Shown here in pieces: positions 1 to 61,911 of a stretch of 61,911 bases of DNA. The stretch is taken from contig JAHRAZ010000126.1 in NCBI GenBank assembly GCA_020027475.1, positions 1 through 61,911 of the forward strand. Reading direction: 5' to 3'. Position 1 is the stretch's first letter. Every line of letters begins with the position of its first letter. This DNA comes from Microthrixaceae bacterium. GTDB taxonomy: Bacteria; Actinomycetota; Acidimicrobiia; Acidimicrobiales; Microtrichaceae. The position numbers were made by a program, and so were the translations under genes. The notes beneath the pieces are model-generated. The model searched no databases. It was not told the DNA's origin and worked only from the letters and a program-made list of their open reading frames with translations.

Positions 1-127
1 GAAGTCGCTGGCGGACGGTGGGAACATGAAGAAGGTTGAGCGTGCAGTGCGACGCGCCGCCGGTGGTTTTGTGTCCGAAAAGACACGCCGTCGCCCGATG
101 ATCGTTCCGGTGGTCATGGAACCCTGA
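1..127 (+). CDS. rnj: Ribonuclease J, C-terminal end (partial)
   Basis: Only the last 41 codons are present; the gene enters from the left edge in the frame starting at base 2. The visible tail ends in TRRRPMIVPVVMEP, which resembles the arginine-rich, hydrophobic end typical of actinobacterial RNase J, a metallo-beta-lactamase-fold endo/5'-exoribonuclease for mRNA decay and rRNA maturation. The catalytic domain lies outside the window. Its stop codon overlaps the start of the next gene (TGATG), so the two are probably translationally coupled. In many actinobacteria rnj lies near ftsK, as here. The identification rests on a short tail, so it is moderately sure. Confidence 0.7.
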   Translation, partial: KSLADGGNMKKVERAVRRAAGGFVSEKTRRRPMIVPVVMEP

Positions 128-1242
128 TGAGGTTCTTCGAGGACTCCGGCATGGACTTCGGCCTCCGATGCCTGCTCTCAGGCGTACGGGATGGCACTGC
201 GGAGGTCGGGGAGGTTCTGGTCACGGCGGACTTGATCCACGACGGCGACGCCGAATCGTGGCTCTCGGAATTCTGTGCACTTGGAAAACGACTCGCGGGT
301 GCGGCTGCCGAGGCCGAAGCAGACGGCCGAAACCGCACTGCTTGGGGCCTGTCGCTGCGCTCAGCCAACTATCTGTTCGGTGGGGCCTGGTGGGCACCTG
401 CCACCGACCGACGCGACGATGTGGTCCGACTCTGGAAGGATCACCGCGAATCGTGGAACCGAGCAGTGGCACTCTGGCCGTCACCGGCTCACAAGTTTGC
501 CCTGAACAGCCCGGTTGGCAGCCTGCCGGCCTACTGGTTCAATCCAGCGTCGGCAGCATCGGTGGGCGCGGTCGTGATGATCCAGGGCCTCGACACGCCC
601 CTGTCGGATGCACCCATGACGGGACTCTCGGAAGCCCTGCGTCGGGGATATTCGGTGTTGCTGCTCGAAGGGCCGGGGCAGGGTGAGGCCCTCCTGATCG
701 ATGGCCTTGGACTCGATCAACCCTGGACCGGGATCGTGGAGTCCGCCGTTGACTGGGTAAGGGAGAATTCGAGTGGCCCGGTTGTTGTGATGGGAATCAA
801 TCACGGTTCGTACTTCGTGCTCCACTCCGTTGCATCAGGGCTGGAAGTTGATGCAATCGTGGTTGATCCTGCCGTGTTCGATCTGGGCGGGGATCTTGCG
901 GCGGGAGCTGACGACCCGATCATGGGCGCCAAGCTGGCGATGGCCTACGGAGCACTCTCGGGAACCCAGATCTCAGCTGCACAAGCTGCCGACAAAGCCG
1001 CGGATCTGCAGTTCCCGGTTTCCTCGTTGGCGGATGTGAGTGCTCCGATGCTGGTTCTGGCGGCGGAGGATGCCGAGTCATTCACTTCCCAGAGTGCGGC
1101 CGTTGCCGAGGTCGCCGGGGATAACGTGACACTTCACGAGTTCGAGTCGAATCGGGGAGCCGGTCTTGATTGTGAGATCGCCGCTCCCCAGATCCGCAAC
1201 GCAGTCGTGTATGACTGGAGCGAGCAAGTCGTTTCCCGGTAA
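127..1242 (+). CDS. Alpha/beta-hydrolase-fold protein lacking the catalytic Ser and His (probable pseudoenzyme)
   Basis: A 371-residue protein resembling the FrsA / 2,6-dihydropseudooxynicotine-hydrolase group of alpha/beta hydrolases. There is a helical N-terminal cap of about 130 residues, then a core with an oxyanion-type strand (MIQGLDTP, about 151-158) and the EGPGQG turn (about 181-186). The nucleophile elbow, normally G-x-S-x-G, reads G-I-N-H-G at 223-227, so Ser is replaced by Asn225. The C-terminal catalytic His, expected in a GAEEHCQ-like stretch, falls on GAGLDCE, so it appears to be Asp348. The acid loop (LVLAAEDAE) is kept. It probably binds a ligand without hydrolysing it, or uses other chemistry. 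It is coupled to the upstream RNase J gene by a one-base overlap. Confidence 0.7.
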   Translation: MRFFEDSGMDFGLRCLLSGVRDGTAEVGEVLVTADLIHDGDAESWLSEFCALGKRLAGAAAEAEADGRNRTAWGLSLRSANYLFGGAWWAPATDRRDDVVRLWKDHRESWNRAVALWPSPAHKFALNSPVGSLPAYWFNPASAASVGAVVMIQGLDTPLSDAPMTGLSEALRRGYSVLLLEGPGQGEALLIDGLGLDQPWTGIVESAVDWVRENSSGPVVVMGINHGSYFVLHSVASGLEVDAIVVDPAVFDLGGDLAAGADDPIMGAKLAMAYGALSGTQISAAQAADKAADLQFPVSSLADVSAPMLVLAAEDAESFTSQSAAVAEVAGDNVTLHEFESNRGAGLDCEIAAPQIRNAVVYDWSEQVVSR

Positions 1243-1265
1243 CGCTTTGGATGTCGGCGGCCGGC

Positions 1266-1305
1266 GAACAGACATGCAGCAACAAGAACAGACGTACAGC
1301 AACAA
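1266..1305 (+). repeat. 20-bp near-perfect tandem duplication
   Basis: Two adjacent 20-base units, GAACAGACATGCAGCAACAA and a copy with two substitutions, fill most of the gap between the hydrolase-like gene and the VOC gene. They lie just upstream of the strong ribosome binding site AGGAGG at about 1325. No inverted symmetry suggests an operator. Confidence 0.75.
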
Positions 1306-1335
1306 CAGGCACGAACAAACACACAGGAGGAACCC

Positions 1336-1752
1336 ATGACTGGTCTTGGATGGTTCAGAGCGCTGGTGATCGATTGTGATGATCCCGATCGCCTTGCGGA
1401 GTTCTGGGCCGAGGTTCTCGGCGTGGAGCTGGCCGAGCGAGTACAGGACTGGGTCCAACTCAAGCCCGACCCGGGTGGTGTGTACCTCGCATTCCAGCCG
1501 TGGAGTGCGAGTCAGGCCTCCGGGGTCCCGGGAACGGATCGGCTCCCCTGGGTCCGACCCGACATCGAGGTGGCCGACATCGATGCCGCTGCCGCGCGAA
1601 TCGTTGCCCTTGGTGGGCAGAAACGCCGGGTCGTGCTGGAACCCAATGGTGACACTCACATCGTGATGGCCGATCCTGAAGGCAACGAGTTCGCCATCTT
1701 GCCCCCGCTGCCCCCGGAACTGGCCCGTCCCGGAACACCTTCGGCCCAGTAG
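1336..1752 (+). CDS. VOC (glyoxalase/bleomycin-resistance fold) family protein
   Basis: A 138-residue single-domain protein of the vicinal oxygen chelate superfamily, Glyoxalase_6 type. The start shows the usual beta-strand followed by DCDDPDRLAEFWAEVLGVE, and the second beta-alpha-beta-beta unit includes PWVRPDIEVADIDAA and ends with the common MADPEGNEFAILPP motif. Such proteins bind a metal or a small hydrophobic ligand; the substrate cannot be read from sequence. The ATG has a very good AGGAGG Shine-Dalgarno site seven bases upstream. The next gene starts 7 bases after the stop, so they form an operon. Confidence 0.85.
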   Translation: MTGLGWFRALVIDCDDPDRLAEFWAEVLGVELAERVQDWVQLKPDPGGVYLAFQPWSASQASGVPGTDRLPWVRPDIEVADIDAAAARIVALGGQKRRVVLEPNGDTHIVMADPEGNEFAILPPLPPELARPGTPSAQ

Positions 1753-1759
1753 GTTCGAG

Positions 1760-2782
1760 ATGACGGACTTGCGGATCCCGGCTGGCCGGCGGGCCAGACC
1801 GTTTCTACGTGCGCTGGCCGGCGTTCTCACCGTTGGGGATCACCGGCCCACGGCGGTGCAGGTCCGGGTTGCCGACGCTCTGGTTGCCCGCTTCGCCGGG
1901 GAACCCCTGCCGTCGTTGGCCGAGCTGGAGCCCGCGGAGCCGTCAGAAATCGCCGAGTTCATGGACAGCGCGGATCTCCGCTCCAATCTCGCTGACGTGG
2001 CGGTCCTCATGGAGCTCACCGAACACCCGGCATCCGCGGAGTGTGAGCGTCACCTGGAGAGGTATCTCGGCGAACTCGGCATCGACGTGCCCGATGTGGA
2101 AATCGCACGCGATACCGCCAGGGATCACCTGGTGCGCTTGCACGCGGACTTGCTCCGGAACTCCTGGTACACCGAACAAACCGTCGATTCGGTGGGGAGT
2201 GGCAAATTGTGGGAATACGCGCGATCCAAACTTGCGTACTACGGGGTGGCAGGAGACAAACGGATCTCGGACCGTTGGCTGGCTCTGGGGGACTGTGGCG
2301 AAGGAACGTGGGGTCGCGGCGTGTTCGATTTCTACCGAGTCCACAACTTCCCCTTTCCCGGGGAACCACACGGGATATACGAGATCGGCGCACTCCACGA
2401 CTGGGTGCACGTGCTGACCGACTACGGCACGGATCCCGAGGGCGAAATCGACGTGTTCGCCTTCATTGCCCAGACGATGGATGACGACCGTGGCTTCGTG
2501 CAGTTCATCTTCACCTTGGCCCTCTTTCAGAACGCGTCGGTGAAAACCGTGGGCGGATTGAAGGTGGCGATCGCCACCTCGGACACGCTGGATCAAGAGG
2601 GTGTCCCGGAACGGTTGGCCGATTCCCTCTCGCGGGGTTCGGTGTGCACCGCTGACGTGATGGGTGGAGTCGATCATTTCGCCCTTGCCGAGGTACCGCT
2701 CGAGGAACTGCGTCGGCGCTGGAGGATCCCCGAAAAGAGAAGGTCTTCGCTGGGAGCCTTCGATGTTCCGGATAGCCCGTAG
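1760..2782 (+). CDS. Coq4-like helical protein with HDxxH-x11-E motif
   Basis: A 340-residue, mostly helical soluble protein. The C-terminal half contains GIYEIGALHDWVHVLTDYGT followed by a Glu: His213, Asp214, His217 and Glu229 fit the HDxxH-x11-E metal-site signature of the COQ4 family, and the residues around it (VLT.YGTD..GE..VFAF.AQT) look like bacterial Coq4 homologues. Eukaryotic COQ4 scaffolds the ubiquinone complex and oxidatively decarboxylates the ring. The N-terminal ~110 residues form a separate helical region faintly resembling TerB-type bundles. An actinobacterium normally uses menaquinone, so a role in ubiquinone synthesis should not be assumed. It follows the VOC gene by 7 bases and ends 8 bases before the stop of the convergent MFS gene. 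Confidence 0.65.
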   Translation: MTDLRIPAGRRARPFLRALAGVLTVGDHRPTAVQVRVADALVARFAGEPLPSLAELEPAEPSEIAEFMDSADLRSNLADVAVLMELTEHPASAECERHLERYLGELGIDVPDVEIARDTARDHLVRLHADLLRNSWYTEQTVDSVGSGKLWEYARSKLAYYGVAGDKRISDRWLALGDCGEGTWGRGVFDFYRVHNFPFPGEPHGIYEIGALHDWVHVLTDYGTDPEGEIDVFAFIAQTMDDDRGFVQFIFTLALFQNASVKTVGGLKVAIATSDTLDQEGVPERLADSLSRGSVCTADVMGGVDHFALAEVPLEELRRRWRIPEKRRSSLGAFDVPDSP

Positions 2783-2790
2783 GCATCAGG

Positions 2791-4176
2791 TCAGGACACT
2801 GACGCCTTGGCGGTCCAGCGCTTCGACCGCCAGGCGACTGCCGCGCTGAGCAGGGAAACCGCGGCGATGATCACCGCTGCCCAGGCAATGGCGGTTCCCA
2901 GGTCGGATTCAGAGACTCCGGTGGCGGTCATGGCCACAGCGACCCCAGCGGCCACCCCGATGTTTCTCATCGTGGTGAGAACGCCCGACGCGGTCCCGGC
3001 GTGCTGTCGGGAAACTGATTCCACGGCGGCGGTTGTCGACACGTTGTAGGCCAATCCCTGTCCGACACCCGACAGAAGCAGGGCAGAGATCACAGGCCAC
3101 CGCGCCTCACCGTGGCCGAGGAACACCAGCACTGCGAATGACGCGGCGATCAGGAGACTGCCGACGGTCATTGGGGCGGCGGTTCCGAACTTCGCCACGA
3201 CTCGGCCGTTCGTGGCACCGAGAACCGCAAACGGCACGGAGTAGAGGAGGAAGACCGCTCCGGTGGCAATGGCACTCAACCCGACTTCGTCCTGGAGCCA
3301 GAAGGTCAGAAGAAAGGTGAGGGCTCCGAACCCCCAGTTGGTGAGACTCGCGACAGTTGCGGAAGATCGCAGGCCGCGGCTCAATCGGACGGCGCGCTCG
3401 ATCAGGGGACTACCGGACCTGCGTTCCTCCATTGCAAAGCCGACTGTGGTCACCACCGAAGCGGCAAGTGCGGCGAAGGTTCCCGGCTCCATCCAGCCTC
3501 TCGTGGCACCCAGCTGCAATCCCAGGACCACCAGGGCAGGGGAGGCGACGCCGAGGATAGCGGATCTTCGCGCAACCGGGGCGGGATCGCCGGTACTTTC
3601 AGTGATGACGGTTTGCGCCAGGAGGATTGCACCGGCCAGCAGCACAACGTTGATTCCGAAGAACCATCGCCATGAGGCCGCGGTGAGAATCAGGCCTGCC
3701 ACGATCGGTGCCGCGGCACCGGAAACCCCGGCAACGGCACCCCAGACTCCAACGGCCCGATCTCGTGCGGATCCGGCGAATGCAGCAGAGAGGACCGCGA
3801 GTGATGCGGGCATGAACAGGGCGGTCCCGCCACCCTGGAGGAGTCGGCCCGTTATGAGCCACCACATGTTCACCGAGGTGGCGCAGACAAGTGATGCCAC
3901 CATGAACAACAACAGTCCGGCAACAAGGACTTTGCGGCGACCCAGGCGGTCGACGGTTCGCCCGACGAGAAGAACAGGTGCCGCCGAGCCGAGTGCGAAG
4001 GCACCGATCACCAGACCCAGCTGTTGTTGGGTTGCGTCGAGGTCTTCGCCGATTGACGGCAGAGCCACCGATACACCCGCGAAATCGATGCTCAGCACCG
4101 CCAGCGGCACCGATACGGCCGCCAGAATTGACCACCGCGAATCCTTTTCAGACGTTTCGGGAAGGGCCGCGGACAC
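2791..4176 (-). CDS. MFS transporter, DHA2-type drug exporter
   Basis: A 461-residue major facilitator protein of the proton-antiport drug exporter group. After a 15-residue cytoplasmic start, hydrophobic helices run throughout. Motif A is visible as GRTVDRLGRRKV between helices 2 and 3, and a GG-rich helix 5 motif (AGVSGAAAPIVAGL) matches the antiporter motif C region. The length fits about 12-14 helices. It is transcribed towards the Coq4-like gene and divergently from ftsK, with 54 bases between the start codons, so the two promoters must be packed closely. The substrate is unknown; nothing adjacent looks like a dedicated regulator. Confidence 0.85.
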   Translation of the reverse strand: MSAALPETSEKDSRWSILAAVSVPLAVLSIDFAGVSVALPSIGEDLDATQQQLGLVIGAFALGSAAPVLLVGRTVDRLGRRKVLVAGLLLFMVASLVCATSVNMWWLITGRLLQGGGTALFMPASLAVLSAAFAGSARDRAVGVWGAVAGVSGAAAPIVAGLILTAASWRWFFGINVVLLAGAILLAQTVITESTGDPAPVARRSAILGVASPALVVLGLQLGATRGWMEPGTFAALAASVVTTVGFAMEERRSGSPLIERAVRLSRGLRSSATVASLTNWGFGALTFLLTFWLQDEVGLSAIATGAVFLLYSVPFAVLGATNGRVVAKFGTAAPMTVGSLLIAASFAVLVFLGHGEARWPVISALLLSGVGQGLAYNVSTTAAVESVSRQHAGTASGVLTTMRNIGVAAGVAVAMTATGVSESDLGTAIAWAAVIIAAVSLLSAAVAWRSKRWTAKASVS

Positions 4177-4230
4177 CGAATCACCTTAGGGTGACCCCAA
4201 TTGTCCCTCCGGCTTAGTAACTTTTGGGGA

Positions 4231-6801
4231 GTGACAGCATCTCAGCGCCAACGCAAGGGCGGCAGCTCCAAGCGGAGTAGCGCGTCCAAGGGCAGTGGTT
4301 CCAAGCGGAACGGGGGTTCGCGCGCCCGGAGTTCCTCCGGATCACGGGGCGCTGCCTCGAAATCCCGCTCCACGGGCAGTTCAGCTTCGAAGTCCTCGAA
4401 TCCACTTCGGTATCTGTTCGACGGACACGGCCACGACATCTGGGGACTGATCCTCATCGTGTTGGGTGTTGTGGCTGCACTGGGGATCTGGTTCGGTCTC
4501 GGCGCCGTCGTCGGCAGGGGGATCGCCAACGGAACCGGGATCGCTCTCGGCGTCCTGAGACTGCTCGTACCGCTGGCGCTCCTGGGTGCAGGGATAGCGC
4601 TCATCCGGGGACCTCGAACCACTGCGGAGCAATCAGACGCTCCCAAGCCAAACCCGGAGGGCCATACGTCGGTTATGGATGTGTCCGAGATCGCTGCGTC
4701 AGAACCGCCGGCACCTCATCACAGCCCTCGGCGAACTCTGTCCGGCCTGATCCTTTCCGCGCTGGTCGTGGTTGGTCTTGCCCACTTGATGCTTGCGGGC
4801 GAGGCCAGCGTTGACACCGACGGCATCGATGCATTCAGCTCCGCCGGTGGCCTGGCGGGAGCCTCCACAGCTGGCGCCCTGGCGAGCGCGATCGGGACCA
4901 TCGGGGCCATCGTCCTGCTCGTACTCCTGGGTGTGTTGGCCATCAGCCTTCTCAGTGGCCGTTCGTTGAAACAGATGGCTCAGTGGATCTCCCGAGCGAC
5001 TAACCCTGCGCTGGCCAAAGGGGGCGGGTGGCTGAGCGGTCTGTTCCGAATCGGCGCCGACGATTCTGCGGAGCCGGCGGATGACTCCTCGCTCGAAGCG
5101 CCATCGGTCGACCTCTATGATCAGGACGACGGCGACGAAAGCGGCCTTGGGGTGCCGTCCAAGCCGGCAAGTAAAACGAGGAAGACCAAGCCCAAGGTGA
5201 GTGTCGGACAGGAAGAACCGGATATGGATCCGACCCAGCTCGATCTGGATCTGGGTCCGCTGGCCAAAGCGTCACCCTGGAAGCTCCCCGCCCGCAAACT
5301 GCTGTCGGTTTCGAACAAGAGAAGTGTCGACACCAAGATTGTGGAGGAGCGAGGCCGGGTGCTGGAGTCGGCGTTGGCTGATCACGGAGTCCAGACGCGT
5401 CTGGTCGGGATGGTTGTCGGGCCCACCGTCACGCGATACGAACTCGAGCTCGGAACGGGTGTGAAGGTTTCCAAGGTGACTTCACTAAACCGCGACATCG
5501 CCTATGCAATGGCGTCAGCAGACGTTCGCATCCTCGCTCCCATACCGGGCCGACAGGCCATCGGAGTTGAGGTCCCCAACAGTGATCGACAAGTGGTGGC
5601 TCTTGGCGACATTCTCACTTCCGAGGAGGCCCAGCGGGCCACGCATCCGCTGGAGGTCGGGGTGGGTCGCGACATAAACGGACGTGCGGTGTTGATGAAC
5701 CTGGCCACGATGCCCCACCTGCTGATCGCAGGTCAGACCGGCTCTGGCAAGTCGAGTTGCATCAACTCGATCATCACGTCGGTGATGATGCGTTCCACCC
5801 CCGAAGAGGTCAAATTGATTCTCATCGACCCGAAGCGGGTCGAGCTCACTCAGTACGACCGTATTCCTCATCTCCTCACCCAGGTCGTTACCAACCCGAA
5901 GAAGGCCGCCAACGCACTCAACTGGGCTGTGAAGGAGATGGAACGTCGATACGACATCCTCTCGGAGGTCGGTGTTCGCGACATCACCGGCTACAACGCA
6001 GCGTTCGACCGCGGAGACTTCACTCCGAAGTCTGATCCAGACGGCGAAGCCGCAACGGACTCCGAGGTCCGCCCATCGGACGCAGATTCGGGCAGGGAAC
6101 ATTCACGCCTGCCGTTCATCCTTGTGGTTGTCGATGAGTTGAGTGACCTCATGATGGTGGCCGCCCGTGACGTCGAAGATTCGATCTGTCGCATCGCCCA
6201 GATGGCGCGTGCGGTGGGAATCCATCTGGTGATCGCAACCCAGAGACCGTCAGTGAATGTGATCACCGGTGTCATCAAGGCGAACATCCCGGCGAGGTTG
6301 GCCTTCGCTGTCTCATCCGCCACGGACTCCAAGGTGATCCTTGATCAAGGTGGTGCCGAACGACTCATCGGTCAGGGCGACATGTTGTTGCTTGGCCCCG
6401 CCTCCTCAGCTCCGCAGCGAATCCAGGGTGCATGGGTCGAGGAAAGTGAGGTCCGATCCATCTCTTCCTTCTGGAAGAAGCAGGCTCCGAATGTCGAGCA
6501 GTTCTACGAAGACGATGTGGAAGGTTCCGAATCCGGTGATTCAGGCGTCGGGGGAACTGCTGGAAGGGGTAGTGACGATGATGAGCTGTACGCGCAGGCG
6601 TTGGAGCTCGTGGTCCGCTCCGGACTCGGTTCCACCTCGATGCTCCAGCGGAAGCTCAAGGTGGGTTTCGCCCGGGCCGGCCGACTGATGGATCTGCTCG
6701 AGCAGCGCGGGCTTGTCGGTCCGTCCGAAGGCTCGAAGGCCCGGGAAGTCCTCCTGACGGAAGAGGATTTCCAGAACATGTCCGAATCCGGGCAACTCTG
6801 A
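4231..6801 (+). CDS. ftsK: DNA translocase FtsK
   Basis: The septal DNA pump that clears chromosome ends during division. A Ser/Lys/Arg-rich cytoplasmic start is followed by four membrane helices, an acidic linker, the alpha/beta motor with Walker A GQTGSGKSS at about residue 501 and Walker B region LPFILVVVDELSDLMM, and a C-terminal winged-helix gamma domain (DDELYAQALELVV...MDLLEQRGLVGPSEGSKAR) that reads KOPS-like sequences. I chose GTG at 4231; a TTG at 4201 is in frame but has no ribosome site. A TANNNT element (TAACTT, 4218-4223) lies eight bases upstream of the GTG, so the mRNA may be leaderless. Length is about 856 residues, normal for actinobacteria. Confidence 0.95.
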   Translation: MTASQRQRKGGSSKRSSASKGSGSKRNGGSRARSSSGSRGAASKSRSTGSSASKSSNPLRYLFDGHGHDIWGLILIVLGVVAALGIWFGLGAVVGRGIANGTGIALGVLRLLVPLALLGAGIALIRGPRTTAEQSDAPKPNPEGHTSVMDVSEIAASEPPAPHHSPRRTLSGLILSALVVVGLAHLMLAGEASVDTDGIDAFSSAGGLAGASTAGALASAIGTIGAIVLLVLLGVLAISLLSGRSLKQMAQWISRATNPALAKGGGWLSGLFRIGADDSAEPADDSSLEAPSVDLYDQDDGDESGLGVPSKPASKTRKTKPKVSVGQEEPDMDPTQLDLDLGPLAKASPWKLPARKLLSVSNKRSVDTKIVEERGRVLESALADHGVQTRLVGMVVGPTVTRYELELGTGVKVSKVTSLNRDIAYAMASADVRILAPIPGRQAIGVEVPNSDRQVVALGDILTSEEAQRATHPLEVGVGRDINGRAVLMNLATMPHLLIAGQTGSGKSSCINSIITSVMMRSTPEEVKLILIDPKRVELTQYDRIPHLLTQVVTNPKKAANALNWAVKEMERRYDILSEVGVRDITGYNAAFDRGDFTPKSDPDGEAATDSEVRPSDADSGREHSRLPFILVVVDELSDLMMVAARDVEDSICRIAQMARAVGIHLVIATQRPSVNVITGVIKANIPARLAFAVSSATDSKVILDQGGAERLIGQGDMLLLGPASSAPQRIQGAWVEESEVRSISSFWKKQAPNVEQFYEDDVEGSESGDSGVGGTAGRGSDDDELYAQALELVVRSGLGSTSMLQRKLKVGFARAGRLMDLLEQRGLVGPSEGSKAREVLLTEEDFQNMSESGQL

Positions 6802-6856
6802 GTCCTTCGGCACCGTCGCCGTCCGCAGCACAACGACCCCGCCTGGAGGCGATCAG

Positions 6857-7771
6857 ATGGAGTTCACCGAAGTCGCGAACGGTCTCCGGTTCCCCGAAGG
6901 ACCGATAGCGATGCCAGACGGGTCAGTGCTCCTTGTTGAAACTGCCCGGGGCACCCTGAGTCGAGTTCAACCCGACGGAGATATCGCAGTGGTTGCCGAG
7001 TGTGGGGGAGGACCCAACGGCGCTGCGCTGGGACCTGATGGCGACGTGTGGATCGCCAACAATGGTGGCAACTTCGAGTTCCTCGACCTCGACGGCATGA
7101 CAATCCCGCTGGACTCATCCGACAACTACGACTTCGGGCGCATCGAGCGTGCCGACCCAGCGACAGGCAGCGTCGAGATCCTGTACTCCGAATGTGATGG
7201 CAGGCCTCTGCGAGCTCCGAATGATCTGGTCATGGATGCGCACGGCGGATTGTGGTTCACCGACCATGGACGCCGCTCCGAGCGTAATGCTGATCGAGGT
7301 GGAGTCTTCTACGCCCGTTGCGACGGTTCGGAGATACGCGAGGTGCTTCAGCCGCTTGACTTCCCGAACGGCATCGGACTCAGCGCCGATGGCTCCCGGC
7401 TGTATGTGGCCGAAACCCACACGGGCCGCCTCTGGAGTTGGGATGTCCCGGAGCCCGGAGTTGCTGTGGGAGCCGGCTTGATCCCCCCAAACGGCGATCT
7501 GGTGACCGGGCTGGCGGGTTTTCAGTTGTTCGACTCGCTCGCGGTTGACGGTGCGGGAAACGTATGTGTTGCCACTCTGGTCAATGGTGGGATCACCGTG
7601 GTGTCGCCGGATGGCGAGTCGGTGGAGCACATCGCGGTCGATGACACGATCACCACCAACATCTGTTTCGGTGGCGAGGAACTCCGGACCGCCTTCATCA
7701 CAGCTTCCAGCACGGGCAGGTTGCTCAAGGCACAATGGCCGACCCCCGGATTGGCACTCGAGTGGTCGTGA
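6857..7771 (+). CDS. SMP-30/gluconolactonase/LRE family protein
   Basis: A 304-residue six-bladed beta-propeller of the SMP-30 family, Ca-dependent lactonases that hydrolyse sugar lactones such as gluconolactone. Visible signatures are the N-terminal LRFPEGP strand with the metal-ligand Glu, NGAALGPDGDVWIANNGG, RAPNDLVMDAHGGLWFTDHG (metal Asn and the propeller WFTD motif) and LDFPNGIGLSADGSRLYVAET. The ATG has a GGAGG site ten bases upstream. It lies 55 bases after ftsK and 13 bases before rimO, so it may be co-transcribed with both, although no functional link is evident. No signal peptide is seen. Confidence 0.85.
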   Translation: MEFTEVANGLRFPEGPIAMPDGSVLLVETARGTLSRVQPDGDIAVVAECGGGPNGAALGPDGDVWIANNGGNFEFLDLDGMTIPLDSSDNYDFGRIERADPATGSVEILYSECDGRPLRAPNDLVMDAHGGLWFTDHGRRSERNADRGGVFYARCDGSEIREVLQPLDFPNGIGLSADGSRLYVAETHTGRLWSWDVPEPGVAVGAGLIPPNGDLVTGLAGFQLFDSLAVDGAGNVCVATLVNGGITVVSPDGESVEHIAVDDTITTNICFGGEELRTAFITASSTGRLLKAQWPTPGLALEWS

Positions 7772-7784
7772 GTAATCTGGAAAG

Positions 7785-9053
7785 GTGAGCCGCTCCTTCT
7801 GGGTCGAGACCCTCGGCTGTCCAAAGAATCAGGTGGATTCCGAAAAGCTCACCGCAGGCATGCTTGCGGACGGGCTGGTTGTTGCGCGGTCCGCGGAATC
7901 TGCTGATCTGGTCGTCGTGAACACCTGCGCCTTCATCGAAGAGGCACGGGAGGAGTCGATTGCGACCATCCTCGACCTTGCGGAGTCCCGTTCCGGCAAC
8001 GCCGAACTGGTCGTCACCGGTTGCATGGCCGAGCGTTACGGCTCCGAGCTGACTGAAGCGCTTCCGGAGGTCGACCAGGTCGCAGGGTTCGGGGTGCCGG
8101 TCACCCTGACCACCAAATCTTCCGACAAGGAGACAGGTTCTGCGCCGCCTCCCCTGATGGATCTGCTGAACATGCCCCGGCCACCTGCGGCGGCGCCCTG
8201 GGCTTATGTGAAGGTGGCCGAGGGCTGCGACAAGAAGTGTGGCTTCTGTGCCATTCCCAGTTTTCGTGGCACCCAGGTGAGTCGAAACATTGACTCGATC
8301 CTCGATGAGGTCGATCAACTGGGCGTCCGTGAAGTTGTGCTGGTAGCGCAGGATCTCGGTGCGTTTGGTCGAGACGGTGCCCGGGGCGAACGCCGCATCG
8401 TGGAGTTGGTTCGCAGGGTCTCCGAGGTGACCGACTGGGTCCGGCTGCTGTATCTGTTTCCCTCAGAGTTGTCCGAGGAGTTGATCGAGACGATCGCGGC
8501 GTCACCCGTACCGTATTTCGATTTGTCGCTCCAGCATGTGTCGGAGCCGCTGGTGCGCAGAATGCGCCGGCCGGGGTCAGCCGAGTCCTATCTTGAGCGC
8601 ATCCAGCGGATACGCGAACTCAACGCCGACTCGGTGTTCCGCTCCAATTTCATAGTTGGCTATCCCGGAGAGACCGAAGCAGATCAGGATGCACTTCTGG
8701 AATTCGTGAGCGAGGCACAACTCGACTGGTGCGGCTTCTTCCGGTACTCCGAGGAAGAAGGAACGTACGCCGCGGGCCTCGACGGGGGGATTGCGGATGA
8801 ATTGGTGGCAGACCGACTGGCTGAGCTCCGCGAAATTCAGGATGACATGAGCGCGTCGCGCCGGGACGCACTGATCGGGACCACCACCACGGTGCTGGTT
8901 GACGAGATCGGACTGGGCCGCTCACACCGCGAGGCGCCGGAGATCGACGGCATGATCTGGGTTCCCTCCTCACTGGAGGTCGGACAGTTTCACGACGTGT
9001 CGATTGTGGCTGCAGAAGGCCCTGATCTCTTCGCGGAGTTGATCGAACCATGA
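7785..9053 (+). CDS. rimO: Ribosomal protein uS12 methylthiotransferase RimO
   Basis: A radical SAM enzyme that adds a methylthio group to an Asp of ribosomal protein S12. The N-terminal MTTase domain has the three cluster cysteines Cys12, Cys48 and Cys80 (GCPKNQVDSEK is the RimO hallmark, unlike GCQMNEHDS in MiaB), followed by the SAM-cluster motif CDKKCGFC (Cys148, 152, 155) and a C-terminal TRAM domain. Start is GTG. It overlaps pgsA by four bases (ATGA). Two methylthiotransferases, rimO and miaB, are only about 3 kb apart here. Confidence 0.95.
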   Translation: MSRSFWVETLGCPKNQVDSEKLTAGMLADGLVVARSAESADLVVVNTCAFIEEAREESIATILDLAESRSGNAELVVTGCMAERYGSELTEALPEVDQVAGFGVPVTLTTKSSDKETGSAPPPLMDLLNMPRPPAAAPWAYVKVAEGCDKKCGFCAIPSFRGTQVSRNIDSILDEVDQLGVREVVLVAQDLGAFGRDGARGERRIVELVRRVSEVTDWVRLLYLFPSELSEELIETIAASPVPYFDLSLQHVSEPLVRRMRRPGSAESYLERIQRIRELNADSVFRSNFIVGYPGETEADQDALLEFVSEAQLDWCGFFRYSEEEGTYAAGLDGGIADELVADRLAELREIQDDMSASRRDALIGTTTTVLVDEIGLGRSHREAPEIDGMIWVPSSLEVGQFHDVSIVAAEGPDLFAELIEP

Positions 9054-9619
9054 CCGCGAACAGCGAGCGGACATACGGGCCGTCGGCGATTCTCACCCCG
9101 GCCAATGCGATCACCATCGTACGTCTGCTCCTTGCCCCGGTGGCCTTCTGGCTGATCGTGGATCAGGGATCCGGATGGGGCCTGTTCATCCTCTGGGTTG
9201 CGATCACGGCGTCGGACAGCCTGGATGGGTATCTGGCCCGCAAACAGGGAACGACCCGTTCCGGGGCGTTCCTAGATCCTCTCGCCGACAAGGTTCTCGC
9301 CCTGGGCGGCTTGTGGGCGATGGTGATCGAAGGTCGGTTCTGGTGGCTTCCGGTGACTCTGATAACGCTGCGGGAAATCCTGATTTCGGTCTTCCGCTTC
9401 TACTGGAGTCGAAAAGGGTTGGCGGTGGAGGCATCGCGAATCGCCAAGGCAAAGACCTTCCTGCAGTTCAGCTCGGTCAGCCTCGTGGTGCTGCCCCTGA
9501 CAACGGACATCACATGGATGGCCGATACGACCCTGTGGTTGGCCGTGGCGGTGGCATGGATCAGCGCGCTGCAGTACGTCACTGCGGGATCTCGCGCCAC
9601 ATCAAGGATGACCCGCTGA
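9050..9619 (+). CDS. pgsA: CDP-diacylglycerol-glycerol-3-phosphate 3-phosphatidyltransferase
   Basis: A 189-residue integral membrane CDP-alcohol phosphotransferase. The family motif D-x2-D-G-x2-A-R-x8-G-x3-D-x3-D is complete in SDSLDGYLARKQGTTRSG plus AFLDPLADK (about residues 56-81), so it should be active. It begins with the typical LTPANAITIVRLLLAP helix. PgsA makes phosphatidylglycerophosphate, precursor of phosphatidylglycerol and cardiolipin. Paralogues that make phosphatidylinositol phosphate share the motif, but the pgsA-cinA order supports this name. It is translationally coupled to rimO. Confidence 0.9.
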   Translation: MTANSERTYGPSAILTPANAITIVRLLLAPVAFWLIVDQGSGWGLFILWVAITASDSLDGYLARKQGTTRSGAFLDPLADKVLALGGLWAMVIEGRFWWLPVTLITLREILISVFRFYWSRKGLAVEASRIAKAKTFLQFSSVSLVVLPLTTDITWMADTTLWLAVAVAWISALQYVTAGSRATSRMTR

Positions 9620-9675
9620 GCCAACGCCGGCCGATACGGGTCACCGCAATCCCGGACGACCGGTAGATTCATGCA

Positions 9676-10959
9676 ATGCGCGTTGAGGTCATTGCAGTCG
9701 GAACCGAGCTGCTCCTGGGTCAGATAACCGACACCAACAGCTCCTGGATCGGCGAGCAGTTGGCGATGGAGGGATTCAACTCCTTCTTCCAGACCAAGGT
9801 GGGAGACAATCTGAATCGACTCTCCGACACCATTCGACTCGCACTTGAGCGCAGCGACGCTGTCATTTGTTGCGGCGGTCTCGGTCCTACCCAGGATGAC
9901 CTCACCAGAGCTGCCATTGCTTCGGTCATGGGAGTACCCCTGGAGTCCGATGAGGAGATGGAAGAACGGATCATCGCAATGTTCGCCGGCAGCTCGCGCC
10001 GGATGTCGATGAACAATCTGCAACAGGCAGAGAAGCCTGCGGGGACCGAGTTCATCGCGGAAATGCCCGGTACGGCGCCGGGATTGTTGTGTCCGCTCGA
10101 CTGGCCCGACCCGGATTCCGCTGGTGAGCCACTCCCCAAGGTCATCTATGCCGTGCCGGGTGTGCCGTGGGAAATGAAGGAGATGATGTCCGGTACCGTT
10201 CTGGCCGATCTCCGCAAGCGTGCCGGGCTCGATTCCGTTATCAGGTCGCGAACACTTCGGACTTGGGGCGAATCCGAGTCCGGACTTGCGGAGATGCTTG
10301 CCGAGCGCATTGATGCGCTCGATGAGTCGGGAAATCCCACCCTTGCATTTCTGGCATCCGGACTGGAGGGCCTGAAGGTGAGGATCACCGCGAAAGCTGA
10401 ATCAGCCTCCGAAGCCGACGTGATTCTCGATCGCGAGGAGGACTTGCTGAGAGGAATTCTCGGACCGCTGGTCTTCGGTGTGGATGACGAGACCATGGAA
10501 TCGTCGGTGCTGGCAATGTTGCGTGAGCGCTCCATGACGCTGGCGGTGGCCGAGTCGCTGACGGGCGGAATGGTCGGATCCCGGATCTGTGATGTCGCCG
10601 GTGCGTCCGATGTGTTCCTGGGAGGAGTGATCAGCTACGCGACGCAGGTGAAGTACGACGTACTGGGCGTGAGCCCCGGACCCGTTGTCACCTCCGAGGC
10701 TGCATTGGAGATGGCCCGCGGTGTTCGCACGCTGATGGGGACGGATGTGGGAATCGCCGCTACGGGAGTCGCCGGACCGGATGCCCAGGAAAACCTTCCC
10801 GTCGGCACCGTGTGTCTCGCCGTGTCGATTGGTGATGCCGGCGGGGGAGTCGAGGACTCCATCGAAGTCAGGCTGCCGGGACGCCGGCAACAAGTTCGGG
10901 AATTCACCGTGATCTCATTGCTGGGACTGCTTCGCAGGCGACTTTCGGCGATCGACTGA
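9676..10959 (+). CDS. cinA: CinA-family nicotinamide-nucleotide amidohydrolase
   Basis: A 427-residue two-domain protein. The N-terminal MoaB/COG1058 domain starts MRVEVIAVGTELLLGQITDT and contains VICCGGLGPTQDDLTR; it is an ADP-ribose/nucleotide pyrophosphatase in studied members. The C-terminal CinA domain (about 277-427) contains LAVAESLTGGMVGSRI with the catalytic Ser, then GGVISYATQVKYDVLGV and GIAATGVAGPD, and deamidates NMN to NaMN in pyridine nucleotide recycling. It lies directly before recA, the common arrangement in Gram-positive bacteria. Here recA has its own LexA-controlled promoter. Confidence 0.93.
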   Translation: MRVEVIAVGTELLLGQITDTNSSWIGEQLAMEGFNSFFQTKVGDNLNRLSDTIRLALERSDAVICCGGLGPTQDDLTRAAIASVMGVPLESDEEMEERIIAMFAGSSRRMSMNNLQQAEKPAGTEFIAEMPGTAPGLLCPLDWPDPDSAGEPLPKVIYAVPGVPWEMKEMMSGTVLADLRKRAGLDSVIRSRTLRTWGESESGLAEMLAERIDALDESGNPTLAFLASGLEGLKVRITAKAESASEADVILDREEDLLRGILGPLVFGVDDETMESSVLAMLRERSMTLAVAESLTGGMVGSRICDVAGASDVFLGGVISYATQVKYDVLGVSPGPVVTSEAALEMARGVRTLMGTDVGIAATGVAGPDAQENLPVGTVCLAVSIGDAGGGVEDSIEVRLPGRRQQVREFTVISLLGLLRRRLSAID

Positions 10960-10976
10960 AAGATGGGCGAAAATGC

Positions 10977-11006
10977 TTGAGTCGAACAACCGTTCGTAAC
11001 TACACT
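10977..11006 (+). promoter_or_regulatory. recA promoter with LexA (SOS) box in the spacer
   Basis: A sigma-A-type promoter TTGAGT (10977-10982), 18-base spacer, TACACT (11001-11006). Inside the spacer lies TCGAACAACCGTTCGT (10982-10997), a GAAC-N4-GTTC palindrome matching the actinobacterial LexA operator, so bound LexA would block RNA polymerase. A leader of about 140 bases separates it from recA; no convincing riboswitch or terminator is visible in it. Confidence 0.85.
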
Positions 11007-11152
11007 GTTGTCACTCGGAGTTCTTGATCCGGGGTCTGACAACAACCAACACCGCAGTTACCCAAGACCAGCTATCCAATATCACTGCAACGGTGCCTTG
11101 TCACACCCCGACAATATGTTGACTCCACGAGATCCAACCAAGGGGAATGAAC

Positions 11153-12214
11153 GTGGAAGACAAAGAAAAAGCACTTGAAATGGCCCTCGGCCAGATCGAG
11201 AAGCAGTTCGGCAAAGGCTCGGTCATGAAGATGAGCGACAAGGGCACGATGGCGATTGAATCCGTGCCCACTGGAGCGCTTTCGCTCGATGTCGCTCTGG
11301 GTATTGGTGGGTTGCCCCGGGGACGTGTCACGGAGATCTTCGGTCCTGAGGCATCCGGCAAGTCAACGCTCGCCATGCATGTCGTGGCTGAAGCGCAACG
11401 TAATGGTGGTGTCTGCGCTTATGTTGACGCGGAACACGCCATGGATCCCGTATATGCGGCAAAGCTCGGTCTGGATGTGGATGAACTTCTCATCTCTCAG
11501 CCGGACACCGGCGAACAGGCTCTTGAGATCACCGACATGCTTGTACGTTCCGGTGCAATCGATGTGATCGTGATCGACTCCGTTGCGGCACTCACACCCC
11601 GCGTTGAAATCGAGGGTGACATGGGTGACACCCACGTCGGGCTCCAGGCACGACTGATGTCACAGGCACTGCGCAAGCTCACTGCCAACCTGAACAAGTC
11701 ACAAACCATCTGTGTGTTCATCAATCAGCTGCGGGAAAAGATAGGCGTGATGTTCGGCTCGCCGGAGACCACTCCCGGCGGTCGCGCACTGAAGTTCTAC
11801 AGTTCTGTCCGCCTCGACATCCGCCGGATCGAGGCCATCAAGGACGGCGTCGAGATCGTGGGCAACCGCACTCGTGTGAAGGTCGTCAAGAACAAGGTGG
11901 CTCCACCGTTCAGACAAGCCGAGTTCGACATCATGTACGGCCGGGGAATCAGTCGTGAAGGGTGCCTGCTGGATTTGGGTGTGGACCTCAACATCGTGAA
12001 GAAGTCCGGTGCTTGGTACACCTACGAGGGTGAACAGCTTGGTCAAGGTCGTGAGAAAGCCAAAGTGTTCCTCACCGAGAACCCAGAGATCATGGTCGAG
12101 GTCCAGGACCGCATTCTCAAAGAGGTCGGTATTCATGAGTCAGATGAGCCAGAGGTCGACACTGAGACCGGGGAGATCCTGAGCGACGAGGATCTGCCCA
12201 TCACCCTCGACTGA
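11153..12214 (+). CDS. recA: Recombinase RecA
   Basis: Strand-exchange ATPase and LexA co-protease. Walker A is GPEASGKST; the MAW, loop L1/L2 and C-terminal acidic regions are all present, and no intein interrupts the gene. I prefer GTG at 11153, giving the standard [12 protein letters not shown] start, because the ribosome site AGGGGA (11141-11146) is six bases before it; an ATG at 11147 abuts that site. Length is about 353 residues, normal. Regulated by LexA through the box at 10982. Unlike many actinobacteria, no recX follows; miaB starts 34 bases later. Confidence 0.97.
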
Positions 12215-12248
12215 CAGTCGATTCCGTGCGGGCCGTAACATGTGATCC

Positions 12249-13730
12249 GTGAGCAAGCGGTACATGGTGCGCACCTTCGGGTGTCAGATGAATGAGCACG
12301 ACTCAGAGCGTCTGGCCGGATTGCTCGAAGCAGATGGCTACCAACCGGTTGATTCCGAGTCTGAAGCTGATGTGGTGATCCTCAACACTTGCTGTATCCG
12401 CGAAAATGCTGATTCCAAGCTGTACGGCACACTCGGTCACCTCAAGTCCGTCAAGGACAACAATCCTGATCTGGAGATCATGGTCGGTGGCTGCCTGGCC
12501 CAGAAGGATCGGGATCTGATTGCAGAAAAGGCTCCACATGTTGGAGTGGTGTTCGGAACTCACAATGTGGGTCGGGCGTTGGAACTCCTGGAAGAACATC
12601 GCGAGGGCGGTGAGCAAGTGGTCGAAATCCTGGAAGAGACAGTCGCTGCGGACAAGGAATCATTCCCCTCCGCGCTTCCGGTGGTCCGCGAAGTGGGCTG
12701 GGCAGCATGGGTGACAATCCAGATCGGCTGTGACAACAACTGCGCGTTTTGTATCGTCCCCTCGGTACGCGGCGTCGAAGTCTCCAGGCCATTCGGCGAC
12801 ATCGTGCGCGAGATCGAAATCGCGGCGACCGACGGTGTATCCGAAGTGACATTGCTGGGTCAGAACGTGAATTCCTATGGCCGGGACATCACCCTTGACC
12901 TTCGGAATCGGGTGGGATCGGCAGGCGTCCCCGAACCCTCCGAGATAGCGGACCTGGCCGGTCGAAGCTTCGCGAATGGTCAAACGCGGGCCAGACCGTT
13001 GTTCGCCGATTTGTTGCGAGCAGTTGGCGCCATTGAAGGCATCGAACGTGTTCGGTACACCAGTCCTCATCCAAAGGATCTCCGAGACGACACGATTGCG
13101 GCGATGGCAGAGACCGACTCTGTTTGCGCTCACCTGCATTTGCCGCTTCAATCCGGCAGTGACCGGATTCTTGCCGCCATGCACCGGGGATACACCGCCG
13201 ATCGATATTTGAGCCGACTCAGTCGGGCCCGTGCGGCGATCCCGGATCTCGCAGTGAGCACCGACATAATCGTCGGCTTTCCCGGTGAGACCGAGCGCGA
13301 GTTTGCCGAGACGCTGGAGGTCGCTGCCGAGGCCCGCTTCGACAACGCGTACACATTCGTGTACTCACCAAGACCGGGGACCGAGGCTGCCGAGATGACC
13401 GCACAATTCGTCGATCACGGCGTTGGAGTCGAACGGATGAAGCGGTTGCGGGCCGTCGTCGAGCGTTCCTCGAAGCTCGCACAGGTTGCACGAATCGGCA
13501 ATACGGAGACCGTGATCGTGGAGGGACCGTCCAAGCGCAATCCGGATAGGCTGTCAGGGCGAACCGAACACAACCGCTTGGTTCACTTCACGCCACCCGC
13601 ACCGATCCGGGGCGGTTCCGTTGTGTCGGTGCGAATCGTGGAAGCCTCGATCACCAACATGATCGCCGAGTTCGTGGAGGTGGTGAGGGAACCCACACAC
13701 AAGACCCGGATCCCGGTGACCGCCGGGTGA
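12249..13730 (+). CDS. miaB: tRNA-2-methylthio-N6-dimethylallyladenosine synthase MiaB
   Basis: Radical SAM methylthiotransferase acting on i6A37 of tRNAs reading UNN codons. Cluster cysteines are Cys12, Cys48 and Cys82 in the MTTase domain and Cys161, 165, 168 (CDNNCAFC) in the radical SAM core; a TRAM domain follows at about 425-480. An insertion of about 35 residues (around 217-255, after QNVNSYGRD) lengthens the protein to 493 residues compared with about 440-470 in many homologues. Start GTG. Its stop overlaps the next start by four bases. It works after MiaA, encoded two genes downstream. Confidence 0.95.
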   Translation: MSKRYMVRTFGCQMNEHDSERLAGLLEADGYQPVDSESEADVVILNTCCIRENADSKLYGTLGHLKSVKDNNPDLEIMVGGCLAQKDRDLIAEKAPHVGVVFGTHNVGRALELLEEHREGGEQVVEILEETVAADKESFPSALPVVREVGWAAWVTIQIGCDNNCAFCIVPSVRGVEVSRPFGDIVREIEIAATDGVSEVTLLGQNVNSYGRDITLDLRNRVGSAGVPEPSEIADLAGRSFANGQTRARPLFADLLRAVGAIEGIERVRYTSPHPKDLRDDTIAAMAETDSVCAHLHLPLQSGSDRILAAMHRGYTADRYLSRLSRARAAIPDLAVSTDIIVGFPGETEREFAETLEVAAEARFDNAYTFVYSPRPGTEAAEMTAQFVDHGVGVERMKRLRAVVERSSKLAQVARIGNTETVIVEGPSKRNPDRLSGRTEHNRLVHFTPPAPIRGGSVVSVRIVEASITNMIAEFVEVVREPTHKTRIPVTAG

Positions 13731-14305
13731 GTTCAGCACTGGTTCAACTCCTCGCCGCCAGCGGTGCTGATGCAACCGCCAAGGCAGCCGCAGTGCCTGG
13801 TTCGAGCAGGGAGTACCGATTTGATCCGGAGCGCACGGTGGGCCTTCTGGCTCGCTCCCTCACAGCACTGCATTCCCTTGTACCACCCGCCGGGGAACAG
13901 GCCTTGATCACCTCGGCGGTGCTGGCCGACAGGACGACCGCCCTGATTCCGGCGGATCAGCTGGACGCAGGGTACGCGCACATGAGTCCGGATCGGCTCC
14001 TGGGAATCCTTGCGGACTCAGAGCCGCCGACCGACGGGCCGTTGGTGGTGACCCATGGTGATCCCACTCTGGACACCCTGCGTTGCGTTGACGGCAAGGC
14101 GGTTGGATTCGTCGACTGGGAGGAAGCGAGAGTTGCTGATCCGCACCGTGATCTGGCGGCGGCGGCGGCATCAATCGCCGCGACGCTCGGCCCCATTCTG
14201 GTTCCTGTGTTCTTCGAGATCTACGGACGTCGCCCGGATCCTTCCCGTCTCGAGTGGTGGTCACTGGCGTTGCAGCTGAAACCCCGGCGCGTGACTCCTC
14301 AATGA
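13727..14305 (+). CDS. Aminoglycoside-phosphotransferase-like protein lacking the N-lobe
   Basis: A 192-residue protein resembling the C-lobe of the APH/choline kinase fold. The catalytic loop reads VVTHGDPTLDTL: His110, Gly111 and Asp112 are kept, but the Mg-binding Asn expected five residues after Asp112 is Thr117. The metal-binding Asp of the next motif is present in GFVDWEEARVADPHRDLA (Asp130). The Gly-rich N-lobe with its ATP-binding Lys is missing, as the gene starts only about 110 residues before the loop. It sits between miaB and miaA with four-base overlaps (GTGA and ATGA) on both sides, so it is surely translated with them. A decayed or repurposed kinase; the substrate is unknown. 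Confidence 0.65.
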   Translation: MSSALVQLLAASGADATAKAAAVPGSSREYRFDPERTVGLLARSLTALHSLVPPAGEQALITSAVLADRTTALIPADQLDAGYAHMSPDRLLGILADSEPPTDGPLVVTHGDPTLDTLRCVDGKAVGFVDWEEARVADPHRDLAAAAASIAATLGPILVPVFFEIYGRRPDPSRLEWWSLALQLKPRRVTPQ

Positions 14306-15405
14306 CATCGGAACAAGACGGCACATCGGAACAAAACGGGACATCGCAAGAACAGCGGGCAGCCAGACAACCGGGACGTCACCTCGCGCTGATGGGGCCG
14401 ACCACATCCGGCAAGACTTCGGTCTCCATCGAGATGGCGGTGCGCCGCACCGATGCGGGCCATCCGACCGAGATCGTCAGCTGCGACTCGATGCAGGTGT
14501 ACCGGGGCATGGACGTCGGCACCGACAAACCAACGGAATCCGACCGGCGGGGGATTCCCCATCACATGATCGACGTGGTTTCTCCAACCGAGCAACACAA
14601 TCTGCCGAAGTTCATCGCCGAGGCCGACCGGCGCATCGATGAGATCGAGTCGCGCGGCGCTGATGCCCTGCTGGTGGGCGGAACCGGTCTTTACCTGCGA
14701 GGTCTCGTCGATGGATTCGATCCACCACCTCGGTATTCGCAGGTGGCGGCCGATCTGGAGTCGGAATCCACCGACGACCTCACGCAACGGCTCGGGCGAC
14801 TGGATCCGCTGGCGCTGAGTCGCATTCCGCCAAGAAACCGACGCCGACTGATACGTGCCCTGGAGGTGACCATCGGATCGGGTCAGCCATTCTCCTCCTT
14901 CGGTTCAGGGCTCGATTCGTTTCCCGGTACGCCGTTCGTTCTCACGGGATTGTGGCCGAGCCGCGAGGAAATCACCGACCGCATCGCCCGGCGGTATGAG
15001 GCACAACTCTCAGATGGGATGCTCTCGGAGGCGCAGGCCTTGGTGAACCTCGGCGACCAGCTATCGCGAACTGCCGGACAGGCCCTGGGATACCGGGAAC
15101 TCATGTCACATCTTCGCGGTGAGTGTTCGCTCCCTGAGGCCCTTGAACGGGCGAGGACACGAACCCGCAAGTTCGCGGTTCGCCAGCAACGCTGGTTCAT
15201 CCGGGATCCGCGGATTGTGTGGTTTGATCCTCCATCCACTCTTGGTTCCGCCCGATCGCCCGTTGCCGAAGACACGGGGGTTGACCCGCGCGAGGCTCCG
15301 ACGCAGGTCACAGTGGAGGCAGTGTCGGAACAAATCACCGACCTCTGGACGAAAAGGGCTTCAGAGCACGCTGGATCGGTGGTTAGCGTGGATCAGAACC
15401 CGTAG
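14302..15405 (+). CDS. miaA: tRNA dimethylallyltransferase MiaA
   Basis: Transfers dimethylallyl from DMAPP to A37 of tRNA. The P-loop MGPTTSGKTS lies near residue 31, followed by the family motifs EIVSCDSMQVYRGMDVGTDK, HHMIDVV, GGTGLYLRGLVDG and QRWFIRD. I chose ATG 14302, which overlaps the previous stop as ATGA; an in-frame GTG at 14254 would add 16 residues inside the upstream gene. The N-terminus is unusual: an 18-base unit is repeated in tandem at 14305-14340 with a third decayed copy, encoding TSEQDG, TSEQNG, TSQEQ, giving a disordered polar extension before the fold. Confidence 0.95.
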   Translation: MTSEQDGTSEQNGTSQEQRAARQPGRHLALMGPTTSGKTSVSIEMAVRRTDAGHPTEIVSCDSMQVYRGMDVGTDKPTESDRRGIPHHMIDVVSPTEQHNLPKFIAEADRRIDEIESRGADALLVGGTGLYLRGLVDGFDPPPRYSQVAADLESESTDDLTQRLGRLDPLALSRIPPRNRRRLIRALEVTIGSGQPFSSFGSGLDSFPGTPFVLTGLWPSREEITDRIARRYEAQLSDGMLSEAQALVNLGDQLSRTAGQALGYRELMSHLRGECSLPEALERARTRTRKFAVRQQRWFIRDPRIVWFDPPSTLGSARSPVAEDTGVDPREAPTQVTVEAVSEQITDLWTKRASEHAGSVVSVDQNP

Positions 15406-16211
15406 TGAGGAACCGCCAGGTGTTACGTCTCGGCAAGTACCACGGACTGGGCAACGATTTCCTCGTGGCTCTCGAGTCCGACAATCCGAATCTGTCTCCG
15501 GACCCCATCACAGCACGCGAACTGTGCGACCGTCATCGAGGTGTCGGGGCGGATGGACTGATTTTTGGATTGCATCACCCCAGCGCAGATCTGGAGATGG
15601 TTCTGATCAATTCCGACGGGTCGTCTGCGGAGGTTTCGGGCAACGGAATTCGCTGCCTGGTCCATGCGTTTCTCCGGACGTCGGGATCCGAGTTCGATCA
15701 GATCAAGGTCGAGACACGCGGTGGACTCCGAACCGTGAAGGTGATCGGTGGCGAACCTGCCACGGAAATGGTGCTCGAAGTGGACATGGGTGCGGTGTCG
15801 GACGGCCCCTCCCTCACACCTGAGAGCTCCAGCTATCCCGCTCATCACGTGGGCACATTCGACATCGGCAATCCCCATCTGGTGCTCGCCGTGGAAAGCC
15901 CGGAGCATGTCGATGTTGCGGTTGATGGTGCAGCCCTCGAAGCGGGATACTCCACCGGGATGAATGTTCACTTCGTATCGGTTCGTACCGATGGAGACTT
16001 GGAGTTGCGCGTATGGGAACGGGGCGCAGGTGTCACCGAAGCCTGCGGTTCCGGTGCAGCAGCAGCGGTGGCCGCCGCCACCGACTGGGGACTGGTGGAG
16101 GGTCCCACCGGGGTTCACATGCCGGGTGGGACTGCCGTTGTCGACGTCAGCGCCGAGTCCGTGATGTTGACCGGGCCATCTGTGTTCGTGGCCGAGGTGA
16201 ACCTACCTTGA
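15405..16211 (+). CDS. dapF: Diaminopimelate epimerase
   Basis: Cofactor-free epimerase converting LL- to meso-diaminopimelate for lysine and peptidoglycan. Both active-site cysteines are visible: EVSGNGIRCL (about residue 85) and TEACGSGAAAAV (about 211). KYHGLGNDFL near the start is the family signature. GTG 15405 overlaps the miaA stop by one base; an alternative GTG at 15420 has a possible AGGA site eight bases upstream and would remove five residues. The stop overlaps the hflX start by four bases. The miaA-dapF-hflX order is a typical actinobacterial arrangement. Confidence 0.95.
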   Translation: MRNRQVLRLGKYHGLGNDFLVALESDNPNLSPDPITARELCDRHRGVGADGLIFGLHHPSADLEMVLINSDGSSAEVSGNGIRCLVHAFLRTSGSEFDQIKVETRGGLRTVKVIGGEPATEMVLEVDMGAVSDGPSLTPESSSYPAHHVGTFDIGNPHLVLAVESPEHVDVAVDGAALEAGYSTGMNVHFVSVRTDGDLELRVWERGAGVTEACGSGAAAAVAAATDWGLVEGPTGVHMPGGTAVVDVSAESVMLTGPSVFVAEVNLP

Positions 16212-17605
16212 GTCCCGCGTCCGACGAGCCAAACAGGTCTTCATCAACTGCGGAGTCCCACCGCGGGGCGTTCGGAGAGTTCGGTGGTGAATCCGGTGCT
16301 TTCATCGAGCGAACATTCCGGGAGCGGATTCTGCTGATCGGCGTGCAGTTGCCGGATGCAACCCGCGAAGAAGTGGAAGCCTCCCTCGACGAACTCCAAC
16401 TTCTGGTGGACACTGCCGGTGCCGATGTCGTCGGTCGAATGATTCAGAGGCGGGAGCGTCCGGACCCGGCCACTTATGTGGGTCGCGGAAAGGTGCTGGA
16501 GATCCTCGACGCCGCTGAGGCGGAGGACTGCGACACGGTTGTGTTCGACAACGAATTGAGTCCCGCCCAGCAGGGAAACCTCGAGAAGGTACTCAAGCGA
16601 TCTGCCATCGACCGCACAGCAGTGATTCTGGACATATTCGCCCAGAACGCCCATAGCCAGGAAGGCAAGGCCCAAGTGCAGTTGGCCCTGTTCAGGTATC
16701 GCCTGCCGCGGTTGCGCGGCAAAGGGCTGAGCCTTTCGCAGCAAGCCGGTGGAATCGGCGCCCGCAGAGGCCCCGGTGAGACCCAGCTCGAAATCGACCG
16801 GCGACGGATCTCGCGCCAGATCCACAAGCTCGAATCGGATCTCGAGGTGATCAAGAAGAACAGGGCCACACAGCGCAAGAGTCGGGAAGGGTCCGATCGC
16901 AGGCACATCGTGATTGTCGGCTACACCAACGCCGGAAAGTCCACGCTCTTGAATCGCCTGACGGATGCCGGAGTGCTTGTGGAGGATCGACTGTTCGCCA
17001 CACTCGACGCCACCACGCGCAAACTCGATCTCCCTGGTGGAGAGACCGTGCTGGTCACCGACACAGTGGGTTTTGTCCGCAAACTTCCGCACCACCTGAT
17101 CGAGGCCTTCCGTTCCACACTCAGCGTGGCGCTCGAGGCGGATCTGCTGATCCATGTGGTCGACGGATCCGGTCCCGATCCCCAGGGTTGCATTGATGCC
17201 GTGCGAAGTGTGCTGTCCGAGATCGGAGCGGCGCAGGTGCCCGAAATGTTGGTGTTCAACAAGGCGGACCTGTCCGAGGTTCCAGCCGTTCTGGCCGCCA
17301 GGAATCCGGGTTCAAGCTGTATTTCGGCCAGTAGCGGAGCCGGGATCGATGACCTCCTGACCAACGTTGCCGACCGGATCAGGGCTGGCATGCCGATTGC
17401 CACTTTCGAGGTGCCCTATTCGCGTGGCGATGTGGTCGCCACGTTGTATCGCAAGGGCGAGATTCTCTCGGAGGAGGCAACCCCTGACCTGCTGCGGATT
17501 CGCGCCCGGATTCCAGAGGCGGTCCTGCGGCGCAATCACGAGTTTGCCACCAACATCGACCATCAGGACCTGGATCCACCGATGACAGCAGGCACCACTC
17601 CATGA
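16208..17605 (+). CDS. hflX: Ribosome-associated GTPase HflX
   Basis: Ribosome-splitting GTPase used in heat and antibiotic stress. An N-terminal domain (FRERILLIGVQLP...VGRGKVLEI) and the Gly-rich GGIGARRGPGETQLE helix region precede the G domain, with G1 GYTNAGKST, G3 DTVGF and G4 NKAD. I chose TTG 16208 because it makes the four-base overlap TTGA with the dapF stop and places the start about 35 residues before the conserved domain; there is no better in-frame candidate nearby. About 465 residues, normal for the family. It overlaps dapC by four bases. Confidence 0.93.
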   Translation: MSPASDEPNRSSSTAESHRGAFGEFGGESGAFIERTFRERILLIGVQLPDATREEVEASLDELQLLVDTAGADVVGRMIQRRERPDPATYVGRGKVLEILDAAEAEDCDTVVFDNELSPAQQGNLEKVLKRSAIDRTAVILDIFAQNAHSQEGKAQVQLALFRYRLPRLRGKGLSLSQQAGGIGARRGPGETQLEIDRRRISRQIHKLESDLEVIKKNRATQRKSREGSDRRHIVIVGYTNAGKSTLLNRLTDAGVLVEDRLFATLDATTRKLDLPGGETVLVTDTVGFVRKLPHHLIEAFRSTLSVALEADLLIHVVDGSGPDPQGCIDAVRSVLSEIGAAQVPEMLVFNKADLSEVPAVLAARNPGSSCISASSGAGIDDLLTNVADRIRAGMPIATFEVPYSRGDVVATLYRKGEILSEEATPDLLRIRARIPEAVLRRNHEFATNIDHQDLDPPMTAGTTP

Positions 17606-18744
17606 CAGGTTTTGTCCCGCCCCCATATCCCTATGACCGCCTTGTGCCGATTCACGAAATGGCAGCACTACACAGCGGCGGGGCAGTTGATCTGTCCATA
17701 GGGACACCATGTGATCCCCCGCCGGACGAAGTGATTGATGCACTTGCCGGTTCGGGATCCGAACGCGGCTATCCGCCCTCCGTCGGGTCCGATCCGTTCC
17801 GGGATGCTGTTGCCGGATGGTTCGAACGCCGTTTCGGTGTCCACATCGACTCCACTCATCTGGCCGCGTGTGTGGGCACCAAGGAGTTGGTGGTCGGATT
17901 ACCCCACTGGTTGAAGTTGCGGTCGCCTTCGAAAGACACCGTGCTGTATCCCGAGATCAGCTATCCGAGTTATGCGATGGGTGCAGAGTTGGCCGGATGC
18001 CGGGCCGTCGCCGTGCAGGTGGACGAGAAATTCAGAATCGACCTGGACTCGATTTCGGATGCCGATGCCGGTAGGGCCCTGTGTCTGTGGGTCAACACTC
18101 CCGGTAATCCGGCGGGTGGCCTCGATGACCTTACTGCTGCGGCAGCGTGGGGGAGACAGCGGGGAGTCCCCGTCCTTTCGGACGAGTGTTATGTGGAGTT
18201 CACCTGGACCGGGGAGCCGGTGTTGTCCCAAGGTCGGCCAGGCCGCACGATTCTTTCCGACGGCGTCGACGGGGTGCTCTCTGTGCAGTCGCTTTCGAAA
18301 CGCTCCAACCTTGCAGGATTGAGAGTTGGGTTCTACGCGGGCGATCCCGACCTCGTCCACTATTTGTCAGAGGTCCGCAAGCACAGCGGCCTAATGATTC
18401 CCGGTCCGGCCCAGGCCGCCGGGATCGCCGCACTCGGCGATCAGGAGCATGTGGAGGTTCAGCGGAGCCGATACCTTGCCCGGCTACGACGTCTGTCGGA
18501 GATACTTGAATCCCAAGGCTTTTCCGCTCCTCTGCCCGACGGCGGTTTCTATCTGTGGGTACCGGCGCCGAAGGGTGACGCCTGGGGGTTGACGACATAC
18601 CTGGCGCAAGAACTCGGTGTGGTCGGATCACCAGGGGAGTTCTACGGTCCGGCGGGAGCTGATCACGTACGTCTCGCTGTGGTCCAGCCCGACGAGATGC
18701 TGGACCTGGTGGAACAGCGTGCCGAATCCTCCACATCCACCTGA
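17602..18744 (+). CDS. dapC: Succinyldiaminopimelate aminotransferase (DapC type)
   Basis: A 380-residue fold-type I PLP aminotransferase. The Schiff-base lysine is in SVQSLSKRSNLAGLRVGF, and the start VPPPYPYDRLVPI...VDLSIGTPCDPPP is characteristic of actinobacterial DapC, which makes N-succinyl-LL-diaminopimelate from the tetrahydrodipicolinate derivative. Its location between dapF and dapE/dapD supports the assignment over a generic aspartate aminotransferase. It is coupled to hflX by an ATGA overlap. Confidence 0.9.
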   Translation: MTGFVPPPYPYDRLVPIHEMAALHSGGAVDLSIGTPCDPPPDEVIDALAGSGSERGYPPSVGSDPFRDAVAGWFERRFGVHIDSTHLAACVGTKELVVGLPHWLKLRSPSKDTVLYPEISYPSYAMGAELAGCRAVAVQVDEKFRIDLDSISDADAGRALCLWVNTPGNPAGGLDDLTAAAAWGRQRGVPVLSDECYVEFTWTGEPVLSQGRPGRTILSDGVDGVLSVQSLSKRSNLAGLRVGFYAGDPDLVHYLSEVRKHSGLMIPGPAQAAGIAALGDQEHVEVQRSRYLARLRRLSEILESQGFSAPLPDGGFYLWVPAPKGDAWGLTTYLAQELGVVGSPGEFYGPAGADHVRLAVVQPDEMLDLVEQRAESSTST

Positions 18745-18765
18745 GTATTTGTCAGAATCGAGCCC

Positions 18766-19479
18766 ATGAACACAACAAACGGGTCAGCCAGAGCACCCTC
18801 TGGGTGGTTGTGGGCGTCGATGGTGTTCTTCGTGTTCGCCTTGGCGGGTTGCGGTGTTGCCGCGTTCGGCGGGGCCCGCGTGCTCGGCGAGTTGCCTGAC
18901 CTGATTGACGAGGCCACGAACACCGTTCCCTTCGGCTCGCCACTCAGCTACGTTGCCTCATCGGAGAGTGCAGTCGTTCTCCTGACCGATTCAGCGGTCT
19001 GCCAAGGTACGGACGCAGCCGGGGAGGACATCCGGTTCAGCTCTGCCGGCCCCGGAACGACCATATCGGTGAACCACGCTGACTACGTCGAGTTCATGGT
19101 CTTCGACACCGAGGTCGACGAGATCTACTCAATCACCTGCGGCACCGAATCTCCCTTCGATGAGTACGTGGTGGTGTCTGATCCCGGAATCGGGAATTCC
19201 TTGATCTGGATCGTCTCGGGCGGCGGTGGATTCGGGCTGTTCATGCTCCTGGCCGTGATTGCACTGATCATTGGTCTCGTTCGTCGGAGCAACTGGAAGA
19301 ATCGGAATTCGCAGCCACAACCGTTCCAGGGCCTACCGCCACAGCAGGCTCCGCCGCCGGTGGGTAGCGTTGCGCCGCCCATCTCTCCATCACATCCCCC
19401 CGCATTTCCATCACATCCGCCTTTTCTCCCGTCGCAACCGCCGGGGGAGAAATCTGCTCCGCCTCCGGCGGACCGCTGA
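18766..19479 (+). CDS. Membrane protein with proline-rich tail, function unknown
   Basis: A 237-residue protein not recognised as a named family. Helix 1 (about residues 9-34) contains the stretch FFVFALAGCGVAAFGGARVL, followed by an extracytoplasmic domain of about 110 residues with only two conserved-looking cysteines (AVCQGTD and SITCGTE) that could form a disulfide. Helix 2 (about 145-170) is Gly/Leu/Ile-rich, and the remaining 65 residues are a cytoplasmic Pro/Gln/Ser-rich tail with repeated PSHPPAFPSHPPF-like units. It lies between dapC and dapE but nothing ties it to lysine synthesis. Confidence 0.75.
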   Translation: MNTTNGSARAPSGWLWASMVFFVFALAGCGVAAFGGARVLGELPDLIDEATNTVPFGSPLSYVASSESAVVLLTDSAVCQGTDAAGEDIRFSSAGPGTTISVNHADYVEFMVFDTEVDEIYSITCGTESPFDEYVVVSDPGIGNSLIWIVSGGGGFGLFMLLAVIALIIGLVRRSNWKNRNSQPQPFQGLPPQQAPPPVGSVAPPISPSHPPAFPSHPPFLPSQPPGEKSAPPPADR

Positions 19480-19498
19480 GCCTGGGATCATCCGTTTC

Positions 19499-20560
19499 GT
19501 GGATCTCTTCAAACTGACCGAGTCATTGGTCGCCATTCCCTCGGAGAGTTTCTCCGAACAGGAGCTGGTTCGCCTGATCGAGGATCGTCTCAGTTCACTC
19601 GATCACCTGTCGTTGCACCGGGTCGGAGACAATCTCGTCGCGCGCACAGAGTTGGGCCGTGCCGGGCGGGTCGTGCTGGCCGGACATACCGATACGGTGC
19701 CGGCGAAGGACAATGAGGTGGCGCGAATCGACGGGGACACTCTGTGGGGCCTCGGTTCGAGCGACATGAAGAGCGGTTTGGCCGTGATGCTGGGGCTTGC
19801 CGAAACACAGGTGGCACCCCCGGTGGATCTGACATTTGTGTTCTACGCGCGCGAGGAAGTTGCTGCAGTGCACAGCGGCCTGATCGAGATCACCGAGGCC
19901 GATCCCGGGCTCCTCTTGGGTGACGTTGCGATTCTCGGTGAGCCGACGGGAGGAAGTGTCGAGGCCGGCTGTCAGGGTGTGATCCGGATGAACGTCACCC
20001 TGCGCGGAGTCCGTGCGCACACTGCCAGGGCATGGATGGGCCGAAACGCAATCCACAGGCTCGGTGATCTCCTGGGCATCCTCAACGGATACGAACCGCG
20101 GCGACCCGTGATAGCCGGCTGTGAATATCACGAAGCGTTCCTGGCTGTGACGATCGAAGGTGGAACGGCAGGCAATGTTGTGCCGGACGAGGTGACGATC
20201 CAGCTGACGCACCGATTCGCGCCTGACCGCTCCATCGAACAGGCCGAGGAATTCATGCTCGCCTCCCTGACCGGAGTTGTCAGAAGTGAGGACTCAATCG
20301 ACGTCCTCGACCGATCGGACGCAGCCTGGCCTGCAGCTGACCATCCGTTCGTGAGCGGGATGATCGAGCGGCAGGGCCTCGGGGTCAGGGCCAAACTCGG
20401 GTGGACCGACGTGGCGCGCTTCAGTGCGCTCGGTATTCCTGCGGTCAACTTCGGTCCGGGTGAGGCGACTGTTGCCCACACGGCGCAGGAGCGAGTCGAG
20501 CGTCAGAGCATTGAGCGTTCGTTCGAGGCGTTGACGGAGGCCATCGAAGCTGGGTTCTGA
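19499..20560 (+). CDS. dapE: Succinyl-diaminopimelate desuccinylase
   Basis: Zn-dependent M20 amidohydrolase releasing LL-diaminopimelate and succinate. Metal-site motifs are LAGHTDTVPA (His and catalytic Asp), GLGSSDMKSG (bridging Asp) and FYAREEVA (catalytic Glu and metal Glu). The dimerisation domain sits between, and the C-terminal His is in EATVAHTAQE. The GTG at 19499 starts exactly at VDLFKLTESLVAIPSES; longer versions run through the proline-rich gene upstream and are not credible. About 353 residues, matching actinobacterial DapE. Confidence 0.93.
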   Translation: MDLFKLTESLVAIPSESFSEQELVRLIEDRLSSLDHLSLHRVGDNLVARTELGRAGRVVLAGHTDTVPAKDNEVARIDGDTLWGLGSSDMKSGLAVMLGLAETQVAPPVDLTFVFYAREEVAAVHSGLIEITEADPGLLLGDVAILGEPTGGSVEAGCQGVIRMNVTLRGVRAHTARAWMGRNAIHRLGDLLGILNGYEPRRPVIAGCEYHEAFLAVTIEGGTAGNVVPDEVTIQLTHRFAPDRSIEQAEEFMLASLTGVVRSEDSIDVLDRSDAAWPAADHPFVSGMIERQGLGVRAKLGWTDVARFSALGIPAVNFGPGEATVAHTAQERVERQSIERSFEALTEAIEAGF

Positions 20561-20722
20561 GCGCAACCATGAGGCGACACCTCTCCTGAGAGGCAACATC
20601 ACTGATGTCCAATCGATTTCGTCGCTGGGCCGTTCCCGGTTCGGGTGAGTGTTGTTCTAACTTGGATCGCTAGTCATGGGTGAACACCGACCTGGGTGGA
20701 CACCGAACCGAAAGGTAGACAG

Positions 20723-21853
20723 TTGACTCATCCAGAATCGTCCGACGAGTTCCTCACCCTTGCCGATGAACTCGCGGAGAAAGAGGGATACGCCGAACCA
20801 GCCGCCTTCGGTGTGGGGCTGGCCACCATTGCGGACAACGACGGATTGGTGCTCGACACCTGGTTCGGCTCGGTGAGTTGTGGCGACAACGGTCGTACGG
20901 CCGCCGTGCTTGCCGACGTTCTGGGCCACGGCTCGGGCGCGGCCACATATCGTCTGGGTGCGGACGAGTTCACCGAGGCTCTCCAGCGCTTCGCTCCGTT
21001 CGTGGGCAAACCCGGCCACCCGAATGTGGCAATTCTGCAAGCGCTCGGCATTGGGGCGCCCGAAAAGGGCGCATTGCCAACCACTCGGGTGCCGGTGGTG
21101 ACGTTCATCTCGGATCTGTCCGCTGCGCCAGTTGACATTCATGATGCCTATCTGAGGCTGCATCTGCTTTCGCACCGTTCGGTGCGGCCACATGGGCTCA
21201 ATCTGGACGGCCTGTTCGGGCTGCTGGCCAATTGTGTCTGGACTGATCAGGGACCGTGCGACCTGGAGTCATTCCCGCTGGCGCAGGCGAAGGCTTCGAT
21301 CGCGGGTGATCATCTCGTGGTCAACGGAATCGACAAATTTCCGCGCATGGCCGACTACGTGATTCCCTCCGGAGTGCGCATAGCTGATGCGTCACGTGTA
21401 CGGCTTGGCGCACATCTGGCTTCAGGAACCACCGTGATGCACGAAGGGTTCGTGAACTTCAACGCAGGAACCCTCGGCTCATCAATGGTCGAAGGGCGTA
21501 TCAGTGCGGGTGTGGTCGTCGGGGAGAACTCCGACATCGGCGGCGGGGCATCAATCATGGGTACCCTCTCGGGTGGCGGCAAAGAAGTGATCAGCATCGG
21601 TTCCGACTGCCTGATCGGCGCCAATGGGGGAGTCGGGATATCCCTGGGCGACGGCTGCATCGTGGAGGCCGGTCTCTACCTGACCGCCGGAACCCGCGTG
21701 ACCACTTCGGATGGAAAGGTTGCAAAAGCAGGTTCGCTGAGTGGGGTGCCGGGACTGTTGTTCCGCCGGAACTCCATCAGTGGTTCAGTGGAAGCGCTGC
21801 CGCGGGAAGGAACTTGGGCCGAAGGGCTCAACGAGGAACTCCACAAGAATTAG
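20723..21853 (+). CDS. dapD: 2,3,4,5-tetrahydropyridine-2,6-dicarboxylate N-succinyltransferase
   Basis: First committed step of the succinylase branch of DAP synthesis, using succinyl-CoA. After an alpha/beta N-terminal part with VGLATIADNDGLVLDTWFG, the left-handed beta-helix runs from about 215 to 300 with hexapeptide turns such as ISAGVVVGENSDIGGGASIMG and LIGANGGVGISLGDGCIVEAG; this long N-terminal type is the actinobacterial DapD. I chose TTG 20723 because AAAGG lies seven bases upstream; an in-frame GTG at 20696 has no ribosome site. It converges on lexA with 12 bases between the stops. Confidence 0.9.
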   Translation: MTHPESSDEFLTLADELAEKEGYAEPAAFGVGLATIADNDGLVLDTWFGSVSCGDNGRTAAVLADVLGHGSGAATYRLGADEFTEALQRFAPFVGKPGHPNVAILQALGIGAPEKGALPTTRVPVVTFISDLSAAPVDIHDAYLRLHLLSHRSVRPHGLNLDGLFGLLANCVWTDQGPCDLESFPLAQAKASIAGDHLVVNGIDKFPRMADYVIPSGVRIADASRVRLGAHLASGTTVMHEGFVNFNAGTLGSSMVEGRISAGVVVGENSDIGGGASIMGTLSGGGKEVISIGSDCLIGANGGVGISLGDGCIVEAGLYLTAGTRVTTSDGKVAKAGSLSGVPGLLFRRNSISGSVEALPREGTWAEGLNEELHKN

Positions 21854-21865
21854 TTCAAGAACGGC

Positions 21866-22498
21866 TCAGAGTTTCCTGAGCACGGTCACCACCACACCGA
21901 AGAGCACTACCTCGTTGGCGGGAAAGCGCATCGGTTCGAGCGATTCGTTGGCTGGTTCGAGGACAATTTCGGAGCCTTCGGAGCGGTAGCCTTTCACCGT
22001 GGCTTCCTCCCCGGGTATTCCGGCGACCACAGTGTCGCCATTGCGGGCGGACGACTCAACTCTGGCCACCACGAAATCGCCATCGAGGATTCCCGCGTCG
22101 ATCATCGACTCACCGCGAACACGAAGCATGAACAATTCGCCGTCCCCCGTGAAATCCGAGGGCAGCGGCACAAGTTCTTCCACTTGTTCCTGAGCGAGTA
22201 CACCTGTGCCTGCGGCCACGTCTCCCACCAACGGAACGTGCCTGGTTGGCCGGCGTTCCGCAGTGGTCTGGGATTCCGTGTCTGAGGTCACCTCGATTGC
22301 GCGCGGCTTGGTGGGATCCCTGCGCAGGAATCCCAACCGCTCGAGAGTGTGCAGGTGATTGTGGACTGAGGAAGGTGAGGCCAGACCCACGGCTTCGCCT
22401 ATCTCGCGGACCGACGGGGGATATCCGCGGTCCCGTATCGACTGATCGATGTAGGCGAGTACGTCGTGTTGGCGCTGGGTGAGATTCTGTTCGGTCAT
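21866..22498 (-). CDS. lexA: SOS repressor LexA
   Basis: A 210-residue S24-family repressor. The winged helix-turn-helix is at residues 5-70 (LTQRQHDVLAYI, PPSVREIGEAVGL, SSVHNHLHTLERLG). The self-cleavage site is Ala96-Gly97 in DVAAGTG, and the catalytic dyad is Ser131 (RGESM) and Lys169 (EATVKG), so RecA-stimulated autocleavage should work. The start is the ATG preceded by AAGGAGG on the minus strand; longer in-frame starts cross the LexA boxes. Four LexA boxes lie between this gene and its divergent neighbour, so it represses itself. Confidence 0.96.
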   Translation of the reverse strand: MTEQNLTQRQHDVLAYIDQSIRDRGYPPSVREIGEAVGLASPSSVHNHLHTLERLGFLRRDPTKPRAIEVTSDTESQTTAERRPTRHVPLVGDVAAGTGVLAQEQVEELVPLPSDFTGDGELFMLRVRGESMIDAGILDGDFVVARVESSARNGDTVVAGIPGEEATVKGYRSEGSEIVLEPANESLEPMRFPANEVVLFGVVVTVLRKL

Positions 22499-22514
22499 CT
22501 GGGATATTCCTCCT

Positions 22515-22645
22515 TCGAACACCTGTTTGACAAACGGTAGCATCTGGGTGGTTCCAGGTGGTGGAACACTTGTTCGGAAATATGCTTGACGTCGAACAGT
22601 CGTTCGGTCAACATGGCCAGCACGCTGCCTCGAACAGTCGTTCGG
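22515..22645. promoter_or_regulatory. Divergent SOS control region with four LexA boxes
   Basis: Four 16-base GAAC-N4-GTTC type sites: TCGAACACCTGTTTGA (22515-22530), TGGAACACTTGTTCGG (22562-22577), TCGAACAGTCGTTCGG (22592-22607) and an identical TCGAACAGTCGTTCGG (22630-22645). Box 1 is one base off in its right arm (GTTT), the others have perfect cores. The third is flanked by mirrored TTGAC elements: TTGACG at 22586-22591 on the plus strand and TTGACC on the minus strand (22605-22610), which would serve as -35 elements for the LysM gene and lexA. The box spacings are 47, 30 and 38 bases. Confidence 0.85.
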
Positions 22646-22718
22646 TACACCCGTCATTCGGATTTCCCGGTCTGCGGACTCGCTGGTGGCTGTCACACCA
22701 TTGAGGGAGGCTTTTTCC

Positions 22719-23084
22719 ATGGCCCTAACAATTGAGATTCCACATACCCGTCGTCACCCGTCAGAGCCGTCACTCGCATGGCTGTATCCGCCAACCCGCG
22801 TGATCTACCTGATCCGCCGAGCAGCGGTTTTTCTGGTAATGGCGGCAATCGTCACCGGTGGTGCCCTGACCGCGTTCTCACACTCGGGCGATTCTGCACC
22901 GATGCGCCCGATCTCCTCGGGTGAGGTGATCAGTGTCGGCGCCGGCGACACCTACTGGTCTATTGCGGGCGGTTACATGACCAGTGTGGACCGGCGCGAA
23001 GCGGTCGCCGACCTGATCGCGCTCAACGGAGGCAGCAGCAGCCTGCGTGTGGGTGATGTGATCGCGATCCCCTCACAGCGGTGA
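22719..23084 (+). CDS. SOS-controlled LysM membrane protein, ChiZ/DivS-like division inhibitor
   Basis: A 121-residue protein with a short cytoplasmic start, one membrane helix (about 33-55) and an extracytoplasmic LysM peptidoglycan-binding domain (about 69-117: VISVGAGDTYWSIAGGY ... LRVGDVIAIP). Divergent orientation from lexA and the LexA boxes match M. tuberculosis Rv2719c/ChiZ and corynebacterial DivS, which stop septation during DNA damage. The function is therefore inferred from context and architecture, not sequence identity. ATG 22719 has GAGGGAGG eight bases upstream. Its last 12 bases overlap the convergent RibD-like gene. Confidence 0.82.
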   Translation: MALTIEIPHTRRHPSEPSLAWLYPPTRVIYLIRRAAVFLVMAAIVTGGALTAFSHSGDSAPMRPISSGEVISVGAGDTYWSIAGGYMTSVDRREAVADLIALNGGSSSLRVGDVIAIPSQR

Positions 23085-23813
23085 GCGTCGATAGCAGAGC
23101 ATGAGGTGATCCCCGTCGCGCAGCACACGGTGCAGGTGGAAAGATCGGCCAACACCGAGTCCACCGAGCAAACCAGTGTCGGGGCCGCCCACCAGGGTCG
23201 GTGCGAGCGTCAGGTTGTACTCATCGATCAGGTCGTCTGCGGCAAGTTGGCCAAGCAGATGCGGTCCTCCCTCACAGATCACGTTCCTTACGCCCCGCGA
23301 GTGGAAGGCCGACATGAGTTCGATCATGTCGACGCCGTCGTCGCCGACTGCGAGGTCGTCCAATCCGTGGAGATTGGCCGGAAGGGTCATGCCGCGGGGG
23401 TGAGCCATGAAGGGCACCGGTCCGTCATCGGTGAGTATTGGTGGCTCGGTTCCGAGGTCCATCGATCGGCTCACCACCACCAGCGTCGGCGCGGGTTCCT
23501 GCCCGTTCTGGCGTCGGGCGTCCAAGGAGAACTCCTGAGCCCGTGGGCGGTGATACTTCTCCTTGCGTACCGTGGACGCTCCAGCCAGTACCACGTCGCT
23601 CAGCGCCCGCAGGGCCATGAACATCTGCTTATCGCCGGGAGAGCTCAGAGCCCCGGAAAGCCCGTCGCTGGTGTAGGAACCATCGGCGCTCATGACCATG
23701 TTGGTGCTCACCCAGGGCCTGGCTGTCGGTGTCGGAGCGCGGTCGGCGCGAAGTACCCCGAACACCTCCGCAGTGTCCTCCAACGGGACTCCGGATGCGA
23801 GAAGTTGCTCCAT
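23073..23813 (-). CDS. RibD C-terminal domain (pyrimidine reductase-like) protein
   Basis: A 246-residue protein with the DHFR-like fold of the RibD C-terminal domain. Motifs include PWVSTNMVMSADGSYTS, DVVLAGASTVRKEKY (NADPH-binding loop), and VICEGGPHLLGQLAADDLIDE, the strongest RibD_C signature. In RibD it reduces the ribosyl-amino-pyrimidine of riboflavin synthesis, but stand-alone members have uncertain substrates and some reduce folates. No deaminase domain and no rib genes are nearby. It is divergent from nrdJ, so a role in dihydrofolate or nucleotide supply is possible but unproven. Confidence 0.82.
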   Translation of the reverse strand: MEQLLASGVPLEDTAEVFGVLRADRAPTPTARPWVSTNMVMSADGSYTSDGLSGALSSPGDKQMFMALRALSDVVLAGASTVRKEKYHRPRAQEFSLDARRQNGQEPAPTLVVVSRSMDLGTEPPILTDDGPVPFMAHPRGMTLPANLHGLDDLAVGDDGVDMIELMSAFHSRGVRNVICEGGPHLLGQLAADDLIDEYNLTLAPTLVGGPDTGLLGGLGVGRSFHLHRVLRDGDHLMLCYRRSPL

Positions 23814-24126
23814 TGGCCGGAGCGTAGTTCAGAAAATGTTTTCCACAGGTTTATCCAGAGGCTGTGGATGCGGAAAGGTGATGAAAAGCAGTCAAATGCA
23901 ATAAACCCGGCCGCACTGAGTGGTTGGCCACACCGGAGTTCCTCGGCTCCGATCACCATCGGTGGTGGGACGGTTCATTGCCCCAGTAACCGGTGCAGGA
24001 ATATGCACACCTATCCACAGGTTGTACCACTTTCGCCACACAACAGAACCGTCGTAGGGTTCCCGCGGCCCAACGGGCAATATCCACGAAACGCGGAGGA
24101 TCCATGAACGGCGGAGGGCCTTGCAG
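23814..24126. promoter_or_regulatory. Non-coding region before nrdJ with DnaA-box-like sites
   Basis: A 313-base gap between two divergent starts. It carries four 9-mers close to the DnaA box TTATCCACA: TTTTCCACA (23839-23847), TTATCCAGA (23851-23859), GCATCCACA on the minus strand (23863-23871) and CTATCCACA (24011-24019), each with one or two mismatches. The first and third also form an inverted repeat TCCACAG/CTGTGGA around a 13-base centre. I saw no cobalamin-riboswitch B12 box and no clear NrdR palindrome. GGAGGG precedes the nrdJ ATG. Confidence 0.5.
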
Positions 24127-26826
24127 ATGAGCTTTTCACGAGCCGAAACCGATCGGCAGATTACGAGATGGTTCACATCGGTTGAAACAGATCCCCTGGA
24201 CTCCCTCGAGTGGGGAAAACGCGACTGTGTAATGCTTGATTTCCGCACGGACACACCTGTGTTCGAACAGCGCGATGTCGAGTTCCCGGTCAGTTGGTCG
24301 GTGACTGCGGCAAACATTGTCAGCCAGAAGTACTTCCGGGGAACCCTGGGAAGCACCGAGCGCGAATCGTCGTTGCGGCAGGTGATCGGGCGTGTGGTCA
24401 ACGCGATCCGGGAATGGGGCCTGAAGGAGGGACATTTCCCCGATGAAGAGATGGCGATGGTGTTCGCCGATGAACTCGCATTTCTCCTCGTGAATCAACG
24501 CGCGTCTTTCAATTCGCCGGTCTGGTTCAACATCGGCGTACCCGGGGCAACCCAGCAGGCTGCTGCTTGTTTCATCCTCGACGTGGAAGACGACCTCGGA
24601 TCCATTCTCAACTGGTACACCGAGGAAGGCCTGATCTTCAAGGGGGGATCGGGTGCCGGAGTGAACCTCTCCAAGATCCGGTCAGCCAAGGAACGACTCT
24701 CACGTGGCGGAGAACCGTCAGGACCGGTGAGTTTCATGCGCGGTGCCGACGCGTCTGCCGGAACGATCAAGAGCGGTGGAACCACCAGAAGAGCCGCCAA
24801 GATGGTTGTGCTCGACGACGATCATCCCGACGTCGAGGAGTTCATCTGGTGCAAGGCCATCGAGGAACGCAAGGCGCGCGCTCTGCAACGCGCTGGATTC
24901 GACATGTCCCTCGATGGCAAGGACATTCACTCTGTCCAGTATCAAAATGCCAACAACTCCGTGCGCCTCAGCGATGGGTTCATGCAGGCCGCTGTTGGCG
25001 GCGAGACCTGGGACCTGACGGCCCGAATCGGCGGCGCGGTCATTGAGACCGTGGATGCCAAAGACCTCCTCCGACAGATCGCTGAGGCGGCTTGGGAATG
25101 TGCAGATCCTGGAGTCCAGTTCGACACCACGATCAATCGCTGGAACACCACTCCGAATGAGGGCCGAATCGACGCGAGCAATCCCTGTTCGGAGCACCTG
25201 CGGCTGGCGAACAGTGCCTGCAATCTCGCATCGCTCAACCTTCTGTCTTTCCTGGACCAGGACGGGAACTTCGACGTCGAAGGGTTCGTGCACGCGGCCC
25301 GCGTCCTGGTGACCGCCCAGGACATCCTCGTTGGTTCCTCCGACTATCCCACCCAGGAGATCGCTACCCAGTCCGAACGCGCACGAGACATCGGCCTCGG
25401 TTACACGAACCTCGGCGCCTCACTGATGGCCCTGGGTCTTCCTTACGATTCCGAAGACGGTCGGGTGTGGGCGGCGACTGTCACCGGGATTCTGACCGGA
25501 GCGGCGGCGGTGCGCAGCACGGAACTGGCCGAGGATCTCGAACCGGCACCTTTGTATTCGGCCAACGCCGAGCCGTGGCAGGCCGTCTACGACATGCATC
25601 TCGAGGCGGCAAGATCGGTATCTGCCGTGCGTGCCCAGACCGATCTGAATCAGTGGTTGGTGGATCTGTGGCAGCGGGCCTCGGATCGTTTGAAGCGCCA
25701 TGGCGCCCGCAACGCGGAACTCACCGTGGCAGCTCCCACAGGCACAATCAGCTTCATGATGGATGCCGACACCACGGGTATAGAGCCTGAACTGGCTCTG
25801 GTGAAGCACAAGAAGCTGGTGGGTGGCGGCACCATAGAGTCCGTCAACCAGACGGTTGCGAGGGCCCTGCAGGCGTTGGGCTACACCGAGTACACGGTTG
25901 GCGCCATCACCGAGTATCTACGCGAGAACCACACGATGTCGGGAGCTCCTGGTCTGGAACCGGCCCATCTCGCGGTATTCGCCTGTGCGATGGGTGGGAC
26001 CGTCGAAGATGGCACGCTCATCTCCTATGGAGGGCACCTGCGGATGATGGCTGCGCTCCAACCGTTCTTCTCTGGTGCGATGTCGAAGACGGTCAACCTG
26101 CCGGAGTCCACGAGTATCGACGAAGTCGAACTCTTGTTGATCGATTCCTGGCAAAAAGGCATCAAGTGTGTGGCCCTCTATCGGGACAACTGCAAGGTAT
26201 CGCAGCCCCTCAGTGTGGGGACTTCGAACTCAGCTGACATGGTGGACTCCGTGGACTCAGTGGCCGCCGAATCCCGACGCCCGACTCGGGAGCGCCTTCC
26301 CAGATCAAGACCTTCGCGCACCTTCGAATTCCGGGTGGCGGACTGCAAGGGTTTCGTGACCGTGGGCGAATACGAAGACGGCCGACCCGGAGAGTTGTTT
26401 CTCCGGGTTTCCAAGCAGGGTTCAACCCTGTCGGGAATCATGGATGCCTTTGCCATTTCGGTCAGCCACGGCCTTCAGTACGGCGTTCCCCTGGAGGCCT
26501 TCGTCGAGGCACTGGTGGGAATGCGGTTCGAACCGGCAGGCATGACCGATGACCCGGAGGTCCGTATCGCGAACAGCCTCATTGACTATCTGTTTCGCAG
26601 GCTGGCCATCGAATACTTGCCGCTGGAGGTACGTCAGGACCTCGGGGTTCTGGGTGTTTCAGAGCGCACTCAGCAGACTCTTCCCGGTATCGAGGAAGCA
26701 ACGGTGTCTGAATCGAAACGACCCGTTTCGGATGCTCCCCTGTGCATGAGCTGTGGAGTTGTCATGAGCCGCGCCGGATCATGTTTCGTTTGCCAGGAAT
26801 GTGGAAGCACCAGCGGCTGTTCTTGA
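24127..26826 (+). CDS. nrdJ: Adenosylcobalamin-dependent (class II) ribonucleotide reductase
   Basis: An 899-residue enzyme making deoxyribonucleotides without oxygen or a second radical subunit. Seen are SPVWFNIG...AAACFIL with the redox cysteine, the substrate/radical loop NPCSEHLRLANSACNLASLN with the catalytic Cys, and AAPTGTISFM near the C-terminal barrel strand. The tail has paired cysteines (CMSCG, CFVCQECG, ending in GCS), which act in redox re-reduction or zinc binding. After the barrel there is a linker rich in Ser/Arg and a further ~150-residue domain (FRVADCKGFVTVGEYEDGRPGE). ATG 24127 is chosen because of its ribosome site. No nrdR is next to it. Confidence 0.95.
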   Translation: MSFSRAETDRQITRWFTSVETDPLDSLEWGKRDCVMLDFRTDTPVFEQRDVEFPVSWSVTAANIVSQKYFRGTLGSTERESSLRQVIGRVVNAIREWGLKEGHFPDEEMAMVFADELAFLLVNQRASFNSPVWFNIGVPGATQQAAACFILDVEDDLGSILNWYTEEGLIFKGGSGAGVNLSKIRSAKERLSRGGEPSGPVSFMRGADASAGTIKSGGTTRRAAKMVVLDDDHPDVEEFIWCKAIEERKARALQRAGFDMSLDGKDIHSVQYQNANNSVRLSDGFMQAAVGGETWDLTARIGGAVIETVDAKDLLRQIAEAAWECADPGVQFDTTINRWNTTPNEGRIDASNPCSEHLRLANSACNLASLNLLSFLDQDGNFDVEGFVHAARVLVTAQDILVGSSDYPTQEIATQSERARDIGLGYTNLGASLMALGLPYDSEDGRVWAATVTGILTGAAAVRSTELAEDLEPAPLYSANAEPWQAVYDMHLEAARSVSAVRAQTDLNQWLVDLWQRASDRLKRHGARNAELTVAAPTGTISFMMDADTTGIEPELALVKHKKLVGGGTIESVNQTVARALQALGYTEYTVGAITEYLRENHTMSGAPGLEPAHLAVFACAMGGTVEDGTLISYGGHLRMMAALQPFFSGAMSKTVNLPESTSIDEVELLLIDSWQKGIKCVALYRDNCKVSQPLSVGTSNSADMVDSVDSVAAESRRPTRERLPRSRPSRTFEFRVADCKGFVTVGEYEDGRPGELFLRVSKQGSTLSGIMDAFAISVSHGLQYGVPLEAFVEALVGMRFEPAGMTDDPEVRIANSLIDYLFRRLAIEYLPLEVRQDLGVLGVSERTQQTLPGIEEATVSESKRPVSDAPLCMSCGVVMSRAGSCFVCQECGSTSGCS

Positions 26827-26914
26827 GTGTCCCGATCTGCTATCTTGGGACATCCTCTTTGGGGCCGGACGGCACCTTGGGAGAGGGCAGAAGCGATTAG
26901 GTGAGGGACCCTTA

Positions 26915-27394
26915 GTGACCTATGACGTAGGCGACCGTGTCGTGTATCCACATCATGGTGCAGCAATCATCGTGCGCCGTGAGAAGCGCGAAATCGATGG
27001 CGAGAAGAACGAGTATCTGGTGTTGGAGATGGCACAGGGCGAGTTGACCCTTTCCGTGCCTGTGGACAACGCCGACGAGGTCGGAATGCGACCGCCAATT
27101 GGAAAGGATGAGGTCGAGGATCTCTTCGAACTCCTGGCCAAGCGTGACATTCGCGAACCTTCCAACTGGAGTCGTCGCTTCAAGAACCATCAGGAAAAGC
27201 TCAAGTCCGGAGACGTCTATCAGGTGGCTGAGGTAGTCCGGAACCTCTCTCTGAGAGATCAGGCAAAGGGCCTTTCGGCAGGCGAAAAGACCATGTTCGT
27301 CAAGGCACGCGGAGTGCTTGTTTCCGAGCTGAGCTTTGCCTTGGACGTATCCGAGGACGACGCGCTCAACGAGGTCGAAGCACGGCTTGTCTGA
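26915..27394 (+). CDS. carD: CarD family transcription regulator
   Basis: An RNA polymerase-binding factor that stabilises open complexes at rRNA and other promoters. The 159-residue form has the N-terminal RNAP-interaction domain starting MTYDVGDRVVYPHHGAA and the C-terminal helical DNA-binding domain with the minor-groove Trp in EPSNWSRRF. GTG 26915 is right by homology and has GAGGG seven bases upstream; longer readings run through the end of nrdJ. A TATCTT element (26841-26846) may be its -10. No clear terminator separates it from nrdJ. Confidence 0.93.
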   Translation: MTYDVGDRVVYPHHGAAIIVRREKREIDGEKNEYLVLEMAQGELTLSVPVDNADEVGMRPPIGKDEVEDLFELLAKRDIREPSNWSRRFKNHQEKLKSGDVYQVAEVVRNLSLRDQAKGLSAGEKTMFVKARGVLVSELSFALDVSEDDALNEVEARLV

Positions 27395-27443
27395 GGGACT
27401 CACAGTTGGGTTGTTTTGCCGATGTCTCGGCCAGAAGTGACCC

Positions 27444-28223
27444 ATGTATCCTCGAGCGGTGCGTTTGAATCATCTGAGGCTTGTCCTCGTGGCCTCTTTG
27501 GCCGCGAGCGCTGTGCTTCTTGGCGCCTGCGTCCCCTCGGAATCCGGATCTGCGTCTGAAGCCGGATCTGGATCCGGTGATGACGTGTTGCCGCCTCCCC
27601 CCAAGTTTCCCGAAACTGGTCAGGTGCCGGAGGATCTTCTGATCGCCGGATTGGTGTATGACTTCACGACCACTCCCACCGATCTGAATCTGTGGGTGCC
27701 GCCCACCGAAGAAGCTGAGTGTGCAGCCGCCAAGATCGTCGCCGACCTCGGCGCGCCCACCCTCTCCGAGCTCGGTTACCTGCCTGGCACGAGCGGCGCA
27801 TCATTGAACGACATCGATCTGACTGTGGCGGAAACCATTAGGGTCGGGACCCTGTTCCAGAGTTGCGTGGACATGACACAGGCCACGGCGGCGCTGTTCA
27901 TGGGAAGCGGCAACATGACTTCGAATCAGGCATTGTGCATGGCTGAAGGCCTTGCCGAGCAAGGTCTTGCCGGCAGTTTCGTGGACGCCTGGACCTTCGG
28001 GACCGAAGTCGATCCCTTCAACAACGATGCTGAGATGGCGACCGCCATGCTCGCGTATGCCAATGTATGCCTGCCAGACACGGCGTTCACCTGGTACGGC
28101 GTGGATCTGCCCGGAGACGAGGAGATCCAGGGCGTCGAGGGTGACGATACCGGGGAAGCAGGCGAGGACCTACCGGGTTCTGCCGGAAGATCGCAAGCAT
28201 CCGAATCAGAGGCCGACGAGTAG
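27444..28223 (+). CDS. Lipoprotein of unknown function
   Basis: A 259-residue secreted lipoprotein. The signal peptide has a basic start, a hydrophobic core and lipobox LLGAC, giving an acylated Cys at about residue 29, followed by a Ser/Gly-rich spacer. The mature part is mainly helical and contains cysteines in ECAAAKIV, FQSCVDM, ALCMAEG and NVCLPDT, perhaps two disulfides. The C-terminus is acidic and disordered. It is not recognised as a known family. It sits right before lgt, the enzyme that would lipidate it, 9 bases apart, suggesting co-transcription. Confidence 0.8.
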   Translation: MYPRAVRLNHLRLVLVASLAASAVLLGACVPSESGSASEAGSGSGDDVLPPPPKFPETGQVPEDLLIAGLVYDFTTTPTDLNLWVPPTEEAECAAAKIVADLGAPTLSELGYLPGTSGASLNDIDLTVAETIRVGTLFQSCVDMTQATAALFMGSGNMTSNQALCMAEGLAEQGLAGSFVDAWTFGTEVDPFNNDAEMATAMLAYANVCLPDTAFTWYGVDLPGDEEIQGVEGDDTGEAGEDLPGSAGRSQASESEADE

Positions 28224-28232
28224 ATCTGACCT

Positions 28233-29300
28233 GTGGGTCGGGTTCGGCCTGCCAAGCACGGGGAGACCTCGTTGAACCTGAATCAGCACGACGTGTTGGG
28301 ACTCATTCCCGCACCGCCGTTCGACTCCCTTGAACTCGGGCCGCTGAACTTCCGCCTCTACGGACTTTGCATCGCCCTCGGGGTGCTTGCAGGCGTTGCC
28401 ATTGGCCAGAAACGATGGCGCCGCTGGGGCGGTGATCCTGAAGATGTCATTGCCGTCGCAATCTGGGCCGTCCCTGCCGGACTGATCGGCGCCCGGCTGT
28501 ATCACGTGATCACCGATTGGGGTGACAAATACGACGAAGGTCGCTGGGTGGAAGCCTTCAAGATCTGGCAGGGGGGTCTGGGTATTCCCGGTGGAGTGCT
28601 GATCGGTGCGATTGTCGGGATCCTTGTTGCGAGGAGGCTGGTGCCAAAACCCCTTCTGATGGCTGACGCGATTGTCGTCGGTCTCCCCGTCGCCCAGGCG
28701 ATCGGCAGGTTCGGTAACTACTTCAATCAGGAGTTGTACGGCGGTCCGACTGACCTGCCCTGGGGGCTCGAGGTTGATCTGGCGTATCGGCCGGTGGAGT
28801 ACATCGCCACCGCAGCCTTCCATCCGACGTTTCTCTACGAGGGTTTGTGGAACCTCGTTCTGGCAGGACTGATCGTGTGGGGTTCGAGCCGGATGGTGTT
28901 CAAGCCCGGACGATGGTTCGCGGTGTACGTGATGGGTTACGGACTCGGGCGATTGTGGGTCGAATCCATACGAATTGACGAGGCAACCTTGATCGGCGGG
29001 ATCCGGGTGAACATCTGGATGTCCATGGCCATCATCCTCGCCGGTCTGGTGTGGCTGGTCTGGGGTGGCGGCCCGCTCGACAAGGAGTCCACGGCCGAGT
29101 TGAAGGCGGGATCAACCTTCCCCGAGATCTTCGGTGACCAAACCGTTCACTTCGCGCTCGCCGCTGGAGCGGGCGAGGAGGCCGCGGACCCGGTCACTGA
29201 AGGCCGGCCAAGCCCTGACAGCCCAGTCGCCGAAATCCCGGCCGGTGACGACGACACAGAAGAACCCGCCAACGGGATCGATCCAGAGGAAACTGCCTGA
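28233..29300 (+). CDS. lgt: Prolipoprotein diacylglyceryl transferase
   Basis: Transfers diacylglyceryl from phosphatidylglycerol to lipobox cysteines. Seven-helix core with RLYGLCIALGVLAGV, the H/W-QGGLGIPGGVLIG loop, and the Lgt signature GRFGNYFNQELYGGPT, ending near residue 280. GTG 28233 gives 355 residues; TTG at 28272 (GGGGAG upstream) is an alternative start nearer the family length. The last ~75 residues are a Glu/Pro/Gly-rich tail with no family counterpart. Its 189 bases lie antisense to the end of the convergent serine-hydrolase gene, so the tail probably arose by reading into that gene. Confidence 0.92.
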   Translation: MGRVRPAKHGETSLNLNQHDVLGLIPAPPFDSLELGPLNFRLYGLCIALGVLAGVAIGQKRWRRWGGDPEDVIAVAIWAVPAGLIGARLYHVITDWGDKYDEGRWVEAFKIWQGGLGIPGGVLIGAIVGILVARRLVPKPLLMADAIVVGLPVAQAIGRFGNYFNQELYGGPTDLPWGLEVDLAYRPVEYIATAAFHPTFLYEGLWNLVLAGLIVWGSSRMVFKPGRWFAVYVMGYGLGRLWVESIRIDEATLIGGIRVNIWMSMAIILAGLVWLVWGGGPLDKESTAELKAGSTFPEIFGDQTVHFALAAGAGEEAADPVTEGRPSPDSPVAEIPAGDDDTEEPANGIDPEETA

Positions 29301-30014
29301 GGCGCCGAAGTGCCCGAAGGTGGCGGGAGGTGCTTCGTTGCCGCTCCAGTGTGGAACCTTCTTGCCTTTGATCTCGGGTCCGAATCCCCAATCACACTCT
29401 GAGTGCCGGCCGAAGCCCGGAAGCACTCCCGGCAATCCGCGAAACTGAACGCTTTCGGCCACCACTGCGGTGCTTCGATGGATCAGTGTGGGCGAACGCA
29501 GCTCTTCGGCCAGCAATGCCAGATCGTTGACCGACGAAACCAAACCCGAGGCGGGCGACCCGACGAGCACGGAGCTGTCCATACCGAGCGGCGCCAGAAC
29601 TGCTTCGTGTTGGTACTCGGCGAAGGAGAATCCCGTGGCCACCTCGACATGTGATGCCAAGCAAACGTATCCGGTGTTGGAGTAGATCCGCCGGGTTCCC
29701 GCGGGAGCCAGCACGCGGTCGCTGTCGAAATCCAGACCGCTGCTGTGTGCGAGCAGGTGGGCCACTGTGGCTCCGGGAGGCCCCGCCGGGTCATCCAGGC
29801 GGATTGCTCCTTCTTCGGTGGCGATGAGCACCGCCCACGCGGTTACGAGCTTCGTCAGCGAAGCCACAGGTGACACCCGGGTGATGTCGCCATGGGTGGT
29901 GAGTTGGCTGGGTCCCGGGCTCACCGCCACGGCTGCTCCGGAATCCCACGAGTCGACTTCGCTCAGCACCGGGGATTCTTCGCCGTGACCGCTTGCCGGT
30001 AGCCTGTCGCTCAT
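29112..30014 (-). CDS. Serine-hydrolase, beta-lactamase/penicillin-binding fold
   Basis: About 300 residues of the class C beta-lactamase-like family. Active-site motifs are present: S-x-x-K in SPVASLTKLVTAW, Y-x-N in RRIYSNTGYV, and an HFGASGS segment in place of the KTG strand. No signal peptide is evident from the chosen ATG at 30014, so it may be cytoplasmic, unlike most family members. Candidate functions are esterase, D-aminopeptidase or transesterase; a true beta-lactamase is unlikely. Its 3' end overlaps the lgt tail antisense by 189 bases, which here encode conserved family residues (SFLWIDPVGGFFCVVVTG). It is divergent from the helicase gene by 30 bases. Confidence 0.82.
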   Translation of the reverse strand: MSDRLPASGHGEESPVLSEVDSWDSGAAVAVSPGPSQLTTHGDITRVSPVASLTKLVTAWAVLIATEEGAIRLDDPAGPPGATVAHLLAHSSGLDFDSDRVLAPAGTRRIYSNTGYVCLASHVEVATGFSFAEYQHEAVLAPLGMDSSVLVGSPASGLVSSVNDLALLAEELRSPTLIHRSTAVVAESVQFRGLPGVLPGFGRHSECDWGFGPEIKGKKVPHWSGNEAPPATFGHFGASGSFLWIDPVGGFFCVVVTGRDFGDWAVRAWPAFSDRVRGLLARSSGEREVNGLVTEDLGEG

Positions 30015-30044
30015 CGTGAAATCACTCTCCAGGAGCACAATCCA

Positions 30045-31196
30045 ATGAGCGCCACATTTGAATCCCTGGGGCTCGACGAGGAGGTTGTGCACGTACTTGC
30101 GGAGCGGGGCATAACCGCTTCATTCGCGATCCAGGAAGTCAGCATTCCCGACATTCTTGCCGGGAAGGACGTGTGTGGGAAGGCAAGGACCGGATCTGGC
30201 AAAACCCTGGCTTTCGGGCTGCCGCTCCTGCAGTTGCTCCCCAGGGCAAAACCCGGCCGCCCCACCGGCATTGCGTTGGTTCCCACCCGCGAGTTGGCGA
30301 CACAGGTGAGGGATGAACTCACACCCGCGGCGCATGCCAAGGGCATTCGGATTGCGGCGATCTATGGCGGTGACAAGATCGAGAAACAGATCAAACACCT
30401 CAAGGACGGGGTTGATTTCGCCGTATGCACTCCGGGTCGTGCGATTGACCTGATTGATCGTGGCGACCTCTCGGTTGCCGACGTCTCCCACGTGGTCATC
30501 GACGAGGCAGATCGCATGGCGGACATGGGCTTCATGCCTCAGGTCGAATGGATACTGCGCAACGTCGAAGGCAGGCATCAGACCCTGCTTTTCTCAGCAA
30601 CACTCGATGGAGTGGTCGACGGCCTGATACGTCGGTACCAACACGACCCTGTGCGTCACGAGGTTGAATCCAAGGGTCCGTCGATGGAGAACATGACCCA
30701 CATCTTCCTGCACGTGCACGAGATGGATAAGTCGAAGGTTGTCGCATCCATCATCTCCGGCGTGGACCGCACGATGATCTTCACCGCCACCAAACATGGA
30801 GCGGATCGACTGGCCCACAAACTCGAAGACCAAGGTGTGCAAGCCCGGGCCATCCACGGTGACCTTCGGCAGAACCTGCGGGAGCGTTCGCTCAGTGACT
30901 TCATGAGAGGCAAAGTTGCTGCGTTGGTGGCCACCGATGTGGCAGCACGCGGCATCCACGTGGATGAGGTCGATGTGGTCGTTCACTACGATCCCCCGTC
31001 TGATCAGAAGAACTACGTCCACCGTTCCGGCCGCACGGCCAGAGCAGGTGAAACGGGAATCGTGGTGACCTTCGTCCTCTGGAACCAGGAACTCGAGGTT
31101 CGTCGCCTTCAGAAGCGACTCAAGCTGGAGCAGCCGATGGTGGAGGTCTTCTCCAACGATCCCCGCCTCGGCGACCTGGAGAAATTCGCCGGCTGA
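30045..31196 (+). CDS. DEAD-box ATP-dependent RNA helicase
   Basis: A minimal 383-residue DEAD-box helicase consisting of the two RecA-like domains only. Motifs: Q motif (FAIQEVSIPDILAGKD), I ARTGSGKT, Ia PTRELATQ, Ib TPGR, II DEAD, III SAT, IV-V with VATDVAARGIHVDEVD, and VI HRSGRTARAG. No C-terminal basic or RNA-recognition extension is present, unlike DeaD or RhlE. ATG 30045 has an AGGAG site. Probable roles are ribosome assembly or mRNA unwinding at low temperature. The gene for a DNA methylase begins 14 bases downstream. Confidence 0.92.
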   Translation: MSATFESLGLDEEVVHVLAERGITASFAIQEVSIPDILAGKDVCGKARTGSGKTLAFGLPLLQLLPRAKPGRPTGIALVPTRELATQVRDELTPAAHAKGIRIAAIYGGDKIEKQIKHLKDGVDFAVCTPGRAIDLIDRGDLSVADVSHVVIDEADRMADMGFMPQVEWILRNVEGRHQTLLFSATLDGVVDGLIRRYQHDPVRHEVESKGPSMENMTHIFLHVHEMDKSKVVASIISGVDRTMIFTATKHGADRLAHKLEDQGVQARAIHGDLRQNLRERSLSDFMRGKVAALVATDVAARGIHVDEVDVVVHYDPPSDQKNYVHRSGRTARAGETGIVVTFVLWNQELEVRRLQKRLKLEQPMVEVFSNDPRLGDLEKFAG

Positions 31197-31210
31197 TCGG
31201 ACACGAGTCG

Positions 31211-32752
31211 GTGACCGAGCACCTGTCCGATCGACGGCGCCGGCGCCTCGGTGCCCACTACACACCCGATTCGCTTGCTCGACACCTGACAGCGTTGGCA
31301 TGGGCTGACCTCGGCCGCTCGCCCCGACTGGTCCTCGATCCAAGTTGTGGTGGGGGAGCATTCCTCATCGCGGCCGCCGAACGATTCCTCGATGACGGGG
31401 TTCCTGCTTCCGAGATCGTGTCCAGTCGACTGGTCGGATTCGAGATCGATGCAAAGTCGGCGCAACGCGCGAGGGAACTGCTGCGGGATTGGGCACGCGC
31501 CCATGGCGGGAGTTCTGAACCGAAGATCTTTGTGCTCGACGCGCTCGGCGATGGCACATCCGGAGTCGTGCCGACACGTCCGGACCTGGTCATCGGCAAC
31601 CCACCTTTTCTGAGTCAGTTGGCGGCAGATACAGCCATGGACCCTGACGCACGCGATGCAGTTGCGCAACGCTTCGGTGTTCGCGCCGCCTACACGGATG
31701 TGTCGGCCCTGCATCTTCTGGCCGGGATCGAACTCGTGGCCGCTGACGGACTGGTTTGCATGGTCCAGCCAGAGTCGGTCCTCGGAGCGCGCGACGCCCA
31801 GCCGGTGAGATCAGCGCTTGTGGATTCAGCTGATCTCGTCGGGCTCTGGGCCAGCGCCGAGTCCCACTTCGACGCCCAGGTGCGCGTCTGTGCACCTTTG
31901 CTGCGCAAACCTGCAGGTGTGTCCCGATCGGTGCGCGTGTATTGGGAGCAAGACTCGTTTTCGGAATTCGCCGAGATCGCCCTGACGGACCCAACCCGGT
32001 GGTCGCCGCTGCTTGCGACCGTTGCGGGTGTTCCGGACATCACCATCATTCCCGGCGACACGATCGGTGACGTGGCCAACGTGACTGCCGGATTCCGCGA
32101 TGAGTTCTACTCGGTGGCCGCGTGCACTCGCCAAGGGAGTGTCACTTCGAAGATGCCGCGGGTGATCACCAGTGGAGGTATCGATCCTTTGCGGTGTTTG
32201 TGGGGTGAACGTCCGGCGAAGATCGCAGGGATCAGGTATTCGCGTCCCGTGCTCGATCTGGAGTCGCTGAAGGCGGAATCGACGCGAGTGGAGGCATGGG
32301 TGCTCCAGAGGCTTGTGCCGAAGGTGGTTGTCGCCTCCCAGACGAAGGTGATCGAGGCGGCGGTGGATCCGCTCGGCGAACTTGTCCCGTTGACCCCGGT
32401 TGTGAGTGTGGAGCCCACTCGCAGCGGGATAACCCCTGCCATGTTGGGCGTGGCCCTCAGTGCCCCGTCGCTCTCGGCGGTGGCCGTTCAGCGCGCCGCA
32501 GGCACCGGGAGAAGCAGTGAGGCCATCAGGGTGAGCGCATCGGCGGTGGCAGGGTTACCCATTCCGGCCGATCTCGACCTCTGGCGGGAAGTGACGAACG
32601 GGTGTTCAGGCTCGATCCGCGATCTTGGGCGGAGACTCGACCAGCTCTTTGCCACGAGGATCGCCTCCAGTTCTCCGGACGGTCAGGAACTGGCGCTGCA
32701 CTGGTGGCTCGACCGTTTGCCCAAACGCCGTGCACCCGAAAGCACTGGGTGA
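31211..32752 (+). CDS. N6-adenine DNA methyltransferase, orphan
   Basis: A 513-residue gamma-type adenine-N6 methylase. Motif X-like GAHYTPDSLA near the start, SAM-binding motif I DPSCGGGAFL (about 44-53), acidic motif II GFEID and catalytic motif IV NPPF in DLVIGNPPFLSQL (about 128-131) are in the N-terminal half. The C-terminal half (from about 280) looks like the target-recognition region of the Eco57I/PglX-like group. No endonuclease, specificity subunit or BREX/Pgl gene is near. It may be a house-keeping methylase or the remains of a restriction system. GTG start. The start lies 14 bases after the helicase. Confidence 0.8.
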   Translation: MTEHLSDRRRRRLGAHYTPDSLARHLTALAWADLGRSPRLVLDPSCGGGAFLIAAAERFLDDGVPASEIVSSRLVGFEIDAKSAQRARELLRDWARAHGGSSEPKIFVLDALGDGTSGVVPTRPDLVIGNPPFLSQLAADTAMDPDARDAVAQRFGVRAAYTDVSALHLLAGIELVAADGLVCMVQPESVLGARDAQPVRSALVDSADLVGLWASAESHFDAQVRVCAPLLRKPAGVSRSVRVYWEQDSFSEFAEIALTDPTRWSPLLATVAGVPDITIIPGDTIGDVANVTAGFRDEFYSVAACTRQGSVTSKMPRVITSGGIDPLRCLWGERPAKIAGIRYSRPVLDLESLKAESTRVEAWVLQRLVPKVVVASQTKVIEAAVDPLGELVPLTPVVSVEPTRSGITPAMLGVALSAPSLSAVAVQRAAGTGRSSEAIRVSASAVAGLPIPADLDLWREVTNGCSGSIRDLGRRLDQLFATRIASSSPDGQELALHWWLDRLPKRRAPESTG

Positions 32753-32794
32753 TTGGCTTCCAGACCCTCCGACTGTTCTACAATCGAACCCAGA

Positions 32795-32910
32795 ACATCA
32801 GGAGTGGCCCTTCGGGGTCCGGCAACCTGGGCGGACACCCAAGGTGCCTACCTTCCAACCATGGGAGAGATGCGGCGGTCGGCAGTGCCGGTCGCAACCA
32901 AGTGTCCGGG
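32795..32910 (+). promoter_or_regulatory. SAM riboswitch, SAM-IV or SAM-I/IV type, before metX
   Basis: The 5' leader of metX folds like the SAM-I/SAM-IV clan. P1 pairs CATC (32796) with GATG (32869); P2 is GGCCC-TTCG-GGGTCC; the conserved core CCGGCAACC follows (32819-32827); P3 is CCTGGG-cggaca-CCCAAGG with the conserved AAGGTGCC; P4 is CTTCC/GGGAG. A further hairpin at 32875-32895, absent from SAM-I, fits the SAM-IV architecture. A -10 box TACAAT at 32779-32784 puts the transcript start just before P1. It presumably blocks translation or transcription of metX when SAM is abundant. Confidence 0.8.
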
Positions 32911-32958
32911 GCCATCGCGGCTCACTCGGGTTGTCGAGCTTCAACGGAAGATCGCGAC

Positions 32959-34143
32959 ATGAGCCCAGCACCGCCGCCAATGGACCAGGAGTTACCGGCC
33001 ACAGGTGCTTGGCGCGCGGGTGATCCGATCGGGGAGCGTATGTTCCACACCGTGGCGAAGGACCGCCGGTTCCAGCTGGAAGGCGGAGGCAACCTGCCGG
33101 AGGTCGTGATCGCGTATGAGACCTGGGGAGAACTTGCCGCGGATGCCTCCAACGCAGTTCTCGTCTGTCACGCACTCACCGGCGACAGCCACGCCGCCGG
33201 ACGGATGGGGGCAGGCCATCTCACCGATGGCTGGTGGAACGATCTCATCGGACCGGGAAAGGCGCTCGACACCGATGAACTGTTTGTGGTGTGTCCGAAC
33301 GTCCTCGGGGGCTGCCAGGGAAGCACGGGACCGGCCTCGATCGACCCCCGCACGTCTGTGCCCTACGGATCGACCTTCCCCGTCGTGTCGATCCGGGACA
33401 TGGTCAGAGCCCAGGCATCCCTCGCAGATTCGCTCGGGATAGACGCCTGGCAATGTGTTGTTGGTGGTTCGATGGGCGGCATGCAGGCACTCGAGTGGTC
33501 TGTGATGTATCCGCATCGAGTCCGGTCCCTGGCCCTGGCATCCACAACCGCTGAGGCATCTGCGTTGCAGATCGCCTGGAGCCACATAGGCCGCATGGCG
33601 GTCGAGGCGGATCCGCGATTTCGAAACGGCGACTATTACGAGGCGGAGCCCGGGGATGGCCCGCACCGGGGGCTGGCGGTTGCCCGCATGCTTGCACAGG
33701 TGACATATCGCTCCGACGAAGTATTCACCGAACGATTCCACCGAACCGTTATTGATCAGTTCCAGTTCTCCCTCGAGCCCACCTTCGATGTGGAGGGATA
33801 CCTGGATCATCACGGACTCAAACTTGCCCGGAGATTCGACGCCAACAGCTACCTTCGCTTGAACAGGGCGATGGACCTCCACGACCTCGGCCGGGGGCGA
33901 GGTGGGGTTTCCCAAGCCCTGAAGCGGGTGGAGATTCCGTCGATTGTGGCAACTGTTCGCTCTGACGGTCTGTATCTGCCCCGGCAGCAACGGGATCTGC
34001 ACGAACAGCTGATCGTTGCGGGAAGCGACAGCAAATGGGTGGACATCGATTCTCCCCACGGCCATGACGGATTCCTGCTCGAAACTGCAGCCCTGGCTCC
34101 GCACATTTCTGATCTGATCAACAAGTCACAGGAGACGCTCTGA
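32959..34143 (+). CDS. metX: Homoserine O-acyltransferase (acetyltransferase)
   Basis: A 394-residue alpha/beta hydrolase-fold acyltransferase that activates homoserine for methionine synthesis. The nucleophile elbow is GGSMGGMQALEW, the acid is in ATVRSDGLYLP and the His in DSPHGHDGFLLE. VIAYETWGEL and CHALTGDSHAAG are typical of MetX. Acetyl versus succinyl donor cannot be told safely by eye. ATG 32959 follows the riboswitch; longer in-frame starts run into it. The stop overlaps the next ATG by one base, forming a methionine operon. Confidence 0.93.
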   Translation: MSPAPPPMDQELPATGAWRAGDPIGERMFHTVAKDRRFQLEGGGNLPEVVIAYETWGELAADASNAVLVCHALTGDSHAAGRMGAGHLTDGWWNDLIGPGKALDTDELFVVCPNVLGGCQGSTGPASIDPRTSVPYGSTFPVVSIRDMVRAQASLADSLGIDAWQCVVGGSMGGMQALEWSVMYPHRVRSLALASTTAEASALQIAWSHIGRMAVEADPRFRNGDYYEAEPGDGPHRGLAVARMLAQVTYRSDEVFTERFHRTVIDQFQFSLEPTFDVEGYLDHHGLKLARRFDANSYLRLNRAMDLHDLGRGRGGVSQALKRVEIPSIVATVRSDGLYLPRQQRDLHEQLIVAGSDSKWVDIDSPHGHDGFLLETAALAPHISDLINKSQETL

Positions 34144-35306
34144 TGAATGACAAACCGAGGTGGTCGGCCGACACCAGGCTGATTCGTGCTGGACGGTCGC
34201 TGAATGACACCGCCCTTGCACCGGTTATCTGGCCCTCCTCGACCTTTGTCACACCAACCGTTGCCGAGGGTCGCGAGATGGCCACTTCGGTGGGTCCCCC
34301 GAAGTTCTATTCGAGATTCGGGAACCCGACCGTGAATGGTTTCGAGGAAGCAATCGCCGACATGGAGGGTGCGGAGGCCGCTCGTGCGTTCGGATCCGGA
34401 ATGGGTGCGATCTGCGCGGTTGTGCTCGGGCTCTGTTCCTCTGGCGACCATGTGGTGACCCAGAGGCAGCTGTACGCAGGCACACAAATGCTGTTTCAGG
34501 GAGCCTGTCCGCGGTTCGGCATCGACGTGACGTATGTCGATGGTACGGACGCCGACGCCTGGGAAGCAGCGGTGATACCCGGCAAAACTGTGCTCCTGTT
34601 TGCCGAAACCCCGGCGAATCCCAGACTCGACATCGTGGATCTCGAACGCCTCGGAGCGATCAAGGGACCCATGAAGGCCGTGGATTCCACCTTCGCCACT
34701 CCGCTCGGCCAGAGGCCGCTCGAAACTGGATGCGACATCGTGGTTCATTCCGCCACGAAATCCATCGGGGGTCACAATGACGTGACTCTGGGTGTTGTTG
34801 CATCGAGCCGTGAACTGATCGAGTGGATGTGGGGATTCGCGGTCCTTCAAGGGGCGGTGGCCAGCCCCTATGAGGCCGCCGGAGGTCTTCGTGGCCTCCG
34901 CACACTGGGTGTTCGCCTGCGTCACCAGAGTGCCTCAGCGAGGCTGATTGCGGAGCAACTCGAGGCTGACAAGCGGATCACAGGAGTTCGGTATCCAGGT
35001 TTGCCGTCACATCCCCAACATGATCTGGCGGCGCGCCAGATGGATCTGTCCGGAGGACTCCTCACTTTTGACCTGGCTGGGGGACTGGAAGCCGGCCAGA
35101 AGCTGGTGGAAGGCACCGAGATCTGCCAGCTGGCAACGTCTCTGGGAGGACCCGAAACCCTCGTCACACACCCGGCCTCCACAACACATGTGAATCTCCT
35201 CCCGGAAGAACTGGAAGCGGCCGGCATCGGCGAGGGAACGATTCGCATGTCCGTCGGACTGGAGGACCCCGAGGATCTTCTGGCGGATATTCTGGGTGCC
35301 CTGTGA
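34143..35306 (+). CDS. Trans-sulfuration PLP enzyme, O-acylhomoserine (thiol)-lyase / cystathionine gamma-synthase family
   Basis: A 387-residue Cys/Met-metabolism PLP enzyme. The PLP lysine is in VHSATKSIGGHNDVTLG, with YSRFGNPTVNGFEE (PLP phosphate Tyr/Arg loop) near residue 60 and HPASTTHVNL near the end. With metX immediately upstream and a shared SAM riboswitch, it probably condenses O-acylhomoserine with sulfide or cysteine. The short length (387) suits MetB or MetZ more than the ~430-residue MetY, but the family is hard to separate by sequence, so no symbol is given. Confidence 0.87.
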   Translation: MNDKPRWSADTRLIRAGRSLNDTALAPVIWPSSTFVTPTVAEGREMATSVGPPKFYSRFGNPTVNGFEEAIADMEGAEAARAFGSGMGAICAVVLGLCSSGDHVVTQRQLYAGTQMLFQGACPRFGIDVTYVDGTDADAWEAAVIPGKTVLLFAETPANPRLDIVDLERLGAIKGPMKAVDSTFATPLGQRPLETGCDIVVHSATKSIGGHNDVTLGVVASSRELIEWMWGFAVLQGAVASPYEAAGGLRGLRTLGVRLRHQSASARLIAEQLEADKRITGVRYPGLPSHPQHDLAARQMDLSGGLLTFDLAGGLEAGQKLVEGTEICQLATSLGGPETLVTHPASTTHVNLLPEELEAAGIGEGTIRMSVGLEDPEDLLADILGAL

Positions 35307-35614
35307 GAGGTTTTGTTCATGTAGCTGGCGCGTTTGTTGCTGTGATGGCGCTCGGGTTCGCTTCCATCGCGGCGCCTGCGGGAACCGTTGCTGCCCAGGA
35401 AGGCGAGTCCACCACAACTGTGGCCGGGGAGACAACGACGTCAGAGCTGGCTCCCGTGACATCGGTTGCCGGCGAGTCCGGTGAGTCCGCACCCGAGACC
35501 GACTCGGAGCGCGCTGCGCGCCAGCTGGACACAATCGTGATCGCGTTGGTTGTACTCGCGGTGTTGATCGCAATCGTCACGGTGATCATCTGGAGGAGGA
35601 GCAAGCCGGCATAG
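35303..35614 (+). CDS. Small exported membrane-anchored protein, unknown
   Basis: A 103-residue protein with an N-terminal signal peptide (GAFVAVMALGFASIAAPAG, likely cleaved after AAQ at about residue 32), a Thr/Glu/Ser-rich spacer and one C-terminal helix (DTIVIALVVLAVLIAIVTVII) followed by WRRSKPA as a cytoplasmic anchor. No family is recognised. GTG 35303 overlaps the preceding stop by four bases, so it is coupled to the methionine operon, though nothing else ties it to methionine. Confidence 0.7.
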   Translation: MRGFVHVAGAFVAVMALGFASIAAPAGTVAAQEGESTTTVAGETTTSELAPVTSVAGESGESAPETDSERAARQLDTIVIALVVLAVLIAIVTVIIWRRSKPA

Positions 35615-35657
35615 GTCACCGTCGACTCCCGGGCAGGTCGCGAGTATTCTCGGCTGG

Positions 35658-35894
35658 ATGGCTGATGAGTTCGACCCGATCGACATGGTCAAGCGCTTCT
35701 CCGAACGCGCAACCGCAGTGAAGCAACGGCAGTTGCCTCCCGTTGAGGGTGAAGCCCGAAAGGACTTCCTGCGCCAGGCCAGACTGGACTTTCAGGACTT
35801 CGCCATGATCGCGGACGCAGATTGCGACCTCCACGACGGGATCCTCACTCTGCGAATCGATCTTCGTCCCCCGGGTGAGCAGGGCTCGACCTGA
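35658..35894 (+). CDS. Small soluble acidic protein, unknown
   Basis: A 78-residue protein: a helical start (DPIDMVKRFSERATAVKQRQ), a short loop, a second helix (ARKDFLRQARLDFQDFAMIADA) and a C-terminal strand GILTLRIDLRPP. No motif is recognised. Codon use is like its neighbours and ATG 35658 lies in a plausible position 44 bases after the previous gene. It is probably real but of unknown role. Confidence 0.6.
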   Translation: MADEFDPIDMVKRFSERATAVKQRQLPPVEGEARKDFLRQARLDFQDFAMIADADCDLHDGILTLRIDLRPPGEQGST

Positions 35895-36015
35895 ACCCGG
35901 ACCGAACCTGAATCCCCAGCAGATCCATGAGCAATGATTCCCGCTCCGGCTCCTCGGGTTCCAACATGTGGGCTACATCTCGTATTCTTGGCTGAGTTCG
36001 ATCACGGAGGATCCA

Positions 36016-36990
36016 GTGGCAGGCACACAGAACCTGCACAATGACAGTCAATGGGCTTGGGCATGCCCGTATTGCGGTGTGTCCAACGATCTTGACGCGC
36101 CCAAATGTGTGGGCTGCGGATCGCAATTGCGAGATCCGGACGAAGATGATCTCTTCGGAACCGTCGCCACCGAGAATGCTCAGGTAATCGAGTCCGATTC
36201 CGTGATCTACAAGGAAACTGTCTGGAGCACCGAAGCCCCGACTGAAGACGATGTGATCGATGGCGAAGCGGAAGGGCCTCCGGCGGAACCGACGGAGGCT
36301 CCCAAAGCAGCCGCGGGTCCCTTTTCTGCCACGCAGCAGACCCGAGAGGCTGAACCTGCGCAGGATCACTCAGGTGTGTTTGGTGCTTCCCCCAGCAAGC
36401 CCATCCATTCCGACATCGATCCACTTGTCGGGCGGAATCCCTTCGCGGCTCCCGAGTCGCCGGACGTTGCTGTCCCACCCGCCGCTGCGGCTGGTCCAGC
36501 ACCGGTGGCTCCACCTCCAGAACCGGCTGCCGCCCCGTCAGCCGCCCCGGATCCCTTTGGCGCCGCAGTCGGGGTGCCCGGCGAACGTGTTATCAGGCCG
36601 ACTCCTGACGAGAACGGCCTGTTTGCTGCGGTGGAGAGTCTTGGTGCGGCGGAGCGAGAGGGTTGTGCTGTCCCGATCGCCGTTTGTGGAGCTCTTCTGG
36701 AACCCCAGGAGACAGTGTTGGGCTGCGTGGCCGGCCAACTCCTGGGTCACCCGGCGGTCATCGTGTTGACAAACTCCCGCGCCATCATCGCCAATGCTCG
36801 TCGTTGGAAACCGTTGATCGACGTGTTCATACCGGGTGGGGGACTCACGGTGCATACCCGAAACGATTCCGAGGTTGCATCGCTCACCTTCATCCAGGGT
36901 GATCGCCTGACCGGAGTCGACAGCATCACCAACGTTGCTGCGGCCCTTCAGTTGGCCGATCGGATCAAAGGCCAGTCAGAGGCCACCTGA
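36016..36990 (+). CDS. RanBP2-type zinc-finger protein with C-terminal PH-like domain
   Basis: A 324-residue protein. Residues 15-34 read W-A-C-P-Y-C-G-V-S-N-x6-C-V-G-C, matching the RanBP2 zinc-finger formula W-x-C-x2-C-x3-N-x6-C-x2-C exactly. A long Ala/Pro/Glu-rich linker (about 40-205) follows, rich in PAAAAGPAPVAPPPEP-like runs. The last ~110 residues (GCVAGQLLGHPAVIVLTNSRAIIANARRWKPL...) resemble a bacterial PH-like domain that senses membranes or proteins. GTG 36016 has GGAGG directly upstream, better than the earlier in-frame ATG at 35968. No function can be named. Confidence 0.72.
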   Translation: MAGTQNLHNDSQWAWACPYCGVSNDLDAPKCVGCGSQLRDPDEDDLFGTVATENAQVIESDSVIYKETVWSTEAPTEDDVIDGEAEGPPAEPTEAPKAAAGPFSATQQTREAEPAQDHSGVFGASPSKPIHSDIDPLVGRNPFAAPESPDVAVPPAAAAGPAPVAPPPEPAAAPSAAPDPFGAAVGVPGERVIRPTPDENGLFAAVESLGAAEREGCAVPIAVCGALLEPQETVLGCVAGQLLGHPAVIVLTNSRAIIANARRWKPLIDVFIPGGGLTVHTRNDSEVASLTFIQGDRLTGVDSITNVAAALQLADRIKGQSEAT

Positions 36991-37038
36991 GAGTCGTTTT
37001 CGGGCTTGGGGTGAGTCCTGATAATGTCAGTCACTCTT

Positions 37039-37114
37039 GCGGACGTAGCTCAGTTGGTAGAGCGCAACCTTGCCAAGGTTGAGGTCGCGGGTTCGAATCT
37101 CGTCGTCCGCTCCA
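37039..37114 (+). tRNA. tRNA-Gly (GCC)
   Basis: Cloverleaf of 76 bases including the encoded CCA: acceptor GCGGACG/CGTCCGC, D-loop AGCTCAGTTGGTAGAGC, anticodon loop TTGCCAA with GCC, T-loop GTTCGAATC. A -10-like TAATGT lies at 37022-37027, eleven bases before the mature end. Confidence 0.95.
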
Positions 37115-37125
37115 TTCGATTCTGA

Positions 37126-37147
37126 GCCCCTGACTCCGGTCAGGGGC
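37126..37147 (+). terminator. Hairpin between the tRNA genes (possible terminator or processing site)
   Basis: Perfect nine-base stem GCCCCTGAC / GTCAGGGGC with a TCCG loop just after tRNA-Gly. Only a weak T-run (GTTT) follows, so it may be a partial terminator or an RNase target, since tRNA-Cys begins 15 bases later. Confidence 0.5.
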
Positions 37148-37162
37148 ACGGAGTCGTTTCTG

Positions 37163-37236
37163 GGCGACGTGGCCGAGTGGTTAGGCAGAGGCCTGCAAAG
37201 CCTTGTACACGGGTTCGATTCCCGTCGTCGCCTCCA
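37163..37236 (+). tRNA. tRNA-Cys (GCA)
   Basis: Cloverleaf of 74 bases including CCA: acceptor GGCGACG/CGTCGCC, D-arm GGCCGAGTGGTTAGGC, anticodon loop CTGCAAA with GCA, T-arm CGGGTTCGATTCCCG. Probably co-transcribed with the upstream tRNA-Gly unless the hairpin between them stops transcription. Confidence 0.95.
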
Positions 37237-37263
37237 AGGGGCTGGAGCAGAACTTCCCCGGCA

Positions 37264-38925
37264 CTACTTGAGCGCGCCGCGGATGTCGGGCTTGGCCTTC
37301 TCCTTCGCCTTGTGGCGACCCGGGAGGAACGTGCCGATTGCGAGGGCGATGAGCATCACCGCGGCGATGGCGAGAAGTGCCGTCCTCTGTGCCTGCACGT
37401 ACGCGTCGGCAATGAGTGTCTCGGTTTGACCTCGCGCCGGTTCGGGTAGCGAGTTGATGAATGCCTCTCCATCCTCGGCCGAGAGTTTGTTGACCTCGTC
37501 CTCGAGTTCGACTGCAATCTTGTCTCGTTCGGCTGGTGGCAGAGAGATGTTGTCGGCCTTCAGGGCACCGTTGACGAATCCTCCGAAGACCCCGACCAGG
37601 AGAATCGAGCCGATCACCGCGGTGCCGAGCGCACCGCCGAGTTCACGGCCGGTGTTGTGCGTTCCGGCGCCTTCGTTGCGTTCATCGTCGCCGACCTGAG
37701 AGATGGTCAAGTTCACGATCTGGGCCACGAAGAACCCGATACCGACACCCATGACGAACATCGGCAAGACCATGTCCCAGATCGTCATGTCCGCCGACGT
37801 GACGGCCCACATCCACAAAATACCGGCGATGTACGCAACCACGCCAAAGTTGATCAACCACTTGGGCGCGACCTTCGTGGCGAGGTTGGCAGTTGTCATC
37901 GAAATGATGAACACACCGAGCGAGAAGGGGAGGATCGCCAGGCCTGTCTTGATGGCGGAGAACCCGAGGAGCTGCTGGGAGAACACCGGGATGATGAACA
38001 ACAGTCCGGACAGGCCGAGCTGACGGAACGTGTCGGTGCCCACTCCCGACATGAAACGCCAATTCGCCAGGAGCGACATGCGTAGTAGTGGCGTTCGCCC
38101 CGTGCGTTGCAGGTGCTCCTGCCAGTGGGCGAACCCGATGAGCAGCGCGATCCCGGTCACGATGAACACAGGTGTCGGCGACAGCCCGAACGGGTTGAAC
38201 TGCACATCACCAATCGTGAACGGTCGACGCTCCAGCCAGAACCCGTATTGGCCTGCGAGGAGGAATCCCAGCACGACCATCATCAACCCGCTGGTGGACA
38301 GGATCGTGCCCCGCCAATCGAGGCTGATCGACTGTCTCTCGCTCTCTCGAATGTGTCTGATGAAGAAGAAAATTATGATCACGATGACCACTTCGAGACC
38401 GAATCCCCACCGCCAGGAGAAGAAGGACGTCAGGAACCCTCCGAGTATCGGCCCGACCGCTGACGCCGATGCCTGCACACCCCCGAGGATCCCGAAAGCG
38501 ATCGCGCGCTGCGCTCCGGAGTAGTTGGAGAAGATCAACGTCATCGCCAATGGGAGGATCAATGCTGCGCCGATGCCCTCAATGATTGACCAGCCGAGGA
38601 TGAGAATCTCGACGTTCCACGACAATGCTGCCAGCAGAGTTCCGACGCCGTATATTCCCAAGCCGATGACGAACATCCGCTTGGCGCCCCGCATGTCGCC
38701 GAGCTTCCCCCCGGTGAGCATCAGCGAGGCCATGACCAGGCTGTAGATCGAAATCGCGGCCTGCACCGATGACACCGACGTCTTCAGGTCGTTGGCGATC
38801 GCGCCCACGGCAACGTTCATCATGGTCGAATCGAGCACAACGATGAACATCGCCAGACACACAGCTATCAGCGGCGCCCACATCTTGATACCGGCGCGTG
38901 ACTCCACTGTCCCCTCGGCCGACAT
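37264..38925 (-). CDS. MFS transporter, EmrB/QacA (DHA2) family
   Basis: A ~553-residue multidrug exporter with about 14 helices. Signatures are IVVLDSTMMNVAVGAI with the helix-1 Asp motif (LDxTxVNVALP-like), GKLGDMRGAKRM motif A and GPILGGFLTSFFSWRWGF motif C. A long periplasmic loop near the C-terminus (KADNISLPPAERDKIAVELEDEV...) before the last helix is typical of 14-TM members, and the tail is basic (RHKAKEKAKPD). I chose the ATG at 38925 (MSAEGTVES), as upstream sequence is not conserved-looking; no strong ribosome site is visible. The substrate is unknown and no TetR/MarR regulator is adjacent. Confidence 0.88.
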   Translation of the reverse strand: MSAEGTVESRAGIKMWAPLIAVCLAMFIVVLDSTMMNVAVGAIANDLKTSVSSVQAAISIYSLVMASLMLTGGKLGDMRGAKRMFVIGLGIYGVGTLLAALSWNVEILILGWSIIEGIGAALILPLAMTLIFSNYSGAQRAIAFGILGGVQASASAVGPILGGFLTSFFSWRWGFGLEVVIVIIIFFFIRHIRESERQSISLDWRGTILSTSGLMMVVLGFLLAGQYGFWLERRPFTIGDVQFNPFGLSPTPVFIVTGIALLIGFAHWQEHLQRTGRTPLLRMSLLANWRFMSGVGTDTFRQLGLSGLLFIIPVFSQQLLGFSAIKTGLAILPFSLGVFIISMTTANLATKVAPKWLINFGVVAYIAGILWMWAVTSADMTIWDMVLPMFVMGVGIGFFVAQIVNLTISQVGDDERNEGAGTHNTGRELGGALGTAVIGSILLVGVFGGFVNGALKADNISLPPAERDKIAVELEDEVNKLSAEDGEAFINSLPEPARGQTETLIADAYVQAQRTALLAIAAVMLIALAIGTFLPGRHKAKEKAKPDIRGALK

Positions 38926-39000
38926 GGGCGTGAACCCAACAGCTCGAAATGGCACAGATCCGGGATTTCGGTACCGACCCCTCCAGCAGTGCATGCTGTA

Positions 39001-39498
39001 GTGGTGCATTCCCGTCACCCCGACCGCTACGGCACTTCTGTCCCACTGGGTGGAACCGATCCCGTGGCGGCACACGAGCCCGAACACAGCGATCGGCGGG
39101 CCATGTGGGTGGCGGCATTGCTGTTGGTCGTTGCAGTGGGCATCGCGCTGTCCCCGCTGCTCGCCTGGCGGGACTTCGGCTCATCGCTCAAGCCCGTGGA
39201 AAACGGCTGGGTAATGGCAGATGGCTCATTCGGCCGAGGCTGGATTGTGGTGATTCTCGCTGCCCTGCTCGCAGGCGCCGGCGCCCTGCTCGTGACCGGC
39301 CGTACACGGGCGGGAATCCGGCTTGCCCGCGCCGCTGCGGTGGCTCTGGTGGTCTTTGCGGCCCTGGAGTGGGCATTTGGCATGAACAACACCCGTAGCG
39401 GCCCGGGGATGGGCCTTTGGGTTCTCCTGGCTGTGGGCGCCGCCCTGATTCTTGTTCTCGGGGCGCTGATCGGCGAGAGTTCCCCGGTTCCTGACTGA
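39001..39498 (+). CDS. Four-helix membrane protein, unknown
   Basis: A ~165-residue integral membrane protein with helices at about 33-52 (WVAALLLVVAVGIALSPLLA), 77-96, 104-124 (RAAAVALVVFAALEWAFG) and 133-152. It resembles the loosely defined Trp-rich small membrane proteins of actinobacteria, but no family can be named. The start is uncertain among GTG 38989, 39001 and 39004. It is divergent from the exporter and ends 30 bases before tRNA-Val. Confidence 0.68.
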   Translation: MVHSRHPDRYGTSVPLGGTDPVAAHEPEHSDRRAMWVAALLLVVAVGIALSPLLAWRDFGSSLKPVENGWVMADGSFGRGWIVVILAALLAGAGALLVTGRTRAGIRLARAAAVALVVFAALEWAFGMNNTRSGPGMGLWVLLAVGAALILVLGALIGESSPVPD

Positions 39499-39512
39499 GT
39501 CGCCGACGGTGT

Positions 39513-39518
39513 TATCCT
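39513..39518 (+). promoter_or_regulatory. Putative -10 element for tRNA-Val
   Basis: TATCCT, a TANNNT -10 element, lies ten bases before the mature tRNA start. A -35-like CTGACT occurs 16 bases upstream inside the end of the preceding gene. Weak evidence. Confidence 0.4.
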
Positions 39519-39528
39519 CGCATGTCCC

Positions 39529-39605
39529 GGGCGTATAGCTCAGTTGGCTAGAGCGCTTGCTCGACACGCAAGAGGTCCACAGTTCAAGTCTGTGTACGCC
39601 CACCA
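39529..39605 (+). tRNA. tRNA-Val (GAC)
   Basis: Cloverleaf of 77 bases including CCA: acceptor GGGCGTA/TACGCCC, D-arm AGCTCAGTTGGCTAGAGC, anticodon stem CTTGC/GCAAG with loop TCGACAC (GAC), T-arm CACAGTTCAAGTCTGTG. The convergent CocE gene ends 13 bases after it. Confidence 0.95.
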
Positions 39606-39617
39606 GGATGCGGGGAT

Positions 39618-41972
39618 TCAGTCCGTCGGGGTGTTCGTGTATTCCGCGAATTCCCGGCAGGGCTGGCCGCGTAGGCCCGGACACGGAGGCAACTCCTGTG
39701 GGTAGCCGGAGATGAGTTCTGTGGTCGGCAGCACGAGCCGCGACGGAGTCGCCACCGAATGACCGACGTCGAACACAGCTCCGTCCTGACCCTCCGAGAG
39801 GATGTAGGTCCAGCGCGGGCGGTCGCCGCCGGGCGTGTGTACGGACATCCGTACCCGGCTGTCGGCGCGCAGCACGTGAGCAAATGGCATGACTTCCACC
39901 CGAACCTCGGTGAACTCGCCAACCGGCATGGGTTCGGCGTCTTCTTCGTATCCACGATGTGCGGGCCAGAGTTCGGTTTCTGCCTCATCCAGCTTGCGAA
40001 GGGTTCCCCGGGTATGACCTGACTGAATCAGCGTTTCCTTGCCGTCGGGACGAACCTCGCTGAGAGTCACCCCGATGTCTGCCTCGGCGGCACTGGAACG
40101 AATCCAGAGGTCGGCAGACGCCGGACCGAACATCACCAGATCCTCTTCGAGGGGCTCCGAGACGAACACCGCGGCGGATCCTTCAGGCTCCTGGCGCCAG
40201 TCGTAGTCGGGGAGGGTCTTGAAGATGTCGCTGGTATTGTCGGTTTCGAGTGTCACCGTTGATGCGAGTTCCTCGTCGAAGTTGAAGCTGCTCGCTGCGC
40301 CATCATCGTTGGTGGGTTCCGCGGAAACCATGGAGGCGTCGTTCGTGAGGTAGAAAGCCTGGGCTTCTGTGTCCGATGGCGGCCAACTGTCGAGAAAATA
40401 GGTGTTGGTTCCTACGGGGGCTCCGGCTTGATCGGGTATCCCGCCGGACTGCCAGACCAAACGTACATCTGGTTCGGCCTCGTACGCGGCCTGTGCTTCG
40501 GAAACCGTTGCGAAGTCGCTGTACCTCACCGCAGGGATGGGCAGGGCAACTCCGAAGGTGTCTTCTGAGATTATCGGTCCGAGTAGCGACAGAATCGGGG
40601 AGTCGGTTGGGACCTCCTGATTCACATAGAGATCCAGAAAGGTCTTCAGTTCGGCCAGACCCTGCGGTGAGAACCCGTCGGCGTGAACTCCGTTCCACAT
40701 GCCGAACTTGGTTACAGGGGAGTTCGGGAACTTGTCGAAGAGGTGAGAGAACCGAGGTCCGGTTTGCTCGTCACCGAAGGCGCCAGTGAGCATCAGGGGT
40801 ACCTCGATGTCGGAACCAAAGACACTGGGGTTGTAGAAATCGCCGATCTTCGGTGGATAGTAGGTGTAGTCGAGAGCCTTTTCCACCACATCCACGTTCT
40901 GTCCGCGAAGCTTCTGGTTCTCGGCGCAGACTTCGTCTCCGTCCTCGATCCGGTCCTCTTCCCAGCCCTGACCAAGTGGTTCAGCCTTCTCCAGCACCTC
41001 GTCGGTCCAGCTCAGGGCAAACCCCTCGTTGAAGATGCCACCGGGGGCGAGGAGTCCGCGAACCGTGTCGTCGGTGACCGACTGTGGTGTGATCGCGGCC
41101 AGCCCCGGTGGCTGGGTCCGAGCCACGAACAACTGGCTGATTCCCGGGTAGCTGAGGCCAACCATGCCGACCTTGCCGTGTTTCACCCAGGGCTGTGCCG
41201 CCACGGTTTCGATCACGTCGTAGCCGTCAAGAAGCTGGGGCACATCGAAGAAGTCGTATGCGCCGCCGGAGCAGCCGGTACCGCGAACATTCACTGCCAC
41301 GACCGCGTAGTCCATCGCTCTGGCAATTGTGGATCCGGGCTGAGCCGGAGCATCGCAGAGCCATGCGAGCGTCTGACACAGGGCGCCGCTGCTGATCCCC
41401 ATATTTTCGAGCGTATCCTCAGCGTCTTCGAGCAAGTTGGTTCCGGGTTTTGCGGGGTCGTATCCGGAGTACTCGACAACCGTTGGGTAGGGACCATCTT
41501 CTGGAGGTCCCGGCAGAAACACCGAAACTGCGAGCTGGGTGCCGTCACGGGTGGTTATGTACTGGTATCCCTGTTCGAGGACCTGCCCGTCGTATGTGGA
41601 CTGCTCCGGCAGTGATTCCTCGATCGTGGGCACGTTGACCTCGTCGGTGGCCACCTGATCGTCGCCGGTGGTGGCCACCCGGTAGTTACCGGCATCCAGT
41701 TCGCGAAAGATCAGGGCGCCTTCGGTGTCGGAAGTGCCAACCTCTGTAGCTTCATCGCCGTCGTACAGTGCGATTTCGGTTTCCGGCTCCGTTCCGGTCA
41801 CCGTGATCTGGGTAGCAGTGGTTTCAACATCGAACGTGGCCTCACCAGCGTCGGATGAGATGGGATCGAAGTCTGCGGGTTCGCCGGCACTCAAGCCTTC
41901 GTCGGTACTCGTACACGCTCCCGCGAACAGAATCAACACCAGTGAGGCAACTGTGAACCTGCGATGAACCAT
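39618..41972 (-). CDS. CocE/NonD family X-Pro dipeptidyl-peptidase-like lipoprotein
   Basis: A 784-residue exported serine hydrolase. The signal peptide ends in lipobox LFAGAC, so the protein is anchored outside the membrane. A ~100-residue beta-rich region precedes the S15/CocE alpha/beta hydrolase domain, with VVEYSGYDP, VNVRGTGCSGGAYDF and the nucleophile in GMVGLSYPGISQ. The C-terminal jelly-roll (VFVSEPLEEDLVMFGPASADLWIRSS...) is the usual third CocE domain. Substrates in the family are prolyl peptides or esters; which applies is unknown. The family is common in actinobacteria. Confidence 0.88.
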   Translation of the reverse strand: MVHRRFTVASLVLILFAGACTSTDEGLSAGEPADFDPISSDAGEATFDVETTATQITVTGTEPETEIALYDGDEATEVGTSDTEGALIFRELDAGNYRVATTGDDQVATDEVNVPTIEESLPEQSTYDGQVLEQGYQYITTRDGTQLAVSVFLPGPPEDGPYPTVVEYSGYDPAKPGTNLLEDAEDTLENMGISSGALCQTLAWLCDAPAQPGSTIARAMDYAVVAVNVRGTGCSGGAYDFFDVPQLLDGYDVIETVAAQPWVKHGKVGMVGLSYPGISQLFVARTQPPGLAAITPQSVTDDTVRGLLAPGGIFNEGFALSWTDEVLEKAEPLGQGWEEDRIEDGDEVCAENQKLRGQNVDVVEKALDYTYYPPKIGDFYNPSVFGSDIEVPLMLTGAFGDEQTGPRFSHLFDKFPNSPVTKFGMWNGVHADGFSPQGLAELKTFLDLYVNQEVPTDSPILSLLGPIISEDTFGVALPIPAVRYSDFATVSEAQAAYEAEPDVRLVWQSGGIPDQAGAPVGTNTYFLDSWPPSDTEAQAFYLTNDASMVSAEPTNDDGAASSFNFDEELASTVTLETDNTSDIFKTLPDYDWRQEPEGSAAVFVSEPLEEDLVMFGPASADLWIRSSAAEADIGVTLSEVRPDGKETLIQSGHTRGTLRKLDEAETELWPAHRGYEEDAEPMPVGEFTEVRVEVMPFAHVLRADSRVRMSVHTPGGDRPRWTYILSEGQDGAVFDVGHSVATPSRLVLPTTELISGYPQELPPCPGLRGQPCREFAEYTNTPTD

Positions 41973-42021
41973 TGCGACACACCCTTCGAGTCTCCCGGAA
42001 CATGAATTGTGTTCAATATTG

Positions 42022-42051
42022 CGGCAATCTGCAAACCGGCAATCTGCAAAC
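42022..42051 (+). repeat. 15-bp perfect tandem duplication
   Basis: CGGCAATCTGCAAAC occurs twice without a gap in the 113-base divergent region between the CocE lipoprotein and the next hydrolase, followed by the first four bases of a third copy. Its role in transcription is not evident. Confidence 0.85.
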
Positions 42052-42085
42052 CGGCGGTCGCAACCCTGTGTTGTGCAACGATTAG

Positions 42086-43015
42086 GTGATGGGCGAAGAA
42101 CCAGGACCCGATGATCCCGGATTCAACTACGACGAATTCTCCATGTTCGCCGAGAACTGTGCCGAATACGATCTTGACTGGCCACGCAATGTTGCAGTGC
42201 AGCGCATTGGCGTTGAGTCCGCCGGGGATTCTCCAGCAGTGTCTGCGTTGTGGTGGGGAACTGATGAACCAGCGGTGGTGTTCCTTCATGGCGGCGCCCA
42301 GAACGCCCACACCTGGGATACGGTGATCTTGGCTCTGTCGCAGCCGTCGGCTCTGGCAGTGGATCTGCCGGGACACGGCCACAGCGGGTGGCGAAGCGAT
42401 GGGGCCTACCAACCCCACAACAACGCCGAGGCCGTGATCCGGGCGCTGGAATCGCTCCTGAGCGAGCCGATCGTGCTCGTCGGAATGTCCCTTGGTGGTC
42501 TGACGGCCAACGCGGTGGCTGCCCGGCGACCGGATCTGGTGAGCCGATTGGTCGTGATCGACATCACTCCCGGGGTCACCCGACAGAAGGCCAAAGAGAT
42601 CCACGATTTCGTCGCGGGTCCCCAGACCTTCGCCACATTCGACGAAATCTTCAGCCGGACAATGGAGTTCAATCCCACCCGCAGCGAGGCATCCTTGAGG
42701 AGAGGCATTCTGCACAATGCACATCGCGCCGGCGACGGGTCATGGGAATGGAATTACGATCGGAATCCCCTCAGCGGGGAGGCGTTCCCAACCTCTGAAC
42801 TCCTCTGGGAGGACGTATCATCCACGTCGATGCCCTACTTGCTGGTGAAGGCCGAGGACTCTCCTGTGGTTGATGATGAAGACCTGGCCGAAATCTCGAG
42901 GGCCAGACCCGACGCAGAGATTCTGCGCGTCAAGGACTCCGGCCACTCGATTCAGGGAGATCAGCCGCTTCTGTTGGCAGAAGTGCTCGCTGCGGAACTC
43001 GATACGCCAAGATGA
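42086..43015 (+). CDS. Alpha/beta hydrolase
   Basis: A 309-residue soluble hydrolase with intact catalytic parts: oxyanion strand VVFLHGGAQNAHTW, nucleophile elbow GMSLGG, acid loop LLVKAEDSPVVDDEDL and the His in DSGHSIQGD. The closest named groups are esterases and epoxide or ring-cleavage hydrolases; the substrate is not predictable. GTG 42086 and ATG 42089 are adjacent possible starts. Its stop overlaps the downstream acetyltransferase start by four bases, so the two are translated together. Confidence 0.88.
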   Translation: MMGEEPGPDDPGFNYDEFSMFAENCAEYDLDWPRNVAVQRIGVESAGDSPAVSALWWGTDEPAVVFLHGGAQNAHTWDTVILALSQPSALAVDLPGHGHSGWRSDGAYQPHNNAEAVIRALESLLSEPIVLVGMSLGGLTANAVAARRPDLVSRLVVIDITPGVTRQKAKEIHDFVAGPQTFATFDEIFSRTMEFNPTRSEASLRRGILHNAHRAGDGSWEWNYDRNPLSGEAFPTSELLWEDVSSTSMPYLLVKAEDSPVVDDEDLAEISRARPDAEILRVKDSGHSIQGDQPLLLAEVLAAELDTPR

Positions 43016-45594
43016 ACGACGGGGAATATCCGAGCGCCTGGGAAGCTGACGCTGCGCTCAAAGATGGTCAGACAGTTCGTATTCGCCCGATCTCACCGGA
43101 GGACGGTGACCGGCTGAGGCGATTTCACGAGCGCCAATCCGAAGAGAGCATCTACTTCCGTTTTTTCACGCCCCGGCCCCGGCTGTCCGAGCGCGACATC
43201 GTGCACTTCACCAATGTTGAACATCACGATCGTGTGGCGTTCGTCGCGATAATCGCCGACGAGATGATCGGCGTGGCGCGATACGAACGGTACGCGGGAA
43301 CTGACACAGCGGAGGTTGCCTTCTTCGTGGATGACGAAAACGGCGGCCGCGGCTTGGGCACGATGCTTCTCGAGTATCTCGCAGCGGCTGCCCGCTATCG
43401 CAACCTGCGCCGATTCACGGCCTCCGTCCTGCCGGCCAACCGCTCCATGCTGGCAGTGTTCTCCGCCGCCGGGTACGACATCACCACCAAACTCGCGGAC
43501 GGTGTGATCGACGTTTCGTTCGATATCGGTGAGACCGAGGAATCGCTGCGTGCCAGTGATCGCCGTCAACGCGAGGCCGAAGCGGCATCGGTTCGGTATT
43601 TCTTTGCACCCGAGTCGATCGCGGTGGTAGGTCGAGGCTCATTCCGGGATCTGGCCCTGTCGGTCGGTCGCAACATTTCCGAAGGTGGATACGCGGGCGA
43701 GATCCATTATGTGGAACCGGATGCCGAGATCCCGCCGAACATTGATCTCGTACTGGTTTCCACTCCGAACACCGAGGTGGCCGGCGTGGTGGAGGCATGC
43801 GGTGCGCGTGGGGCCCGGGCGGTGGCCGTTCTTTCGGCCGGATTCGGTGAATCTGGTCCGCGGGGCGCTGCCCTCGAGGCAGAGTTGGTGAAATCCGCCC
43901 GCCGACATGGGATCCGCGTCCTCGGACCGAACTGCCTGGCGCTGATGAACACCGAACCATCCGTGCATCTGTACGCAAGTGATGTTCAGAAACCACCGAG
44001 CGGGCCGATCTCCTTGCTGGCGGAGTCCGGATCGCTGGCTCGCCCGATGATCGATCATGCCCGGCGATTCGCGCTGGGCGTATCCACCTTCGTCGCTGCG
44101 GGAAACCGCGCCGATGTGGGCACTGACGATCTCCTCAGCTACTGGACCGACCACTCCGACACGAAAGCGGTGCTCCTGTATCTGAGGTCATCCGAGCTCT
44201 CCACGGGCTTCGTTCGCGCTGCCCGTACGGCAAGTGTTGAAAAACCGGTGGCAGCGCTCGGTCAGGTACTGGTCTCCGATGCCGACCATGAGCATGCCGT
44301 ACGCCTCGTTGAGGCCCTCACCCGACAAACCGGGGTGATCAACGTGGGGACGATGGAGCAACTCTCCGACATCGGGCGCCTCCTTTCCTCCCAGCCGATT
44401 CCGCTTGGCCGGGGAGTCGCGTTGGTGGGCAATTCCGATGGCGCCCTTGCCATAGCAGCCGACGCGTGTCGGGGAACAGGCCTTCAAGTGGTGGACCTCA
44501 CAGAAATGGCGTTGCCTCTGGCCAATCCCGTGTACCTGGATGCCAATGCCGGTGCCACCCAATACCGCTCGGCGCTGAGCGCACTGTCTTTGGCCGCCGG
44601 AGTTCACAGCGTGCTGGTGGTTCACTCGCCTCCGTCGGGGGTCGTGGATGAAGAAATCGTCGAAACAATCGTGGAGGCATCCGAGGCGGCTCCCGCTGTC
44701 ACATTCTCCGCCACCATGCTCGGCGGAGGAGGCACTCCGGTACTGAATGCCTCCGGTTCGAGCCATGAGGTACCCGTGTTCCGCTTTCCGGAACACGCTG
44801 CGCGGGCTGCCGGCCGGCTTGCCGAATGGCGTGACTGGAGAGCCTCAGCGGTTGCTCAGGATCTGCGAGGTCCGGAGGGCAGCGACCCGGGGGCGGCACG
44901 CGAGATCGTGGAATCGATACTCGACCGCTCGGATGGCCTGCCGGCAAGACTGACCCTGGATGAGCAGGAAGCCTTGCTCGCCACCTACGGAGTGCCCATC
45001 GCCAACCGGTTGGTCGTGGCCAGCGTCGCAGACGCCCTGCTCGGGTCCGAGGCCATCGGCTGGCCGGTGACACTCAAGGGATCCGGACGTGATCAATCAA
45101 CTCGTTCGACCGCTTCAGGAGTTGCCCTCGATCTTCGTTCGCCCGATCAGGTCGAGGTTGCCTGGGAGCAGATTGAAGGAAGGTTCGGCGAAAGTTTTCA
45201 TCCGGCAGTCGTCCAGGAATTCATCGACGGCCGGCTCGATGTGTCGATCGTGGTCCGGCAGGATCCATTCGGCTCCGGCACCATCGAGATCGGCCTTGGA
45301 GGGGCTGCGACGGCTGTTGATCGGCCGGCGCTTGGATTATTGCCTTTGACGCTGGGAGATGCCCAAGCTCTGGTGGGTGGCTCGTCCTTGGCCAGGGTGC
45401 TGACCGATCGAATGGATCGAGTACCCCTCGTCGGCCTTTTGCACCGACTGGCAGCGCTCGTTGACGAGATCTCCGAGGTCGACCTGATCCGTGCCGACCC
45501 GATCGTGTTGAATGATGTCGGGGCCGCCATCGCCGACGTCCAGATAGAGGTCAGCCGCGCGTCGGGCGAACTCGACGTTCGCCGGGTGGACTGA
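43012..45594 (+). CDS. Protein lysine acetyltransferase, GNAT fused to acyl-CoA synthetase (NDP-forming)-like domains
   Basis: An 860-residue Pat-type protein. Residues 20-175 form a GNAT domain with the acetyl-CoA loop GGRGLGTMLLEYL. Next come a CoA-binding Rossmann domain (ESIAVVGRGSFRDL...NIDLVLVSTPN), a flavodoxin-like succinyl-CoA-ligase domain and, from about 640, an ATP-grasp domain (VTLKGSGRDQSTRSTASGVALDL). The GNAT-first order is the arrangement of Streptomyces PatA; PatZ of enterobacteria has it last. Such proteins acetylate and inactivate acetyl-CoA synthetase, and the synthetase part usually acts as a sensor. It starts in a four-base overlap with the hydrolase. Confidence 0.88.
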   Translation: MNDGEYPSAWEADAALKDGQTVRIRPISPEDGDRLRRFHERQSEESIYFRFFTPRPRLSERDIVHFTNVEHHDRVAFVAIIADEMIGVARYERYAGTDTAEVAFFVDDENGGRGLGTMLLEYLAAAARYRNLRRFTASVLPANRSMLAVFSAAGYDITTKLADGVIDVSFDIGETEESLRASDRRQREAEAASVRYFFAPESIAVVGRGSFRDLALSVGRNISEGGYAGEIHYVEPDAEIPPNIDLVLVSTPNTEVAGVVEACGARGARAVAVLSAGFGESGPRGAALEAELVKSARRHGIRVLGPNCLALMNTEPSVHLYASDVQKPPSGPISLLAESGSLARPMIDHARRFALGVSTFVAAGNRADVGTDDLLSYWTDHSDTKAVLLYLRSSELSTGFVRAARTASVEKPVAALGQVLVSDADHEHAVRLVEALTRQTGVINVGTMEQLSDIGRLLSSQPIPLGRGVALVGNSDGALAIAADACRGTGLQVVDLTEMALPLANPVYLDANAGATQYRSALSALSLAAGVHSVLVVHSPPSGVVDEEIVETIVEASEAAPAVTFSATMLGGGGTPVLNASGSSHEVPVFRFPEHAARAAGRLAEWRDWRASAVAQDLRGPEGSDPGAAREIVESILDRSDGLPARLTLDEQEALLATYGVPIANRLVVASVADALLGSEAIGWPVTLKGSGRDQSTRSTASGVALDLRSPDQVEVAWEQIEGRFGESFHPAVVQEFIDGRLDVSIVVRQDPFGSGTIEIGLGGAATAVDRPALGLLPLTLGDAQALVGGSSLARVLTDRMDRVPLVGLLHRLAALVDEISEVDLIRADPIVLNDVGAAIADVQIEVSRASGELDVRRVD

Positions 45595-45610
45595 AGGGTG
45601 GCCCTGGCGG

Positions 45611-46759
45611 CTAGTGACTCCGTGGTCGAGGTTCTCTGGGCAAGCCCAGTGTTCGCTCCGCGATGATGTTTCGCAGAATCTGCGTTGTGCCACCCATGAG
45701 GGTGTAGGCGGGTGCATAACAAACGCCTCGGGAGAATCGATTCCACGCCAAGGCTTCCGGCCCCGCGGCCGAGACGGCAAAGTTGGCGATCCTCACCTCG
45801 AGTTCGGTGCAGATCGTCTTGGTGATGGCGGACCAGCCTCTGGGGGCCTGGCCGACAGTGTCGCGAAGCACCATGTTGCGACCCACTCGGTAACCTGATT
45901 CGATGACGGCGATTTCCTGCCGCAGGATCGGGTCCGATCTGTCGGCCCGGTTCAGGGCATCCAGATAGAGGCCATGGTTGGACAGCAGGCGATCCATTCC
46001 GCCCCGTTCGTGTTCCATCTGGCGCATGACCTGACCGAAGCTGCCATTGAGTTCTCCGACAAGGGCATTGTCGGGTATCCGGACATCGGTGAATGTGATC
46101 TCGCAGAAGTGCTCGTTGCCCGTGGCGTCTTTGACCGTGCGCACGTCGATTCCCACTGAGCGCATGTCCAGCACGAACTCAGACAATGACTTGTGCGGTA
46201 CGCCGGCGAAATCGGTGCGGGCGATCAGGTAACACCAGTCGGCATCCATCGCTCCCGACGTCCAGAGCTTGGTCCCGTTGATCACCCAGAATGCGCCATC
46301 CTTCACAGCTGCGGTGCGGATCGAGGAAACGTCCGAGCCTGCATCGGGTTCACTCATTCCGACACACCAGGCGGAGGCGCCGCCCACGATCTCGGGCAAC
46401 CAGCGATGGCGTTGTTCATCGGTGCCGAATTGCAGCAGCGTGGGGCCGATCTGGCGATCTGCGAACCACGAGGTGGCGATCGGAGCACCGGAGGTCAGGA
46501 GTGCCTCCATCACAGCGAACCGCTCCAGCGCGCTTCGCTCGTGGCCGCCCCATTCGGTTGGCCAGGTCATTCCCAGCCAGCCCAGATCGGCCATCTTCCG
46601 CGAGAATTCCCGCGAGTTCCCGATGAGCCACGAATCATCGGGAAACTCGATGGTGGCAGCAGCGGCTCTCCCGACCTCCGTGGCCCTCTTCGACAGTTCC
46701 TCCAGTTCCGCCGGAAACCTGAAGTCGAGACCGGGACTGTGAGATTTGTGGTTGGCCAC
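45611..46759 (-). CDS. Acyl-CoA dehydrogenase
   Basis: A ~382-residue FAD flavoprotein of the acyl-CoA dehydrogenase family: N-terminal helical domain (EWGGHERSALERFAVMEAL), middle beta-domain with SEPDAGSDVSSIRTAAVKDG and NGTKLWTSGA, and C-terminal helices with GGTTQILRNIIAERTLGLP, the FAD/dimer motif. This looks like the group often encoded in steroid or fatty-acid catabolic clusters, but only a quinone reductase is next to it. GTG 46759 has AAAGGA seven bases upstream, better than longer in-frame starts. It is divergent from the oxidoreductase by 35 bases. Confidence 0.88.
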   Translation of the reverse strand: MANHKSHSPGLDFRFPAELEELSKRATEVGRAAAATIEFPDDSWLIGNSREFSRKMADLGWLGMTWPTEWGGHERSALERFAVMEALLTSGAPIATSWFADRQIGPTLLQFGTDEQRHRWLPEIVGGASAWCVGMSEPDAGSDVSSIRTAAVKDGAFWVINGTKLWTSGAMDADWCYLIARTDFAGVPHKSLSEFVLDMRSVGIDVRTVKDATGNEHFCEITFTDVRIPDNALVGELNGSFGQVMRQMEHERGGMDRLLSNHGLYLDALNRADRSDPILRQEIAVIESGYRVGRNMVLRDTVGQAPRGWSAITKTICTELEVRIANFAVSAAGPEALAWNRFSRGVCYAPAYTLMGGTTQILRNIIAERTLGLPREPRPRSH

Positions 46760-46794
46760 GGCGGCGTCCTTTCGGCACGGGTAGCGTCTCACCC

Positions 46795-47775
46795 ATGCGA
46801 GCAATCGTCCTTGAATCGTACGGCGGTCCCGAAGTGCTGACGGAACGCGATGTGCCCAGCCCGGAGCCGGACGCCGAGGAGGTCCTCGTGGACATCGCCG
46901 CAACGGCAGTCAACCGGGCCGACATCCTGCAGCGAATGGGACTGTATCCGGGGCCGAAGATGGAATACGAGATACCGGGTCTGGAGTTTGCCGGAGTGGT
47001 GTCCCACGTTGGGGACCGGGTCGATGATTGGGCGGTTGGCGACCACGTCATGGCCATTGTTGGTGGTGGCGCCTACGCCGAGCAGGTCGTCGTTCACGAG
47101 CGTCAGCTGATGCCGGTTCCGCATTCCGTCGGGCTGCCGGATGCAGCCGGGATCCCTGAGGTGTTCATCACCGCCTATGACGCCTTGGTGGTTCAGGGTG
47201 GCCTGACTGCCGGAGGTTGGGCTTTGATTCACGCCGGCGCTTCGGGCGTGGGAACGGCCGCGATTCAGATATGCAAGGCCGTCGGGGCGTCGGTGATGGT
47301 CACCTGTTCAGCCGCCAAGGTCGGGGCATGCCGCGACCTCGGTGCCGATGTGGTCGTTGACTACGGAGCCTCCGACTACGTCGACGAAGTCAGGGATCAC
47401 GTGCCGGGTGGCGTTGATGTGATTCTCGATGTGGTCGGGGGTCCTTACGTCGCTCGCAACATCTCCGCAGCGGCCGTTGGCGGTCGCATCATCCAGGTGG
47501 GAGTGATGGGTGGAGCCAAGGCCGAGATACCTGTGGGGGAGTTGCTGTCCAAGCGAATCTCCCTCACCGGCACGGCGCTGCGCTCGCGTCCTCTCGAGGA
47601 GAAGATCTTGATCACGCGGCGCTGTGCCCACGATCTGCTGCCACTCTTCGACGCCGGACGACTCACGCCGGTCATCGACCGCCGAATGTCGCTGTGGGAT
47701 GTAGCCGCGGCCCAGAAGTACCTGGCGACCAACTCCAGTGTCGGAAAAGTTCTCCTCGAAAACCTCGGTACATGA
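46795..47775 (+). CDS. NAD(P)H:quinone oxidoreductase, MDR family
   Basis: A 326-residue zinc-free medium-chain dehydrogenase/reductase of the QOR/PIG3 group. Seen are the start MRAIVLESYGGPEVL, ATAVNRADILQRMGLYPG, the nucleotide-binding segment ALIHAGASGVGTAAIQICKA and the C-terminal DRRMSLWDVAAAQKYLA...GKVLL. No structural zinc cysteines are present. It likely reduces quinones or enones with NADPH. It converges on gltA with 12 bases between stops. Confidence 0.9.
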   Translation: MRAIVLESYGGPEVLTERDVPSPEPDAEEVLVDIAATAVNRADILQRMGLYPGPKMEYEIPGLEFAGVVSHVGDRVDDWAVGDHVMAIVGGGAYAEQVVVHERQLMPVPHSVGLPDAAGIPEVFITAYDALVVQGGLTAGGWALIHAGASGVGTAAIQICKAVGASVMVTCSAAKVGACRDLGADVVVDYGASDYVDEVRDHVPGGVDVILDVVGGPYVARNISAAAVGGRIIQVGVMGGAKAEIPVGELLSKRISLTGTALRSRPLEEKILITRRCAHDLLPLFDAGRLTPVIDRRMSLWDVAAAQKYLATNSSVGKVLLENLGT

Positions 47776-47787
47776 CCGCGTACAGGG

Positions 47788-49059
47788 TCAGCCCCTTTCA
47801 ACTGCGGGAACATAATCACGCTTCGCAGTGCCGCAGTAGATCTGGCGGGGACGATAGATGCGACTGTCCTGTTCGATGAGTTCCTTGTAGTGCGACAGCC
47901 ATCCCGAGGTTCGGGGGATGGCGAAGAGGACTGTGAACATGTCCATGGGAAAACCCATGGCCTGGTAGATGAGGCCGGAATAGAAGTCCACGTTGGGATA
48001 GAGCTTCCGGCTCACGAAATAGTCGTCTGAGAGTGCCACGTCCTCGAGCTTGAGGGTTATGTCGAGCAGTGGGTTCTTGCCCGTGACCTCGAACACCTCA
48101 TAGGCCACGCGTTTGATGATCGTCGCCCGGGGGTCGTAGTTCTTGTAGACCCGGTGCCCGAATCCCTGCAGACGGCTGTCTCCTCGTTTGACGCTCTCTA
48201 TGTAGGTCTCAACGTTGTCGAGACTTCCAATTCGGTTGAGCATCCGGATCACGGCCTCGTTGGCGCCACCGTGGCGGGATCCGTACAAGGCCGAAGCGGC
48301 TGCCGCTGTGGATATGTACGGATCGGCAAGTGCTGAGCCCACTGTGCGCATTGCAGTGGTCGAACAGTTCTGTTCGTGATCAGCGTGGAGGATGAACAGC
48401 ACGTCGAGCGCCCGGGCCAGAACCGGGTTGGCGTCGTAACGGGGCTCAGCGGTTTTCCACATCATGGACAGGAAGTTGGCGCAGAAGTCCAGGGAGTTGT
48501 CCGGATAGACAAAAGGCATTCCCACGCTGTGGCGGTAGGCGCCGGCAGCCAGCGTCGGCATCTTGGCGATCAAGCGGATGACCTGGGTCATCAGGTTGGC
48601 GGGATCCTCGATGTCCTTGGCCCCCGGGTAGAAGGTGGACATGGCCGCCACGGTGGACACCAGAATGCCCATTGGATGGGCATCGTGGTGGAAACCTTCC
48701 ATGAAGCGCTTGCGAACGTTTTCGTGGATGAATGTGTGATGTGTGATCTCGTAGCGCCAAGCCTCGAATTCTTCGGCTGTGGGCAGTTCTCCATTGATGA
48801 GGAGATATGCAACCTCAAGGTAACTGGAGTGCTCTGCCAGCTGCTCGATGGGATAGCCCCGATAGCGCAGAACTCCGGCTTCGCCGTCGAGTTCGGTTAT
48901 GGCGCTCTGCGCTCCGGAGGTGACTCCGAAGCTGGGATCATGGAACCAGATGCCAGGCAGCAACTTCGCCCATTCCCGGGCGTCGACGCCGCCCTTGTCG
49001 ATCGGAATTTCGGCGCTGTTGCCCGTGCGGTTGTCTGTGATCGTGATCGTTTCTGCCAC
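47788..49059 (-). CDS. gltA: Citrate synthase
   Basis: A 423-residue citrate synthase, entry enzyme of the TCA cycle. Active-site elements: HADHEQNCSTTAMR, SRHGGANEAVIRML with the oxaloacetate His, FGHRVYKNYDPRA with the second His and Arg, and the Asp in NVDFYSGL. The N-terminal domain (ITITDNRTG, WFHDPSF) resembles the hexameric bacterial type. It lies 15 bases after a LysR regulator on the same strand, forming a likely two-gene operon. Confidence 0.95.
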   Translation of the reverse strand: MAETITITDNRTGNSAEIPIDKGGVDAREWAKLLPGIWFHDPSFGVTSGAQSAITELDGEAGVLRYRGYPIEQLAEHSSYLEVAYLLINGELPTAEEFEAWRYEITHHTFIHENVRKRFMEGFHHDAHPMGILVSTVAAMSTFYPGAKDIEDPANLMTQVIRLIAKMPTLAAGAYRHSVGMPFVYPDNSLDFCANFLSMMWKTAEPRYDANPVLARALDVLFILHADHEQNCSTTAMRTVGSALADPYISTAAAASALYGSRHGGANEAVIRMLNRIGSLDNVETYIESVKRGDSRLQGFGHRVYKNYDPRATIIKRVAYEVFEVTGKNPLLDITLKLEDVALSDDYFVSRKLYPNVDFYSGLIYQAMGFPMDMFTVLFAIPRTSGWLSHYKELIEQDSRIYRPRQIYCGTAKRDYVPAVERG

Positions 49060-49074
49060 TGTTTCTCCTGAGGT

Positions 49075-50046
49075 TCAGTGCAATCCTATGCCCTCGGAGT
49101 CGTCACTCCGATCTGGGTTGGCAGCCGGTGAGTCGTCCGCAGGCCTGATTCCCGAGATATTGGGTGCTTCGTCTCGTGTCACTTCGCGAATCATTCGGGC
49201 GATCACCCGCTCGGCAGCACTTGGAAGGCCCTTGCGGCGCCGAACCAGTCCTACGGAGCGTGTTGGCATCCCGGTGATGGACACTGCGGTCCATTCCGGA
49301 CCCTCAACACCCGCCGAGACCGCGGACGCCGGAACGACTCCTGCACCGAATCCCGCGAAGGCAAGGGATGCAACCAGGCGCATTCCGTCGAACTCGGCCC
49401 TGGCACGCAATTCGACGCCGTACTCGGAGGCCGCCTTGTCGAGGACATCGCGAAACGCGGTGCCCCTGGCTTCGAGCAGCAAATCGTGTTCTGCCAGTTC
49501 CTCCAGACTCACCACGTCGCGCTCGTACAACGGGTGGTTGCTGGGGGCGATGAGCAAGCGATCCTCCGCGAAGAGGGGTTCCACGGTGAGTTCCGGTTCC
49601 TCCAGAGGCAGGTTGATGACCCCGAGATCCACTGTTCCGGTGGAGACACCCAGCACCAGCGAACTGGTGGGCGCATCCAGGATTTCCACATGTACCTCGG
49701 GATACTCGTCCCAGAGTCTGCGGAGCATTGGCGGAACCAACCAGCGCGCAGTGGTCCCGATCATGCCGAGTCGCACCGAACCTGACACCACATCGCGCAT
49801 GAAGGCCAGATCCGAGTCGAGCGAGGTGAACTCACTCTCGATGCGTCGGGCCCGTTCGACCACGGCGAGGCCCTCGGCAGTTGGTTCATTTGTGGCTCGG
49901 TCGATGAGAGTGACTCCGAGCTCAGCCTCCAGCTTGGAGATGTGCGCGGACACATTTGACTGCACGGTTCCCAAGACTCTGGATGCTCCCGAAAACGAAC
50001 GGTGCTCGGTCACTGCCAGCAGGGTCTGAAGCTTCTTTCGATCCAT
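49075..50046 (-). CDS. LysR family transcription regulator
   Basis: A ~323-residue regulator with an N-terminal winged helix (MDRKKLQTLLAVTEHRSFSG, VQSNVSAHISKLEAELG) and a two-lobe effector domain of the LysR substrate type (SGSVRLGMIGTTARWLVPPML...). I chose the ATG at 50046; an in-frame ATG at 50064 would add six residues. gltA follows on the same strand, so it may control citrate synthase in response to a TCA metabolite, though LysR genes are more often divergent from their targets. An ATCAA-N8-TTGAT palindrome lies 14 bases upstream. Confidence 0.9.
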   Translation of the reverse strand: MDRKKLQTLLAVTEHRSFSGASRVLGTVQSNVSAHISKLEAELGVTLIDRATNEPTAEGLAVVERARRIESEFTSLDSDLAFMRDVVSGSVRLGMIGTTARWLVPPMLRRLWDEYPEVHVEILDAPTSSLVLGVSTGTVDLGVINLPLEEPELTVEPLFAEDRLLIAPSNHPLYERDVVSLEELAEHDLLLEARGTAFRDVLDKAASEYGVELRARAEFDGMRLVASLAFAGFGAGVVPASAVSAGVEGPEWTAVSITGMPTRSVGLVRRRKGLPSAAERVIARMIREVTRDEAPNISGIRPADDSPAANPDRSDDSEGIGLH

Positions 50047-50059
50047 CACGAATAATGAT

Positions 50060-50077
50060 ATCAAGTATCTCGTTGAT
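50060..50077. promoter_or_regulatory. LysR-type palindrome between the LysR gene and the 6C RNA
   Basis: ATCAA-N8-TTGAT, a perfect inverted repeat with T-N11-A spacing, at the position where LysR proteins usually bind for self-regulation. It ends five bases before the -35 of the divergent small-RNA promoter, so bound LysR could influence both. Confidence 0.5.
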
Positions 50078-50081
50078 TGCG

Positions 50082-50110
50082 TTGACCGATTGCTTGCAAT
50101 TGGCTAAATT
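50082..50110 (+). promoter_or_regulatory. Sigma-A promoter of the 6C RNA
   Basis: TTGACC (50082-50087), 17-base spacer, TAAATT (50105-50110), an excellent housekeeping promoter. Predicted start about 50117. Confidence 0.8.
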
Positions 50111-50116
50111 GTTGAA

Positions 50117-50252
50117 ACAACAGATCGCCGAGGATGCGGACCTTTCCCCCCATTGAGTCCCCCTCGGTTTTGCGCAGTGGCCTACCCTTCCCCCCAAGGC
50201 CGCCGCGCACTGCTGAAGGACCGGCTCCCCCCGCCGGTCCTTCAGCCTTTTT
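50117..50252 (+). ncRNA. 6C small RNA
   Basis: A ~136-base non-coding RNA between a promoter and an intrinsic terminator. Hairpin 1 (CCGAGG...CCTCGG with inner GGAC/GTCC) has a run of six C (50146-50151) in its loop; hairpin 2 (GCAGTG/CACTGC with inner GGCCT/AGGCC) has another six C (50190-50195). Two C6 loops define the actinobacterial 6C family (B11 in M. tuberculosis). It stands just before a HAD-family gene, as B11 does. C-rich loops pair with G-rich ribosome-binding sites of target mRNAs. The terminator loop contains a third C6 run. Confidence 0.9.
50215..50252 (+). terminator. Intrinsic terminator of the 6C RNA
   Basis: Perfect eleven-base stem GAAGGACCGGC / GCCGGTCCTTC around a TCCCCCC loop (50226-50232), followed by a T5 run at 50248-50252. 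It separates the small RNA from the HAD-PlsC gene 17 bases downstream. Confidence 0.9.
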
Positions 50253-50269
50253 GGCGTTAGCTTGGTGGG

Positions 50270-51766
50270 ATGGCACCCAAGAAGAAGGCACCCAAGAAGA
50301 AGGTCTCGAAGGTATCCCCGACATCACCCGAGCCGCGGGCTGCCGCCATATTCGATCTCGATCGCACACTGCTCTCCGGCGCCAGTGGGCCGATCATCAG
50401 CGAAGCCCTCAGGCAGGTGGGGTTGATCCCCGGTACCAAGACGATGGTCGAAACCATGATGTTCCGACTCTTCGATGTCGTCGGCGAGACCTGGCCGGCC
50501 ATGCTCGTGACCCGTCAGGGTGCACGAATGGCCAAGGGCTGGGACATTTCGCTCGTGAGAAAGGCCGGCGCTCTGGCTGCAAAACCATTGTCCGACGCCG
50601 TTCTGCCGTATGCGCATGACCTTTTCGACGAGCACCGTGCGGCAGGTCGCCCTCTGGTTCTGGCCACCACGACTCCCCGTGATCTGGTCAAGCCGTTGGC
50701 GGACGCACTTGGCTTCGATGACGTGATCGCCACTGAGTACGGAGCCAACGGTGGTCTCTATGACGGCTCAATCGATGGACTGTTCATCTGGGGCAAGGGC
50801 AAGGCTGAGGCGGTGAAGACCTGGGCTGAGGGCAACGCAATCGATCTCGAGCAGAGCTATGCGTATTCCGACAGTTACTACGACACACCGTTGTTGTCGA
50901 TCGTGGGCAATCCATTCGCAGTCAACCCCGATCCGAGGATGATCGGGGTTGCCGCACTGCGCCGCTGGCCGATAGTCCATCTGGACGTTCCGCATGGCGT
51001 CCCCAAGTTGTTCGGTGTGGAACCGCAGCGAGCGTTGATGGCCGTGGCTCAGCCTCAACTGGTCCCATGGGCACGGTTCGTCGTGAGGGGCGAGGACCGC
51101 ATTCCGATGGATGGCAAGGGAATCATCGTTGCCAATCACCGCAGCTACCTCGATCCATTCGCCATGGCCTACATGCTGGCCCGCCGTGGTCGGACTGTGC
51201 GTTTCCTCGGCAAGAAGGAAGTCTTCGATGCACCGGTTCTGGGTGAACTCGTGAAGGCCATGGGTGCAATCCGGGTGGATCGCGGAACGGGTTCAGGAGA
51301 ACCCCTGGAGCGTGCCGAGGATGCACTGGCAGCGGGTGAGATGGTGGCGATGATGCCTCAGGGCACGATTCCTCGTGGTCCGGAGTTCTTCGAACCGGTA
51401 CTCAAGGGACGCTGGGGCGCGGCCAAACTTGTTGCGGCATCCGGCGCGCCGGTGATCCCGGTGGGATTGTGGGGCACGGAGAAGGTCTGGCCCCGTTCCT
51501 CCAAGATTCCCAATGTGACCAATGTGCTTCACCCACCCGTGATTCGGGTTCAGGTGGGTGAACCGTTCCACCCCGAAGGAGACGACCTCGACGAGGTCAC
51601 AGCGGACATCATGGCGCACATCATGGACCAGCTCCCGGCGGAGGCAGGAAGGCGTCACGAACCATCACCGGAGGAACTCGCGTCGACCTATCCGTCTGGA
51701 GTGATCCCCGACGACATCGACGGAGCTTCGCAACATGAGGCCGGCCGGCGACCGGGAACCGACTGA
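50270..51766 (+). CDS. HAD-IB phosphatase fused to a PlsC-type acyltransferase
   Basis: A 498-residue two-domain protein. A Lys-rich start (MAPKKKAPKKKVSK, produced by a 15-base tandem duplication at 50273-50302) precedes a HAD hydrolase domain with nucleophile FDLDRTLLSG and motif IV SYAYSDSYYDTPLL. From about residue 265 a 1-acyl-glycerol-3-phosphate acyltransferase domain shows the H-x4-D box in VANHRSYLDPFA, the FLGKKE segment and MMPQGTIPRG. It probably takes part in phospholipid synthesis. The 6C RNA upstream ends in a terminator, so this gene needs its own promoter, not seen clearly. Confidence 0.9.
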   Translation: MAPKKKAPKKKVSKVSPTSPEPRAAAIFDLDRTLLSGASGPIISEALRQVGLIPGTKTMVETMMFRLFDVVGETWPAMLVTRQGARMAKGWDISLVRKAGALAAKPLSDAVLPYAHDLFDEHRAAGRPLVLATTTPRDLVKPLADALGFDDVIATEYGANGGLYDGSIDGLFIWGKGKAEAVKTWAEGNAIDLEQSYAYSDSYYDTPLLSIVGNPFAVNPDPRMIGVAALRRWPIVHLDVPHGVPKLFGVEPQRALMAVAQPQLVPWARFVVRGEDRIPMDGKGIIVANHRSYLDPFAMAYMLARRGRTVRFLGKKEVFDAPVLGELVKAMGAIRVDRGTGSGEPLERAEDALAAGEMVAMMPQGTIPRGPEFFEPVLKGRWGAAKLVAASGAPVIPVGLWGTEKVWPRSSKIPNVTNVLHPPVIRVQVGEPFHPEGDDLDEVTADIMAHIMDQLPAEAGRRHEPSPEELASTYPSGVIPDDIDGASQHEAGRRPGTD

Positions 51767-51790
51767 GTATCCGGAACCGCCGAACGGAAC

Positions 51791-54061
51791 TCAGCCGGTC
51801 TCAGCCCGGATGATGTTGAGTGCCGAGCCGGCCTTGAACCACTTGATGTGCTCGGCCGAGAGCGTGTGGTTGCAATCGAATTCGATTGTTGTGCCGTCGG
51901 GCTTGGTGATGACACAACGCAGTGGCTGGCCCGGTGCCATTTCGTCAATACCCGTGATGCTGATGCGGTCATCCTCGCCGATCTGGTCATAGGTCGCCGG
52001 GTCGGCAAACGTGAGGGGCAGCACTCCCTGCTTCTTCAGGTTGGCCTCATGGATACGAGCGAAGCTGCGCACGATGATCGCCTTGGCATCGCGAAACCGC
52101 GGCTCCATCGCGGCATGTTCACGGCTGGACCCTTCTCCCCAGTTCTCGTCGCCCACGGCAACCCATGGTTGACCTGATTCGCCGTAATGCCTGGCGATGT
52201 CCGGGAACGACTTCGTGACTCCGTCGAGTTGGTCCTTGCCTTCTCCGACGGCCCCGGTGAAGGTATTCACGGCTCCCAGGAACAAGTTTCCGGAGATGTT
52301 CTCGAGATGGCCCCGGTACTTGAGCCACGGTCCAGCCATGGAGATGTGATCGGTGGTGCATTTCCCCTGGGCCTTGAGCAGGATCGGCAGATCGAGATAA
52401 TCCTCACCGTCCCATGGTTCAAATGGTGTGAGCAGCTGAAGTCGCTCACTGGTATCAGACACGCGGACCTCCACACCGCTGCGGTCGTCGGGCGGCGGAA
52501 CGAATCCCGACTCACCGGGTGTGAATCCGGAGGACGGAAGCTCCTCACCCACTGGAACCATCAGCTTCACAGCCTCGCCATCGGCATTCGTCAGCGCATC
52601 ATTGAGCGGATCGAAATCGAGGGTTCCGGCGAGAGCCAGAGCCACCACGGTTTCGGGTGACGTCACGAACGCCAGCGTGTTCGGTGATCCGTCGTTTCGT
52701 TTGGGGAAATTCCGGTTGTAGGAGGTGACGATGGTGTTCAGTTCAGAATTGGCTCCTTCCGGTCGGGCCCATTGGCCGATGCAGGGACCACATGCGTTGG
52801 CAAGAACCGTGGCTCCGGCTTCTTCGAATACCTCGAGAAGACCATCTCGTTCGATGGTTGCCCGCACCTGCTCCGAACCCGGCGTGATGAGGAGTGGAGC
52901 CTTGACCGTGAGCCGGTTGTCCGCCGCGTGGCGCAGAATGGAGGCAGCACGCGTGATGTCCTCATAGGAGGAGTTGGTGCATGAACCCACCAGAGCCGTC
53001 GAAATCTCCACCGGCCAGCCGTTCTCCTTCGCCTCGGCGCCGAGCGCCGCAACCTCGCGGGACAGATCCGGAGTCTGCGGTCCGTTGATCCTGGGCTGGA
53101 GCGTACTGAGGTCGATTTCGATGACTTCGTCGAAGAACTGTCCCGGATTGGCCAGAACCGCTTCATCGGGACGCAGGTGGTGTGCGATTCCGTCGGCCGC
53201 CGCGGCAATTTCGCCGCGGTCGGTGGCGTTGAGGTAACGCGAGATTGCGTCGTCGTACGCGAAGATCGACGTGGTTGCACCGATCTCGGCACCCATGTTG
53301 CAGATCGTGGCCTTCCCGGTGGCGGAGATGCTGTTGGCGCCTTCGCCGAAGTACTCCACGATCGAGCCGGTTCCACCTTTCACCGTGAGGATGTCGGCAA
53401 CTTTGAGGATCACGTCCTTGGGAGAGCTCCAGCCATTCAACTCGCCGGTGAGATGAACACCGATGAGGGTCGGCCAGCGGACGTTGAACGGGAAGCCGGT
53501 CATCACATCCACGGCATCGGCTCCACCCACACCGATGGCGATCATTGCGAGACCACCGGCATTCGGAGTATGTGAATCGGTGCCAATCATCATCCCGCCG
53601 GGAAATGCGTATTGCTCCAAGACGACCTGGTGAATGATTCCGGAGCCCGGCATCCAGAACCCGAGGCCGTATTTCGCCGACACGGACTCCAGGAAGTCGT
53701 ATACCTCGGCGTTGTTCTGCTCGGCGGCGAGAAGGTCCACCTTGCCGTTGTCCCTGGCCTGAATCAGGTGATCGCAGTGAACCGTTGATGGCACGGCAAC
53801 TTCCGGCAGGCCTGCGGTGATGAACTGGAGCAGCGCCATCTGCGCGGTGGCATCCTGCATGGCAACCCGGTCCGGACGCAGGTCGTTGTAGGTGATCCCG
53901 CCTTCGAATGTGGCTGTCGGGTCGTCGAGATGGGCGATGAGGATCTTCTCGGAGAGGGTGAGTGCGCGCCCCAAGCGCTCGCGCTCGGTGTCGATCCGCC
54001 CCTCGAACCGGGCGTAGGCCTCGCGGACCAGTTCGATCGGCGTACTGGCGGTGACTGGCAT
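51791..54061 (-). CDS. acn: Aconitate hydratase
   Basis: A 756-residue mitochondrial-type aconitase. Fe-S cysteines are in [11 protein letters not shown] and [10 protein letters not shown]; the swivelling C-terminal domain has [13 protein letters not shown] and [13 protein letters not shown]. Substrate residues around [11 protein letters not shown] and [10 protein letters not shown] are typical. ATG 54061 with AGGAG upstream on the minus strand. It is about 2.7 kb from gltA, so both first TCA enzymes are encoded close together. A palindrome about 45 bases upstream may be an operator. Confidence 0.95.
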
Positions 54062-54104
54062 TTCTACTCCTGATGCAGCGTGTTCGTTCGGCAATACAAG
54101 TAGA

Positions 54105-54120
54105 ACACATGCTGATGTGT
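54105..54120. promoter_or_regulatory. Palindrome upstream of aconitase
   Basis: ACACAT-GCTG-ATGTGT, a perfect six-base inverted repeat in the divergent gap between acn and coaE-uvrB. On the minus strand it sits where the spacer of the aconitase promoter would be, suiting a repressor such as a TetR-type AcnR, but the sequence does not match the published corynebacterial site. Confidence 0.45.
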
Positions 54121-54212
54121 GGCAACGGTTGCGAGGGCGCGAACGTGGGCAGTGGCCTGCCGAAGTGCGGGTGTGAATCAGGAAAAGCGGGGGAGAATGT
54201 AACGTTCCGTTC

Positions 54213-56933
54213 GTGCTCTTGATTGGTCTCACAGGTGGAATCGGCTCCGGGAAATCCAGCGTGTCCGAGCGCCTCGTACAACGGGGGGCCGTACTGGTGG
54301 ATGCCGATGCGCTTGTGAAGGAACTCCAGCAGCCCGGCACGATCGTTTTCAACGAGATGGTTGAGCGCTTCGGCGTGGGAATCGTGGCTGAAGACGGCAC
54401 ACTCGACCGCCCTGCGGTGGCGGAGGTGGTTTTCAGCGACAAAGATGCCCTTGCTGACCTCGGAGCCATCGTTCACCCGCGGGTGCACGAAGAGATCGTG
54501 CGGCGGATTGAGAAGCAATCCGACAGCGACAATGTCGTGGTGCTGGACATTCCCCTGCTTGCGGAGTCCGGCTGGCCGGGATTGGTCGGAACGATTGTGG
54601 TCGACCTTGATCCGGAAACGGCTGTCGAGCGGCTTGTCGAACACCGAGGTTTCGATGAGGCCGACGCGAGGGCCCGGATCTCGAACCAGGCGAGCCGCGA
54701 GGACCGCCTGGCCACAGCCGATCATGTGGTGGACAACGGTGGCACGGTTGGAGACCTGGACAGAGAAGTCGAGAAGGCGTGGGAGTGGATCAATTCCCTG
54801 CGCTTTGCCGGTGATTCTGCAGCGCAGGCGATGCCTGTTGCCCCAGAGGTCCACTCATCGGATGCACTTTCCCTCGCCACGGAACAGTTGGGCGAGCCAA
54901 TCCTGCTGCACCCTTTCGAGGTCATCTCCGAGTTCAAGCCGGCCGGGGATCAGCCCAAGGCAATCGAAACCCTGACTGAAGGTGTCGAGGGCGGTGAACG
55001 CTTCCAGACGCTGCTGGGAATCACGGGCTCCGGCAAGTCGGCCACGATTGCATGGACGATCGAACAGGTGCAGCGTCCGACACTGGTGATCGCTCCCAAC
55101 AAGAGCCTTGCCGCCCAGTTGGCCACGGAGTTCCGCGAGTTCTTCCCCAACAACCGCGTTGAGTACTTCGTCTCCTATTACGACTACTACCAACCCGAGG
55201 CATACATCGCCAGCAGCGACACCTACATAGAGAAGGACTCGTCGGTCAACGATGAGATCGATCGCTTGCGTCACTCGGCCACGAGCGCGCTGCTCACCCG
55301 ACGCGATGTGATCGTGGTGGCATCGGTGAGCTGCATCTACGGACTCGGTTCTCCATCTGAATACGCGGGCCGCCTGCTCGTGCTGCGACCCGGCGACGTG
55401 GTGGACCAGCGGGCGGTTCTGAGCCGGTTGGTCGATCTGCAGTACGAACGCAACGACATGAACCTCGTGCGCGGCAAGTTCCGGGTTCGCGGTGACGTGC
55501 TCGAACTGCATCCTGCGTATGAGGAAACGGCTGTACGTGTCGAGTTCTTCGGAGACGAGGTGGAGCAGATCGCCGTGGTGGATCCACTCACCGGCGAGAA
55601 GGTGGGGGAGCTGGATGAACTGGTGGTGTTTCCCAATACCCACTACGCCACTTCCGATGAGCGGATTGGCGCGGCGATCCACCGGATCGAAACCGAGCTG
55701 GCGGAACGCCTTCAGTATTTCGAGAAGGAAGGGAAGCTCCTGGAGGCGCAGCGGTTGCGAATGCGCACCGAGTACGACCTGGAGATGCTGTCCGAGATGG
55801 GGTTCTGCAACGGGGTGGAGAACTACTCCGCACTGATCGACGGACGCGACCGAGGTGAACCTCCCTACACGCTCCTCGATTTCTTCCCCGGCGACTATCT
55901 CACGATCATCGACGAGTCCCATGTGACGATTCCGCAGCTCCACGGGCAGTACGAAGGGGACCGTTCGCGCAAGGAGAACCTCGTCGACTTCGGTTTCCGC
56001 CTGCCGTCGGCGGCTGACAACCGGCCCCTGCGGTTCGAGGAGTGGGCCGAGAGGGCGGGCCAGACGATCTTTCTGTCAGCCACACCAGGCGATTGGGAGG
56101 TTGAGCGGTCCACCACCGTGGTGGAGCAGATCGTGCGTCCAACCGGCCTGGTGGATCCCGAGGTCATCATCAAGCCCACAAAGGGTCAGATTGATGACCT
56201 GATGACCCAGATCAACGAGCGGGTCACGGCCGGGGAGAGGGTGTTGGTCACCACACTCACCAAGAAGATGGCCGAGGATCTGACCGAATACCTGCTCGAG
56301 ATGGGTATTCGGGTCCGCTACATGCACTCCGAGGTGGACACGCTCCAGCGGATCGAACTGGTGCGGGATCTGCGTCTCGGCGAGTTCGACGTGTTGGTGG
56401 GAATCAACCTACTCAGGGAAGGGCTCGACATTCCCGAGGTTTCCCTTGTGGCGATACTCGATGCCGACAAGGAAGGTTTCCTGCGCTCCAGACGCTCATT
56501 GATCCAGATGATCGGCCGCGCGGCGCGCAACGTGAACGGCCAGGTCGTGATGTACGCGGATCAGATCACGGACTCCATGACCACTGCCATTTCCGAGACG
56601 AATCGCCGGCGCGGACTGCAGCTGACCTACAACGAAGAGCACGGAATCCATCCACAGACGATCCGCAAGGCCATCACGGACATCCTCGCCGACCTCCGCG
56701 GCAGCGACGCCACGGCACCCCTGCCCGGTGGTGGTCGACGCAAACAACGCCCCGGCGAGAAGGCTCGTGCTGCTCAGTACGCGGACTTGCCGCCCCAGGA
56801 TCTGGGAGCCCTGATCCAGGTTCTCGAAGACGAGATGGCGCAGGCCTCTGCGGACCTTCGATTCGAAGAAGCCGCCCGGTTGCGTGATGAGGTGAAGGAA
56901 CTGAAGCGCGAATTCAAGTCGGCTACCGGCTGA
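54213..56933 (+). CDS. uvrB: Fusion of dephospho-CoA kinase (CoaE) and excinuclease subunit UvrB
   Basis: One uninterrupted 906-codon frame. Residues 1-195 are CoaE: P-loop [32 protein letters not shown] and a typical C-terminal helix. A ~30-residue linker (about 198-227) follows. Residues 228-906 are a complete UvrB: Walker A GITGSGKS at 269-276, the beta-hairpin [11 protein letters not shown], helicase motifs LSATPGDWE and [10 protein letters not shown], and the C-terminal UVR domain ([24 protein letters not shown]). CoaE makes coenzyme A; UvrB verifies damage with UvrA. A possible internal ATG at codon 207 (54831) could allow separate UvrB, but has only a weak ribosome site. In relatives the two genes are usually neighbours. 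Confidence 0.9.
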
Positions 56934-56969
56934 GGGCGCCTACTGGTTTTGGGGCGCCTACTGGTTGAG
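56934..56969 (+). repeat. 18-bp tandem duplication at the uvrB/aroC 3' ends
   Basis: GGGCGCCTACTGGTTTTG followed by a copy ending TTGAG (first 15 bases identical), directly after the uvrB stop. The second unit holds the convergent aroC stop codon and its last codons, so the extra copy created the spacer between the two stops. Confidence 0.8.
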
Positions 56970-58037
56970 GGCGCGCTGCCTCAGCCAGTGATCTGCGAGC
57001 ACCAACAGTGCCGCCGCCTCGACCATCGGCACGGCCCTCGGCAGCACGCATGGATCATGCCGGCCCTTGGCCGACAGCGTGGTGGGCGCGTTGTCCCGAG
57101 TAACGGTTTGTTGCTCCGAAGCGATTGTTGCAGTGGGCTTGAATGCTGCGCGCATGACGATCGTTTCACCGTTGGATATTCCACCCTGAATGCCGCCGGA
57201 GTAGTTGGTGACGGTATGTGGATGACCGTCGGGGCCGGGCACGAACTGGTCGTTGTGCTCCCTGCCGGTCATGGTGATCGCCGAAAACCCGGATCCGACC
57301 TCGAAGCCCTTCGTTGCAGGCAGTGACATGACTGCTTTCGCCAGGTCCGCCTCCAATTTGTCGAACACGGGCTCACCGAGGCCTGCCGGCACACCGCGGG
57401 CCACACAGGTAACTGTGCCGCCGAGCGAGTCTCCGTCGCTGCGGGCCCCTTCGATGGCAACGGTCATCCGGGCTGCAGCATCGGGATCAGGACAGCGGGT
57501 GGGATCCGCCTCGACTTGGCGCAGCGTCACCGTGTCGGCGTCCACCTTGGCAACGGTTTCGTGGACCTGGCTGACCCATCCCAGTACTTTGATCCCGTGT
57601 TGGGCCAGCATCTTTCGGGCGATCGCAGCCGCGGCAACCCGGCCGATTGTTTCTCGTGCAGAGGCTCGCCCACCGCCCGCAACTGCGCGGAGTCCGTACT
57701 TGGCTTCGGTGGTGTAATCGGCGTGTGACGGCCGGTAGGTGTCGGCCATGTCGTCATAGGCGCCGGATTGCTGATCCAGGTTGGGGACCATCATGGCGAT
57801 CGGGGTGCCAAGTGTCAGGCCGTTGTAGACGCCGGAGAGGATTTCGACGGTATCGGTCTCCTTGCGTTGGGTGACCAGTCGGCTCTGGCCGGGTCGACGC
57901 CGATCCAGGTCGGGTTGGATGTCGGCTTCGCTGAGTTCCATGCCGGGCAAAACGCCGTCGACGACCACGCCGACTGCACCTCCGTGGGACTCGCCGAAGG
58001 TGGTGATTCGAAAGAGGGTGCCGGCGTTGCTGGACAT
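56958..58037 (-). CDS. aroC: Chorismate synthase
   Basis: Last step of the shikimate pathway, FMN-dependent. Signatures: [11 protein letters not shown] (first), [27 protein letters not shown] (second), and [18 protein letters not shown] and [12 protein letters not shown] near the end are typical. 359 residues from ATG 58037; a GTG at 58046 adds three residues. No ribosome site is obvious, so it could be leaderless. No other aro gene is near. The LexA box of uvrA lies in the gap behind its start. Confidence 0.94.
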
Positions 58038-58065
58038 GTGAGGCACATTCTAGGAAACGGTTGTG

Positions 58066-58081
58066 GTGAACAGATGTTCGG
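58066..58081 (+). promoter_or_regulatory. LexA (SOS) box of uvrA
   Basis: GTGAACAGATGTTCGG, with a perfect GAAC-N4-GTTC core, 34 bases before the uvrA ATG and 28 bases behind the aroC start. It fits uvrA's classic SOS control and could also affect aroC. Confidence 0.72.
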
Positions 58082-58115
58082 GTGCCTTGCGGGGCGCGAG
58101 TACAGTTCCATTTCG

Positions 58116-60962
58116 ATGGCTGAAACGAATCGAATCGTGATTGGCGGTGCCCGGGAGCACAACCTTAAGGATGTGAGCCTCGATCTGCCCCGAGACCGGT
58201 TGATCGTGTTCACCGGCCTTTCCGGATCGGGCAAGTCCTCGCTCGCGTTCGACACGATCTATGCCGAGGGTCAGAGGCGGTATGTGGAGTCGTTGTCAGC
58301 CTATGCCCGGCAGTTCCTGGGGCAGATGGACAAGCCTGATGTGGACGTTATCGAGGGCCTGTCTCCGGCGATCTCGATCGACCAGAAGTCGGCGTCGCGC
58401 AATCCGCGGTCCACTGTTGGCACTGTCACAGAGGTCTACGACTACCTGCGCTTGTTGTTCGCCCGAGTGGGGATTCCCCACGATCCGCAAACCGGTGAGC
58501 GGCTGGTGCGCCAGACTCCACAGCAGATAGTCGACCGAATCCTCCAACTCGAGGACGGCACCCGATTCCAGGTCCTCGCTCCGGTGGTGCGGGGGCGCAA
58601 GGGAACCTATGAGCAACTGTTCTCGGAATTGACCTCCGAGGGTTTCGCTCGAGTCCGGGTCGACGGAGAACTCCACGACCTTCCGGTGGAGCTGGACCTT
58701 GCCCGATACGAGATCCATCACATTGAGGTCGTGGTGGACCGCCTTGTGCTGCGTGACGGGATCGAACGGCGATTGACCGACTCGATGGAAACGGCCCTGA
58801 ATCTCGCTGAAGGCGTGGCACAGGTGGAGATTGTCAAAGCCGATGGGGAGCCTGACCTGCTGACCTTCTCCGAAAAGTTGTCGCGGCCCTCCGACGGCAA
58901 GTCTTTCGAGGAGTTGGCTCCTCGTAATTTCTCCTTCAACTCCCCGTATGGTGCTTGTTCGGTCTGTGATGGGCTTGGCACCACGTTTGAGGTGGATCCG
59001 GAGTTGGTGGTCCCCGACCGCGACCTTTCCGTAAACGGCGGGGTTCTCGCTCCGTGGGCCTCGGGGCACGCCAAGTACTTCCACCGCCTTCTCGATGCGG
59101 TTTGTGAGGAGTTCGAGATAGATGGCGACAAGCCCTTCGCCAAACTTCCCGGGAAGCAGCGGGAGATATTGCTCAACGGTGCGCCGGGAGCGGAGAAACT
59201 GAGCGTTCGGTTCCGCAACCGGTACGGACGCACGCGCACATACAACGCCAAGTACGAAGGTGTGATTCCCTATCTGAAGCGTCGGCACGTCGAGTCGGAA
59301 TCTGATTCGGCTCGGGAGGCCGTCGAGGGATACATGCGACAGGTCCCGTGCGCTGTCTGTGACGGGGCACGTCTGAATCCGTTGGCTCTGGCGGTGACGG
59401 TGGACGAGCTCAACATGCATCAACTGTGCCGCCTGTCGATAGCGGACACCCGTGACCGACTCGCAGATCTGCATCTGGATGAGCGTCAGGAGATGATCGC
59501 GGAACGGGTCCTGAAAGAAGTCAACTCCCGTCTGGCCTTCCTTTGTGACGTCGGACTCGACTATCTGTCTCTCGAGCGTTCGGCAGCCACCCTCTCCGGT
59601 GGGGAGGCTCAACGGATCCGCTTGGCGTCCCAGATCGGCTCAGGATTGGTTGGCGTGCTCTACGTGCTCGACGAACCTTCGATCGGCCTGCATCAGCGTG
59701 ACAATCACAAGCTGATCGAAACCCTCATCCGTCTACGGGACATAGGAAACACCGTGCTGGTGGTGGAACACGATGAGGACACCATCATGCAAGCCGATCA
59801 CGTGGTGGACATCGGTCCGGGCGCTGGGGAGCACGGCGGGGAGGTCGTGCATTCGGGCACCGTGAAGCAGTTGCTCAAGAAGAAGGACTCGATCACAGGC
59901 CAGTACATCTCCGGCAAACGCCAGATCCCTTTGCCGGACAAGCGACGCAAGCCGGGCGAGGAATGGCTCACGGTGGTTGGCGCGCGCGAACACAATCTTG
60001 CCGACATCGATGTGGACTTTCCGCTCGGGTGTTTCATATCGATCACCGGAGTCTCCGGTTCCGGCAAGTCAACGTTGGTCAATGACATCCTGTTGCGGTC
60101 ACTGATGCAGCATGTGTATTCCTCCAAGGTGCCGCCCGGACTGCACAAACGCGTGGAGGGTATCGAGCACATCGACAAGGTGATCAACATCGATCAGTCG
60201 CCGATCGGTCGTACTCCCCGCTCCAATCCGGCCACCTACACCGGCGTGTTCGATCACATACGGAAGCTTTTCGCCAAGACGAACGAGGCCAAGGTACGGG
60301 GCTACCTTCCGGGCCGATTCAGCTTCAACGTGAAGGGCGGCCGCTGCGAGGCCTGCTCGGGTGACGGCAACATCAAGATCGAGATGCACTTCCTGCCCGA
60401 TGTGTACGTGCCGTGCGAGATCTGCAAGGGCGCCCGGTACAACCGGGACACCCTCGACATCACGTTCAAGGGTTTGAACATCGCCGAGGTTCTTGATCTG
60501 CCCTGTGAAGAGGCCCTGGAGTTCTTCAGCAATCAGCCGACGATCGCTCGACACATGCAGACTCTGGTGGACGTCGGCCTTGGGTATGTCCGCCTGGGCC
60601 AACCGGCAACCACGTTGTCCGGCGGGGAAGCTCAGCGCGTGAAGTTGTCCTCGGAACTGACCAAACGTTCCACCGGTCACACGATCTACATGCTTGACGA
60701 GCCGACCACCGGTTTGCATTTCGAGGACATTCGGAAGCTTCTGACGGTGCTCTCCCGTTTGGTGGATCAGGGCAACACCGTGGTCGTGATCGAGCACAAC
60801 CTTGACGTAATCAAAACGGCTGACTGGATTATTGATCTCGGTCCCGAAGGTGGCGAGGGTGGGGGACAAGTCCTCGCCGAGGGGACACCCGAGGACATCG
60901 CCCGTGTTGCTGACAGCTACACGGGTCAGTTCCTGGGGCCGTTGCTGGATGGCTCCAAGTAG
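58116..60962 (+). CDS. uvrA: Excinuclease ABC subunit UvrA
   Basis: The 948-residue damage-recognition ATPase of nucleotide excision repair. Two ABC modules: first Walker [10 protein letters not shown] near residue 35 with [19 protein letters not shown]; zinc cysteines in ACSVCDGLG and [12 protein letters not shown]; first signature [16 protein letters not shown]; second Walker [10 protein letters not shown] near residue 648, the CEACSGDG / [10 protein letters not shown] zinc module, and [18 protein letters not shown] 58116 is chosen; longer in-frame reading crosses aroC. It lies beside uvrB as in many actinobacteria, with aroC inserted in the opposite strand. Confidence 0.96.
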
Positions 60963-60983
60963 AGATTCTCAAGTAGAGATCAA
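60956..60983 (+). repeat. 14-bp tandem duplication over the uvrA stop
   Basis: CAAGTAGAGATTCT followed by CAAGTAGAGATCAA; the first eleven bases are identical. The first copy includes the TAG stop of uvrA, so a second stop context lies right behind it. Confidence 0.75.
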
Positions 60984-61003
60984 GTGGCGCGCCGGGCGCC
61001 CAG

Positions 61004-61911
61004 TCAGCAGGGCGGATCAACACCTGATGAGTCCGTTCCCGGTTGGCGACCGCCCTGCGGTCCCTCAGCTGGAGCGCTACCACGAGGCGAGTCCTTGGGT
61101 CTTGGCCGTCCTGGACGGCGGGTAGGTGCTTCTGGAGGGCAGGTAGGTACTCCATGGCGTTGGCTGTGGATTTTGCGGCCGGTGGGAGTGATCCAGATGA
61201 ATGTCTGATCTGCGCCGGTTTCCGGGTCGGCGTTGGCCGACATCTTCCAGTAGTTGGTGTGGGTCACCCCGTGATGGTGATGACACAACATCGCCATGTC
61301 CGAGACATCCGTGTTTCCGCCGGCATGCCACGGAGTCACGTGATGGATGATGCACCACGACGCCGGCACGTCGCACCCGGGGAACACACATCCTCCGTCA
61401 CGGACTCGTATCGCTCTGCGCTGGGCTGGGCTGGCCAAACGTTGGGAACGTCCGAGATGAAGGGGATTGCCGTCTTCATCGATGATCAACGCCTGGATCC
61501 ACTGATCGCAGCACAACCCGGAGATTGAATTGATCGGGTGCTGGTGGCCGTCGGATGTGGAGGCTGATCGAAAATCATCGGCCTTGATGACAAGCGTGGT
61601 CTGGGTTGCGGGCGGCTTGGAAGACTCAAGGTCCACGGCCTGAGCACGTCGACAGATCTCGATGAAGGCCTGTGCCCTGAGAGCCCCTCGGCTGGGAATA
61701 TCGAGCAGCGGGTCGTGCTGTCGATCCCTGCTGTACTGCTGGAAGATCTCGTCGGCCACCTTGTTGATGGTCTCTGTGGCGATCACAGCGGTATCGCCGC
61801 TCAGATTTCCCCTCACGTCGGTGCCGAGGGAATTCTCCTTGAGGTGAAGCTGGCTTGATTCGGGATCCTCGGAGGGATCAAATCCCCCGTCCTGATCGAG
61901 CAGCCGGCACA
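61004..61911 (-). CDS. DUF222/13E12-type HNH endonuclease (partial at window edge)
   Basis: The C-terminal ~300 residues of a protein whose frame is open to the window edge. The tail has an HNH motif: GGCVFPGCDVPASWCIIHHVTPWHAGG followed by NLCHHHHGVTH-like residues (AMLCHHHHGVTH), with zinc cysteines. The upstream helical part (LHLKENSLGTDVRGN..., ETINKVADEIFQQYSRD) is the DUF222 region of the 13E12 repeat family. These are abundant, often multi-copy proteins in actinobacteria, perhaps mobile endonucleases. The C-terminus is a Pro/Arg/Gly-rich tail. It ends 41 bases after uvrA, convergent. Confidence 0.85.
   Translation of the reverse strand, partial: CRLLDQDGGFDPSEDPESSQLHLKENSLGTDVRGNLSGDTAVIATETINKVADEIFQQYSRDRQHDPLLDIPSRGALRAQAFIEICRRAQAVDLESSKPPATQTTLVIKADDFRSASTSDGHQHPINSISGLCCDQWIQALIIDEDGNPLHLGRSQRLASPAQRRAIRVRDGGCVFPGCDVPASWCIIHHVTPWHAGGNTDVSDMAMLCHHHHGVTHTNYWKMSANADPETGADQTFIWITPTGRKIHSQRHGVPTCPPEAPTRRPGRPRPKDSPRGSAPAEGPQGGRQPGTDSSGVDPPC

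Follow-up and report, generated by a model that had tools for sequence, protein, structure and literature searches.

The window analysed here, 61,911 nucleotides from the forward strand of contig JAHRAZ010000126.1 (Microthrixaceae bacterium), carries at 127..1242 on the + strand a gene for an alpha/beta-hydrolase-fold protein of 371 aa in which all three positions of the catalytic triad are changed. We base this on the fold, the three altered positions, the grouping of the protein with its nearest relatives in one clade, an aspartate strictly conserved in that clade, and a VOC gene as constant neighbour. The part that is best supported, as judged from the sequences, is that Ser-His-acid hydrolysis appears to have been lost in the clade. 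Since the closest relatives found share the triad change as well as the same neighbouring gene, the protein was probably put to a new use, in which it binds a small molecule or transforms it mildly without hydrolysis. Neither chance nor a sequencing slip accounts for the changes, as they are also present in five other loci with 28-56% identity to the window protein.

The reading frame begins with ATG and stays open throughout, as initially annotated, and the FrsA/DPNH-type fold that had been proposed for its product is confirmed both by sequence and profile matches in the PDB and by comparison of an AlphaFold model with solved structures. With phmmer, the window protein matches SMU_737 at E 1e-7 and DPNH at E 0.01. 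When four clade members are combined in a profile, the best match is SMU_737 (3fnb), over the full length and at E 1.2e-20, followed by Ayg1 (9e-18), DPNH (2.5e-11) and AntI (3.3e-6). The model, derived from a shallow five-row alignment, has a pTM of 0.80 and superimposes on DPNH with Z 33.6 over 338 residues, on SMU_737 with 31.7, on AntI with 30.1 and on FrsA with 29.2; the helical N-terminal domain and the alpha/beta-hydrolase domain align end to end with this family. A Pfam search returned no match for the window protein, and for the FrsA family PF06500 its orthologue in G037 reaches 10.8 bits, below the cut-off of 22. Within the model, pLDDT falls below 50 at residues 315-319, 342-345 and 349-352, which are the catalytic loops, so the placing of Asp348 discussed below rests on the sequence alignment.

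The characterised relatives of this fold are hydrolases with a serine nucleophile. DPNH (2,6-dihydroxy-pseudo-oxynicotine hydrolase, 2jbw), a Ser-type C-C hydrolase, has the whole two-domain fold in common with the window protein, which, unlike DPNH, lacks all three triad residues. SMU_737 likewise differs from it: its elbow has the Ser and its aligned loop the His. FrsA (3mve, 4i4c) resembles the window protein in fold at Z about 29, and the Vibrio vulnificus enzyme is described as having esterase activity (PMC6450606). The polyketide-trimming hydrolases of the PlAntI/Ayg1 type (6hxa, 8qbh, 8qd1) are similar in fold as well, with Z 30.1 and 26.7. For AntI, 1-naphthol is reported to be bound in the space that separates the two domains, close to Ser245 and the GLDS loop (PMC11165489). 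The counterpart of this oxyanion/specificity loop of PlAntI in the window protein is a GLDT loop, G154-T157 (586..597, + strand), by an AntI alignment that has E 0.18 with the single sequence and 3.3e-6 with the profile. Its aspartate is replaced by A in G156 and by G in L017, which weakens the case for a common pocket chemistry.

In the family alignment, the serine position of the nucleophile elbow is taken by Asn225 (799..801, + strand) within G-I-N-H-G, and the position of the catalytic histidine by Asp348 (1168..1170, + strand) within G-A-G-L-D-C-E; both assignments had been made by the initial annotation. Residues were read in up to 30 loci per search and in 17 further strong matches, with weaker matches excluded and the duplicate loci L054, L058, L059 and L077 left out of the residue counts and the tree. 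Of the 72 distinct non-clade rows, 71 have Ser as nucleophile; counting lettered rows, 70 of 71 have E or D as the acid and all 70 have His in the histidine column. The one row without Ser is L134, which is likewise triad-less. The 17 further relatives agree completely (Ser 17/17, E/D 16/16 lettered, His 16/16 lettered). The acid loop had been thought to remain in the window protein, with two of three triad residues lost. The loss of Ser and His stands, but the acid column, E/D in relatives, holds Ala316 (1072..1074, + strand), and so all three residues are changed.

The six clade members depart from the triad in a graded manner. Their nucleophile column reads Asn in three, Ala in two and Ser in one, the acid column Ala in five and Gln in one, and the histidine column Asp in all six. 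Of the two substitutions whose conservation in orthologues was in question, the aspartate is thus constant and the asparagine is not; five of the six members lack Ser and all of them lack His. The conserved novelty is therefore Asp348 rather than Asn225, and the surrounding segment G346-L-D-C-E-I351 is identical in all six. An alternative triad can be rejected: H106, located in the N-terminal helical part in a four-row clade alignment, is the sole invariant histidine, and positions 315-317 hold no conserved acid. D315, beside the acid column, varies across the six members as D, S, H, D, A and E, and position 314 is E, Q or D in the clade, with Ser-type rows equally acidic there.

What the three changes may mean for activity can be gauged from AntI, which needs Ser245 and His355, where the clade has Asn/Ala/Ser and Asp. 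Mutagenesis data reported for AntI state that Ser245Ala and His355Ala abolish the product and that Asp326Ala does not (PMC11165489). By this measure the replacement of His alone should stop hydrolytic chemistry, while the loss of the acid taken alone is not telling. The earlier reading of a non-hydrolytic function thus holds for the absence of a Ser/His mechanism, which the triad loss across orthologues argues for, and fails in its premise of an intact acid loop. An active paralogue was not found in the window's own genome at E <= 0.001; Ser-type paralogues are present elsewhere in the genomes of G016 and G037.

The clade comprises the window locus (G000), G016, G037, G156, L017 and G717. Identity to the window protein is 56% for G016, 45% for G037 and 35% for G156. 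L017 is a contig of an Acidimicrobiia MAG on which the gene copy is frameshifted, and G717 is a Thermoleophilia MAG in which the gene is in two parts, each at a contig end (L057/L082 and L018/L083, where L018 and L083 are the same contig, letter for letter). We infer that the two G717 pieces form one gene, as both lie at contig ends. In a tree of 57 rows the six loci fall into one clade with support of 100/100, which has the Ser-type pair L055 and L056 as its sister (99/98) and lies within a set of hydrolases whose Ser-His-acid triad is intact. The tree contains neither L018 nor the second fragment of L017, so the N-terminal parts alone determine where L017 and G717 fall.

G717 keeps Ser and already has Gln in the acid column and Asp in that of the histidine. 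If its pieces are one gene, His and acid would have been lost first. This likely order agrees with a nucleophile position freed from constraint once the chemistry was different. A single clade shows the triad at successive stages of loss, with Ser retained in G717 and replaced by Ala or Asn in the other members, and its sisters are intact Ser-type proteins; this makes it possible to test whether a dead hydrolase becomes a binder or a new enzyme.

The clade gene is rare. Among the matches read, it occurs in at least 4 of 397 genomes of the order, a phylum set of 396 genomes added G717 as one new clade genome, and 369 genomes of the class of G717 gave no further member. A search for related loci with the window protein alone found no match; with a three-row alignment, L017 and L018 were matched. 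Viral contigs gave no match with alignment A2 and one distant fragment with alignment A5, and the best 20 of 23 rows of a plasmid search are distant matches of 21-27% identity.

Three further loci form a second triad-less set in the same family. The nucleophile position is Gly in G1050 (L134, C163) and Glu in both G974 (L136, C34) and G898 (L137, C1), and the His loop is missing; the regions examined around L134, L136 and L137 contain no VOC or Coq4-like gene. These losses, independent of the one in the clade, suggest that the family is prone to triad loss outside the gene module described below as well.

Immediately downstream of the hydrolase-fold gene lies a gene for a VOC protein of 138 aa (1336..1752, + strand), which matches Glyoxalase_6 (Pfam PF18029) at E 1.4e-23 and with 84 bits against a cut-off of 23.6. 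The VOC gene is the next gene downstream in all six clade loci; in G717 it stands beside the C-terminal piece of the hydrolase-fold gene. Glyoxalase-type metal ligands seem to be absent from the window copy, at the positions of Arg74 and Ala120, in a comparison by eye with the glyoxalase motifs, and this, if so, would match binding-type VOC proteins. A profile of the module VOC proteins matched no other VOC locus in their own genomes. Neither VOC nor Coq4-like genes were seen near Ser-type loci (0/53, 0/20 and 0/17, 0/90 in total). The flanks viewed extend to at most about 1.5 kb, less where a contig ends, and for six loci to at most about 5 kb. At L144, one of the 17 further Ser-type loci, a distant MFS gene of 30% identity is located nearby.

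The third gene of the module encodes a Coq4-like protein of 340 aa (1760..2782, + strand). It carries the metal motif HDxxHx11E at H213-E229 (2396..2446, + strand), which is invariant in 4 of 4 aligned orthologues and is given as the motif of COQ4 (PMC9774615; PMC7615680). Matches to the Pfam family PF05019 stay below the cut-off of 22.9 bits in G156 (17.5 bits) and G016 (12.1 bits), with E 0.0027 and 0.12 in two orthologues and confined to the motif region; the window and G037 copies have no match to PF05019. A PDB match to Alr8543 at E 0.19 covers the motif region only as well, and a single-sequence model, at a pTM of 0.26, is too poor to be used for the fold. A close subfamily of this protein is found in 8 of 397 genomes of the order, at E <= 2e-108 vs 4e-57 for the next match, and these eight include all four in which the clade gene was read. 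The overlap has a probability of 7e-8 under an assumption of independent genomes, which does not apply, and with a cut chosen post hoc. L017 shows no Coq4-like gene in 17 kb. In G071:C3 the Coq4-like gene (L107:7171-8256) is interrupted by an in-frame stop; in the other copy of G071 (L106), the stop is the end of the open frame at 7550-8593.

Convergent with the module is a gene for an MFS exporter of 461 aa, DHA2/EmrB-like (2791..4176, - strand; PF07690, E 1.2e-53). Its best family is TIGR00711 at E 1.7e-40, with 139.2 bits below the cut-off of 230.2. An MFS gene is near the hydrolase-fold gene in the window, G037, G156, L017 and G717, and none occurs within 15 kb in G016. Coq4-like and VOC genes without a hydrolase-fold gene are found in G003, G009 and G071 (two loci). 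The MFS gene is also present in these hydrolase-less modules of G009 and G071 and absent from that of G003, a contig of 7.7 kb; G337 has MFS and Coq4-like genes on a 3-kb contig. As VOC, Coq4-like and MFS genes also occur together without the hydrolase, these three seem to be the core and the triad-less protein looks accessory. The locus points to an uncharacterised gene module with a Coq4-like protein in Acidimicrobiia and Thermoleophilia. Recent work describes human-type COQ4 as a zinc-dependent decarboxylase in vitro (PMC7615680), so that one may ask which compound a bacterial Coq4 relative encoded next to an exporter would decarboxylate.

Our preferred explanation, which we consider fairly probable, is that a member of the DPNH/SMU_737/AntI/Ayg1/FrsA family lost its Ser-His-acid chemistry early in the clade and was retained in an accessory role beside the VOC, Coq4-like and MFS module, with a non-covalent ligand pocket in which Asp348 is key. 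The pocket that separates the hydrolase domain from the helical N-terminal one, the site of 1-naphthol in AntI, would still take a small, perhaps aromatic or polyketide-like molecule, which would be held without a covalent acyl-enzyme, and Asp348 together with the GLDT-type loop may contact a polar group of it. The protein might do no more than keep the ligand and pass it on to the exporter or to the VOC or Coq4-like protein; alternatively, Asp348 would act as general acid/base in a step other than hydrolysis, for example an elimination, a cyclisation or an isomerisation. The ligand may belong to an export-linked pathway; we infer its nature, the complex and the direction of transport. The explanation draws on six loci only, one split over two contigs (G717) and one frameshifted (L017). 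Also counting against it are the low confidence of the model at the catalytic loops, the varying GLDT aspartate, the sub-threshold Coq4 matches, the convergent orientation of the window's MFS gene, and the lack of an MFS gene in G016 and of a Coq4-like gene in L017.

A bolder version is an actinobacterial small-molecule module of VOC, Coq4-like metal protein and MFS exporter, with accessory genes. In it a protein of C-C-hydrolase fold, whose His was first exchanged for Asp and whose acid was lost, with Ser following later, would have turned into an Asp-centred non-covalent catalyst or a ligand carrier for an aromatic metabolite. We hold this version, including that such a module is previously undescribed, as a tentative proposal that we would not yet bet on. 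The clade and module are not described in the matches listed from titles and abstracts of the open-access literature. Triad-less alpha/beta hydrolases as such are already known.

That the protein is a pure pseudoenzyme, a non-catalytic scaffold or carrier for a partner (VOC or Coq4-like) or a ligand with Asp348 serving folding or binding, has a good chance, if a little short of even. It is in agreement with a nucleophile column that varies between N, A and S, with Ala or Gln at the acid position, and with the second triad-less set in the same family, in which the His loop is missing altogether (L134, L136, L137). A precedent is NDRG3, a protein of solved structure and alpha/beta-hydrolase fold that is described as nonenzymatic and has other residues at all three triad positions (PMC7022630). 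As in the window protein, the whole triad is replaced in NDRG2/NDRG3; that family is another subfamily in another context, so the window protein would work like its members rather than be one of them. The identity of G346-I351 in all six clade members despite their large divergence, however, is stricter than scaffolding needs.

This strictness of Asp348 speaks for an Asp-based non-hydrolytic enzyme, in which the residue, as general acid/base, would drive an elimination, cyclisation or isomerisation on a ligand that the module supplies, a reading that we regard as possible but rather unlikely. Such a step would suit a module that contains a VOC protein and a putatively metal-dependent relative of Coq4. 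AbyA5 (5no5), a structural neighbour at Z 26.7, is reported to make a tetronate by acetate elimination (PMC10107801), so the fold can serve non-hydrolytic chemistry; this likeness is one of fold. Against an Asp-based enzyme stands the low confidence of the model in the catalytic loops.

We consider a hydrolase with a replaced nucleophile, e.g., Cys349 or His226 next to Asn225, to be quite improbable. Cys349 is invariant in the clade, but it also occurs in 38 of 50 lettered Ser-type rows and a catalytic role is hence not required of it; of the six lettered clade rows, four retain His226, but G156 and L017 have D or G there, and no histidine other than H106 is invariant. Decay to a pseudogene, suggested by the frameshifted L017 copy and the patchy occurrence in the at least 4 of 397 order genomes, is scarcely credible in view of the open frames in the window, G016, G037 and G156, the clade-specific invariant residues and the retention beside VOC in six different genomes.

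The initial annotation had also drawn on a coupling to RNase J. The 3' end of rnj occupies 1..127 (+ strand), and its stop TGA (125-127) overlaps the ATG (127-129) of the hydrolase-fold gene; in G016 a copy identified as RNase J lies upstream as well, with a gap of 60-odd bases. In the regions examined of G037, G156, L017 and G717, rnj is absent. The coupling is therefore real in the window and G016 (2 of 6 loci), where it is seen within one family only, and is rejected as a general link; rnj is a local neighbour that is not conserved. An anti-phage defence module was likewise rejected, as none of five module proteins matched PADLOC at E <= 0.01.

Some module loci carry additional genes. An accessory gene of approximately 360 aa is found in G156 (L047:8833-9900) and G071 (L107:8220-9320), with 44% identity between the two; the G156 copy matched nothing in NCBIfam or PADLOC, nor in Pfam at E up to 1. 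In G016, a protein weakly similar to class C beta-lactamase/AmpH, below the cut-off (L015:3145-4410), is encoded between ftsK and the module, where the window carries its MFS gene. Just beyond the G156 module lies a GMC-type oxidoreductase (L047:12798-14306) with weak similarity to pyranose-oxidase and mycofactocin-dehydrogenase.

Follow-up and report, generated by a model that had tools for sequence, protein, structure and literature searches.

A probable divergent SOS control region with four LexA boxes between lexA and a membrane-LysM gene in a Microthrixaceae genome

The lexA region of Mycobacterium tuberculosis, one of the closest described counterparts of the locus studied here, is reported to carry four SOS boxes, which lie between lexA and the LysM gene Rv2719c (chiZ) that diverges from it (PMC8151990, citing Dullaghan et al. 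2002). There, lexA responds to one box only; the three others, and a PafBC motif with them, serve the divergent operon, which is given as Rv2019c-Rv2017c in the text and as the rv2719c operon in the legend of Figure S6 (PMC8151990). Our locus likewise has four GAAC-N4-GTTC-type boxes and a divergent LysM gene; the M. tuberculosis LysM gene is induced by DNA damage. The likeness is one of layout, and differences are the PafBC motif on the LysM side in M. tuberculosis and the greater length of ChiZ, which is described as a cell-wall hydrolase (PMC3989709). In Bacillus subtilis, the SOS-induced division inhibitor YneA can block division only if its membrane helix and LysM domain are both present (PMC13396833); like the LysM gene here, yneA lies near lexA and encodes a single membrane helix with an outer LysM domain after it (PMC13396833, PMC3989709). 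Corynebacterium glutamicum has an SOS-induced division suppressor gene, divS, adjoining lexA, however DivS is by description unrelated in sequence to YneA (PMC3989709). The lexA gene of Streptomyces venezuelae is autoregulated by LexA through a box of the form GAAC...GTTT, about 53 bp before its start codon, and has two boxes of different strength, one of them weak, against the four found here (PMC9380542).

The locus lies in the window, that is, the whole stretch of 61.9 kb which was analysed, within a genome of 2.84 Mb in 149 contigs. It belongs to an actinomycete of Acidimicrobiales/Microtrichaceae type. The nearest relatives of its LexA come from metagenome-assembled genomes (MAGs) under the names Actinomycetes, Microthrixaceae and Acidimicrobiales; those in Aquihabitans and Candidatus Microthrix are more distant. 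From a 220-bp intergenic region, lexA (21866-22498, minus strand, 210 aa) and a membrane-LysM gene (22719-23084, plus strand, 121 aa) diverge. The lexA product scores 220 bits with TIGR00498 (cutoff 111), matches PF01726 and PF00717 and aligns to the solved structures 3k2z and 8s7g; with the cleavage-site motif AAG at residues 95-97 (the Ala-Gly pair), S131 in GESM and K169 in TVKG, it is, judged by these features, a genuine LexA with intact cleavage and catalytic motifs. The ATG at 22498 was taken as the lexA start, since both the AAGGAGG ribosome site (22509-22515) and the LexA homology fit it; a long minus-strand reading frame from 22720 was rejected in this role. The LysM protein has one predicted membrane helix at about residues 35-53 (the hydropathy peak) and then a LysM domain at residues 73-118 (PF01476, 23.7 bits, cutoff 20.9). 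Since this topology matches and its score on the YneA model NF010723 is about 21 bits (21.2) against the family cutoff of 60, we call it YneA/ChiZ-like rather than YneA; as a putative division inhibitor it is identified by topology and gene order, not by function.

The earlier note on this DNA had reported four GAAC-N4-GTTC-type sites in 131 bases, two of them identical, which is borne out. Box 1 (22517-22528, minus strand, GAACACCTGTTT, or AAACAGGTGTTC read in the lexA direction) is one base off the consensus, while box 2 (22564-22575, minus strand, GAACACTTGTTC), box 3 (22594-22605, plus strand) and box 4 (22632-22643, plus strand) fit GAAC-N4-GTTC exactly; boxes 3 and 4 are both GAACAGTCGTTC and remain identical over two flanking bases on either side (TCGAACAGTCGTTCGG). 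When the 220-bp region was shuffled 20,000 times with its dinucleotides preserved, more than two sites never arose, and 19,402 of the shuffles had zero. The whole window holds 8 such sites, 4 of them in the lexA/LysM intergenic region. A stricter pattern, GAACRNNYGTTC, has 22 matches genome-wide and its reversed control 19, so lone matches carry little meaning in this genome, whose LexA regulon was sampled by pattern search only; 3 of the 22 fall within 80 bp in the lexA/LysM region. A MAG could contain sequence errors, but all four boxes are found again in L271, an independent assembly from the same genus, and the lexA-proximal three are kept in most of the family according to the family alignment. 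The boxes thus point to a Gram-positive-type LexA (SOS) operator region, to which LexA is expected to bind, and the earlier proposal of a LexA operator cluster serving both lexA and the divergent LysM gene is supported; the cluster is conserved across the order. In L271 and L046, a fifth box (GAACAGTTGTTC) lies upstream, followed 14 bp on by the near-box GAACAGTTGTAC; box number therefore changes within a genus.

Both promoters were placed by cross-species footprinting, namely the alignment of related loci, in which the locus counts share ancestry and are not independent. A generic sigma-70 promoter scan gave no match in this GC-rich region and is uninformative here. On the LysM side, the predicted -35 element is TTGACG (22586-22591, plus strand): TTGAC stands 2-4 nt before a divergent-strand box in 83 of 127 loci, against a mean of 1.5 and a maximum of 5 in shuffles. 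After a 17-bp spacer, which contains box 3, comes the predicted -10 element CAACAT (22609-22614, plus strand), a weak hexamer that is also present in L271 and L007. The spacer from the -35 element to nAnnnT measures 16-19 bp in 48 of 89 loci, against 22-25 bp in 6 and 26-29 bp in 15. Transcription of the LysM gene is expected to start near 22621, which would put box 4 within the transcript (about +11 to +22), the same place as in the genus mate L271.

On the lexA side, an extended -10 element, TGCTACCGT, lies at 22542-22534 on the minus strand (hexamer 22539-22534), between boxes 2 and 1, and is conserved in the family alignment; no clear -35 element accompanies it. Counted from the box start on the lexA strand, TASnnT occurs at 33 bp in 78 loci, at 35 bp in 10 and at 36 bp in 13, and at other offsets mostly in 0-4 loci, except for 24 loci at offset 48, which is mostly the same -10 element viewed from a box 15 bp upstream. 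In the window the distance from box 2 is 36 bp, and the register of the family is 35/36 bp, not 33 bp. The lexA start is expected near 22527, inside box 1, and box 2 would cover the -35 region of lexA as well as the bases just upstream of the LysM -35 element. Of 30 single-box lexA regions from other Actinobacteria, 15 have the 33-bp register, and in several more the distance is 32 or 34 bp; because these genes share its distance to the -10 element, box 2 appears to be the core lexA operator.

Elsewhere in the order, boxes and promoter hexamers may coincide. A degenerate box, GAACNNNNGTAC, lies 24 bp past the core lexA box in other lineages, and its TAC starts the lexA -10 element (TACGAT/TACGCT); this fusion is seen in 36 of the 87 loci with the 33-bp register, including L085, L086 and L088. 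Another arrangement occurs in a lineage with L012, L018, L063, L222, L224, L230, L231 and L234, where TTGAC on the lexA strand precedes a box and GAACAT follows exactly 17 bp on. That GAACAT forms the left half of the following box, or of a remnant of one, at a distance of 15 bp, so that an apparent LexA half-site is used as the -10 element, and the LysM promoter faces it head-on.

Regarding the number of boxes, the earlier note took one or two as the rule for lexA genes and four as special, which does not hold in this group. In the order, 131 non-redundant lexA upstream regions were counted: one box was found in 3, two in 13, three in 51, four in 53, five in 10 and seven in 1, so that at least three boxes are present in 115, against 0.01 boxes per region expected from mononucleotide shuffles. 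The four-box lexA/LysM layout is therefore normal here and is already known from M. tuberculosis; in the open literature, we found no paper on box numbers in Acidimicrobiia. The LysM partner is conserved as well: a LysM profile match lies divergent to lexA in 137 of the 143 order loci with at least 700 nt upstream (the profile HMM having been trained on part of the same loci) and in 39 of 80 loci elsewhere in the phylum, and none was found on the lexA strand in the order. In lexA regions from outside the order, the mean box number is 2.87 if a LysM gene diverges from lexA and 1.46 if none does (Mann-Whitney p ~2e-7, kinship being ignored). Since box counts track the divergent LysM gene, the simplest reading of four boxes is that two promoters share one region. 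Multi-box lexA regions without a LysM match divergent to lexA are found in L011, L013, L023, L070, L210 and L220. Multi-box lexA/LysM control regions are thus the usual arrangement both in this order, whose actinobacteria are largely uncultured, and in related classes.

The boxes, the genes, the conserved box-promoter registers and the conserved LysM partner can be read directly from the DNA, and from them we infer LexA binding, start sites, repression and division inhibition as parts of one proposal: the locus is very probably a divergent SOS control region that serves lexA and a YneA/ChiZ-like membrane-LysM gene, in which two promoters have about two operators each. LexA dimers on boxes 2 and 1 would bracket the lexA extended -10 element, at the -35 region and the transcription start respectively. 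On the other side, a dimer on box 3 would fill the LysM promoter spacer, box 4 would occupy the first transcribed bases of the LysM gene, and box 2 would lie just upstream of its -35 element. After DNA damage, RecA-stimulated self-cleavage of LexA would empty the boxes, lexA and the LysM gene would be expressed, and newly made LexA would shut both again. The number of boxes would then mainly reflect the two promoters with their operators. A promoter-like register alone is not a proof of in vivo occupancy of each box, and the use of the map is that it assigns each box to a promoter in testable form.

Other explanations can be weighed against this proposal. The earlier note had placed box 3 between back-to-back -35 elements of lexA and the LysM gene, so that one LexA dimer could close both promoters. 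The letters are indeed there, TTGACG on the plus strand and TTGACC (22606-22611) on the minus strand, and the -35 role stands for the plus-strand copy only. TTGACC reads TTGTCC in the congeneric L271 (identical in L046), and the rest of the family lacks it; TTGAC and GTCAA around one box occur in 2 loci only, the window (L001) and L216. Moreover, TTGACC overlaps the predicted LysM -10 element, the minus strand has no TAnnnT-type -10 element 16-18 bp downstream of it, and the conserved lexA -10 element sits about 60 bp away, between boxes 2 and 1. When conservation in relatives was checked, the box-promoter registers proved to be kept and the mirrored pair did not; we thus reject the mirrored elements, judge TTGACC to be no promoter element and regard closure of both promoters by a single dimer on box 3 as hardly credible. 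This corrects the idea of an unusual mirrored promoter in the region, and box 2, which lies between both predicted promoters, is the better candidate for a shared element. A division of labour like that reported for the four-box M. tuberculosis region (PMC8151990), with box 2 alone controlling lexA and the other three acting on the LysM gene, would agree with the match between box 2 and the lone operator of single-box lexA genes. It is nonetheless rather unlikely, as box 1 lies over and downstream of the predicted lexA start and recurs there in many loci, whereas it is about 60 bp upstream of the LysM -35 element, too far for simple occlusion. That some boxes have no function, being decayed or decoy sites, would suit the deviating base of box 1 and the range of box number from 1 to 7 in the order, but it is very improbable given the retention of four boxes (plus a fifth) in L271 and of the lexA-proximal three in most of the family.

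The spacing of the boxes bears on a further alternative, in which a cooperative LexA array nucleates on the four boxes and makes the LysM gene respond with a delay, in a steep or graded way. In its favour, adjacent boxes in the order prefer set spacings, with peaks at 15, 24, 28-31 and 44-46 bp. At 10.5 bp per turn, however, these leave remainders of about 4.5, 3, 9 and 3, that is, they fall on different helical faces, and promoter geometry accounts for each: 28-31 bp is the distance from box 2 to box 3, 44-46 bp that from box 2 to the start-site box, and the 24-bp spacing of other lineages is the one that puts the TAC of the degenerate box on the lexA -10 element. Helix-phased LexA-LexA contact was therefore rejected as the cause of the spacing, and the array appears improbable. 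Since the spacings share no helical face and each is explained by the promoters, the main constraint is more plausibly promoter fit than LexA-LexA contact, which is compatible with cooperativity. Two other candidates were also dropped: a 15-bp lattice with a hidden degenerate box at +15 of every LysM promoter (2 of 89 score at least 6), and a degenerate box hidden midway between the two boxes of the 30-bp pair, for which +15 shows no clear excess and the LysM -35 element occupies the place. Beyond the two-promoter proposal, it is conceivable, if quite doubtful, that in Acidimicrobiales boxes and hexamers are fused in fixed registers, so that box number and order would set separate derepression thresholds for lexA and the LysM gene; this draws on the place of box 3 within the LysM spacer, that of box 2 at the lexA -35 region and, in other lineages, the right half of the degenerate box serving as the lexA -10 element.

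In respect of the neighbouring genes, nrdR follows the LysM gene in Mycobacterium and Corynebacterium. Most other genomes of the family likewise carry it past the LysM gene, about 1 kb from lexA, and it is absent from the genome studied here and from its genus mate; where the relatives carry it, the window has a RibD_C gene and a B12-dependent ribonucleotide reductase (23073-24121). Of the actinobacterial lexA/LysM (Rv2719c-type) module, the divergent LysM gene sharing the lexA operator region is thus present and the nrdR neighbour missing, and nrdR is an accessory, not a defining feature of this divergent SOS module. Elsewhere in the window, recA (11147-12214) is preceded by one perfect box, CGAACAACCGTTCG, at 10984-10995, 163 bp before its start, which indicates a single recA operator against four at lexA/LysM. 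Between an aroC-like chorismate synthase gene (minus strand) and uvrA (from about 58113, plus strand), TGAACAGATGTTCG at 58068-58079 is probably the SOS box of uvrA.
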